From Chloroflexia bacterium (GTDB lineage Bacteria; Chloroflexota; Chloroflexia; Thermomicrobiales; UBA6265): a stretch of 40,697 nt of DNA. The notes under the pieces are model-generated. The model did not search any database. It was not told where the DNA came from and saw only the letters and a list, made by a program, of their open reading frames with translations. Both the position numbers and the translations under genes were made by a program. The stretch is from contig JACCXM010000186.1 of the NCBI GenBank assembly GCA_013697005.1, positions 1 through 40,697 on the forward strand. Reading direction: 5' to 3'. Shown piece by piece: positions 1-40,697 of the stretch (positions are counted from its first letter, which is position 1; each line of letters opens with the position of its first letter).

Positions 1-5
1 CCCTA

Positions 6-37
6 CCCCCCTCTCCCGGCGCGACGGGAGAGGGGGG
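6..37. repeat. Dispersed hairpin repeat, copy 1 (CCCTCTCCC core)
   Basis: A perfect 13-base inverted repeat (arms 6-18 and 25-37, loop 19-24) with core CCCTCTCCC / GGGAGAGGG. The same core recurs at 2575-2608, 7046-7071 and 12113-12140, always between genes. It lies 60 bases past the stop codon of the minus-strand enolase-superfamily gene, so it could end that transcript. No T-run follows on either strand, so factor-independent termination is not proven. Confidence 0.75.
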
Positions 38-97
38 AAACGAGAGGAGTTTGCAGAATCGTGGCAGTGTTCACCCGGATCCAATATCAGCCATTGG

Positions 98-1273
98 TCA
101 GGCTACCCGGTAGCGGTCGATTGTCGCCTGATTGAGCGTAACGCCGAGCCCGGGCCGATCGGGTAGCGAAACCGTGCCGTCTGGCTGGACGTCGATCGGC
201 TCAGTGAACAGCTCGGAACGGAGGGGGTTGGGGTTCTGGTCGAACTCGAGCAGACCGCCGTTGGGGAGCGACGCGATGAAGTGCATGTTGGCGATAGTGG
301 CGACGGCCGAGGAAAAGACGTGGGGAACAACCGGGAGACCGTGCGCCTGCGCCATCGCCGCGACTTTGCGGCAAAGGGTGATGCCCCCGGTCCAGATCAC
401 GTCGGGTTGGACGATGTCGACGGCGCGGCGCGCGATCAGGTCGCGGAAATTGGCGAGACCCGTCGCCGTTTCATAGCCGGCGACCGGGATGTCGAGCGCG
501 CGGGCGACCTCGGCGCTGCCTTCAAGATCGTCGGTGGCGACCGGTTCCTCCAACCAGTAGATGTTCTGGCCGGCGACCTGGCGCATGAATTGGATCGCGA
601 CCGGGGGTGTCCAGGCATTGTTGGCGTCGATGGCGAGGCGGACAGCGGGACCGATCGCCGACCGCGCGGCGCGGACTCGCTCGACGTCCTCTTCGAGGGT
701 GGCGGTGGCGTAGTGCGGCGCCCACATGTCGGGGAGCGGGTTGAGCATCGTTTTCGGGTTGCGCCCGACTTTCATCTTCACCGTACGGAAACCGCGGGCA
801 GCGTAGCCACCCACCTCTTCGGCAAGTAGGGTGGGTCCTTTGTCGCCGGCGTAGAAGCCGGCGGAGGCGTAGGCGTCGAGGGTTTCGTGATAGCCGCCCA
901 GGAGGCGGTAGAGAGGTGTTTTCGTGGCTTGACCGATGAGATCCCACAGAGCGATGTCGACACCGCTGATGGCCTGCATCAGCATCCCGGATGTGCCGCG
1001 TTGGTGGGAACGGCGCGCCATACGACTCCAGAGGCGCTCGACCCGAAAGGGGTCTTCGCCGATCAGGGTGGGGTGCAAATCGTCGAGCACGATGCGCTCC
1101 ATGCTGTCGAGCGAGCCGCCATAGGCGGCGCACTCGCCGAGACCGGTGAGGCCATCATCAGTGTTGATCTGGACCAGAAGCGCGGTGCGCTCGGGCATGT
1201 AGTGGATGGCGTCCGCCATGGGTGTCGCCATGGGATAGCGCAGCTTGAGGGTGGAAATGTCCGTGATGCGCAC
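98..1273 (-). CDS. Mandelate racemase/muconate lactonizing enzyme family protein (enolase superfamily)
   Basis: A 391-residue enolase-superfamily enzyme that probably dehydrates or isomerises a sugar acid after abstracting the proton next to its carboxylate. The capping domain spans about residues 1-130 and the barrel follows. Visible active-site elements are the KMK pair (K166, K168), metal ligands D216 in DANNAW, E242/E243 in LEEP and E268 in GYE, the general-acid/base H318 in PHVF, and E343 near the end. The KxK plus His pattern is that of the mandelate racemase subgroup; the exact substrate cannot be read. I chose the GTG at 1273, which has GGAGG ten bases upstream and starts just before the conserved first strand. 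The frame stays open to 1414, but that extra N-terminus looks non-native. The gene is divergent from a sugar ABC importer, which suggests that the two handle the same compound. Confidence 0.88.
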   Translation of the reverse strand: MRITDISTLKLRYPMATPMADAIHYMPERTALLVQINTDDGLTGLGECAAYGGSLDSMERIVLDDLHPTLIGEDPFRVERLWSRMARRSHQRGTSGMLMQAISGVDIALWDLIGQATKTPLYRLLGGYHETLDAYASAGFYAGDKGPTLLAEEVGGYAARGFRTVKMKVGRNPKTMLNPLPDMWAPHYATATLEEDVERVRAARSAIGPAVRLAIDANNAWTPPVAIQFMRQVAGQNIYWLEEPVATDDLEGSAEVARALDIPVAGYETATGLANFRDLIARRAVDIVQPDVIWTGGITLCRKVAAMAQAHGLPVVPHVFSSAVATIANMHFIASLPNGGLLEFDQNPNPLRSELFTEPIDVQPDGTVSLPDRPGLGVTLNQATIDRYRVA

Positions 1274-1399
1274 GATAGACGAGCCTCCAGATTCAGGCGA
1301 CGGGATGCTTGACGAGAACGCCGTGGGCGGTAGTATTCCAAAGATCGTTCCAGAGTGAGTCGAGTGCGCGCGCGATACCCTCATTGTGTGTTGCGCGGG

Positions 1400-1416
1400 C
1401 GGTGGTGGAAACACCG
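1400..1416. promoter_or_regulatory. Weak inverted repeat in the divergent control region
   Basis: CGGTG, seven bases, CACCG lies in the 250-base gap between the divergent enzyme and transporter genes (1274-1523), where an operator for a sugar-responsive repressor might be expected. The arms are only five bases long and could occur by chance. I see no convincing -10/-35 pair nearby, and no regulator gene is adjacent. Confidence 0.2.
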
Positions 1417-1523
1417 GCTTGGCAGTCAGGAATAGGGCGATCGAGGTCGCCGCGATGGTGCGGTGACGAGGCAGGGACTGGCCGATTGCTGGCCGTCAAG
1501 AGACACCATGGAGGAGGATTATC

Positions 1524-2558
1524 GTGATCGATCGCAAGGTGAATCGTCGCTCGGTGCTACGGCTGACCGCCGCCGGCGCGGGCGTTGTCGTTGCCAGCCG
1601 GTATGGGGTGGGCGCGGTATTCGCGCAAGTGCCGCCGCTGGAGGAAAAGGACACCTACACGATTGGCTTCGCGCAGACGGGTCTCAACAACCCATGGCGG
1701 CTGGCCGAATCGAAGAGTATGCAGGATGAGGCGGCTCGGCTTGGCTACACCTTGGTCGAAACCAACGCCAACGAGGATACGGCGAAGCAGATCGCCGACG
1801 TGGCCTCGCTGATCGCACAGGGGGTCGACATACTGATCTTCCCGCCACGCGAGTCGCAGGCATTGGCGCCATCGGTCGTGCAGGCGAAGGAAGCCGGTAT
1901 TCCGGTCATCCTCATCGACCGCGATGTCGATCATGAGATCGCCAAGCCGGGCGAAGATTACGTGACGTTCATCGGGTCGGATTTCGTCGATCAGGGGCGC
2001 CGCGCGGCGGAATGGCTGGTGGAGGCCACCGGCGGTGAGGCGAAGATTATCCAGCTCGAGGGCACGACGGGCGCCGACCCGGCGATCGACCGCAAGCAGG
2101 GATTCGAGGATTACCTGGCGGGGACGTTCAAGGGAACGCCGACCCCGGCGGGCGCCCATTCCGGGATGGAGATCATCGCCTCGCAAACCGGAAGCTTTAC
2201 GCGCGACCAGGGGCGCTCGGTGATGCAGACATTGCTGCAATCGAATCCGGACGTGACCGCGGTCTACGCCCACAACGACGAGATGGCCGTCGGCGCCATT
2301 GCCGCGCTGGAGGAAGCCGGACGCACCCCTGGCGAAGATGTCATTGTCGTCTCGATCGACGGCGAGAACGCCGCGCTCGATGCGATCCTCGATGGGACAC
2401 TTGGCGCCTCCGTGGAGTCGAGCCCATTCTTCGGGCCGATCGCGTTCGAGACGATGGCCAAGTACATCGCCGGTGAGGACATCCCGGACTGGGTTCTGGT
2501 CGAGGATCGCTTCTTCGACGAGAGCAATGCCGGGGAGTTCCAGGGCAAGCAGTTCTAA
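1524..2558 (+). CDS. Sugar ABC transporter substrate-binding protein (RbsB-like, Tat-exported)
   Basis: A 344-residue periplasmic-binding-protein type I protein that captures a sugar outside the membrane and hands it to the importer encoded downstream. The N-terminus has a twin-arginine export signal (NRRSVLRL, then a hydrophobic AAGAGVVVA run), so it is likely exported folded by the Tat route. The mature part starts with the family-typical YTIGFAQTGLNNPWR. It continues with the hinge-type segments QGVDILIFPPRES, VILIDRDV, TAVYAHNDEMAVGAIAALE and VIVVSIDG seen in ribose/galactose-type binders. The GTG start has GGAGGA seven bases upstream. It is the first gene of a four-gene transporter operon. 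The length is usual for the family; the ligand is not determinable. Confidence 0.92.
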   Translation: MIDRKVNRRSVLRLTAAGAGVVVASRYGVGAVFAQVPPLEEKDTYTIGFAQTGLNNPWRLAESKSMQDEAARLGYTLVETNANEDTAKQIADVASLIAQGVDILIFPPRESQALAPSVVQAKEAGIPVILIDRDVDHEIAKPGEDYVTFIGSDFVDQGRRAAEWLVEATGGEAKIIQLEGTTGADPAIDRKQGFEDYLAGTFKGTPTPAGAHSGMEIIASQTGSFTRDQGRSVMQTLLQSNPDVTAVYAHNDEMAVGAIAALEEAGRTPGEDVIVVSIDGENAALDAILDGTLGASVESSPFFGPIAFETMAKYIAGEDIPDWVLVEDRFFDESNAGEFQGKQF

Positions 2559-2574
2559 AAAACCCTCACCCCAA

Positions 2575-2608
2575 CCCCTCTCCCTGCAAGTGTGCGCAGG
2601 GAGAGGGG
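2575..2608. repeat. Dispersed hairpin repeat, copy 2
   Basis: Perfect 13-base arms (2575-2587, 2596-2608) around an 8-base loop, with the CCCTCTCCC core and the usual leader CCCTCACCCCAA before it. It lies between the binding-protein gene and the ATPase gene of one operon. There it may reduce read-through or protect the 3' end of the upstream message, a common way to make more binding protein than ATPase. Confidence 0.75.
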
Positions 2609-2615
2609 CGTACGA

Positions 2616-2635
2616 GGGCACGGCATGCCGTGCCC
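2616..2635. repeat. Perfect 20-base palindrome
   Basis: GGGCACGGCATGCCGTGCCC is its own reverse complement and stands seven bases after hairpin copy 2. The two together form a double hairpin in the transporter intergenic region. Its GC-rich, loopless form could cruciform or pair in RNA. No second full copy was seen in the window. Confidence 0.7.
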
Positions 2636-2665
2636 CTACCGTGACGTGTCTGGAGCTCATTTTGC

Positions 2666-4225
2666 GTGGCTGATCTGATGGCCGATCCCGCGCCGATTCT
2701 GGAGATGGAGGGCATCGACAAGGTCTTTCCGGGCGTGGTCGCGCTGGACGGCGCATCGTTGCGGGTCGCTGCCGGTGAGGTTCATGCCGTCGTCGGGCAG
2801 AACGGCGCGGGCAAGAGCACGCTGATCAAGATTCTCAACGGCGCGTACCGGCGTGACGGCGGGACGATCGTGCTCGACGGCCGGGCGGTCGACTTCCACA
2901 ATCCTCTGGAGGCGCAACGCGCCGGGGTCAGCACGATCTACCAGGAGATCAATCTCGTTCCCCATCGCAGCATTGCCGAGAACATTCTCATGGGTCGCGA
3001 GCCACAGCGCTGGGGGTTTCTCGACCGTGCCAGGATGCATCGTGACGCTGCGGCCGTTCTTGGGCGACTGGGAGTTCGCCTCGACGTGCGGCGGCCGCTC
3101 AGCACGCTGAATATCGCGAACCAGCAGATGGTCGCGATCGCCAGGGCGATCTCGACCGAGGCGCGGATCGTCATCATGGATGAGCCGACCTCGTCTCTGG
3201 ACGAGCGCGAGGTCGAGGTGCTGTTCGATGTGATCCGCGGACTCAAGGCGAACGGCATCGCGGTGATTTACATCAGCCATCGCCTGGATGAGCTCTATGC
3301 CGTCTGCGACCGGGTGACGATCATGCGCGATGGGCAGACGATTGACGAGCGGCCGGTCGCCGGTGTGAACAAGGTCGAGCTGGTCGCGCGCATGCTCGGT
3401 AAAGAGATCGGCGAGGTTCGCCGCTCCGGGGCGACCGGGTTCGGGCAACCGGGAACGCGGACGCCGGGTGAGCTCCTGGTCGAGGTGAACGGCCTCAGTG
3501 GCGAGCGGCTGGACGGCGCCAACGTGACGGTCCGTTCCGGCGAGATCGTCGGTCTCGCGGGGCTGCTGGGATCGGGACGGACCGAGGTGGCGCGCGCCGT
3601 TTTTGGCGCCGACCCGGCGCACGGCGAACTTCGTGTGCGGGGAAAGCCGGTGCGGTGGCGGTCCCCGCGCGACGCGATCCGGGCCGGGTTCGGTCTCTGC
3701 GTGGAAGACCGCAAGGCCGACGGGATCATCCCGCACATGTCGGTGCGCGAGAATCTGACCTTGGCGGTATTGCCGGCGCTCTCCCGACACGGAATTGTCG
3801 ATAGCGCCGAGCAGCGGGCAATCGTCGACCGGTTCATCGACAGGCTGGCGATCAAGACGGCGGGACCGGAGCAGAAGATCCGTGAGCTGTCCGGAGGGAA
3901 CCAACAAAAGGTCCTCCTGGCGCGCTGGCTGTGTCTCAATCCCTCGCTCCTCCTCCTCGACGAGCCAACGCGCGGCATCGACGTCGGGGCGAAGGCGGAG
4001 ATTCAAGGGCTCATCGACGAGCTCGCCGATGATGGACTCGGCGTACTGATGATCTCCTCCGAGCTGGAGGAGCTCACGGAGGGAGCGGATCGAGTCGTCG
4101 TGCTACGCGAAGGACGAACCGTCGCGGAGCTCGATCACGCCGCGGCGAGTCAGGACACCGTCATGCACGCGATGGCGCATGGGGACGGAGCCGGGAGCCG
4201 GGAGTTGGAAGCCGGAAGTGAGTGA
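2666..4225 (+). CDS. Sugar ABC transporter ATPase with two nucleotide-binding domains (RbsA/MglA type)
   Basis: A 519-residue duplicated ABC ATPase that powers the adjacent permeases. The first half has Walker A GQNGAGKST (residues 44-52), Walker B IVIMDEPTSSLD (D172) and a weakened signature (LNIANQQM). The second half has a degenerate P-loop (GLLGSGRTE), an intact LSGGNQQ signature (about 408) and Walker B LLLLDEPTRGID (D432). This asymmetry is normal for carbohydrate-uptake ATPases of the RbsA class. The GTG at 2666 has GGAG ten bases upstream; ATG 2678 is a weaker alternative. The last residues (DGAGSRELEAGSE) are encoded by a tandem 7-base repeat array at 4187-4221 and are probably not functional. 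The stop overlaps the start of the next gene. Confidence 0.93.
   Translation: MADLMADPAPILEMEGIDKVFPGVVALDGASLRVAAGEVHAVVGQNGAGKSTLIKILNGAYRRDGGTIVLDGRAVDFHNPLEAQRAGVSTIYQEINLVPHRSIAENILMGREPQRWGFLDRARMHRDAAAVLGRLGVRLDVRRPLSTLNIANQQMVAIARAISTEARIVIMDEPTSSLDEREVEVLFDVIRGLKANGIAVIYISHRLDELYAVCDRVTIMRDGQTIDERPVAGVNKVELVARMLGKEIGEVRRSGATGFGQPGTRTPGELLVEVNGLSGERLDGANVTVRSGEIVGLAGLLGSGRTEVARAVFGADPAHGELRVRGKPVRWRSPRDAIRAGFGLCVEDRKADGIIPHMSVRENLTLAVLPALSRHGIVDSAEQRAIVDRFIDRLAIKTAGPEQKIRELSGGNQQKVLLARWLCLNPSLLLLDEPTRGIDVGAKAEIQGLIDELADDGLGVLMISSELEELTEGADRVVVLREGRTVAELDHAAASQDTVMHAMAHGDGAGSRELEAGSE
4187..4221 (+). repeat. Tandem 7-base repeat array (GGAGYYG family), site 1
   Basis: Five consecutive heptads: GGAGCCG, GGAGCCG, GGAGTTG, GAAGCCG, GAAGTGA. 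They encode the tail of the transporter ATPase and run into the start codon of the next permease at 4218. Here the GGAG units may double as ribosome-binding sequence. The same heptad type occurs at 8779, 10503, 17764 and 30109. Confidence 0.75.
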
Positions 4226-5249
4226 GCCATTGACACCACAATCCGATCCCGATGCGACCCGCCGGAGTGTTGCGGCCGGGGCCGATATTGCGGGGCTTGT
4301 GCGGAGATATGGGTCATTTGGCGCGTTGGTGCTGCTCGTTGTCTACAACGTGGTCTTTACCCCGAACTTCCTCTCCCTCGGCACGTTGAATGCCAATCTG
4401 ACCCAGGTGGCGACGATCGTCATCGTCGCGGTGGGTATGACGTTCGTGATCGCGACTGGTGGCGTCGATCTGTCGGTCGGATCGTTGATGGCGATCGCTG
4501 CCGTCCTGGCGCCGATGTTCCTCGTCGATGGGGAGCAGTTTGGAGCGCCCGCGATCGGGCTGATGCTGGCAATCATCGCGCCAATCCTGGCGACGACGCT
4601 GTTTGGCGCGTTCAATGGGGCGCTGGTGACCATTGGCGGGTTGCAGCCGATCATTGCCACGCTGGTGCTATTTCTGGCTGGGCGGGGTTTCGCGCAGGTG
4701 ATCGTCAATGGCGAGCTGCAAGAGTTTCGCAACTTCGGCTCGCCGATGGTTCCGAATTTCTTGTTCATCGGCCTCGGTGAGATCGCCGGAATCCGTCCGC
4801 AGGTGATCGTGATGGTCGTTATCGTGCTCATCGCCGCCTGGGTGTTGCGCGCGACGACCTTTGGCCGATACGTATTGGCGACAGGGGGAAATGCCTCGGC
4901 GGCGCGGTTGGCGGGAGTTCCCGTCAATCAGGTGAAATTCGCCGTCTACTGCATCAGTGGATTTCTCGCCGGGATCGCGGGGTTGATCGTGATCGCCATC
5001 AACCGCTCGTCCGACCCTTCCAGCGTCGGCGAGCTGATGGAGCTCAACGCCATCGCGGCGGTAGTCGTCGGGGGGACGCCGCTGACCGGCGGACAGGCGA
5101 CGATCCTGGGCACCTTCATCGGCGCGTTGATCATCCAGCTTCTGCGGTTCAGCCTGATTGCGCACAACATTCCGGATGGAATCACGCGCATCGTGATTGC
5201 CGGCGCGATCGTGGCCGCAGTTCTCGCCCAACGCCAGCGGACGTCCTGA
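4218..5249 (+). CDS. Sugar ABC transporter permease (RbsC/AraH type), first of two
   Basis: A 343-residue inner-membrane permease of the branched sugar/amino-acid type (BPD_transp_2). It has repeated hydrophobic spans and the family landmarks GMTFVIATGGVDLSVGS, FNGALVTIGGLQPIIATL, the cytoplasmic-loop motif GGNASAARLAGVP (ATPase contact) and AIAAVVVGGTPLTGG. The GTG at 4218 overlaps the ATPase stop by eight bases, which suggests translational coupling. An in-frame ATG at 4179 lies inside the upstream gene and would only add repeat-encoded residues. With the second permease it probably forms a heterodimeric channel, whereas classical RbsC works as a homodimer. Confidence 0.9.
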   Translation: MSEPLTPQSDPDATRRSVAAGADIAGLVRRYGSFGALVLLVVYNVVFTPNFLSLGTLNANLTQVATIVIVAVGMTFVIATGGVDLSVGSLMAIAAVLAPMFLVDGEQFGAPAIGLMLAIIAPILATTLFGAFNGALVTIGGLQPIIATLVLFLAGRGFAQVIVNGELQEFRNFGSPMVPNFLFIGLGEIAGIRPQVIVMVVIVLIAAWVLRATTFGRYVLATGGNASAARLAGVPVNQVKFAVYCISGFLAGIAGLIVIAINRSSDPSSVGELMELNAIAAVVVGGTPLTGGQATILGTFIGALIIQLLRFSLIAHNIPDGITRIVIAGAIVAAVLAQRQRTS

Positions 5250-5259
5250 GGATGAAGCA

Positions 5260-6273
5260 ATGGTGAGCGCGGCAGTTCCGGATGCCTACTCCGAGAGCGA
5301 GACCACGACGCGGGCGCGCGTAGTCAGTGCGATTCAGCGGCAAGGCGCGCTGATCGCATTAATCGCCCTTATCCTCTTTGGCGTGGTGCGCTATGGCGAA
5401 AATTACTACAGCGTTTACAACATCTTCGACGCGTTCCTGAACAACAACAGCTATTACGCACTGATCGCGCTGGGCATGACTTTCGTTATTATGACGGGGG
5501 GTATCGATCTCTCAGTCGGATCGGTCGCGGTGCTGGCGGCGGTGATGGCCGCGCGGTTGAGCGCGTACGGATTGGCGCCGGCGCTGCTCGGCGCGGTGCT
5601 GATTGGGCTGACGGCTGGGCTGATCAATGGCGGGTTGATCGCCCGCTTCGCCCTGCAGCCATTCGTGGTGACGCTGGCGATGCTGCTGGGGGCGCGGGGT
5701 GGGGCACTCGTGCTGTCCGAGAATGCGCCGGTGATGGTCGATTTCGCGAAGGGTTTTCCCCAACTCGGGATGCTCCATCTCGGTCCTGTGCCATTGCCGC
5801 TGGCAATCACCGCGGTGCTCTATGTGATTGGCGTGATCCTGCTCAACCAGACCCGGTTCGGGCGGCACGTGCTGGCCATCGGCGGCAACGAGGAGGCGGC
5901 GCGGTTGGCGGGCATCCCGGTTGGCCGGACGCTGATCGCGGTGTATGCCATGAGCGGCGCATTGGCCGGGCTCGCGGGCGCGTTTCTGGCGGCGCTTTCG
6001 TTTTCAGGATCGCCGACGGGCGCGGTTGGGTGGGAGCTGTCGGCGATCGCCGCGGTCGTGGTCGGGGGAACCTTGCTGACTGGTGGTGTCGGTTCCGTGG
6101 GAAGCACGTTGATCGGCGTCCTGTTGCTGGGGTTGATCTTCGTGACACTCAATTTTGAGCGAGGAATGGGCACGTTTCAGCTTTCCTCGTTCTGGGAGAA
6201 TGTTATCCGCGGGGTTTTCTTGCTGATCGTGGTGGTGTTCCAAAGCCGGTTGGCGCGGAGGTTGGAAACGTAA
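5260..6273 (+). CDS. Sugar ABC transporter permease, second of two
   Basis: A 337-residue paralogue of the preceding permease, sharing its order of motifs: GMTFVIMTGGIDLSVGS, INGGLIARFALQPFVVTLAM, IGGNEEAARLAGIPV and SAIAAVVVGGTLLTGG. The ATG at 5260 has GAGGA eight bases upstream, overlapping the previous stop codon. The upstream frame extends to 5197 inside the first permease and is not needed. The two adjacent paralogues fit a heterodimeric membrane domain served by the single duplicated ATPase. It is the last transporter gene; a methyltransferase gene follows after a short gap. Confidence 0.9.
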   Translation: MVSAAVPDAYSESETTTRARVVSAIQRQGALIALIALILFGVVRYGENYYSVYNIFDAFLNNNSYYALIALGMTFVIMTGGIDLSVGSVAVLAAVMAARLSAYGLAPALLGAVLIGLTAGLINGGLIARFALQPFVVTLAMLLGARGGALVLSENAPVMVDFAKGFPQLGMLHLGPVPLPLAITAVLYVIGVILLNQTRFGRHVLAIGGNEEAARLAGIPVGRTLIAVYAMSGALAGLAGAFLAALSFSGSPTGAVGWELSAIAAVVVGGTLLTGGVGSVGSTLIGVLLLGLIFVTLNFERGMGTFQLSSFWENVIRGVFLLIVVVFQSRLARRLET

Positions 6274-6326
6274 GACCTTCTGCTGGGGACGGGCCACGTG
6301 ATGATCTGCTGGCGTCGCTGGCGGCA

Positions 6327-7013
6327 GTGGGGCCACTGCGCGTCGACCGCGTCGAGTTACCGGGGACCGGTCAGCTGATGGAGATCGCGCGGCCGGCGAA
6401 CGACGACCCGCTGATCGACGAGGCCGCCGCCGACCCGGAACAGCATCTCCCCTACTGGGCGGAAATCTGGCCAAGTGGGGTGGCTCTGGCGGCGACGATC
6501 GCGCGGCAGCCAGGGGCGCTCGATGGCCGTCGCGTGTTGGAGCTGGGGTGCGGTCTGGGTGTGACCGCCATCGGCGCGTTGCACGCGGGAGCGGATTTGC
6601 TCGTCACCGACTATGCACCGGAGGCGCTCGCCTTGTGCGCGCTCAACGCGCTGGATCAAACGGGACGCATGCCCGACACGCGGCGCGTCAATTGGCGTGA
6701 TTCCGATACGACGCTTTCCACGCTGCAAGGAGAGCGGTTTCCGCTCGTGCTTGCCGCCGATGTGCTGTACGAGAGCCGGGACGTGGAGCCGTTGCTGGCG
6801 CTGGTCGAGCAAGTTGTTGAGCCCGGCGGTGAGCTATGGCTGGCGGAACCGGGACGGCCGCCCGCGGCGCGGTTTCTGGAGGCGATCCGGGATCGCGGAT
6901 GGGCTGGGGAAAGCGAGCGGTGGGAGGGACCGTGGCCGGACGCGGAGGACGACGCGAAGGGGGTGGTGGTTACCGTGCACCGGTTGTTGCGGAGATGTGA
7001 GGCGGAGTTGTGA
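6327..7013 (+). CDS. Class I SAM-dependent methyltransferase, METTL21/methyltransferase_16-like
   Basis: A 228-residue soluble methyltransferase. It shows the family lead-in LPYWAEIWPSGVALA, SAM-binding motif I VLELGCGLG with the acidic strand LLVTDYAPEAL, and the post-motif LVLAADVLYE. This combination is typical of the lysine/protein methyltransferase group that includes METTL21 and ETFB methyltransferases. The substrate is unknown. The start is uncertain: GTG 6327 has no clear ribosome-binding site, and ATG 6378 would still keep the whole catalytic domain. It may be read with the transporter operon (53-base gap), but no functional link is evident. Confidence 0.8.
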   Translation: MGPLRVDRVELPGTGQLMEIARPANDDPLIDEAAADPEQHLPYWAEIWPSGVALAATIARQPGALDGRRVLELGCGLGVTAIGALHAGADLLVTDYAPEALALCALNALDQTGRMPDTRRVNWRDSDTTLSTLQGERFPLVLAADVLYESRDVEPLLALVEQVVEPGGELWLAEPGRPPAARFLEAIRDRGWAGESERWEGPWPDAEDDAKGVVVTVHRLLRRCEAEL

Positions 7014-7045
7014 GTCGTGGATCGGACATAATTCCTCATCCCAAT

Positions 7046-7071
7046 CCCTCTCCCGTCGAGCCGGGAGAGGG
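7046..7071. terminator. Hairpin between convergent genes (dispersed repeat, copy 3)
   Basis: Ten-base arms (7046-7055, 7062-7071) with a six-base loop and the same CCCTCTCCC core as the other copies. It lies exactly between the convergent methyltransferase and dehydrogenase genes, a good place for a two-way terminator. No T-tract follows on either side, so the termination role is inferred from position. Confidence 0.5.
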
Positions 7072-7095
7072 ACTTTGTGGCGTGGGGTTTAGTCG

Positions 7096-8691
7096 CTATT
7101 CCCCGGCCTCGTCGTCCGGTTCGCCGGCGCCGGCGACGATGGTCTGGCTTTGCTCGCGCATGAATTGCTGGACGTAGTAGGGACCGAGGCCACCTTTGCC
7201 GGTGCTGCCGGAGGCTTTCCAGCCGGCGAAGGACTGGCAACCGGGCCAGGCGCCGGTGGTGGCGCCGCCTTTGCGGTTGGCATAGACGACACCCGCTTCG
7301 ATGCCGTCGAAAAAGCGGTCGATCTCGCCGCGGTCCTCGCTGAAGATACCGGCGGTCAGACCGTAATCGGTGTCGTTCGCTTCTTTGAGCGCCTCGTCGA
7401 GACTTTTCACCGGAGCGACGACGACGAAGGGCAGGAAGAGCTCCTTCTTGAAGAGGAGGTGATCCGCCGGGAGCCCGTCGACCACGGTCGGCGCGACATA
7501 AGTGCCGCGGTCATAGAGTCCGCCGCGCAGCCGCTCGCCGCCGGTGCGTACGGTGCCGCCCGCGGCGGATTCGAGCGCCTCGTCATAGCGGCGGACGGCG
7601 CGCTCGTCGATGACGGGACCGACATAGGTGTCGCGAGCGGTCGGGTCGCCGACAACGAGCTCCTTGGTGCGCTTCGTGAGGCGGGTCATGAACTCGTCAT
7701 AGACCGGCTCTTCGACGTAGACGCGGGAGCAGGCCGAGCACTTCTGTCCCGAATACCCAAAGGCGGAACGGGCGACGCCTTCGACGGCTTTGTCGAGATC
7801 GGCGTTGCGGGTGACGATCGTTGGATTCTTGCCACCCAGCTCGGTGATGCACGGTTTTGGAAAGTCGGTCGAGAAGTCCTTGAACAGGTCCCAGCCGACT
7901 TCGCGCGACCCAGTGAAGACGACGCCATCGACATCTGGGTGCCGGGTCAGTGGCGCGCCGACATCCTCGCCGGAACCGCTGAGGTAATTGAAAACGCCGT
8001 CCGGCATACCCGCGTCGGCATAGACCCGCGCCAGCTCGTAGCCGGAGAGGGGTGTGGCCGATGCGGGTTTGTAAACGACGGTATTGCCGGCCAGGAGGGC
8101 GCCGGAGGACATGCCGACGCTGAGGGCGTGGGGGAAGTTGAAGGGCGCCAGCACGGCCCAGACGCCGAATGGGCGCAGCACCGAGCGGTTACGCTCGCCG
8201 GGGTCAAGGGTATCGAGGCGGCGTACGAAGCCATCGCTGGCTTCCATCTGGGCGGCATAGGAGTCGATCATGTCGGCCGCTTCTTCGACCTCACCAATCG
8301 CCTCGACGCGGTTTTTGCCGGCCTCAAAAATGAGAATCGCCGCCAGCCGGAACTTCCGTTCGCGGATGATCCCGGAAGCGCGGCGCATGATCGCCACGCG
8401 CTCTTGCCAGGGCCGGTGCGACCAGGCCGGGAAGGCGGTTTTGGCGGCGGTCACCGCATCGTCGACGTCGGATGCGGTGCCGACGGCGAAGCGGCCGATG
8501 ACGACGTCTTTGTCGGCCGGAGAACGGACGTCGAAGGCGCCCGCACCAGGACGTTCCTCGCCGTTGATAAGCAACGGGTAGGTCTGGCCCAGATCGCCTC
8601 GCACCTCATCCAGGGCGCGATCGAAGGCGGTGTGCATTGACTCGACTTGCGCGGGGGTCGAGGTGTAGGTGATCTTTTCGGCAACAGCCAC
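7096..8691 (-). CDS. rocA: L-glutamate gamma-semialdehyde (1-pyrroline-5-carboxylate) dehydrogenase, RocA-like
   Basis: A 531-residue aldehyde dehydrogenase. Its segments match the RocA/PruA group, which oxidises glutamate semialdehyde to glutamate with NAD in proline and arginine breakdown. NAD-binding and active-site elements are visible: LAPFNFPHA, VVYKPAS, VFTGSREVG, ELGGKNP (base Glu), GQKCSACSR with catalytic C318, and the C-terminal GPYYVQQFMREQS. The GTG at 8691 is preceded by AAGGAGGA at ideal spacing. The frame stays open up to 9018, but that extension covers a repeat and the adjacent VOC gene and is rejected. The leader holds two tandem inverted repeats (8739-8775). No proline dehydrogenase is in the window, so other aldehyde substrates remain possible. 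Confidence 0.88.
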   Translation of the reverse strand: MAVAEKITYTSTPAQVESMHTAFDRALDEVRGDLGQTYPLLINGEERPGAGAFDVRSPADKDVVIGRFAVGTASDVDDAVTAAKTAFPAWSHRPWQERVAIMRRASGIIRERKFRLAAILIFEAGKNRVEAIGEVEEAADMIDSYAAQMEASDGFVRRLDTLDPGERNRSVLRPFGVWAVLAPFNFPHALSVGMSSGALLAGNTVVYKPASATPLSGYELARVYADAGMPDGVFNYLSGSGEDVGAPLTRHPDVDGVVFTGSREVGWDLFKDFSTDFPKPCITELGGKNPTIVTRNADLDKAVEGVARSAFGYSGQKCSACSRVYVEEPVYDEFMTRLTKRTKELVVGDPTARDTYVGPVIDERAVRRYDEALESAAGGTVRTGGERLRGGLYDRGTYVAPTVVDGLPADHLLFKKELFLPFVVVAPVKSLDEALKEANDTDYGLTAGIFSEDRGEIDRFFDGIEAGVVYANRKGGATTGAWPGCQSFAGWKASGSTGKGGLGPYYVQQFMREQSQTIVAGAGEPDDEAGE

Positions 8692-8738
8692 GGAGATTCC
8701 TCCTTCGTCGGAATGACACGGTTTCGATGTCGCTGCAG

Positions 8739-8775
8739 TCAGTCCGTAATGGACTGAGTTCGTACGCGACGAACT
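8739..8775. promoter_or_regulatory. Twin inverted repeats in the leader of the dehydrogenase gene
   Basis: Two perfect 7-base inverted repeats, each with a 5-base spacer, stand head to tail and share the A at 8757: TCAGTCC-N5-GGACTGA (8739-8757) and AGTTCGT-N5-ACGAACT (8757-8775). They lie 48-84 bases upstream of the dehydrogenase start, between it and the VOC gene. They could be a pair of operator sites or a double RNA hairpin. The regulator is unknown. Confidence 0.5.
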
Positions 8776-8778
8776 GTA

Positions 8779-8799
8779 CTTCCGACTTCCGACTTCCGA
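8779..8799 (-). repeat. Tandem 7-base repeat array, site 2
   Basis: Three perfect units CTTCCGA on the plus strand (GAAGTCG in circular phase on the minus strand), followed by a degenerate fourth. They begin eight bases beyond the VOC stop codon, at the junction with the dehydrogenase leader. Same heptad family as the array at 4187-4221. Confidence 0.75.
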
Positions 8800-8806
8800 C
8801 TCTCGT

Positions 8807-9193
8807 CTACGTGTATTGGCCACGAATCTCGACCAGCTCGAGCAGATTGTCGAACGGATCGCGGACGAAGAGCCGGGGACGGTTGTTGATCGTCTCGGGG
8901 ATGCGGACGTCGTAACCGCGATCTCGCAGGCGCGTCTGGTAGGCGTCGATATCGTCCACCTCGAGACAGAGGTGCTGGGCGGCGGAGTTTGGCCCCATGC
9001 TCTCCTCTTTGAAGACATGGACCTCGTCGCCGTCGTCGTTGGCGGCGAACCAGACGACGGTCATGGCGGCGAGGCCCTCCGGTTTGGGAATCTCGCGCAT
9101 ACCGAGTACCTCGCCGTAAAAGGCGCGGGCTCGATCGTCGCCACCGGGGGGCATCGGCACACTGGTGTGTTGCAACCGTTTGACCGAGGGCAT
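8807..9193 (-). CDS. VOC (glyoxalase/bleomycin-resistance) superfamily protein
   Basis: A 128-residue protein with the paired beta-alpha-beta-beta-beta VOC layout. The N-terminal half runs LQHTSVPMPPGGDDRARAFYGEVLGM to VVWFAANDDGDEVHVF, and the second half ends with RLFVRDPFDNLLELVEIRG, where the terminal Glu is the usual metal ligand. H9 (LQHTSV), H58 in the EVHVF strand and E123 are plausible ligands. Family members include glyoxalase I, dioxygenases and epimerases, so no reaction is assigned. The ATG at 9193 has AGGAG seven bases upstream; a longer frame to 9406 crosses the divergent promoter region and is unlikely. The dehydrogenase gene lies 115 bases downstream on the same strand. Confidence 0.85.
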   Translation of the reverse strand: MPSVKRLQHTSVPMPPGGDDRARAFYGEVLGMREIPKPEGLAAMTVVWFAANDDGDEVHVFKEESMGPNSAAQHLCLEVDDIDAYQTRLRDRGYDVRIPETINNRPRLFVRDPFDNLLELVEIRGQYT

Positions 9194-9334
9194 AAGGAAC
9201 TCCTTTCCTGTTGCGGGAATGATGCCGCTATTTGCTCCTGGGCGTGAGGACATGGTGAGGGATGCTTGCCGCGCGGCTCGCGCCATCGGATGATGGGGCT
9301 CGATTGGGGTGAGCGCGATCGCAGGGGGATGCCA

Positions 9335-10027
9335 ATGGCGACAGCGACCGGGACACGGCCAGCGTTCGCGAATCTCTTCGTGAGCGATCACCCACTGGTG
9401 CGGCACAAAATCCGTATGCTGGCGGACCGCGGCACCGAATCGAAACTTTTTCGCGAGCTGGTGAATGAGCTAACGTCGTTGATGGTCTATGAGGCCACAT
9501 CGGATCTTCCGGTGCGCGCGATGACCTATCAGACACCGATGGAGAGCGCGGAGGGTGAGGAGGTAGCAGCGCGGCTGGGGCTGGTGCCGATCCTGCGCGC
9601 GGGACTGGGGATGACCGACGCCGCGTTGGCGATCCTGCCCCAGGCCGAAGTCTGGCACCTGGGATTTCGCCGCGATGAGGAGACGCACCTGCCGGAGAGC
9701 TATTACAACCGGCTGCCGGATGTCTGCCCCAACGATCTGGTGATCGTGCTCGATCCGTTGCTGGCCACGGGCGGCTCGGCGTCGGCGGCGATCGCCACCC
9801 TCAAACGGTGGGGCGCGCCGAAGATCACCTTTGTGGGGCTGATCGCGGCGCCGGAAGGGGTGGCGCGGCTGGAGCAAGATCACCCGGACGTGCGGGTCCA
9901 TGTGGCGCGGCTCGACCGCGAGCTGGATGAGGACGCCTATATCCGGCCGGGTCTGGGCGACGCCGGGGACCGCATGTTCGGGACGGAGCCTTCGGCGTGG
10001 GACGAGGGTAACGAGGTGTCAGGGTGA
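9335..10027 (+). CDS. upp: Uracil phosphoribosyltransferase
   Basis: A 230-residue enzyme that salvages uracil by joining it to PRPP to give UMP. It has the family N-terminus NLFVSDHPLVRHKIRMLAD and VPILRAGLGM. The PRPP-binding loop is VLDPLLATGGSASAAI, where LLATGGS replaces the more usual MLATGGS. A C-terminal uracil-site segment YIRPGLGDAGDRMFG is also present. I chose ATG 9335 because AGGGGG ends six bases before it; ATG 9329 is too close to the ribosome-binding site. It is divergent from the VOC gene with a 141-base gap, and nothing else in pyrimidine metabolism is adjacent. Confidence 0.95.
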   Translation: MATATGTRPAFANLFVSDHPLVRHKIRMLADRGTESKLFRELVNELTSLMVYEATSDLPVRAMTYQTPMESAEGEEVAARLGLVPILRAGLGMTDAALAILPQAEVWHLGFRRDEETHLPESYYNRLPDVCPNDLVIVLDPLLATGGSASAAIATLKRWGAPKITFVGLIAAPEGVARLEQDHPDVRVHVARLDRELDEDAYIRPGLGDAGDRMFGTEPSAWDEGNEVSG

Positions 10028-10032
10028 CGGGG

Positions 10033-10560
10033 TTATTGCTGGCGGCGAACCATGCGGCGGTGGGGGATTCCACGCACGTCGTAGAGGGGTCCGGCGGGCG
10101 TGAATCCGAGGCGGCGATAGAACGCTTCGGCGGGAAGTTGGGCGGCGAGCGCGACCTCGCGGGCGCCGGCACTGTCCGCGGCGTCGAGCAAGAACCGCAT
10201 CACCGCCGCGCCGGCACCTAGTCCGCGCGCTTCGGGTACCGTGGCGACCCATGCCACCAGCGCTGGTTCGCGGGCAACGAGCGGCGGGGTCAGTCTGCCG
10301 GTGGCCACGGGACGTTTGTGGTTTCCGATCTCGTCGTCGTGAAGCGAGGCGAGGGCGATGATACTGCGTTCATCGTCGGCGTCGGCAACACGCAGATCGG
10401 CGGCGTGCTGCTCCTGGGCGAAGACGCGACGGCGAATCTCCAGCGCGGCGAGACGGTCCATGGGGGTGGCGACCTGGACGACTTCGATGAAACGGGGGTC
10501 GTGAGTCGTGAGTCGTGAGTCGGGAGTGGAGAGGCGAGCGTTTTGAGCGGGGGCGGTCAT
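10033..10560 (-). CDS. GNAT acetyltransferase, ElaA/YjcF-like
   Basis: A 175-residue GNAT-fold N-acetyltransferase. It carries the ElaA/YjcF hallmark ALEIRRRVFAQEQ near residue 40, the acetyl-CoA pyrophosphate loop EARGLGAGAAVM, and the C-terminal block AEAFYRRLGF...GIPHRRM. The substrate is unknown. The start ATG overlaps the argH stop (ATGA, 10557-10560), so it should be translated with argininosuccinate lyase. Residues 10-22 ([13 protein letters not shown]) are encoded by the tandem 7-base repeat at 10503-10530. The first strand of the fold (FIEVVQV) follows at once, with no start codon between, so the ribosome must read through the repeat. A role as N-acetylglutamate synthase is conceivable beside argH but not supported by specific motifs. 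Confidence 0.83.
   Translation of the reverse strand: MTAPAQNARLSTPDSRLTTHDPRFIEVVQVATPMDRLAALEIRRRVFAQEQHAADLRVADADDERSIIALASLHDDEIGNHKRPVATGRLTPPLVAREPALVAWVATVPEARGLGAGAAVMRFLLDAADSAGAREVALAAQLPAEAFYRRLGFTPAGPLYDVRGIPHRRMVRRQQ
10503..10530. repeat. Tandem 7-base repeat array inside an acetyltransferase gene, site 3
   Basis: GAGTCGT, GAGTCGT, GAGTCGG, then a degenerate GAGTGGA on the plus strand. It is in frame inside the N-terminal coding region of the minus-strand acetyltransferase, about 10-20 codons from its start. Confidence 0.75.
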
Positions 10561-12020
10561 CCGGCGGCGTCCACGTCCGGCGACATCATTTCGGCGCGCC
10601 GCGTTTCACGTTCGGTGACAGTCGCCCGGTGGCGAGACAGGGTGTTTTGGGCCGCTTCGAGTTGTGCCGCCACGCGATTGGGGGCGGTTCCGCCCGGGAC
10701 ATCGCGCGCGGCGAGACTTTCGGCCGCGGTCAATGGTGGTTTCTCGGTGGCGAAGACGGGATGGGCGGCGGCCCATTCCGCATCGCTGAGATCAGCGAAG
10801 GTTGTGTTCTGAGCGATGCAGGAGGCGACGAGCTTTCCGATCGCCTCGTGCGCCTCGCGGAAGGGGATGCCGCGTCTGGCGAGCAAATCGGCGGCGTCGG
10901 TGGCCAGGGAGAAGTCGGCGATGGCGGCGTCCGCCATGCGATCGGTCCGCCAGCGCGCGGTGCGGATCATGGGTGGAAATACGTCGAGGGTGGCCAGCAC
11001 GGTATCGACCGAGTCGAAGAGCGCCTCCTTGTCCTCCTGAAAATCCTTGTTGTAGGTGAGGGGCAGTCCCTTGGTGACGGTGAGGAGCGCCATCAGATTG
11101 CCGTAGACGCGGCCGGTCTTGCCGCGCGCCAGCTCGGCGACGTCCGGGTTTTTCTTCTGCGGCATGATCGAGCTGCCGGTGGAAAAGGCATCCGCGAGCT
11201 CAATAAAGCGGAACTCCGCGGTGGCCCAGAGAATGATCTCCTCCGACAGCCGGGATAAGTGCATGGCGATCGTGGCGCAGGCGTAGAGGGTGTCGAGCAC
11301 GAAGTCGCGGTCGGAGACGGCGTCGAGACTGTTCGCAAAACTCGCCGCAAAGCCAAGATCGGATCGGGTCAGCTCGCGGTCGATGGGATAGGTGACCCCC
11401 GCCAGCGCGCCCGCGCCGAGTGGCATTACGTCGCAGCGGCGGTAGGCGTCATCGAGACGGTCAAGGTCGCGCTCCAGCATGGCGACGTAGGCAAGCAGAT
11501 GATGTGCCAACAGCACCGGCTGGGCGCGTTGCAGGTGGGTGTAGCCCGGCATGGCGATGCCGGGGTTGGCCGCCGCCACGTCCGCGAGGGCGTCACCGAG
11601 ATCGAGCACGCCCTGCATGAGCGCCAGGAGCGCCCCCTTCGTCCAGAGGCGGAGACCGGTCGCCACTTGATCGTTGCGGGAGCGGCCGGTGTGGAGCTTG
11701 CCGGCCACCGCACCGGCGATCTCGCGCAGGCGGCGCTCGACGCCGGTATGAACGTCCTCGTCGGTGACAGTAAGCGAGAAATCACCGGCATCGGCCTCGG
11801 CGAGCACCTGCCAAAGTCCGCGTTCGAGCGCGGCCGCGTCTGCTGCCGGAATGACCCCCTGTTCGCCGAGCATGCGCGCGTGGGCGATCGAGCCGCGAAT
11901 GTCCTCGCGGATCATGCGCACATCGAAGGCGACTGATGCGTTGAACGCCTCCAGGCGGCGATCGGGGGCCTCTGCGAACCGGCCTCCCCAGGCCTTCGCC
12001 GTTCCGGATTGGTCCGTCAT
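10557..12020 (-). CDS. argH: Argininosuccinate lyase
   Basis: A 487-residue fumarase/aspartase-superfamily enzyme that splits argininosuccinate into arginine and fumarate, the last step of arginine synthesis. The N-terminus AWGGRF and the segments [22 protein letters not shown] and [13 protein letters not shown] are all in place. The superfamily signature [12 protein letters not shown] starts at G282 and holds the flexible catalytic serine loop. The ATG at 12020 has AGGAA seven bases upstream. The stop overlaps the downstream acetyltransferase start by four bases. The other arginine genes are not in this window. Length is within the normal 455-490 range. Confidence 0.96.
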
Positions 12021-12047
12021 GTGGGTTCCTTGGTTCAGCGACGAATG

Positions 12048-12140
12048 CCCTCACCCCAACCCTGTTGGCATGATGGGAAATCGCATTCTGGCGACGCACA
12101 CCCTCACCCCAACCCCTCTCCCTGTGCGCAGGGAGAGGGG
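12048..12140. repeat. Intergenic repeat region with dispersed hairpin copy 4
   Basis: In the 276-base gap between the divergent argH and epimerase genes, the leader CCCTCACCCCAACCC appears twice, at about 12049 and 12099. The second copy continues into a perfect 12-base inverted repeat (12113-12124 and 12129-12140) with a 4-base loop and the CCCTCTCCC core. The first copy breaks off after the leader, so it is a truncated copy or relic. Confidence 0.7.
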
Positions 12141-12296
12141 CGTTGTGCCGTGCGGACTGGCGTCCAGGCGTACCTCCTCCTGTCAGCCATCGGGCCAGGA
12201 GGAGGACTCTCCGCTAGCGAGAATAGCATCCCGCTCACTCGCGACGGGGTACCATCTCGATCCTGAGATCATCGGGATGATGAAGGAGCTTTTTCG

Positions 12297-13280
12297 TTGG
12301 CGACGCTGGTGACCGGGGGCAATGGATGGTTGCCGAGCCATGTCGTGCGCCGGCTCGTGCGGGCGGGAGAGCCGGTCATCAGCTACGACCTGATGGAACC
12401 GGACGACTATTTGCGTGCGTTTCTGGGTGATGAATATTCCCGGGTCGTCTTCGTGTGCGGCGATGTCACCGACCGGGAGCGGCTGCGCAATGCGGCGATC
12501 GGGCATGGCGTCACGGCGATCGTCAGCGCCGCGGCCATTACCCCGCGCGTCGACCGCGAGCAGCGGGAACCGGAGCGGATCATCTCCGTCAATCTGGGCG
12601 GGGTCGTCAACGCGCTGGAGGTCGCGCGCGAGCTGCCGGGTTTTCGCCGCTTCGTGCAGGTCTCGTCGTGCGCGGTGTTCGGCAGTGTTCCAAACGTCAC
12701 GGAGCTAGACGAGGATTCTCCCGCCAATGCGGCCAATCTCTACGGGATCACCAAGCTGGCGGGCGAACGCGTTGCGCTGCGCTACGGCGACCTGTTTGGA
12801 CTCGACGTCGTCGCCGTGCGGCCCAGCAATGTCTACGGACCGATGGAGCGGGTGACGCCCGGCTACGCCGGGGCGACCGAGCTGCGGGAGATGCTGCGCC
12901 TCCATTTCGACGGGCACGCGATCGCGGTTGCCTCACGCGACGCGTCGTATCGCGACTGGACCTATGTCGAGGACGTGGCGGAGGGGATCGAACGCGCGTG
13001 GTCCGTGCCGGGCCCGCTGGCGCAGCGGGTGTTCATTCTCGCCAGCGGGGAACAGCAGCCGGTCGGCGACGTGCTGGAGGCGTTTCGCCAGCATCTGCCG
13101 GGATTGAATTACCGGGTCGTGGCCGAGGGCGACGCGAATTACCGGGTCGATCGCGGGGGGCCGGGACCGCTCCCCCGGAACGACCACGCGCGAGATGTTC
13201 TCGGGTGGTCGCCCCGGACGTCGTTTGGCGATGGGATGCGCGAATATCTCGGCTGGATCGCGGCCAACGGTCCGCAGTAG
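12297..13280 (+). CDS. NAD-dependent epimerase/dehydratase (extended SDR family)
   Basis: A 327-residue extended short-chain dehydrogenase. The nucleotide-binding glycine motif TGGNGWLPSH is at residues 6-15, and the acidic D at the end of strand 2 (SYDL) suggests NAD. The active-site strand VQVSSCAVFG is followed by the catalytic YGITK (Y149, K153) and VRPSNVYGP. These fit UDP-sugar 4-epimerases and related dehydratases; the substrate is not determined. The start is a TTG with AAGGAG eight bases upstream, and no ATG or GTG fits the conserved N-terminus better. It stands alone after an intergenic repeat region and is followed by a secreted protein gene on the same strand. Confidence 0.87.
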   Translation: MATLVTGGNGWLPSHVVRRLVRAGEPVISYDLMEPDDYLRAFLGDEYSRVVFVCGDVTDRERLRNAAIGHGVTAIVSAAAITPRVDREQREPERIISVNLGGVVNALEVARELPGFRRFVQVSSCAVFGSVPNVTELDEDSPANAANLYGITKLAGERVALRYGDLFGLDVVAVRPSNVYGPMERVTPGYAGATELREMLRLHFDGHAIAVASRDASYRDWTYVEDVAEGIERAWSVPGPLAQRVFILASGEQQPVGDVLEAFRQHLPGLNYRVVAEGDANYRVDRGGPGPLPRNDHARDVLGWSPRTSFGDGMREYLGWIAANGPQ

Positions 13281-13373
13281 CCCCGTGGGCGGTGGCATTG
13301 ACCGTGTCCGATGCTTGGTGATACGTTCGTGGCGGGGTCATGCCAAAGCGTCCGAGAACGGGCGGAGGGTCTG

Positions 13374-14357
13374 GTGGCGAAGCACGCCTGGCGGTTCATG
13401 CGTCTGCTGCTACTCGTGGCGTTGCTAGCGCCGCTATTGGCCATGCCCGCCGTGGCCCAGGAAGATGCGTTTCGGGAGGCAGGTGTCGTCGTCGGTACGA
13501 CGGGGCTCAATATCCGCGCGTGTCCGGATGTTGCCTGTGGCTCGCGGGGACTGGCCCAGCTCGAAGATCCGATCACCGTCACCGGACCCGCCGCGAATGG
13601 CTATCTGCCGGTGGAGTGGGCGGGGAGAGCTGGTTGGGCCTGGCATCTCTACGTGGCGACGGGCTCCACCGGGACGCCATTTTTGCAGCAGGGAACGCCG
13701 GGTTGCCAGCGTGTCGCGTTCATTTTCAATATCGGGATCGGCGATCCGCTGCAAATTCACCCGCTGTTGTGGCTGAAGGCGGAGAACGTGCCGGCCACCA
13801 TCTTTCCGATGGGATGGTGGGCGCTGGCGTTTCCCGACGACATGCGCACGATCGCGATGCTTGGGTTCCCGATCGGCACGCATGGCGACGTGCGGCTGAA
13901 TCTGACCGGGTTTTCTGATGACGAGGTGGTGATCGATCTGCGGGATTCGGCGGTGCATATCCGCGAGGTGATTGGCAGGGACCCGGCTGCCTACTTCACG
14001 CCCTATGCCGCGGATATGGATGAGCGGGTGCGCGAGCTGGTGGCGCGGGAGGGGTACTTGCCGGTGGCCTGGGATGTGCCGGCGGACGACTGGCGCGAGG
14101 ACATCACCGCCGAGTATGTGTTTGACCGGGTGGTGCCAAACGTCGAGGACGGCTCGATCGTCGAGTTTCATCTTGACGGTCCGGCTTCGGCGGAATCGAC
14201 CGCGATCGCGATTCCGATGATCGTCGCGGCACTGCGGGCGCAGGGGTACCAGTTCGTCACGATCCAGGACATGGCGCAGCCGTGCAACGCGGCGACACCC
14301 GTACCAGGGACACCAGGCGCCGCGACCCCGGTGGCGGGAACGCCGGCGGCGGGGTGA
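13374..14357 (+). CDS. Secreted SH3-domain protein with a polysaccharide-deacetylase-like domain (degenerate motifs)
   Basis: A 327-residue exported protein. A signal peptide (RLLLLVALLAPLLAMPAVAQ) precedes a bacterial SH3-like domain at about residues 40-100 (GTTGLNIRACPDVACG...GWAWHLYVA). A NodB/polysaccharide-deacetylase-like barrel follows, then a Pro/Thr-rich tail. In place of the usual TFDDG motif stands IFNIGIGD (F118-N119-I120), so the catalytic and metal-binding aspartates are missing. The second motif reads GTHGD (H170) without the second histidine. The protein may therefore bind rather than deacetylate glycans, or use a different chemistry. The GTG at 13374 has GGAGG five bases upstream; ATG 13398 is an alternative. 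It is the gene just before the NurA operon. Confidence 0.75.
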   Translation: MAKHAWRFMRLLLLVALLAPLLAMPAVAQEDAFREAGVVVGTTGLNIRACPDVACGSRGLAQLEDPITVTGPAANGYLPVEWAGRAGWAWHLYVATGSTGTPFLQQGTPGCQRVAFIFNIGIGDPLQIHPLLWLKAENVPATIFPMGWWALAFPDDMRTIAMLGFPIGTHGDVRLNLTGFSDDEVVIDLRDSAVHIREVIGRDPAAYFTPYAADMDERVRELVAREGYLPVAWDVPADDWREDITAEYVFDRVVPNVEDGSIVEFHLDGPASAESTAIAIPMIVAALRAQGYQFVTIQDMAQPCNAATPVPGTPGAATPVAGTPAAG

Positions 14358-14383
14358 CACGGGGCTATCAGTCCGCTTATGGT
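14354..14383 (+). promoter_or_regulatory. Candidate promoter of the NurA-HerA-Mre11-Rad50 operon
   Basis: GTGACA (14354-14359) and TATGGT (14378-14383) are separated by 18 bases, an acceptable sigma-70-type spacing. The -35 box overlaps the stop codon of the upstream gene. The match is moderate. The LexA-like palindrome at 14397-14408 would lie at about the transcription start. Confidence 0.35.
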
Positions 14384-14396
14384 ATTCTGGATATCT

Positions 14397-14408
14397 GAAC
14401 ACCTGTTC
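14397..14408. promoter_or_regulatory. LexA-like SOS box upstream of the end-resection operon
   Basis: GAACACCTGTTC is a perfect inverted repeat of GAACA around CC. It fits the GAAC-N4-GTTC core of the LexA box used by Gram-positive bacteria and several other phyla. It ends 62 bases before the NurA start and falls just downstream of a candidate promoter, the place where a repressor would block transcription. With ten paired positions it is expected about 0.04 times in a window of this size at even base composition. No lexA gene is in the window. Confidence 0.55.
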
Positions 14409-14470
14409 GGTTTTTCCCGCGCCGTTCCCGTCATTCGCGGACGCCCCGGCTGGAGAGGGAACAGAGCTCG

Positions 14471-15586
14471 GTGACGTCGCCAGACGGCCTGACCTCGATC
14501 TCGTTCACCGACCGCATCAATCGCTTGAACGCCGGGTTGGTGCGGGACGGTATTTCCGTCTCCGACATGCGTCGTTCCCCCGCGCTCGAATTGCAGTTCG
14601 CGGGCGCGGGCGATCTGGGACGCACGCACGGCGGCGGACACCCGCCGGGGATCGAGCCGATCGAGGGACCGATCGCGGCGCGGCTGGTGCCGGTTATTGC
14701 CGCGCGGGATTCCCGGCTGCGTTATTTCCTTGATGGCGCGCAGCGCACCTTTGCCGTCTGGCGGTGTGGACTGGTGCCGACCGCGGCGACCGTGGTTGCC
14801 GCCGGTATCTTGCAGCGTGTTCCGGGCGAGGACGGCGCGATGGTGCCGGGGACGTTGCGGATGGAGCATTGCTGGCTGATCCCCGATGTACCTGGTGATC
14901 ATCGCGTGGTGGAGCTGGTGCGCCGGATCAAGGCGGAGGGGATGCGTATCCAGGATCCCCGCGACGCGGCAAGCGCGGGCGAGGCGGGCGCGGGCGATGC
15001 GGGCGTCGCCCCGACAAGCGATTCGGACATCGACTATGGACGCTTGCACGAGCTGGCCTATGTCGCGGCGCTCAAGGTACGGGAAGAGGTTGAAGCGCAG
15101 GTGCTGGCGGATTGGGTGCAGCGCCCGGGCTGGGACAGCGGAAGCGACTGGATCGTGGTCGATGGCCGGTTGCGGTCGCCAGCGCCACGGGTGATCGGGC
15201 TGGTGAAGCAGTTCAGCGATGCGCTGTTGTCGGGACCGGACGCGGAGACGTTGCTCGGTCTCGCGCCCGGATATCGGACAACCGCGTTTCACCCCACGGA
15301 CCGGTTTCGGGGCGGCCAGAACCCCGAGGCGCGGACCCTCTGGTACATCCGGCTCTGGGATTCTGCCGGGATGGATGCCCGCCACGCACTGGTGCGGATC
15401 GAAGCCTCGCATGATGTCTGCACGACCGAGGAGATCGACGCCATCTCGAGCTGGATCCTCGCCGAGCGCACTCCCCGCGCGACCGGCGACAGCCGCTGGG
15501 CGACCCTGCTCTATCCGGTGCATTTGCTGGAGCGAATCCTGAAGCGCCGGCTCGATGCGGATACCCGCGGCTGGCCGAGCGCGTGA
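14471..15586 (+). CDS. nurA: NurA-like nuclease
   Basis: A 371-residue protein that I assign to the NurA nuclease family on motif order and gene context. NurA is an RNase H-like nuclease that works as a dimer bound to the HerA ring and degrades DNA strands during end resection. Visible landmarks are the first acidic motif FLDGAQ (D88), the second acidic strand IVVDGRL (D231), the C-terminal WYIRLWD...ALVRIEAS (E311) and LLYPVHLLERILK. In the last motif the usual AH after YP is replaced, so the family match is divergent. The GTG start has GGAGAGGGA upstream at somewhat long spacing. It opens the four-gene operon, 27 bases before the HerA-like gene. Residues 160-180 form an Ala/Gly-rich linker. 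Confidence 0.72.
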   Translation: MTSPDGLTSISFTDRINRLNAGLVRDGISVSDMRRSPALELQFAGAGDLGRTHGGGHPPGIEPIEGPIAARLVPVIAARDSRLRYFLDGAQRTFAVWRCGLVPTAATVVAAGILQRVPGEDGAMVPGTLRMEHCWLIPDVPGDHRVVELVRRIKAEGMRIQDPRDAASAGEAGAGDAGVAPTSDSDIDYGRLHELAYVAALKVREEVEAQVLADWVQRPGWDSGSDWIVVDGRLRSPAPRVIGLVKQFSDALLSGPDAETLLGLAPGYRTTAFHPTDRFRGGQNPEARTLWYIRLWDSAGMDARHALVRIEASHDVCTTEEIDAISSWILAERTPRATGDSRWATLLYPVHLLERILKRRLDADTRGWPSA

Positions 15587-15613
15587 GCGGCGCACACTGA
15601 CGGGGAGGCGACG

Positions 15614-17758
15614 ATGACGATGACGATTGCCGCGGGGGATGTTTCGCCGAATGGCGCCGCGGCTGCGTTGGCGAAGATCGCGACGCCGCGCGAAACATTC
15701 GCGAATTTCATCGACGAGCGCACGGGCCCCATCGGCCGGGTGGTGGGGAGTGAACGCGAGCCCGCGGGCTCGCATGTCTTCGCGATCTGGGTCTCCGAGA
15801 ACGCCATTTCGCTGGATGTGGGACATATCGTCGTGGCCTTTTCCGAAGAGGCCGCCGTCATTGGCGTGATCGACGAGGCGCGCCGGTTCTCCGATCTACG
15901 CAGTTTTCTCGATGACTATTTCGATCGCCGCCTGGAGGACGCCATCGACGCCGAGCTGGCGACGCGGCGCCCGGAGATGCTGGTCTTCACGGTGCGCGTG
16001 CTCTCCACGCGGCATCTGCGCGACGACGTCGAGTCGCACCGGCCACCGGTCAGCGGACCGGTCTGGTTCGCCACGCGGGAGGCGATCGACTTCGCGCTCG
16101 GCCGGGAGGACTTCACCGGTATCGCGGTGCCGGCGCTGATGCACACCAACGGCAACGCCGAGCGGGACGAACGAGGGGAGGAACAACGCAACGCGGCCGG
16201 CGACGTGGTGTTCCAGCGCTCTCCGATCTGGCTCGACAGTGATTACCTGCTTGGTCCCGAGGCGGGGCACGCCAACTGGACCGGTCAATCGGGATTGGCG
16301 ACAAAGACGAGCCACGCAGTTTTTTTGTTGAGCGCGGTTTTCCAGAAACTTCAGGCAGAAGGGAAAAGCGTGGCCGCGTTGATGTTCAATGTCAAGGGTC
16401 CCGATCTGCTGTGGCTCGACAAACCAGCGCTTCCCGAACCGGAGTGGGAGGATGCCTACGCCGCGGCGGATGCCAATCCGTTGGGAGCGCGGGATCTGGA
16501 GGCGTACGAAGCGCTCGGACTGGAACCGAAGCCGTTCGAGACGTTTCGTATCTTCGCCCCGTTCAAACCGGGGCAGGCTCCGGGCGGTCATGGCGATCTC
16601 GACGTCCAGCTCGAGCGGTTGACGAGTACGTTTTCGGGCGCGCTCAATACCGACCGCGATAATCCAGGGGATTCTGAGGGTGTCGTTTTCCCGGTGCTCT
16701 GGTCGCTTGAACCGCTGTTGTGGATGCCGCACAAGGTGTTCGATTGGGGCGATCTCGACGACAAGCTGAGCGGGTTCATTTACGAGTTGAGAGCGAGCGG
16801 GATCGCGTCGATGAACCAGCTCGACAAGAAATTCGCCGAGATCGACGAGCATTTTGCGGAGAACCCAAGCGCCAGCGAATGGCATGGACACCACAAGTTC
16901 ACCATCCAGAAGGCCCGAAACCGATTCCAGAGCTTACCCGACAAGTTCGGTGGCTTGCTCTCGCGCGGCATGGTTGGTTACGGCAACCTGCCGGCGGTCG
17001 AGGGACCGTTCAGCGATCAGGAGCTGCGGGTGGTTGATATCGCTGATTGCAACTCGGATGTGCAAGAGATTCTGGTAACGAAGGTCATCGAGAAAGTCTG
17101 GAAGATGGCCGAGCAGCAAAAGCTCGGGGTAGAAACGGTGGTCATCTTCGTCGACGAGTTGAACAAGTATGCGCCGGCCGGTGGCCAAAGTGGTCTGCGT
17201 GACACCCTGGTCGATATCGCCGCTCGCGGGCGGCATCTCAATGTGGTTCTTTTCGGCGCCGAGCAGTTCCGCTCGAAGGTCGACGACGAGATTCTCGGCA
17301 ACTGCGGTACGTCGTTTTACGGGCGAGTGGGCGATGAAGAGCTGACGAACGCCGCGTACCGGTCGCTGACGGAGACGACCAAGCACGAGTTGCTGGGACT
17401 GAAGAAGGGGACGATTCTGGCGCGGCACGCCCATTTCCGCGCCCCGCTGTTCGGAACGTTTCCGCTCAAACCGACCGTCGACGGGATGGTCGGTCAGCGC
17501 ATCTTCAACGGCGTGGGCGCAGGTGTGCCCCGCGGCCACGTTGGTGACGGACTTTGGAAGACCCTGTGCGATCTGATGGGCGACCGCGCTCCCAGTAAGC
17601 ACGCGGTGCGGACAGCCACTGACGGGCTGGACCGTGAGTCGATCACCGAGATCGTGCGCCAAGTCAATGTCATGTACGGCAATGGCCGCCGCGACCCGCG
17701 CGCCGATCCCTGGCGCAAGGCGCAGGACATGCTGGCGAAGGCGCGGGGACGGGTGTGA
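15614..17758 (+). CDS. herA: HerA-like DNA translocase/ATPase
   Basis: A 714-residue FtsK/HerA-superfamily ATPase. An N-terminal HAS-barrel-like region (GRVVGSER...SLDVGHIVVAF...AVIGVIDEAR) precedes the RecA-type core. Walker B is VVIFVDELNKYAP (D514, E515). The C-terminal part VVLFGAEQFRSKVDDEILGN...FYGRV...TILARHAHFRAPLFGTFPL matches HerA arginine-finger and tail regions. The P-loop is unusual: GQSGLATKTS (224-233) keeps K231 and T232 but has Thr instead of Gly before the lysine. HerA forms a hexameric ring that pumps DNA into NurA. The ATG has GGGAGGCG upstream. Its TGA overlaps the GTG of the Mre11-like gene. Length exceeds archaeal HerA (about 500), mainly by an insert at about 240-400. 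Confidence 0.82.
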   Translation: MTMTIAAGDVSPNGAAAALAKIATPRETFANFIDERTGPIGRVVGSEREPAGSHVFAIWVSENAISLDVGHIVVAFSEEAAVIGVIDEARRFSDLRSFLDDYFDRRLEDAIDAELATRRPEMLVFTVRVLSTRHLRDDVESHRPPVSGPVWFATREAIDFALGREDFTGIAVPALMHTNGNAERDERGEEQRNAAGDVVFQRSPIWLDSDYLLGPEAGHANWTGQSGLATKTSHAVFLLSAVFQKLQAEGKSVAALMFNVKGPDLLWLDKPALPEPEWEDAYAAADANPLGARDLEAYEALGLEPKPFETFRIFAPFKPGQAPGGHGDLDVQLERLTSTFSGALNTDRDNPGDSEGVVFPVLWSLEPLLWMPHKVFDWGDLDDKLSGFIYELRASGIASMNQLDKKFAEIDEHFAENPSASEWHGHHKFTIQKARNRFQSLPDKFGGLLSRGMVGYGNLPAVEGPFSDQELRVVDIADCNSDVQEILVTKVIEKVWKMAEQQKLGVETVVIFVDELNKYAPAGGQSGLRDTLVDIAARGRHLNVVLFGAEQFRSKVDDEILGNCGTSFYGRVGDEELTNAAYRSLTETTKHELLGLKKGTILARHAHFRAPLFGTFPLKPTVDGMVGQRIFNGVGAGVPRGHVGDGLWKTLCDLMGDRAPSKHAVRTATDGLDRESITEIVRQVNVMYGNGRRDPRADPWRKAQDMLAKARGRV

Positions 17759-19038
17759 CCACGGAAGTCGGAAGTTGGGAGTCGGGAGTCGGTAAGTCAG
17801 GAACCGTCACAGCATCCTCACCGACTGACCGACTGACCGACTTACCGACTGGCCATTTACGGATTGCGCATCTCGCCGATACGCATCTCGGCTATTCGGC
17901 GTACGGGAGGGCCGATCCGGTCTCGGGGCGGAATCAACGCGCCGTCGATATCGAGGAGAGCTTCGCGGCGGCGATTTCCGACATCCTGACCCAAGACGTC
18001 GATCTGGTGCTGCACGCCGGGGATGTGTTTCACCATACCCGGCCGTCATGGTCGACTTTGACCCACTTCGTGCGCCAGATGCGGCGTTTGGAGCAGGCCG
18101 GGGTGCCGGCGGTGGTGATCGCCGGTAACCACGACACGCCGCGCCTGCGGACGACGGGTTCGGTGTTTGCGTTGCTCGCGCTGGCATTGCCGATGACACG
18201 CTTCATCACTGGCTACGAGACGGAAGAGGCGGCGTTTCCTGACCTCGGTGTGATGGTGCACGGTATCCCGCACGGGGCCTTGATCAATCCCGACCCGCCG
18301 GCGGTTATGCTCCACCCGACGCTGCGGAATATCGCGGTGACGCATGGGATTGCGCCCGGATTCGCGGCCTGGGCGGGGCGGGAGGCGGGTGAGGCGGATT
18401 TGCGGGGGAATGTGCTCGATACCCGGTTCGACTACGTCGCATTGGGGCACGTGCATCTCCGCGGGGAACCGGGGATCAATGTCCGGTATAGCGGGTCGAC
18501 GGAGCGGACATCCTGGGGCGATCAGGCGGCGCAACCGGGGTATGCGCTGGTGACGCTTGGCGAACGCGGCGCCGTGCCACAGGTCGCGTACATCGACATT
18601 CCGGCGCGTCCAATGGAAACGCTTTCACCGATTGATGCCGCGGACCGCTCGGCACGGGATGTGGCCGATATGATCCTGTCCCGGGCGGGCGCGCTGGGAC
18701 TGCCGCACGCCATGGTGCGGGTCGAGGTGCAGAACGCGCCGCGACCGCTCTTTCGCGAAACCGACGCCATCGTGCGCCGGGAGATCGGCGGCAACGCCTG
18801 GCACATTCGGCTCACGGCGCCGGGCGATCTGCTCGATCCGCTGGGACGGGACGCGATCGGCGGGCTGGCCGATCTGCACCCGCTGGCACTCTTCGAGAGC
18901 TTCGTCAAGGAAAAGGTTGCGGCTGGCATTTACGATGCGGCGTTCGCCGGTGCGTTCCGGGAGCGCGGGACGGAGACATTGGAGAAAGCGATCGCCCGAT
19001 TGCATGAGGCAAGCGCGGCCGAGGGCGCTGCCCCATGA
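17755..19038 (+). CDS. sbcD: Mre11/SbcD-like DNA repair exonuclease
   Basis: A 427-residue calcineurin-like metallophosphoesterase of the Mre11/SbcD type, which nicks and trims DNA ends together with Rad50/SbcC. All metal motifs are present: DTHLG (D42, H44), HAGDVFHH (D90), AGNHD (N125, H126, D127), a later VTHG, and GHVH (H232, H234). A capping domain follows. The GTG start overlaps the HerA-like stop (GTGA). No other ATG, GTG or TTG occurs before the conserved fold, so about 34 N-terminal residues are encoded by tandem repeats (17764-17850) and have no family counterpart. The stop overlaps the next start (ATGA), as expected for partners made in step. Confidence 0.93.
   Translation: MTTEVGSWESGVGKSGTVTASSPTDRLTDLPTGHLRIAHLADTHLGYSAYGRADPVSGRNQRAVDIEESFAAAISDILTQDVDLVLHAGDVFHHTRPSWSTLTHFVRQMRRLEQAGVPAVVIAGNHDTPRLRTTGSVFALLALALPMTRFITGYETEEAAFPDLGVMVHGIPHGALINPDPPAVMLHPTLRNIAVTHGIAPGFAAWAGREAGEADLRGNVLDTRFDYVALGHVHLRGEPGINVRYSGSTERTSWGDQAAQPGYALVTLGERGAVPQVAYIDIPARPMETLSPIDAADRSARDVADMILSRAGALGLPHAMVRVEVQNAPRPLFRETDAIVRREIGGNAWHIRLTAPGDLLDPLGRDAIGGLADLHPLALFESFVKEKVAAGIYDAAFAGAFRERGTETLEKAIARLHEASAAEGAAP
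17764..17791 (+). repeat. Tandem 7-base repeat array inside sbcD, site 4
   Basis: Four units GAAGTCG, GAAGTTG, GGAGTCG, GGAGTCG at the 5' end of sbcD, in frame and translated as part of the N-terminal extension. Same family as sites 4187, 8779, 10503 and 30109. Confidence 0.8.
17787..17850. repeat. Inverted repeat with 8-base units in the sbcD 5' coding region
   Basis: AGTCGGTAAGTC (17787-17798) is perfectly inverted as GACTTACCGACT (17839-17850), with a 40-base loop. The right arm belongs to a second small array, GACTGACC, GACTGACC, GACTTACC (17823-17846). The mRNA could fold here close to the coupled start codon of sbcD and influence its translation. Confidence 0.65.
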
Positions 19039-21854
19039 TCGTCGTTTCCCTCGACCTCGAAAACTACAAGCAGTATTCCGGATCGCACCGGATCGAGTTT
19101 CCGGAGCACGGCCTCATCGCCATCACAGGTCCCAATGGAGCCGGGAAAACGACGCTTTTCGAGGCCATCGAGTGGTGTTTGTATTGCCCGCGCTCGATCC
19201 CCAGGGACAGCGTGCCGCCCCATGGGGGCGTCGGCCGCACATCGGTGCAGGTGACACTCCAGGATATGAGCGATGGAGTGCGCTATGTGGTCCAACGGGA
19301 GTTGCGCGGGAGTGGCACCCAGGCTGAGGTCTACCGTGAGGACCAACCAGAGCAACCGTTAGTACAGGGGACGCGGGAGGTTTCCCGATACGTCGCCAGG
19401 AATCTCATTGGCCTCCCGTACAGCGCATTTGTCTCGACATTCTTTACCAAACAAAAAGAGCTTCAGTTCTTTGGCGATCTGAGGGCGACCGAGCGGCGGA
19501 TTGAAGTGGGGCGTCTGCTCGGGCTGGAGGCAGTGCGGGAAGCGCAACGGGAGATCGGCGACGGGCGGACCGCCGCGCGCACAGCCTCCGATTCGTTACG
19601 AGGTGAATACACGCGCCGGCTCGAAGATCGAGATCTGGAAGCGGAGATGGACCGCTTGGTGCAGGCGCTGGCAGCGGCCAACGAACACGAGATCACGTCC
19701 GAACGGTGCGCGGCCGCGGCGGCGAGCGAAGCGGAACTGTTATGGGTCAATCTGGAGCGGCTACGTGACATCCAGACCCAGGACGCGGCGTTAGATCACA
19801 CACTGGCTGAACTGGATGGCGCGGTGGCCACTGCGCTGGCACGGCGCAGTGCGGCGGACGCTGAGTTGGCGCGGCTCAAGCAGCGCGCCGACGAGCGAGT
19901 CCCGCTTGCCAAAGTCGCGGATGATGGGGAGCGGTTGCAGGCAGTGGTGACAACGTTCGAGGAGGAGCGGGAGCGAGCGCGAGAGCTCCAGGCGCTGCAA
20001 GCCGCTCGCCAAGGCGCCGTGGAAAAGATCGCTGGTGTCGCCCAACAACTGCGACGGTTGGTTGAAGCTCACCAGGAGGCGGCGGCCGGTCTCATCGGAT
20101 GGACCTGGAGTGATTCGGATGCCGCGGAACCGGCTGAAGGCGCGGCGAGGTTGCATGCTATTGCCCGCTCTCTGGATCTGGATGCGGCCCGTGTCCATGT
20201 CGAACAGATGCTCCACGCGCACCAATGTTGCGATGCGACTGGTGAGATTGAAGTTACTCTCGCATTCCAGCGCAACCTTCTTGAAACCCTTGGCAAGGAG
20301 CGGGCCGTGTTGCTTGGGCCGGGCGAGCCGAGCCAGGCGATTGACAAGACGAAAGCGTCGATTCGCGAAGCGAGGGAAACGCAACAGGGCGCACAGCAGC
20401 AGCGTGCCGCCGAGCGCGCCTCCCGTGAGAAAAATGAGCGGATCGCGGCGGAACTGCGGTTGAACGCGGGCAGCGCGACTTGTCCCACCTGCAGCCGCGC
20501 GCTCGGACCGGAAGAAGCTGAACGATTGGCCCGCGATCTCGACACGTTGGCCGGCCGCGCTCTGGAGAGCGAAGCATTGCTCGACGATGCTGTTCGGTCG
20601 GCGGCGGAACGGATTGCGGCGGCCGAGCAGGAGGAAGTCACGGCCCGCACTCGCCAGGAACGCCTGATACTTCTTGAAGGACGTTTGGCCGATGGCACGA
20701 GGGTGACGGCGGAAACTGAGGCCCGGTATGGTGAGCTGGTGACGGCGCGCAAGACGGCGCTTGATGCCGCCGGATTGGCCGGGCCGCCGGGGCCGGAGTC
20801 CATCGCGGATGCCCGTCGCGCTGTGGACCGCACGCAACAAATGGCGGCACAGGCCGGGTTGCTGGAGCAGCTTGGGAACGATGTCCTGGCGACGCGCAGC
20901 GCGGTGATAACCGCCGAACGCAGCATGCGCGATATCGGCGAGATCGGCTATGACCATGCCGCGCACCAGGTGGCGGTGGAGGCGTTGCGATCGGCCCGGC
21001 GCGCCGCCGCGCAGGTCGAACAGATCGACATCGAGCTCGCTTTGGAGAATCGCTACCAGGAACAGCGTGCGATCGAAACGCGACAGCTCGCCGAGATCGA
21101 CTCCCGGCAGGAGCAAATCAAGCAACATCGACGAGAACTCGGTTTCGACGCGAACACGTTACAGCGAGTCCGCGATGCCGAAGCCGCCGCCCGCGCTGCC
21201 ACCCATGAGGCGCGTGAGGCCCACGCCACCGCCCGCCAGGCGGTACGGGACGCGGGGATCGCGCACGAGCGTGCCGTTGCCGAGCAGACCCACCTGCAAC
21301 GGCTGATCGACGATGCCGACCGCAAGGCGCGTGAGGCCGACGAACTGCAACGCATGTATGACGAGTTCGGTGAGTTCGATCAATACGTGGCGCGGCACAT
21401 CGGACCGCTGCTGTCCGAAACGACGGAGCGCATGCTGGAGCGGGTCACCGACGGCAAATACGATCATGTCCAATTTGACGAGAACTACGGGATCGAGGTT
21501 TTTGACGGCGACGAGGCGTTCCCATTGGTGAGTTTCTCCGGCGGTGAACGCGATGTCGTTGCGCTGTGCGCCCGGCTCGCACTATCTGAAATTGTGGGCG
21601 CCGCGGCGACTCGACCGCCGCGGTTCCTGGTGCTCGATGAGGTCTTCGGCTCGCTCGACAGCGAACGCCGTGCCCGCCTGCTCGGCGCCTTGGGGGCACT
21701 GGCGAGGGTCGGCCACTTTCAGCAGATGTTTATCATCAGTCACATCGACGACGTGCAACTCTCCCCGGTCATGGACGAGGCGTGGACGATCGAGGAGCGC
21801 GATGGGGTCAGTCACGTCGTACGGCCAGAGACATTCACTTTTGCCCGCCCCTGA
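19035..21854 (+). CDS. sbcC: Rad50/SbcC-like SMC-family ATPase
   Basis: A 939-residue Rad50/SbcC protein, partner of the preceding nuclease in opening and tethering DNA ends. The N-terminal ATPase half has GPNGAGKTT (32-40) and SAFVSTFFTKQKELQFF (Q-loop region). Long Ala/Glu/Arg-rich coiled coils run from about 180 to 790, interrupted by a zinc hook CPTC (C483, C486) that joins two molecules. The C-terminal half has the ABC signature SFSGGERD (from 833), Walker B FLVLDEVFGSLD (D868, E869) and a final IISHIDDV with the switch His. The ATG overlaps the sbcD stop by four bases. Length is normal for the family. It is the last gene of the resection operon; 66 bases separate it from the next gene. 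Confidence 0.94.
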   Translation: MIVVSLDLENYKQYSGSHRIEFPEHGLIAITGPNGAGKTTLFEAIEWCLYCPRSIPRDSVPPHGGVGRTSVQVTLQDMSDGVRYVVQRELRGSGTQAEVYREDQPEQPLVQGTREVSRYVARNLIGLPYSAFVSTFFTKQKELQFFGDLRATERRIEVGRLLGLEAVREAQREIGDGRTAARTASDSLRGEYTRRLEDRDLEAEMDRLVQALAAANEHEITSERCAAAAASEAELLWVNLERLRDIQTQDAALDHTLAELDGAVATALARRSAADAELARLKQRADERVPLAKVADDGERLQAVVTTFEEERERARELQALQAARQGAVEKIAGVAQQLRRLVEAHQEAAAGLIGWTWSDSDAAEPAEGAARLHAIARSLDLDAARVHVEQMLHAHQCCDATGEIEVTLAFQRNLLETLGKERAVLLGPGEPSQAIDKTKASIREARETQQGAQQQRAAERASREKNERIAAELRLNAGSATCPTCSRALGPEEAERLARDLDTLAGRALESEALLDDAVRSAAERIAAAEQEEVTARTRQERLILLEGRLADGTRVTAETEARYGELVTARKTALDAAGLAGPPGPESIADARRAVDRTQQMAAQAGLLEQLGNDVLATRSAVITAERSMRDIGEIGYDHAAHQVAVEALRSARRAAAQVEQIDIELALENRYQEQRAIETRQLAEIDSRQEQIKQHRRELGFDANTLQRVRDAEAAARAATHEAREAHATARQAVRDAGIAHERAVAEQTHLQRLIDDADRKAREADELQRMYDEFGEFDQYVARHIGPLLSETTERMLERVTDGKYDHVQFDENYGIEVFDGDEAFPLVSFSGGERDVVALCARLALSEIVGAAATRPPRFLVLDEVFGSLDSERRARLLGALGALARVGHFQQMFIISHIDDVQLSPVMDEAWTIEERDGVSHVVRPETFTFARP

Positions 21855-21920
21855 GAACGTGCCAGCACCTGGAGACTTATACTCCTGCCAACAGCAAATT
21901 CGGCGACGGGGGAGACGAAA

Positions 21921-22895
21921 ATGGTTGCGACGGCGCCGCACTACGCGCTCGAACAGGCGCAGGATGCCGCCCATGGTGGCGTGGGTTGGCAGAGCCGCGC
22001 GGGCACGACGGCCGACGAGCTCGGCTCGGTCTGGGCGGCCTGCGGCGTTGCCTCGGAATGTGGTGTATTGCGGGCTGTTCTGATGCACCGCCCCGGTGCG
22101 GAGATCGACGGCATAACGGATGCGGCGGGGGCGCTGTGGCACGATCTGCTCGATCCTCCACGTGCCCGCGATCAGCACGACCGGCTGGCCGATCTCTACC
22201 GCGGGCACGGTGTTGCCGTGCACGAGGTGGGTGAGGTTCCGCGGGACAAACCGAACTCCTATTTCTGCCGCGACGTGTTCGCCATGACACCGATGGGCGC
22301 GATCCTGGCCCGGCCGGCTTCGGCCTCGCGGGCGGGGGAGGAACGGCAAGCGGCGGCGGCGCTGGCGCGGATCGGCGTGCCGATTCTGCACTCGGTGGCT
22401 GGCGGGGCGACCTTTGAAGGCGCGGATGTGGCGGTGGAGAGTGCGGACCTGGTCTTCGTGGCCGAGGGACAGCGCACCAACCGGGAGGGAGCGCGGCAGG
22501 TCGCACGGGCGTTCAGCGAGGCCGGTGTCGCCCAGGTGGAAATCGTCCAGCTCCCGTATGGGTGCGGGCATCTCGACGGTATGCTGAACATCATCGATCG
22601 CGATCTGGCGCTCATCTACCCGACGCAATTGCCGTGGCGCATCTACGAAGTGCTGAAAGAGCGCGGATTCCGGTTTCTCGATGTTCCCGATGCCGGCGAG
22701 GCGCGGCATGGCATGGCGATCAACATGGTGCCGCTGGCGCCGGGCGTGGTCTTGATGCCGGCTGGCAATCCGGTGACCCGCGCCGCGCTGGAGTCATGCG
22801 GCGTGACCTGCCTCGAAGCCGAGGTCGATGAGCTGATGAAGGGCGCCGGTTCGGTGCATTGCATGACTGGTGTCGTTCATCGCGAGGCGGTGTGA
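21921..22895 (+). CDS. Amidinotransferase/arginine deiminase-superfamily protein
   Basis: A 324-residue guanidino-group-modifying enzyme of the pentein fold. Active-site pieces are visible in the expected order: SYFCRDVFAMTP (D118), GGATFEGADV, the catalytic His in GCGHLDGMLNIID (H217), and the nucleophilic Cys near the end in GSVHCMTG (C314). This set fits arginine deiminases, dimethylarginine dimethylaminohydrolases and amidinotransferases; which one cannot be told. The ATG has GGGGGAG four bases upstream. The TGA overlaps the GTG of the next small gene. Its place directly after the repair operon may be mere co-direction. Confidence 0.85.
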   Translation: MVATAPHYALEQAQDAAHGGVGWQSRAGTTADELGSVWAACGVASECGVLRAVLMHRPGAEIDGITDAAGALWHDLLDPPRARDQHDRLADLYRGHGVAVHEVGEVPRDKPNSYFCRDVFAMTPMGAILARPASASRAGEERQAAAALARIGVPILHSVAGGATFEGADVAVESADLVFVAEGQRTNREGARQVARAFSEAGVAQVEIVQLPYGCGHLDGMLNIIDRDLALIYPTQLPWRIYEVLKERGFRFLDVPDAGEARHGMAINMVPLAPGVVLMPAGNPVTRAALESCGVTCLEAEVDELMKGAGSVHCMTGVVHREAV

Positions 22896-23302
22896 GGGTG
22901 GACGCCGGGACCGGAATCGCCGCGCGCTTTACCTGGCACCCCGAGTACGCGGGGCGGCTATTGCTCGACGTGCGCGAAGAAATAGTCAACGAGATTGCCG
23001 CTGACCAGCGGGCGTACGCGCTGGCGATGGATGCCGCCGAGGCGCGGGAAGATGACGCGCTGGCCTCCGTGCTCCGCCTGGAGAAACGCTGGAGTCCGTA
23101 CGATCTGAACTGGGCCGAAACCGATCCCGGTACGCTGGCGGACCGCATCCTGCACTGGGAGTGGGAGCGCGAGCGGCGGCAAGAGCTCTTCCCGTTTTCC
23201 GAATTGCGCGATCTGGCGCCCCTCCCGCCGGCGCCGCCCGCGCAATCGTCGTTGCTGGGGTGGTTCCGGCGGTTGTTCGGCGGGGCGAGCGGCGAGGGTT
23301 GA
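22892..23302 (+). CDS. Hypothetical protein coupled to the amidinotransferase-like gene
   Basis: I do not recognise this 136-residue protein. Its GTG start overlaps the stop of the preceding enzyme gene (GTGA), and a second GTG lies two codons on. It is acidic and Trp-rich in the middle (WSPYDLNWAE...LHWEWERERR) and probably mostly helical. A Pro/Ala stretch and a short amphipathic end (LLGWFRRLFGG) might touch a membrane. No signal peptide or catalytic motif is seen. The tight coupling suggests that it serves the same process as the upstream enzyme. Confidence 0.65.
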   Translation: MRVDAGTGIAARFTWHPEYAGRLLLDVREEIVNEIAADQRAYALAMDAAEAREDDALASVLRLEKRWSPYDLNWAETDPGTLADRILHWEWERERRQELFPFSELRDLAPLPPAPPAQSSLLGWFRRLFGGASGEG

Positions 23303-23316
23303 CAGCAGGGAGCGGG

Positions 23317-24408
23317 ATGAGCCCTAAAAACCAGTCTGGACACGGCAAACACGCACTGCCCGCGGTCGATGGCGAGTACATGCTGGAGCAGACCGCGGCA
23401 TTGTGCCGTATCCCGTCGCCGACGGGATTCACCGATGTGGCGGTGGCGCATGTGGAATCCGAACTGAAGCGATTGGGGATCGCGTCCCGGCGGACGGTGA
23501 AGGGCGCGCTCGTCGCGATGTTGCCGGGTGGCGATACCGAGCGCGGCGGCCGCACGCTCTCGGCGCACGTCGATACCCTGGGCGCCATGGTCAAGGAGAT
23601 CAAGGACGATGGGCGGCTGAAGCTGTCGCGCATCGGTGGGTACGACTGGGCGACGATCGAGGGCGAATACTGCACGGTCCACGCCGATGGCGGCGCGCGC
23701 GAGGTTTCAGGCACCATTCTGACCAACAAAGCGTCCGGGCACGTCCATGGGTCCGCACTGGTTGAGCTGAAGCGGGACGAGACATCGATCGAGGTCCGGC
23801 TCGATGAACCGGTACGAAGCGTGGACGACGTCCGCGCATTGGGTGTCGAGGCCGGAGATTTCGTCAGCTTCGATCCCCGCACGACGCTGACCCCGAGCGG
23901 ATACATCAAATCGCGTCATCTCGACGACAAAGCGTGCGTGGCGATACTGCTCGGGGTTGCTCGCGCGTTGCAAGGGAGTGGGGCAGTCCCCATCGCGCCG
24001 TCGGCGCTATTCATATCGCACTTCGAGGAAGTCGGGCACGGCTCGTCGGCGGGACTTCCGGAGGGAACGGTGGAATTGATTGCGGTGGACATGGCCGCGG
24101 TCGGTCAGGGGCAGACGTCGGACGAGTTCGCCACCACGGTCTGCGTGATGGATTCTTCGGGACCGTACGACTTCGCGATGAGCCGGCATTTGATAGAGCT
24201 GGCGCGGGGCAACGACATCGATTGCCGGGTCGATATCTATCCCAATTACGCGTCGGACGTGAGCCAGGCGCTGCGCGCGGGCTGGGACGTCCGCGGCGGT
24301 CTGGTTGGTCCCGGTGTCGATGCCTCACACTCATTTGAGCGATTGCACCGCACCTCACTGGAGGAGACCGCGCGCCTCCTGCTCGCTTACCTCCTGACTC
24401 CTGGGTGA
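23317..24408 (+). CDS. M42 family metallopeptidase (glutamyl/tetrahedral aminopeptidase-like)
   Basis: A 363-residue cytosolic aminopeptidase of the M42 family, which forms large tetrahedral shells that shorten peptides. The two-metal site is intact: SAHVDTLG (H84, D86), RHLDDKAC (bridging D203 or D204), the catalytic FEEVGHG (E237, E238) and AVDMA (D258). The distal His is probably the one in VDASHSFERLHRTS. The ATG at 23317 has AGGGAG five bases upstream; the frame is open further upstream but overlaps the previous gene. The stop overlaps the GTG of the downstream discoidin-like gene. Confidence 0.92.
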   Translation: MSPKNQSGHGKHALPAVDGEYMLEQTAALCRIPSPTGFTDVAVAHVESELKRLGIASRRTVKGALVAMLPGGDTERGGRTLSAHVDTLGAMVKEIKDDGRLKLSRIGGYDWATIEGEYCTVHADGGAREVSGTILTNKASGHVHGSALVELKRDETSIEVRLDEPVRSVDDVRALGVEAGDFVSFDPRTTLTPSGYIKSRHLDDKACVAILLGVARALQGSGAVPIAPSALFISHFEEVGHGSSAGLPEGTVELIAVDMAAVGQGQTSDEFATTVCVMDSSGPYDFAMSRHLIELARGNDIDCRVDIYPNYASDVSQALRAGWDVRGGLVGPGVDASHSFERLHRTSLEETARLLLAYLLTPG

Positions 24409-25514
24409 TCGCACGCGTTACCCATGCGCGATGGTGGCGATCGGGGCTGGTGGCAGCCAGCGGTGCGATCCTCGCACTCTTGTTCTGGTTTTGCCTCGGA
24501 TCGGGATCGCTCTTCACACCTGAGGCCGCGGTCGTCGCCATGCAGCGGTCGCGGACCCACCCGGGTGCCGTGGCCGGTACCCCCGTGGCAGCCCCCGTCG
24601 ATGCGGGTGATCCCGGCGCAGGCGCCCAGACCGGTGACGATCCTCTGGACGGAGACCCGCTCGATGGCGCGGTGGCAGAGAAAGATTCAGCGGCGCCCAG
24701 CGAGCAGACGCTGCTGGCGATCGAGCGCAGCGGGCGGCCAACGGAGGAGCCACGGACCTTTTCCGCATACGACGATGACCCGGGAACTGTCTGGATTCCG
24801 CGGTCGGATACCGGGGAAACCTGGATCTGGCTGGACCTTGGCCAGGAACAACGCCTGCGCGAGGTGCGCTGGCTGGCTCAGGGGGCGGGCGTCGTCACGC
24901 TGTCCGTTTCGAGCGACCTGCGCCGATGGCGCGACGTCGAGAGCATCGATGTCAACGAAGCCTGGCAGCGAGTTGATCTGCGCGATGACGCGCGGTTCGT
25001 GCGGCTGGCGCTGGTAGCGGACGAGGGAGCGCCGCCGGCGATCGCCGAGGTTGCCATTTACGGTTCCGCGCGTGCCGTCTCGAGCGAGCAGGAAGCCAAC
25101 GACACGAGCCGCGGCCGCACGCGCGAGAGAAACGCGCGGGACGAAGCGGGGGTGCGGCAACTGCAGAATGCTGGGAATGCCGAAGTATCCCGGCGCCGCA
25201 ATGGGAATTCGCAAGGTGAAACTCGTTCCAGCGGCCAGGTTCGGATCACGGCGCAGGCGGGAGAAGCGCGCTGCGAAGGCGATCGCGAGCGCTGCCAGGC
25301 GCGTCAAGGCGTCGTTACCGTCGAGGAGGATTGTGGGCGGGGCGAATCGTGCGCGATTGACATTCGCGCCGACGGGGGGAGCGCGCTCTGTGACGGCTCT
25401 GGCGGGGGAGAGAACCGGGCGGGCGGCGGCAGAGGACGACGCGCGGGAGATGGCGGCCGGTGCGATGCCGAGGCTGATGGCGGGGCGGTGGCGGTCGGGG
25501 ACGTCAATCCCTGA
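24405..25514 (+). CDS. Membrane-anchored protein with F5/8 type C (discoidin)-like domain
   Basis: A 369-residue cell-surface protein. An N-terminal hydrophobic span (SGLVAASGAILALLFWFCLGS) is either an uncleaved anchor or a signal peptide. A Pro/Ala/Asp-rich linker follows, then a discoidin-like beta domain at about 115-225 (FSAYDDDPGTVWIP...WIWLDLGQEQRLREVRWL...RFVRLALVADEG...IAEVAIYG), a fold that usually binds sugars or surfaces. The last 140 residues are low-complexity Arg/Gly/Glu-rich with at least seven cysteines (CEGDRERC, DCGRGESC, ALCDG, RCDAE), which looks like a disulfide-knotted tail. The GTG start overlaps the peptidase stop. Only the discoidin-like part is supported by family resemblance. 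Confidence 0.7.
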   Translation: MIARVTHARWWRSGLVAASGAILALLFWFCLGSGSLFTPEAAVVAMQRSRTHPGAVAGTPVAAPVDAGDPGAGAQTGDDPLDGDPLDGAVAEKDSAAPSEQTLLAIERSGRPTEEPRTFSAYDDDPGTVWIPRSDTGETWIWLDLGQEQRLREVRWLAQGAGVVTLSVSSDLRRWRDVESIDVNEAWQRVDLRDDARFVRLALVADEGAPPAIAEVAIYGSARAVSSEQEANDTSRGRTRERNARDEAGVRQLQNAGNAEVSRRRNGNSQGETRSSGQVRITAQAGEARCEGDRERCQARQGVVTVEEDCGRGESCAIDIRADGGSALCDGSGGGENRAGGGRGRRAGDGGRCDAEADGGAVAVGDVNP

Positions 25515-25632
25515 AATGTCTCAGGTGCGACGCTCAGAGTCTCGTCCCGAATCTGGCACTGCGTTGCCAGCAACCAGATTCGCGCGTGCCGTTCGCTGGT
25601 ACCATTTCACGACGTCAGCTAAATACTGAGCG

Positions 25633-28179
25633 TTGCCGGGGACTGCCGTGTCGCATCCGCTTTCCGCAGAGGCAGGTGACGCGCCCCCGGCGGCGGAGCC
25701 GCAAGCGGACCAACGGCGCGAGACGCGAGCAGGCACTTTGCCCGCACCTCTTGACGCGTTAATCGGACGCCAGTCCGAGATCGAGCTGATTCAGCGCCTT
25801 CTCGCCCGCGACGACATCCGGCTCATTACCCTGAACGGATCTGGCGGCGTGGGGAAGACACGTCTCGCCTTGGCCACCGGGGTAGCTGCGGCCGCGGCAG
25901 AGGCGCACGATGTCATCTTTGTGCCGCTAGGGTCCGTTCAGGACCCGGCGCTCGTTTCATCAGTAATCGCCAAACACCTCGATGTACCTGAGAGCAATAA
26001 TCGGTCGATCGTTGCGGACGTGATCGCGCGGCTACGGGATCAGCGCTTGCTCTTGATCCTTGACAACTTCGAGCATCTTCTCGATGCCGCGCCGCTCGTC
26101 AGCGACTTGTTGCTAGCTTGCCCCGGGCTCAAGGTCATGGCCACGAGCCGTCACCGCCTCGGTCTTTCCGGGGAACACGAGGTCCCGGTCGCACCGTTGG
26201 CGCTCGCCGATCCAGCCCGCCACTATGCGGTCGAAGAGCTCGCCGGGGTCGCCGCGATCCAGCTCTTTGTGGCCCGTGCGCAAGCCGCTGTTCCCAGCTT
26301 CGTGCTGACCGAGGCAAATGGACCGCGTGTCGCCGAGATCTGCCAACGGCTTGACGGGCTGCCGCTGGCGATCGAACTGGCCGCTCCGCGAATCCGGCTC
26401 CTTTCGCCGGTGGCGCTGCTGGGGCGATTGACGAACCGGCTCGATCTCCTGGCGGACGGGCCACGGGACGCGCCGGCGCGTCTGCAAACCATGCGGCAGG
26501 CGATCGAATGGAGTTATGACCTGCTCGACACGTCAGCGCAGGCACTCCTGCGCCACTTGGCGATCTTTGTCGGGGGGTTCTCGTTGCACGCACTGGATGC
26601 GGTTGGCGGTGCGTCGAGTTCGGCCACAACGCCGGACCGCCTGAATGGGGATCTCGGGGAGACCGTGTTTGCCGGACTTGGCGCGTTGGTTGGCAGCAGT
26701 CTAGTTCGCGCCGAGGAGCAACCAGACGATGAGCGTCGATTCAGCATGCTGGCGACCGTACGCGAGTATGCACTTGAACGACTGGAGGGGGCCGGGGAAG
26801 CAGCGGAAGCCCGCCGCCGCCACGCCGCGTATTGTCTGAGCCTGGTGGACGCAGAGGATCCTGGACAGAACTTGCCAGGGGAGATGCTCGATCGTTTGCA
26901 GGCCGAGCACGACAATCTGCGCGCCGCCCTCAGGTGGACACTGGACGATGATCCAGAATCAGCGCTCCGCCTCGCGGGTGGTCTCTGGCGGTTCTGGTCC
27001 CAGCGCGGCTACTGGAACGAGGGCCGAACATGGCTCGAGCAGGCAATCGCGGGCGGGTCATTCGCTCCGGCAGACGTGCGCGCGGCCGCGCTTGGTGGAG
27101 TGGGGCAGATCGCGATCGACCAAGGCGACTTCATGGAGGGGCGCCGGCGCCTTGAAGAGAGTCTTGCGCTGGCGCGGCAAGCCGGCGACGAACGGCGGGC
27201 GGCGCGAACGCTAAGAACGCTCGGAGTCATTGCCAGCAACCAAAGCGAATTCGCCCGCGCGGTGGAATTGTTCGATGAGGCGTTGGTTCAGTTCCGAGCG
27301 ATGCCGGAGCCCGCCGGAATCGGACGCTGCCTCAACGATCTGGCGCTGGTTGCCGACCGTCTCGGTCACGTCAGTCAGGCCATCGCCTACTACGAGGAGG
27401 CGCTTGGGTTAGCCCGGTTGACCGACGACCGAACGTTTGCGTCCCTCATCCTCAGCAATCTCGGTGGGGCGTATATCAATTCTGGCGAATTGGCGCGTGG
27501 CCAGGCGTTGACCGAGGAAGCGCTCCTTCAGTCGCGACGGCTGGGAGATGATCTTGGGGAGGCGATCAATCTCTACAACCTGGGCGACTGCGTGCGCCAG
27601 CGCGGTGAGGTGGTCAGCGCGCGGGATCGATACCGCGAGAGTCTCACCATCACCGCACAGCTCGACGAGCAACAGCTCTCCTCGCGCATTCTCGACCGAA
27701 TCGCGGAACTGCTGGTAACGAGCGGTCTGCCACGGTTCGCGGCGCATTTACTTGGCGCCGCGGCGGCCGCGCGCAGGGCCATTGGCGACGAGCTCTTCCC
27801 GAGCGAAGAGGCTTTCGTCGTCGAAACGACTGAGACGACGCGCACCGCGCTTGGTGACGAAGCGTTTGCGGCGGCCTGGGATGCCGGCGCATCACTGTCG
27901 CTGGATGAGGCAATCGCCGAAGCGTTGGCCATGGATCTGCCGGGTGAGATCGTCGCCCAAACCGCCGAAACGGCGGCGATCGCGGATCTTGGATTGACGG
28001 CGCGGGAAGTGGAAGTGCTCCACCTGGTGGCCAAGGGATGGTCGGATAAGGAGATCGGTTCGGCGCTGGCAATCTCGCCGAACACCGCCTCCCGGCACGT
28101 TGCTGCCCTGCGCAGCAAGCTGGATGCCCCAAGCCGGACGTGGGCCGTGACCGTGGCGCGCGAGTTGGGTCTCCTGTAG
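25633..28179 (+). CDS. Large ATP-binding TPR/LuxR-family transcriptional regulator
   Basis: An 848-residue regulator built from three parts. First comes an NB-ARC/AfsR-like ATPase with P-loop GSGGVGKTR (from G69), Walker B LLLILDNFEHLLD, the sensor strand VMATSRHRLGL and GLPLAIELAA. Next is a helical TPR region at about 420-700 with repeated A-x4-L-x-L units. Last is a C-terminal LuxR-type helix-turn-helix from about 785 (LTAREVEVLHLVAKGWSDKEIGSALAISPNTASRHVAALRSKL). Such proteins switch promoters on when a ligand or partner binds the TPR part. The target is unknown. TTG 25633 lacks a ribosome-binding site; GTG 25648, with GGGGA five bases upstream, is an equally good start. It has its own 118-base upstream gap and may be monocistronic. 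Confidence 0.88.
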   Translation: MPGTAVSHPLSAEAGDAPPAAEPQADQRRETRAGTLPAPLDALIGRQSEIELIQRLLARDDIRLITLNGSGGVGKTRLALATGVAAAAAEAHDVIFVPLGSVQDPALVSSVIAKHLDVPESNNRSIVADVIARLRDQRLLLILDNFEHLLDAAPLVSDLLLACPGLKVMATSRHRLGLSGEHEVPVAPLALADPARHYAVEELAGVAAIQLFVARAQAAVPSFVLTEANGPRVAEICQRLDGLPLAIELAAPRIRLLSPVALLGRLTNRLDLLADGPRDAPARLQTMRQAIEWSYDLLDTSAQALLRHLAIFVGGFSLHALDAVGGASSSATTPDRLNGDLGETVFAGLGALVGSSLVRAEEQPDDERRFSMLATVREYALERLEGAGEAAEARRRHAAYCLSLVDAEDPGQNLPGEMLDRLQAEHDNLRAALRWTLDDDPESALRLAGGLWRFWSQRGYWNEGRTWLEQAIAGGSFAPADVRAAALGGVGQIAIDQGDFMEGRRRLEESLALARQAGDERRAARTLRTLGVIASNQSEFARAVELFDEALVQFRAMPEPAGIGRCLNDLALVADRLGHVSQAIAYYEEALGLARLTDDRTFASLILSNLGGAYINSGELARGQALTEEALLQSRRLGDDLGEAINLYNLGDCVRQRGEVVSARDRYRESLTITAQLDEQQLSSRILDRIAELLVTSGLPRFAAHLLGAAAAARRAIGDELFPSEEAFVVETTETTRTALGDEAFAAAWDAGASLSLDEAIAEALAMDLPGEIVAQTAETAAIADLGLTAREVEVLHLVAKGWSDKEIGSALAISPNTASRHVAALRSKLDAPSRTWAVTVARELGLL

Positions 28180-28235
28180 CCCGGTTGCGGGGGATGTGTC
28201 GCCATCAATTGGCGCGGGTGTGAAACACCGGACGA

Positions 28236-28856
28236 CTACGCCACACCTCGGGCGCGCAGACGCTTCCAGACGAAGCGCACGACCAGGATGGCGACGACGG
28301 CAATGACCAGGTATTGCAGCCATCCCACGTAGCGCTCGATCGCGTTCCAGTTCTCGCCCAGGGCCCAACCGAGGCCAACCAGGGCGCCGTTCCACAGCGC
28401 GCTGCCAAACGCGGTCAGCATCAGAAACTGGCCGAGCGGCATGCGGCGATACCCGGCGGGAATTGAGACCAGCGAACGGATGACAGGGGCCAGACGGCCG
28501 GTGAACACCGCAATCGGTCCGTAGCGGTCGAACCAGACTTCGGACCGGGTCAGATCGTCCGGGGTCAGCAGTGCCCAGTGCCCGTAGCGCTCGACCAGAC
28601 GCCGAATGCGTTGCTGCCCAGCGGCCATTCCAATGCCGTAGAGCACGAGGGCGCCGACCAGCGATCCGAGCGTCGTTGCGATGAGCACGAGCGGATACGA
28701 AAAGCGCCCCTGCCCGGTGAGAAACCCGGCGAGGGGGAGGATGACCTCGGACGGAATGGGGGGGAAGACGTTCTCGAGCGCGACCAGGACCGTCAGACCG
28801 GGATAGCCCAGCGCTTCGATGACATTCGTCACCCATTCCCCAATCCAGTCGAACAC
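28236..28856 (-). CDS. DedA family membrane protein
   Basis: A 206-residue DedA/SNARE-associated membrane protein, a family of putative lipid or ion transporters that includes undecaprenyl-phosphate and phosphatidylethanolamine scramblases. The re-entrant-loop motifs are present: VALENVFPPIPSEVILPLAGFL with the conserved Glu, and FTGRLAPVIRSLVSIPAGY (family F-x-G-R-x2-P-x2-R...PAG) with both arginines. Further membrane spans follow, then a basic cytosolic tail (VWKRLRARG). The GTG at 28856 has GGCGGAG close upstream. It follows the phosphodiesterase gene by 32 bases on the same strand, so the two form an operon with a lipid theme. Confidence 0.92.
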   Translation of the reverse strand: MFDWIGEWVTNVIEALGYPGLTVLVALENVFPPIPSEVILPLAGFLTGQGRFSYPLVLIATTLGSLVGALVLYGIGMAAGQQRIRRLVERYGHWALLTPDDLTRSEVWFDRYGPIAVFTGRLAPVIRSLVSIPAGYRRMPLGQFLMLTAFGSALWNGALVGLGWALGENWNAIERYVGWLQYLVIAVVAILVVRFVWKRLRARGVA

Positions 28857-28888
28857 CGCTCCGCCTCTCTATCCCGTCAGAAGGAATG

Positions 28889-29602
28889 TCATTCCCGCGC
28901 CAACACTGGCGGCTGCCCGCGTCTTGCGGTCTGGCCAGAGGCGATGATACGGTCAGGAACGTCGGTGCATAGGGCGTAGGCGCCGAGCCCGCGCACCCGC
29001 TCGGCTTCTCGGACATCGTTTACCGTCCAGGCGACGACCCGCAGACCGGCGTCGGAAAACGCGGCCGCGGTTGCCGGGGTGTAGGCACCGGAGAAGAGCG
29101 AAACGGCGGGAGCGCCGAGCTCGGTGGCGATGGCGAAGAGATCATTGTCGCTGCGATCGGCAAGCGGCCACAGCTCGGCAGCGGCGGTCAACCGGCGAAT
29201 CTGGCGCAAGGTCGCCCAGTCGAACGAGGAGATCGCCCAACGCGCGCTTGGGTACTGGTCAAGGACAGTGAGTACCTCATGCGCGATGTCCTTCCCCTTA
29301 ATTTCGACATCCAGATGCACGTGATCGGCGACGAGATCCAGAACCGCGGCGAGCGTCGGCACGCGCTGACCCTCACCGGCATCGAACGATTGCAGGTGTG
29401 CCAACGCGACTTGGTCGACCACACCCGAGCCATTGGTGGTGCGTTTGACATCGCGATCGTGGATGACGACCGGCACTTTGTCGGCGGTGAGATGGACATC
29501 GAGCTCGATACCGTCGGCACCCGTGGCAAGCGCGTGACGGAAGGCGAGCAGCGTATTCTCCGGGTACCGCGCCGACAGGCCGCGATGCGCGTAAATCAAC
29601 AC
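28889..29602 (-). CDS. Glycerophosphodiester phosphodiesterase
   Basis: A 237-residue GDPD-family TIM-barrel enzyme that hydrolyses deacylated phospholipids to glycerol-3-phosphate and an alcohol. Catalytic and metal motifs are AHRG (H6, R7), PENT (E15, N16), GIELDVHLT (E34, D36), VVIHD (second catalytic His) and LDVEIKG. The later SSFDW, AVSLFSG and VVAWTVND segments are typical of the bacterial family. There is no signal peptide, so it is cytosolic (UgpQ-like). The GTG at 29602 has GAGGGG upstream. It is divergent from hspR with a 90-base gap, and its DedA neighbour is probably co-transcribed. Confidence 0.93.
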   Translation of the reverse strand: MLIYAHRGLSARYPENTLLAFRHALATGADGIELDVHLTADKVPVVIHDRDVKRTTNGSGVVDQVALAHLQSFDAGEGQRVPTLAAVLDLVADHVHLDVEIKGKDIAHEVLTVLDQYPSARWAISSFDWATLRQIRRLTAAAELWPLADRSDNDLFAIATELGAPAVSLFSGAYTPATAAAFSDAGLRVVAWTVNDVREAERVRGLGAYALCTDVPDRIIASGQTARRGQPPVLARE

Positions 29603-29631
29603 GAAATGACCCCTCGCTAACCCCTTCCTAC

Positions 29632-29652
29632 CTTGACACAGACCATATCAAG
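29632..29652. promoter_or_regulatory. HAIR-like HspR operator
   Basis: CTTGA (29632-29636) and TCAAG (29648-29652) form an inverted repeat with an 11-base spacer. This matches the outer arms and exact geometry of the HspR-associated inverted repeat (CTTGAGT-N7-ACTCAAG); the inner two pairs of the consensus are not kept. It covers the -35 box of the hspR promoter, so HspR would repress its own operon, including clpB, as in actinobacteria. Confidence 0.75.
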
Positions 29653-29661
29653 CTCTATCAT
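29633..29661 (+). promoter_or_regulatory. Sigma-70-type promoter of hspR-clpB
   Basis: A perfect TTGACA (29633-29638), 17-base spacer and TATCAT (29656-29661). It is the clearest promoter in the window, 31 bases before the hspR start codon. The -35 box is embedded in the HAIR-like operator. An AT-rich patch (29642-29674) surrounds it in otherwise GC-rich DNA. Confidence 0.8.
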
Positions 29662-29692
29662 ATCAATACCATAAGAGGGCAGGAGGAGACGC

Positions 29693-30073
29693 ATGAACGG
29701 CCCCGGTTGTGAGCCGGTCTTCATCATCAGTGTGGCGGCGCGCCTGTTAGAGATGCACCCGCAAACCCTGCGCAAGTATGAGCGCGAGGGCTTTATCGTG
29801 CCGTCGCGCACGACCGGCAATCTGCGGCTCTATTCCGACGAGGATCTGGAACGACTGCGCCAGGTCAAGTATCTGGTCGCGGAGCAGGGGTTGAATCTGG
29901 CGGGTGTGCAGATGGTGCTCGAGCTGACGCAGCGGCTGCGCTCTCTGCAGGCCCGGCTGGAGCAGGAATCAGCACATGGCGCGGGGTCGCAGGTTGACCG
30001 GCTGCGCTCAGAGCTCAATGCGCTGATGGTCCTGCTCGGCGCGGGCGAGCCCGAGGCAGATCCCCGTCGTTAG
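29693..30073 (+). CDS. hspR: MerR-family heat-shock repressor HspR
   Basis: A 126-residue MerR-type regulator of the HspR class. The winged helix-turn-helix reads VFIISVAARLLEMHPQTLRKYEREGFIVPSRTTGNLRLYSDEDLERL. The wing matches HspR, as does the following helix VKYLVAEQGLNLAGVQMVLEL, and a short coiled coil comes last. HspR, with DnaK as co-repressor, holds heat-shock genes off by binding HAIR sequences. The ATG has AGGAGGAG about seven bases upstream. The gene stands 69 bases before clpB and after a HAIR-like operator, the arrangement expected for an autoregulated hspR-clpB unit. No dnaK, grpE or dnaJ is in the window. Confidence 0.93.
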   Translation: MNGPGCEPVFIISVAARLLEMHPQTLRKYEREGFIVPSRTTGNLRLYSDEDLERLRQVKYLVAEQGLNLAGVQMVLELTQRLRSLQARLEQESAHGAGSQVDRLRSELNALMVLLGAGEPEADPRR

Positions 30074-30108
30074 CCAGGCGCGGGCTTTCCTTGCCGTTTT
30101 CTGATTCT

Positions 30109-30129
30109 CGACTCACGACTCACGACTCA
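30109..30129. repeat. Tandem 7-base repeat array in the clpB leader, site 5
   Basis: Three perfect units CGACTCA (TGAGTCG on the other strand) directly before the clpB ribosome-binding site (GAGGAG). Same heptad family as sites 4187, 8779, 10503 and 17764, here in the untranslated gap between hspR and clpB. Confidence 0.8.
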
Positions 30130-30142
30130 TGAGGAGACCCCG

Positions 30143-32755
30143 ATGGCAAGCACGAACCGATTCACCGAAAAAGCTCAGGACGCGATCGTTACCGCGCAAC
30201 GCGAGACCGAAGCGCGCAACAGTTCGCAGTTCGAGCCGATCGCGCTGTTGCATGCGCTGCTCGGCCAGAGCGACGGTCTGGTGCCCGAGATTTTGCGCAA
30301 GCTGGGCGTTGATCTGGCCGCCGTGGGCAGAGATGTCACCGCCGAGCTGAACGGTCTGCCGAAGCTCTCTTATGCCGCCCAGCCGTCGCCAAGTTCCAGT
30401 CTGCGCAAAACGCTGCAACGGGCCGAAGACGAGGCCAAGCGGATGGGCGACGAGTATGTCAGCACCGAGCATTTGCTGCTCGGCATGGTCGATGCGCTCG
30501 ATAGCGGCGCGGCGAAGCTGCTGGCCCGCTTCGGGGTGACCAAAGACCGGGTCTATGAGGCGCTGACGCAGGTCCGGGGCGGGCAGCGGGTGACCGATCC
30601 CTACCCCGAGGACAAGTATCAGGCGCTGGAGAAGTACGGGCGCGATCTCACCGAGCTGGCGCAACAAGGCAAGCTCGATCCCGTCATTGGCCGCGATGAA
30701 GAAATCCGGCGGGTGATGCAGGTGCTCTCGCGCCGGACGAAGAACAATCCGGTGCTGATCGGCGAACCGGGTGTCGGCAAGACAGCCATCGCCGAAGGAC
30801 TGGCGCAGCGGATCGTGCGGGGCGATGTCCCCGAAGATCTGAAGGATAAGCGGGTCATCTCGCTCGATCTCGGCGCGCTCATTGCCGGCGCCAAGTTCCG
30901 TGGCGAGTTCGAGGAGCGGCTCAAGGCGGCGCTCAAAGAGGTCAGCGACGCCGCGGGCCAGATCATCTTGTTCATCGACGAGCTGCACACGGTCGTCGGC
31001 GCCGGCGCGGCGGAAGGATCGATGGACGCCTCGAACATGCTCAAGCCGATGCTGGCCCGCGGCGAGCTGAGAACTGTCGGCGCGACGACGCTCGACGAGT
31101 ACCGCAAGCACATCGAAAAGGACGCGGCATTGGAACGGCGCTTCCAGCCGGTTTTTGTCGACGAACCGTCGGTAGAGGACACGATCTCGATTCTGCGCGG
31201 TCTGCGCGAACGGTATGAGACGCACCACAAGGTGCGCATTCTCGATTCGGCGCTGGTGGCCGCGGCGATGTTGGCGAACCGGTACATCACCGACCGTTTC
31301 CTGCCCGACAAGGCGATCGACCTGGTCGACGAAGCGGCGTCCAAGCTGCGGATGGAGATGACCTCGCTGCCGGTCGAGCTCGATGAAACGGAACGCCGCA
31401 TCATGCAGCTCGAGATCGAGCGTGAGGCGCTGCGTATGGAGAGAGACGCGGCCTCCCGCGAGCGGCTCGACAACCTGGAAAAGGAGTTGGCCGATCTCAA
31501 GGAGCGGCGCGATGCATTGCGCTCGCGATGGGAGGGTGAGCGCGAGACGTTGCAGGACATTTCGGCGCTGCGCTCTCAGATCGATCAGACCAAGGTCGAG
31601 ATCGAGCAAGCCAGTCGGGCCTATGATCTGAACCGCGCCGCCGAGCTGCAATACGGCACCCTGGTCCAGCTCGAGCAGCAACTGCGCGATGCCGAGCAAC
31701 GGGAAGCGGCAACGGAAGACGGCCGCCTGCTCAAAGAAGAGGTCGACGGCGAGAATATCGCTGAAATCGTCGCCCGGTGGACCGGTGTTCCCGTCAGCCG
31801 TCTGGTCGAAGGGGAGATCGAAAAATTGATGAAGATGGAGGATCGGCTGCATGAGCGGGTGATCGGCCAGGACGAGGCGATCGTCGCGATTGCCAACGCG
31901 ATTCGCCGTTCGCGGGCCGGGCTGTCCGATCCCAATCGGCCGCTGGGAAGCTTTATCTTCCTCGGACCGACAGGGGTCGGCAAGACGGAACTGGCGCGCG
32001 CGCTGGCTCAGTTTCTGTTCGACGACGATCAGGCAATGGTGCGTATCGACATGTCCGAATACATGGAGCCGCACTCGGTGAGCCGGCTCATCGGCGCGCC
32101 TCCAGGATACGTCGGCTATGAAGAGGGCGGGCAGTTGACGGAGGCGGTGCGCCGTCGCCCCTACAGTGTCATTCTGCTGGACGAGATCGAGAAAGCGCAC
32201 CCGGATGTCTTCAACGTGCTGTTGCAGATTCTGGATGATGGCCGTGCCACGGACAGCCAGGGGCGCACGGTGGACTTCAAGAACACCGTCATTATCATGA
32301 CCTCCAATCTCGGCTCGACGTACATCATGGCGGCGGGCGAGGGCGAGGAACCGGAGATGAACGAGCGGGTGATGGAGGCGCTGCGGAGCAACTTCCGGCC
32401 GGAGTTTCTCAACCGGATTGACGAGGTGATTATCTTCACACCGCTGTCGCGGGATCAGATTGGCGAGATCGTCGAAATCCAGCTCGATCAGGTCAACAAC
32501 CGGTTGGCCGAACGGCAGATGCGGCTGGAGGTCACTCCGGCGGCCCGGACCTGGCTTGCCGAGCGCGGCTACGAACCGGCCTTCGGCGCCCGTCCCCTGA
32601 AGCGGCTGATTCAGCGTGAGGTGCTGGACCGGCTGGCCAGGCTTGTCCTGAGTGGTGAACTGCGGGACGGCGAAACCGCGACGGTCGACGCGGATGGTGA
32701 GACGCTCGCGTTCGCCACCGAGCGAAGAGCGGCCGAGGCACTAACACCCGCGTAG
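30143..32755 (+). CDS. clpB: ATP-dependent disaggregase ClpB
   Basis: An 870-residue Hsp104/ClpB chaperone that pulls proteins out of heat-induced aggregates together with the DnaK system. The double Clp-N domain (1-150) precedes AAA domain 1, with Walker A GEPGVGKT (from 207), the pore loop [13 protein letters not shown] and Walker [11 protein letters not shown] coiled-coil middle domain at about 405-530 marks ClpB rather than ClpA or ClpC. AAA domain 2 has GPTGVGKTE (from 608), the pore loop [21 protein letters not shown] and the sensor [10 protein letters not shown]. The ATG has GAGGAG upstream. It is full-length and intact. Control by HspR is inferred from the operator and gene order. Confidence 0.97.
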
Positions 32756-32805
32756 CGTCATGGTTAGAGGCGTGGCCCAGGCGGTGAGCGCCTCGGCGGG
32801 CAGGC

Positions 32806-32811
32806 TATACT
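32806..32811 (+). promoter_or_regulatory. Possible -10 element before the small membrane protein gene
   Basis: TATACT stands 40 bases before the 46-codon gene, in the 95-base gap after clpB. I find no good -35 at the right distance. A small stem-loop (AGGCG-N5-CGCCT, 32779-32793) lies just before it and could weakly terminate clpB. Confidence 0.3.
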
Positions 32812-32850
32812 CACGCGGGATTTGCGACCGGCGCCTGGCGGAAGGTTCTG

Positions 32851-32991
32851 ATGATGCCCGGGTGGCTTGCGAGTGTGATACAGAGCGGTGTAACTATCAT
32901 CGCCCTGATCGTGATCATCATGCTGCTGGCCGCCTTGTTCATGATCATCTTCGGCATCGCGACGGGCATTGACGACCGGATTCAGGATTGA
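32851..32991 (+). CDS. Small single-span membrane protein (46 residues)
   Basis: A short open frame runs from ATG 32851 (second ATG at 32854) to TGA 32989-32991, with GAAGG about five bases upstream. The peptide is MMPGWLASVIQSG, then an unbroken hydrophobic stretch of about 24 residues (VTIIALIVIIMLLAALFMII), then FGIATGIDDRIQD. This is a clean transmembrane helix with a charged C-terminal tail. I do not recognise a family. The hydrophobic span, ribosome-binding site and position in an otherwise empty gap between clpB and the DUF3352 genes argue that it is real. Many stress operons carry such small membrane proteins, but no role is assigned. Confidence 0.6.
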   Translation: MMPGWLASVIQSGVTIIALIVIIMLLAALFMIIFGIATGIDDRIQD

Positions 32992-33118
32992 GATTTCGGC
33001 ACAACGGGCAAACTCCCGAGCGGCGATACTAGAGAACACTTCCCTTGCGCGGCGCTGACGCGGCGCCGCTATGACGCTGCCCGCGACGAACGGGCGTGAC
33101 GAAGAAAGTGGTGACTCG

Positions 33119-35095
33119 ATGCCTCGTGCTCCGCAGCGTGTTTTGGCGCCTCTTCCCGTAGCCTGGACCGCCACCGTGGGCCGGGTTTCGCTGGCGGTGC
33201 TTTTTGCTCTCGCCATGCTCGTCCCGGTCCTGGGACGGGCGATCCCCGCCGCCGCCCAGGCGAGCACCGTTTCGTTCAGTACGGCCGAGGCCGCACCCGC
33301 CGATTCGGTTGCCTACCTGGTGACGACCCTCAACGACGAGTCAGAGCAGTGGCGGCTGGCCGACGTGCTGATCGACCGGGCCGGTTTCGGTGATGCGCTT
33401 GACCAGGCGCGGGCCGAAGAGATGACGGACGAATCGGGCGAAGCCCTTCCCCTCGATGCCTTCCTGGGCGGCGAAATCGGGGTCGTCCTGGATGCAGCGG
33501 CCCTGGATACGCTCGCCGCGGAGTCGATGGGCGCGGCCGATCTCGAGGCCATGCTGGGATCGATGGGAATGGCCACCCCCGAGGCAGCGCCAGCCGCGCT
33601 GGCCGCGCAGGGATTCGCGGCGGTGCTCGATGCGCGCGCGCCGGACACGGCGTGGACCGGCATCCGGGACTCGATCGTCGATGGCGCTTTCGAGGAGTCA
33701 ACCTACGAAGGAACGCAGATTTATTTCAAGCCTGCCGCCGGACCTGACGAAGAGGGGATGGCCGCCGCCCGCGCCGGCGATCTGATTCTGATCGGTCTCA
33801 CGCCGATGGACCTGCATCCGATCATCGACACCGTGGACGGACGGAGCGAGGCAATTACGACGCTGCCCGAGTTCAGCACCGCGCGGGATGCCCTGCCGCA
33901 GGAATTTCTGATGTTCGGGTTCGCCAATAACGCCGCCGTGATGAACGCCGATCTGGGACCGTTCGCGATGGCCGCCGGCGACGACGCCGCGGCGTTTTCC
34001 GCGTTGACCATCTCCGCCAGCGAGCCGGGTTTTCGCATGGAGACCGTTGGGTTTGCCGCCGAGGGCGAGACATTGCCCGCGGGCGTCGCCAACTTTGAAT
34101 CCGATTTGGTCAATCTGGCGCCCGCCGAGACGCTCTTGTTCATGAGCGCGGCCGATCTCGGCGCCACCGGTGTGCTCGACGCGATTGGCGCCGGCGCCCT
34201 CGCGTTGGCGTTCGGCATGGGAGGTATGGGGGAGACGCCCGATCCCAGTGCCTCGGCGGAGGAGTTCATCGCCGGGCAGTACGAGGCCGCCGCGGCGCTG
34301 ATCGGGATCAATCTCCAGACCGATCTCTTCCAGCAGTTGTCGGGTGAATATGGCGCCTGGTTGGCCGCCGGTCCCGCAGGCGACAACGTGTCGGGGCTCT
34401 TTGCATCTGACGCGGCCGATCCCGAGGCGGTTTCCAACTCGCTTATGCAGCTTTCGTTCCTGATCCAGGGCGCCATGGGCGCTGAAGCGCCGCTGACGAC
34501 GCGGGAGGTCGATGGCGGTCAGATTTACGTCATCGAGCTTGGCGACGAGGCGGGGTCGACTTTCGAGTTTGGGGTTGCTGGCGACCGGTTCGTGCTGGGC
34601 AGTGGCGATGCCATCGATCGCCTGGCCGGGACGGGCGAGGGCTCGCTGGCTGACGATACCCTGTTCCAGTCCGTGATGGACACGTTGCCGGTCGAGCGCA
34701 GCGGTCTGTTCTACATCGACCTCGAACAAGCGATTCCGTTGGGTGAGGTCGCGGCGGAACAGTCCGGCGATCTCGCACTCGGTGGTTTCGACACCGCGCC
34801 GGATGCGAGTGAGAGCTGCGGGACCTACGCCACCCAGGAGGAAGCGCAGACGGCGTACGACGCGGCTGAATCTGGTACGTTCGATCTCGACCAGGACTTT
34901 GACGGCCAGGTGTGCGAGGACTTCTTCGTCAGCGCCGAGACGCCTGCCGCGGGCACCGACGATGCGGCATCGGCCATGGACGCCACCGAGGTGCTCGCCG
35001 ACGTCGATTACTCCGCGATCAAGGCGTTCGGTCTCGCGGCTTATGAGGACGGTGGGCTGCAACGCTCGTCGTCGATTCTGTACATCTCGGAATAG
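33119..35095 (+). CDS. Secreted DUF3352-like protein with Excalibur-like calcium-binding motif
   Basis: A 658-residue exported protein. The signal peptide (VGRVSLAVLFALAMLVPVLGRAIPAAAQA) leads into a DUF3352-type repeat architecture. It starts AAPADSVAYLVTTLNDESEQWRLA and continues with long Ala/Asp/Glu-rich alpha/beta segments; the family's function is unknown. Near the C-terminus, residues 567-602 (CGTYATQEEAQTAYD...DLDQDFDGQVCEDFF) resemble an Excalibur domain, with paired cysteines C567/C599 and an EF-hand-like DxDxDG-type loop, here DQDFDG. The protein ends in SSSILYIS, as does its neighbour. ATG 33119 has only a weak ribosome-binding site; ATG 33071 would add 16 residues. It is adjacent to and homologous with the next gene, a tandem duplication. 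It is very acidic. Confidence 0.78.
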   Translation: MPRAPQRVLAPLPVAWTATVGRVSLAVLFALAMLVPVLGRAIPAAAQASTVSFSTAEAAPADSVAYLVTTLNDESEQWRLADVLIDRAGFGDALDQARAEEMTDESGEALPLDAFLGGEIGVVLDAAALDTLAAESMGAADLEAMLGSMGMATPEAAPAALAAQGFAAVLDARAPDTAWTGIRDSIVDGAFEESTYEGTQIYFKPAAGPDEEGMAAARAGDLILIGLTPMDLHPIIDTVDGRSEAITTLPEFSTARDALPQEFLMFGFANNAAVMNADLGPFAMAAGDDAAAFSALTISASEPGFRMETVGFAAEGETLPAGVANFESDLVNLAPAETLLFMSAADLGATGVLDAIGAGALALAFGMGGMGETPDPSASAEEFIAGQYEAAAALIGINLQTDLFQQLSGEYGAWLAAGPAGDNVSGLFASDAADPEAVSNSLMQLSFLIQGAMGAEAPLTTREVDGGQIYVIELGDEAGSTFEFGVAGDRFVLGSGDAIDRLAGTGEGSLADDTLFQSVMDTLPVERSGLFYIDLEQAIPLGEVAAEQSGDLALGGFDTAPDASESCGTYATQEEAQTAYDAAESGTFDLDQDFDGQVCEDFFVSAETPAAGTDDAASAMDATEVLADVDYSAIKAFGLAAYEDGGLQRSSSILYISE

Positions 35096-35135
35096 CGAGT
35101 CGTTTTCGATCGCGGCGAGCGAAAGCCGCACAGTG

Positions 35136-35162
35136 AGGGCGCCCGGCTCAGCCGGGCGCCCT
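35136..35162. terminator. Strong GC-rich hairpin terminator
   Basis: AGGGCGCCCGGC (35136-35147) is perfectly inverted as GCCGGGCGCCCT (35151-35162) around a 3-base loop, 40 bases after the first DUF3352-like gene. Only a short T-poor tail follows, so termination may need a factor. It separates the two paralogues into distinct transcripts. Confidence 0.65.
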
Positions 35163-35316
35163 TGCTGCGTCCTCGGGAATGACACAGTTTCACTCGTTTC
35201 CGGCACGGATCATGACACAATATCCGCACGCCGTTCTGGAACCGAAGCGGACAATTGATCGTCCTGTTCTGAGACCGTTGAGTATCGTACGTGACCCGCG
35301 AACTGGAGAAATCGAG

Positions 35317-37212
35317 ATGAATCTGACCCGGGGATGGACGCGCGCAATGTGGCGGTCGTTGACGGCAGTGGCGCTGGTGACTGGTTTCGGCGCGCCGCTC
35401 GTATCGGTTGCAGGCATCGCCGCCCAGGAGTCGCTGCCAGGCACCGCCGCGGCGGCGCCGGAAAACGCCGTGCTTTTTCACGTGGCGGATCTCGACCGGG
35501 ATAGCGCGCAGTGGCAACAGAGCGAGGAGCTGTTGACGCGCGTCGGTGTCCCTGACGCGCTCGATCTCTGGGAAGCAGCGATCCTGGCGGAAGGCGAAGC
35601 TAGTGGAGACTTCAGCCAAGCCGACCTCGACGCGCTGCTTGGCGGCGAGATGGCCGTTGTTGTCTTGCCCGCCGCCGTAGAGCTGATCGCAACGATGACG
35701 ATGGAAGGTCTCGACAGCGACACGTCGTTCCGCGCCGAAGACGCAACGCCAACGGCCGCGGGTGATGCGCCATTCGGTGTCGTGGGAATCCTGCTGCCAG
35801 GTGACTTCGACGCCGCCTGGGAATATGTGGAAGGTCAAGTGGCTGATCTGGCCGCGTCACGAGACGTAGCAGTCGCGGAGTCTACGTACGGCGAGGCCGA
35901 GGTGCTCATGGTCCCGGCCGGAGCTGAGACAGATCAATCCGGAATGGATGCCGAGATCGCCATGGATGAGTGGATGGGCGGTCACGCTATGGATGGCTCA
36001 GGCGGCTTCGTCACGGCCGCGGCCGACGGTTTCATTTTGGTCGGGGGCACCGAGGCCGATGTCATGGGTAGCCTTGACGTCATCGCCGGGACCGCGGGCT
36101 CGCTGGCGGATTCCGCCGCGGCGCGGGCCGTCGCGGCCGAGCTTCCGGCGGATGCGCTGTCGTTTACGTACATCGATGGTGGAGGCATTCTGGGCGCGTT
36201 GGACCCGGAGGCCATCGCCATGCTGCAGAGCCTGTTGATGGAGGTGCCCGTCGAAGCGTTGAACAGTCAGGCGGGCATCGCCATCAGTGCCGACGCGCCA
36301 GGTTTCCGCTTCGACACCGTGACCATTCTCAACGACGCGGTCGATCTCGCCGCGATCACCGTTGCCAACGACCCCACGGTTGCGGCAGCGGCGGAGCGCG
36401 CGCCGGCGGGAACCTTTCTCTTTCAGGCGGGCCGGATACCGGAGAGCTCGTTCCAGGGTCTGCCCTTCGCGCTGGCGCAAGCGGTCAATGGCGATGACAT
36501 CAGTGGCGGCGAGCAAGCCACGATGATGTTTCCGACGGAAGAGGAGATGGCGGCCGAGATCGCGACTGCCGCGGCCACGCTCGAGTTCAACCCAGAGACC
36601 GATCTCTTCGATCTGCTTGGCGACGAGTTCATCGCGTTCTCGTCGTTCCCCAGCATCGGCTTCGAGGATTTCGGGGTCGATGCCGTCGCCGCAATCACCA
36701 CCACCGATCCTGACGCGTTGGCAGAGACGGCACGCAAGACCGCCGCCTGGATCGACCGCGCTGAGTCAAGTGTCGATATTGCGACGCGCAGCGCCGGCGA
36801 AGAGACGGTCTACGTCGTGACCGACAGCGAGATGGAGGGAGCTCCTGGCGTCGAGTTCGGCGTGGTCGGGGATCAGGCGGTAATCGGCATCGGCGGGGGA
36901 GTCGATCAACTCGTCACCACCCCGGCGGATGCGCTTGCCGCCGACAGCCAGTTCCAGACGGTGATGGGATTGCTGCCCGCGGAGTATTACCAGATCGGTT
37001 ACGTCGATATTGGCCAGGCCATCGACCCATTGCTGATGGTGATCGGAGCGATGGGCATGATGGATGGCGCGGAGGACCCAGACGCGGCGGTCGCCACACC
37101 GGTGACCGCGAGCGGCGATCCCGGAAACATTCGCGCCCTCGGCGCCATCGCCTACCAGCAGGACAACGTGATGGGCGCCAGCGCGATCCTGTACATCGCG
37201 GACGGCGGGTGA
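35317..37212 (+). CDS. Secreted DUF3352-like protein, second paralogue
   Basis: A 631-residue exported paralogue of the preceding protein. It shares the lead-in AAAPENAVLFHVADLDRDSAQWQQSEELL, the DxLLGGEMAVVVL strand (compare DAFLGGEIGVVLD), the central NPETDLFDLLGDEFIAF block, EFGVVGDQAVIGIG and the terminal ASAILYIADGG. The signal peptide is carried by SLTAVALVTGFGAPLVSVAGIAAQE. It lacks the Excalibur-like motif. ATG 35317 has GGAG eight bases upstream; the frame is open back to 35179, but the extra residues come from the promoter region. The family has no known activity. Pairwise presence and strong acidity suggest a surface or calcium-linked role, which is inference. Confidence 0.8.
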   Translation: MNLTRGWTRAMWRSLTAVALVTGFGAPLVSVAGIAAQESLPGTAAAAPENAVLFHVADLDRDSAQWQQSEELLTRVGVPDALDLWEAAILAEGEASGDFSQADLDALLGGEMAVVVLPAAVELIATMTMEGLDSDTSFRAEDATPTAAGDAPFGVVGILLPGDFDAAWEYVEGQVADLAASRDVAVAESTYGEAEVLMVPAGAETDQSGMDAEIAMDEWMGGHAMDGSGGFVTAAADGFILVGGTEADVMGSLDVIAGTAGSLADSAAARAVAAELPADALSFTYIDGGGILGALDPEAIAMLQSLLMEVPVEALNSQAGIAISADAPGFRFDTVTILNDAVDLAAITVANDPTVAAAAERAPAGTFLFQAGRIPESSFQGLPFALAQAVNGDDISGGEQATMMFPTEEEMAAEIATAAATLEFNPETDLFDLLGDEFIAFSSFPSIGFEDFGVDAVAAITTTDPDALAETARKTAAWIDRAESSVDIATRSAGEETVYVVTDSEMEGAPGVEFGVVGDQAVIGIGGGVDQLVTTPADALAADSQFQTVMGLLPAEYYQIGYVDIGQAIDPLLMVIGAMGMMDGAEDPDAAVATPVTASGDPGNIRALGAIAYQQDNVMGASAILYIADGG

Positions 37213-37218
37213 AACGAA

Positions 37219-37301
37219 GGTGATAGGGTGATTGGGTGATAGGAGTTGCTTGCTGAGGGTCGATGGGCTTCCGTGAAATCGTCGCCAATCACCCCATCAC
37301 C
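37219..37301. repeat. GGTGATWG octad repeats with inverted copies
   Basis: Three 8-base units GGTGATAG, GGTGATTG, GGTGATAG (37219-37242) follow directly after the second DUF3352-like gene. Two inverted units CAATCACC and CCATCACC lie at 37286-37301. The two halves can pair in RNA and lie in the 202-base gap before the peptide-binding protein gene. The unit length differs from the 7-base family. Confidence 0.65.
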
Positions 37302-37414
37302 CACGTAACCGGCGCGGGGTGCTGGTCGTTGTTGAGCGGGAACAGGGAAGGTTGGCCGTGGCGACAGGGGCGCGGCTATCCTTCGGCGCGGCCCGTGAAA
37401 AGGAGAACGACGAC

Positions 37415-39235
37415 ATGATAGATCCCCGGCTGGAGCAAGGTTTGTCACCGCGCGAGCGGTTCGAGCTCGATCGGCTGTGGCAGGCACTGCGAGCCGGTTC
37501 CGCGCACGGTTCCCGGCGCGACATGCTGCGTTGGTCGGCGTTGGCCGCGGGAGCGGTGGCGACGGCGCGGTACGGCATCGCTGCGGCGGCGCCAGTGCGA
37601 GCGCCATTGTCGCTGCGCCAGGACGCGCCGATCACCGAGGGCGCCGAGATTTCGGTGCCGTTCGATGCGTTCGGGCAACCGATCACGCTCGATCCTCACC
37701 GCTCTGCCGACTATGGCGGATTCTGGGTCATGTATCCGAACGTCTGGGGTGGGTTCCTGCGCTACGACGAGCTCGGCCGCATCGCGCTCGATCTCGCCGA
37801 GCAAGTGGTGCGCTCGCAGGATGGACTGCGCTACACCTTCACCATTCGCGAGGGCGCGATGTACGCCAGCGGCAACCCGGTGGTGGCCGACGACTTCATT
37901 GCCTCCTGGACGCGCGCGCTCGATCCGGCAAACCTCTCGCCGATGGTCGCCTTCATGCAACCACTGCGCGGATTCGATGCCTGGATCGCTGGCGAGGCGG
38001 ATGCGGAGCTCGGATTCCGCGCCGAGGACGAGCGCACTGTCATCGTCGAGCTGACCGATCCCGTGACCTATTTTCCGTCCTTCCTGGCGGCGTTCGTCTG
38101 GGCCGTGGTCGACCCCGCGGTGATCGAGGCATCGGGGCAGGAAAACTTCGTTCTCAACGGCGCCGGGACCGGCCCCTGGCAGTTCACGGAGTACGAGCGG
38201 GATACGCGGTTCGTGATGGAACCCAACCCAAATTACTACGACCCGCTCTCGCCGTCTCTCGTCCGCATAACCTGGCCGGTGTTCAATGGACCGGACGCGG
38301 CCCAGTCGGCGCTCGATCTGTATCGCGATGAGAATGCGGCTTCGGCGGATGTCCCGCTGTCACTCCTCGCGGACGTGGACGGCGATCCCGCGCTGGCCGC
38401 GGAGCTGCGGCGACTGGATACATCGCAAGCGACGATCCGCTCATTGGCGATGGATTTCCGGCAACCTCCATTCGATGACGTGCGGGTGCGGCGAGCGTTT
38501 GGTCTGGCGTTCGATCGCGAGCGATACGCAGAAATCTATGCGGACACCTGGACCCCGGCGACGGTCTTCACGCCGCCAATCGTGAACGAGCTGAGCGGCT
38601 ATCAGCCGCCGGAAGGTTTCCCGTTCGATCCGGAGCAGGCGCGCGCACTGCTGGCCGAGGCCGGCTATGCCAATGGCGAAGGACTGCCGGACATCATCTT
38701 CTACCACCCATCGGGCGACAGTGATGCCGAGTTGGAACGGGTGACGGCCGTGTTGCAGATGCTCGGCGAGAATCTCGGAGTCACCATCGGGCTCGACACC
38801 GCCCGGTCGCAGACGGAAATCAACGAGACGATCATCGATACCGGCGGTCTGCAGATCGGTATCATGTGGTGGCAAACAATCACCGACACCGCGTTCCTGC
38901 TCAGCGACGTGTTCCGTCCCGATTCGCCGTTCATGGACGGAGTGTTCAACTGGTCGCCGGATCTTGAGCCACTGGGCGGTGATCCAGGAGCGGCGGCCGC
39001 TTCGTTCACCGAATTGGTGGCCCAGGCCGATATCGAGCTGGATGCGGCGACGCGCAACGATCTCTACCAGCAGGCGGAAGCGCTGGTGCTGGAGAACGCG
39101 GTTTACGTGCCGATCGCGAACTGGGTTCCCATGTTCGTGCAGAAACCATGGCTGCAAGGAACCCGGCAGGGACCGTGGACCGGGCGGCTGCCGATTCTGT
39201 TCGATCAGAACGTGGTGGTGGTGGACGGAGGGTGA
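37415..39235 (+). CDS. ABC transporter substrate-binding protein, family 5 (OppA/DppA-like, Tat-exported)
   Basis: A 606-residue solute-binding protein of the peptide/nickel family 5 type. The N-terminus has a long leader, then a twin-arginine motif SRRDMLRWSALAAGAVA (R34-R35), so Tat export is likely. Mature-region landmarks are TLDPHRSADYG, WGGFLRYDELGRIALDLAEQVV, YTFTIREGAMYASGNPVVADDF, GTGPWQFTEYERDTRFVMEPNPNYYD, and VRRAFGLAFDRERYAEIY. These are the expected order for peptide binders; the ligand is unknown. ATG 37415 has AAGGAG about nine bases upstream. No permease or ATPase genes are next to it, so it is an orphan binder or uses a transporter encoded elsewhere. Its 3' end overlaps the convergent DUF72 gene by 31 bases. 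Confidence 0.92.
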   Translation: MIDPRLEQGLSPRERFELDRLWQALRAGSAHGSRRDMLRWSALAAGAVATARYGIAAAAPVRAPLSLRQDAPITEGAEISVPFDAFGQPITLDPHRSADYGGFWVMYPNVWGGFLRYDELGRIALDLAEQVVRSQDGLRYTFTIREGAMYASGNPVVADDFIASWTRALDPANLSPMVAFMQPLRGFDAWIAGEADAELGFRAEDERTVIVELTDPVTYFPSFLAAFVWAVVDPAVIEASGQENFVLNGAGTGPWQFTEYERDTRFVMEPNPNYYDPLSPSLVRITWPVFNGPDAAQSALDLYRDENAASADVPLSLLADVDGDPALAAELRRLDTSQATIRSLAMDFRQPPFDDVRVRRAFGLAFDRERYAEIYADTWTPATVFTPPIVNELSGYQPPEGFPFDPEQARALLAEAGYANGEGLPDIIFYHPSGDSDAELERVTAVLQMLGENLGVTIGLDTARSQTEINETIIDTGGLQIGIMWWQTITDTAFLLSDVFRPDSPFMDGVFNWSPDLEPLGGDPGAAAASFTELVAQADIELDAATRNDLYQQAEALVLENAVYVPIANWVPMFVQKPWLQGTRQGPWTGRLPILFDQNVVVVDGG

Positions 39236-40128
39236 TCGTCATCCTCGTCAAACAGACGTGGTTGCTCAGGTGGCAGTTCGGGTGCGTCGCCGGGCGCGAT
39301 TCCAAGGAGCTTGCCTAGGGCCAGCGCGTTGCGGGTGCCGGCCCCTTTGGCGTTGTTGTTGAAGAGGATGTGGACTGCTTCGGCCTCGCGCGCGAGGTTC
39401 CGGGCGATTTCAGCCCATTCGTCGAGTTCTTCCGCGCCGTAATCGTAATCATAGCGGTCGCCGCTATCTCCGGCGCGGTACCAAGCATCGGCGTTGCGGC
39501 CGTGCAGACGAATGTAGGCCAAACCGGGATTGGTGACGGCTGGGAGCGGTGGGACGGTGTCGTGCGGAATTTGCGGCTCGTCGGCGACCGCGTAGGCGAG
39601 TCCCAGCGCGGTGAGCAGGGAGAATGTTGCCTCCGCGCTGTTCGGCGCGAGCCAGGAATGGTTCCGAAACTCGACGATTGTCAGATCGTCTCGCATCGCC
39701 TCGGCGACCCGTCCCAGATAGGTACGCGTCGAGGGGGAGTTGGTAAACCGGGGTGGGAACTGGAAGAGCACGCCTCCCAACTGCCTGGTTTCCCGCAGCG
39801 GCGCGTATGAAGCGCAGAAGGCGGCGAAGGCGTCGGCGGGCGGCGGTTCCCGAAAGTGGGTGAGGTCGCCGAACGCTTTGACATCGAACGCGAAATCCGC
39901 AGGCGTGATCGCGATCCAGTTCTCATAGGTATGGGGCGGCACGAGACGATAAAAGGAGACATTGACTTCGACCACCGAGAAAAAGCGCGCGAACCAGGCG
40001 AGTTTTTCGGTTGACTTCACCCCGGACGGATAAAACCCAGGAAGGGTGCCCCAGGAACTGATACCGATCCGGAATTGCCCGGAGGGCTCCGCGGCCCCGG
40101 TCACGGCATGCGGACCGGGCGCATGCAC
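39205..40128 (-). CDS. DUF72 family protein
   Basis: A 307-residue DUF72 protein (YecE-like TIM-barrel family of uncertain function). Its landmarks are present: FRIGISSWG...FYP, KLAWFARFFSVVEVNVSFYRLVP, WIAITPADFAFDVKAFGDLTH, LGGVLFQFPPRF, VEFRNHSW, YIRLHGRNADAWYR, and the C-terminal VHILFNNNAKGAGTRNALAL. I chose the GTG at 40128, one base after the stop of the upstream minus-strand gene, which implies co-translation; the frame beyond it runs through that gene in another frame. The acidic tail DEDDDHPP follows the domain. The stop lies inside the end of the convergent binding-protein gene. No reaction is established for the family. Confidence 0.9.
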   Translation of the reverse strand: MHAPGPHAVTGAAEPSGQFRIGISSWGTLPGFYPSGVKSTEKLAWFARFFSVVEVNVSFYRLVPPHTYENWIAITPADFAFDVKAFGDLTHFREPPPADAFAAFCASYAPLRETRQLGGVLFQFPPRFTNSPSTRTYLGRVAEAMRDDLTIVEFRNHSWLAPNSAEATFSLLTALGLAYAVADEPQIPHDTVPPLPAVTNPGLAYIRLHGRNADAWYRAGDSGDRYDYDYGAEELDEWAEIARNLAREAEAVHILFNNNAKGAGTRNALALGKLLGIAPGDAPELPPEQPRLFDEDDDHPPSTTTTF

Positions 40129-40129
40129 A

Positions 40130-40697
40130 CTACGGCGCCACCTTCGTGGTAGCGAGCAAACTCTTCCAGCGGCGGTCCATGCCGTTCTCGCTGACGCCGA
40201 AGAAGATGCGGGGGTCGCCGTCGCCGCGATAGACCAGGTCATAGCGGCGATCACCGGACCGCTGCCGGTACGACCGCCAGAGACCGTAATCGCCGTCCCA
40301 GCGGACGCCCGAATCATCGAGAGCGCCTTTTTCGCGTTGCGCGATCGCGGCGCGCCACAGGCGGCGGTCGGTGTACTTGGTGACGTTATGGATGAGTTTG
40401 TGATAGCGCAGATCGCGCAGGGTGTAATACCGGACGCCGTCTTGCTCGAATGCGTCGAGGACCTCGATACCGGTCGTCGGCGCGACTGGATCGACGCCGT
40501 CCGGTTCTTCATAGGATTCGAGGAGGTCAGGGGGTGGCGCGGCCGTCGTCATGATGGGCGCAGCGGCAACGCCGTTGCCATTGGGTTTGAGCGCGTTGGG
40601 TTGCGTGCTGGCGGCACGGGATGGCGCCTTCGCCCGGCCCCGCGGGGCGGGCGAGATCGCGTTTACGACCGGCGCGGGGTCCCCGGCGGTGCTGGCG
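40130..40697 (-). CDS. Unrecognised protein, probably N-terminally cut by the window edge
   Basis: The frame read from the right edge (first full codon at 40696) has no stop down to TAG at 40130-40132, giving at least 188 residues. The edge-proximal part is Pro/Ala/Asn-rich like a linker (SPAPRGRAKAPSRAASTQPN). From about ATG 40552 a compact domain of 140 residues follows, with GVRYYTLRDLRYHKLIHNV, RRLWRAAIAQREKG and WRSYRQRSGDRRYDLVYRG. It is basic and aromatic-rich, which would suit nucleic-acid binding, but I recognise no family. If ATG 40552 is the true start the protein is complete at 140 residues; the continued open, linker-like frame makes a longer gene more likely. It is translated just ahead of the DUF72 gene. 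Confidence 0.6.
   Translation of the reverse strand, partial: ASTAGDPAPVVNAISPAPRGRAKAPSRAASTQPNALKPNGNGVAAAPIMTTAAPPPDLLESYEEPDGVDPVAPTTGIEVLDAFEQDGVRYYTLRDLRYHKLIHNVTKYTDRRLWRAAIAQREKGALDDSGVRWDGDYGLWRSYRQRSGDRRYDLVYRGDGDPRIFFGVSENGMDRRWKSLLATTKVAP

Follow-up and report, generated by a model that had tools for sequence, protein, structure and literature searches.

A four-gene NurA–HerA–Mre11–Rad50 operon with a probable role in processing DNA ends in a family of Chloroflexota bacteria

Introduction

A family of uncultured Chloroflexota bacteria carries genes for a NurA-family nuclease, a HerA translocase, Mre11 and Rad50 in a single operon, which probably serves to process DNA double-strand ends. 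In archaea, NurA–HerA and Mre11–Rad50 are thought to trim broken DNA ends. How resection proceeds in bacteria without RecBCD or AddAB is unsettled, and the part that NurA–HerA plays in resection is itself disputed; a bacterial family in which NurA–HerA is co-translated with the only Mre11–Rad50 is a natural test case. Already known are the archaeal cluster, bacterial NurA–HerA, and one bacterial four-gene set, in Oceanithermus (PMC5448004). What is new is a divergent family that eludes single-sequence searches of Pfam and NCBIfam, is near fixation in its hosts, and contributes the one Mre11 locus detected in the genome. The searched literature held no description of the four-gene set in Chloroflexota, and earlier mentions of bacterial clusters may exist.

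The operon and its surroundings

The window, i.e., the whole 40,697-nucleotide stretch of DNA that was analysed, is contig C156 of the host genome (G000; 4.05 Mb, 98% complete). Four consecutive open reading frames on the + strand, spanning 14471-21854, are arranged as follows:

nurA, 14471-15586, + strand: predicted NurA-family nuclease, RNase H-like, 371 aa; start codon GTG at 14471
herA, 15614-17758, + strand: HerA translocase ATPase, 714 aa
mre11/sbcD, 17755-19038, + strand: Mre11 nuclease, 427 aa; start GTG
rad50/sbcC, 19035-21854, + strand: Rad50 ATPase, 939 aa; start ATG

A gap of 27 bp separates nurA from herA, the stop codon of herA overlaps the GTG of mre11 as GTGA (17755-17758), and the stop codon of mre11 overlaps the ATG of rad50 as ATGA (19035-19038). 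All four genes are side by side on one strand, as the first-pass annotation had described them, and its identification of each is borne out by the profile, fold and motif evidence given below; its span of 14397-21854 places the genes correctly, but 14397 lies upstream of the GTG at 14471 and is not the start. The GC and GC3 of the operon are like those of neighbouring genes, which in the window are ordinary metabolic and transport genes rather than defence genes. The window also encodes two adjoining DUF3352 proteins (674 and 677 aa, 33071-37212).

Identity of the four proteins

As a single sequence, the nurA product gave no meaningful match in Pfam, NCBIfam or the PDB, and the Pfam NurA model (PF09376) matched neither this protein nor any other in the host genome. 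Its identification needed a family profile built from 24 homologues, which found Deinococcus radiodurans NurA (drNurA) in the PDB (7f6d_H, E 1.8e-9), T. maritima TM1739 (E 1.3e-5) and, weakly, S. solfataricus NurA (E 1.1). PF09376 matched 2 of the 24 homologues (best E 0.027); its curated cut-off is a library threshold rather than a biological feature. Pfam and NCBIfam overlook this divergent NurA–HerA clade, and surveys based on those models therefore undercount it.

The AlphaFold model of the protein (pLDDT 87, pTM 0.88) has the RNase H-like fold of NurA, and its best matches among PDB folds were drNurA (7f6d_G, E 1.4e-10), TM1739 (1zup, 1.4e-7) and TdpB (8wfd, 1.6e-6); the structural match to NurA on which the first-pass annotation had staked its identification was thus obtained, with 7f6d_G and 1zup. 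Invariant in the 24 homologues are D88 (in the motif YFLDG), D231 (VDGRL), K246 (GLVK), E311 and R342 (DSRW). If chain 7f6d_H carries a tag of 20 residues, K246 and R342 correspond to K201 and R309 of drNurA, which are essential (PMC9960219). The protein has both the catalytic acidic residues and the essential lysine and arginine. The product of 14471-15586 is, as judged from homologues and modelled fold, a NurA-family nuclease, and Mn2+-dependent nuclease activity is predicted for it.

The herA product was barely detected by single-sequence Pfam and NCBIfam scans. By sequence it matched D. radiodurans HerA (drHerA) with E 2.8e-34 alone and 2.6e-46 as a profile, and archaeal 9x1l matched the profile at only E 0.025. 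The fold search with its AlphaFold model placed drHerA first (E 1.4e-20, 658 columns), with the Thermococcus (1.1e-13) and Sulfolobus (8.6e-12) proteins lower. The Walker A (GQSGLATKTS, 224-233) and Walker B (VIFVDELNKYAP, 510-521) motifs of the RecA-like ATPase core are invariant, or nearly so, across 23 sequences. The fold alignment with drHerA was made for the whole protein (model pLDDT 75); at 658 columns it should take in the N-terminal β region, which would then lie opposite the drHerA HAS barrel. The proposal that NurA and HerA represent a divergent bacterial version agrees with their nearest solved relatives being from Deinococcus.

Mre11 and Rad50 were both matched in Pfam, NCBIfam and the PDB. 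Their best PDB matches are Mre11 and Rad50 of M. jannaschii, those to E. coli SbcCD being far weaker, and their top NCBIfam scores came from archaeal models. Mre11 has all the motifs of a calcineurin-like phosphoesterase (LADTHLG, HAGDVFH, AGNHD, VTHG and LGHVH), and Rad50 has both halves of the ABC ATPase, with Walker A (GPNGAGKT), a CxxC zinc hook (CPTC, 483-486), the signature motif (SFSGGE) and Walker B (FLVLDEVFGSLD). The earlier description of the operon as archaeal in style holds for the gene order and for Mre11–Rad50; it fails for NurA–HerA, where Deinococcus is far ahead of Thermococcus and Sulfolobus.

The beginning of mre11 contains a further feature:

herA/mre11 junction, 17763-17856, + strand: repeat-like insert of 8-bp tandem units (GACCGACT type)

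The insert includes a perfect 12-bp inverted repeat (17787-17798 / 17839-17850) and is read through in the mre11 frame, giving the first ~34 aa of Mre11, which are absent from relatives; the conserved core begins at about 17857. The 13-mer CCGACTTACCGAC occurs in 21 copies in the host genome, often in 8-bp tandem, against 0 for the reversed control. An altered repeat copy number at the junction would shift the mre11 frame.

Conservation in the host family and across Chloroflexota

A single-sequence scan of genome contigs brought up one close relative only. Searches of 61 relatives turned up NurA in 29 and HerA in 31; within the family, HerA and/or NurA occur in 30 of 32 genomes, and the two with neither are 85% and 82% complete. 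Of 23 fetched contigs, 22 belong to the host family and one to a neighbouring one; in every one of them NurA is followed by HerA on the same strand. Mre11 comes next after HerA in all 22 contigs with room for it, Rad50 next after Mre11 in all 18 with room, and a Rad50 start at -4 is available in 17 of these 18. Because order and strand are the same in 23 other contigs while NurA is only 31-58% identical to its relatives, the linkage is beyond chance. Epimerase-deacetylase synteny upstream of the operon is retained in several relatives. In one contig (L040, genome G020) an insertion of ~1.6 kb separates herA from mre11; between these genes lie two similar opposite-strand ORFs of ~200 aa each (L040:2478-3684) that look Uma2-family-like by eye.

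In a sample of 400 Chloroflexota genomes, HerA was detected at E 1e-15 or better in 28. A herA-mre11-rad50 block was present in 9 of 19 fetched neighbourhoods, with a detectable nurA in front in 8 of the 9, and this second set of four-gene operons belongs to distant Chloroflexota families. The first-pass annotation had named a gene order peculiar to one genome as telling against it, and this is not what is seen. Nor is the arrangement without precedent in bacteria: there is the set of Oceanithermus profundus (PMC5448004), and Pfam NurA is present in 235 of the 400 genomes. Twenty Pfam-NurA loci comprised NurA with the other three undetected, with a canonical HerA-like ATPase, or with Rad50 nearby. 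At L145-L150 and L152-L154 the profiles used found no adjoining HerA or Mre11–Rad50, and these NurA proteins may stand alone, working with another partner. At L097:4459-7420 (G047) a remote HerA with the Walker A motif GATGLATKS has a NurA-like gene after it, not before it.

Other resection enzymes

The host genome has RecJ and RecO. The one UvrD-family helicase found in it is PcrA-like, and in its one PDDEXK_1 protein (1461 aa) the nuclease domain is fused to an AAA_11/AAA_12 helicase:

Dna2-like protein, L090:1539-5924 (contig C467 of the host genome), - strand: PDDEXK_1 N-terminal, AAA_11/AAA_12 helicase C-terminal

Since the sole UvrD-type helicase is PcrA-like and the sole PDDEXK_1 protein Dna2-like, no helicase of the AddA/RecB/AdnAB type was detected in this 98%-complete genome. 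Dna2-like ORFs of 1400-1500 aa recur throughout the family. Family genome G008 does have AddAB/AdnAB-like ORFs alongside the operon; the family is mostly without AddAB-like enzymes. Across the 400 Chloroflexota genomes, NurA anticorrelates with strong PDDEXK_1 matches, themselves no more than a proxy for AddB/AdnA (odds ratio 0.22-0.25, uncorrected for phylogeny). Whole Chloroflexota families have just one of the two.

Proposed function

The operon most likely processes the ends of DNA breaks, leaving 3′ single strands for RecFOR/RecA. By analogy with its relatives, HerA would form a hexameric ring that carries a NurA dimer on its HAS-barrel face and pumps double-stranded DNA into this dimer; as with drNurA–HerA (PMC9960219), NurA would cut chiefly the 5′ strand during translocation. 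Mre11–Rad50 may recognise and open blocked or protein-bound ends and pass them to NurA–HerA, and the remaining 3′ tail could then receive RecA loaded by RecFOR. In this family the operon would take the place not only of AddAB/RecBCD but also of the SbcCD that usually stands alone. Homologues have given differing pictures: drNurA–HerA resects 5′ tails in vitro (PMC9960219), and the T. kodakarensis HerA–NurA (2026) cleaves both strands of double-stranded DNA, leading its authors to doubt resection (PMC12977600). The phenotypes of D. radiodurans and Thermus mutants are mild or mixed (PMC9960219, PMC5448004).

Perhaps the four genes encode two independent repair modules that are merely co-expressed, Mre11–Rad50 acting like SbcCD on hairpins or blocked ends and NurA–HerA acting separately. 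In Deinococcus and in several Chloroflexota, nurA-herA occurs with no mre11-rad50 linked to it (SbcD being elsewhere or not found), and a single origin of all the four-gene sets is not apparent from the trees of HerA and Mre11. Against this, the linkage holds in every related contig checked and the same order appears again in distant families, a constancy and recurrence that suggest selection for joint action; in addition, the Mre11 of Sulfolobus is reported to bind HerA as well as Rad50 (PMC2288612). Two separate modules are a doubtful reading.

Less likely again is that the chief task of the operon is the destruction of foreign linear DNA (phage or plasmid), with NurA–HerA pumping and shredding double-stranded DNA and Mre11–Rad50 sensing free ends. 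A defence role has been proposed for the DNA-cutting T. kodakarensis HerA–NurA (PMC12977600), TdpB of TdpAB is among the fold matches of the NurA model (8wfd, as above), and HerA matches the Sir2–HerA and DUF4297–HerA anti-phage ATPases at lower rank. PADLOC gave matches to mad8, LmuB and mad3, but these concern the ATPase domain only. Unlike mobile defence islands, the operon is near-universal in the family and shows synteny with housekeeping genes, the Pfam scan of the window found no modification, toxin or sensor genes near it, and its best matches are repair-type Deinococcus proteins.

Evolutionary origin

The HerA tree unites the family in a single clade, to which a nurA-herA-only sequence is joined (99/97); the other four-gene sets fall in a separate clade. 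In the HerA and Mre11 trees the label "two" or "four" is partly assumed for L093, L094 and L100, where herA lies near a contig end. The trees neither establish nor reject a single origin of all Chloroflexota four-gene sets (AU p 0.09 for HerA and 0.15 for Mre11). In the Mre11 tree the ordinary Chloroflexota SbcD proteins form a clade that does not include the family protein. The grouping of the family Mre11 with same-order SbcD was rejected only moderately (p 0.018, with long branches). No second Mre11 was found in the host genome (98% complete), the operon copy being the sole one; from this and from the placement in the tree, it seems that the native sbcD of the family gave way to the mre11 of the operon.

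It can tentatively be suggested that a four-gene machine that was not vertically inherited displaced AddAB/RecBCD and the native SbcCD as the main end-processing enzyme, and that its assembly was a separate event from that of the other four-gene operons in the phylum, in convergence on the archaeal arrangement. Recent import of an archaeal repair cassette is highly improbable: the gene order is archaeal and Mre11 and Rad50 match best the archaeal NCBIfam models and M. jannaschii structures, but NurA and HerA are nearest to Deinococcus rather than archaeal proteins, GC and GC3 are the same as in the neighbours, and divergence inside the group is deep (NurA down to 31% identity).

Comparison with known systems

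The TdpAB, HerA–Sir2 and HerA–DUF4297 defence complexes also combine a HerA-family ATPase with a partner, and the fold of TdpB is NurA-like. However, they are weaker matches, modification or effector genes were not seen near the operon, and no TdpAB-type phosphorothioation genes were found among the window ORFs scanned with Pfam.

The archaeal HerA–NurA–Mre11–Rad50 cluster has the same four functions in one operon, and by their scores the Mre11 and Rad50 of the window resemble archaeal forms more closely than they do E. coli SbcCD. The NurA–HerA of the window is of the Deinococcus type: archaeal 4d2i appears in the fold search only, and 9x1l only at weak sequence E-values.

The NurA–HerA of D. 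radiodurans (PDB 7f6d, 7wrw, 7wrx) is the best match in sequence and fold for both proteins, although identity in the structural alignment is low (~17% for NurA, ~23% for HerA). Both share an unusual Walker A (GISGVATKTS in drHerA, GQSGLATKTS in the window HerA), the DELNKYAP Walker B, and the catalytic lysine and arginine. In Deinococcus, as in the window, nurA and herA form an operon; there, no mre11-rad50 follows, whereas in the window both come next.

A bacterial four-gene set, nurA-hepA-sbcD-sbcC, is published for Oceanithermus profundus, and in it, as in the window, sbcD and sbcC lie downstream of the HerA gene (PMC5448004). It belongs to another phylum and was described as an isolated instance to which SbcCD was recruited later (PMC5448004). 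Compared by description only, the set of the host family differs in being near-universal and in appearing to replace the ordinary sbcD.
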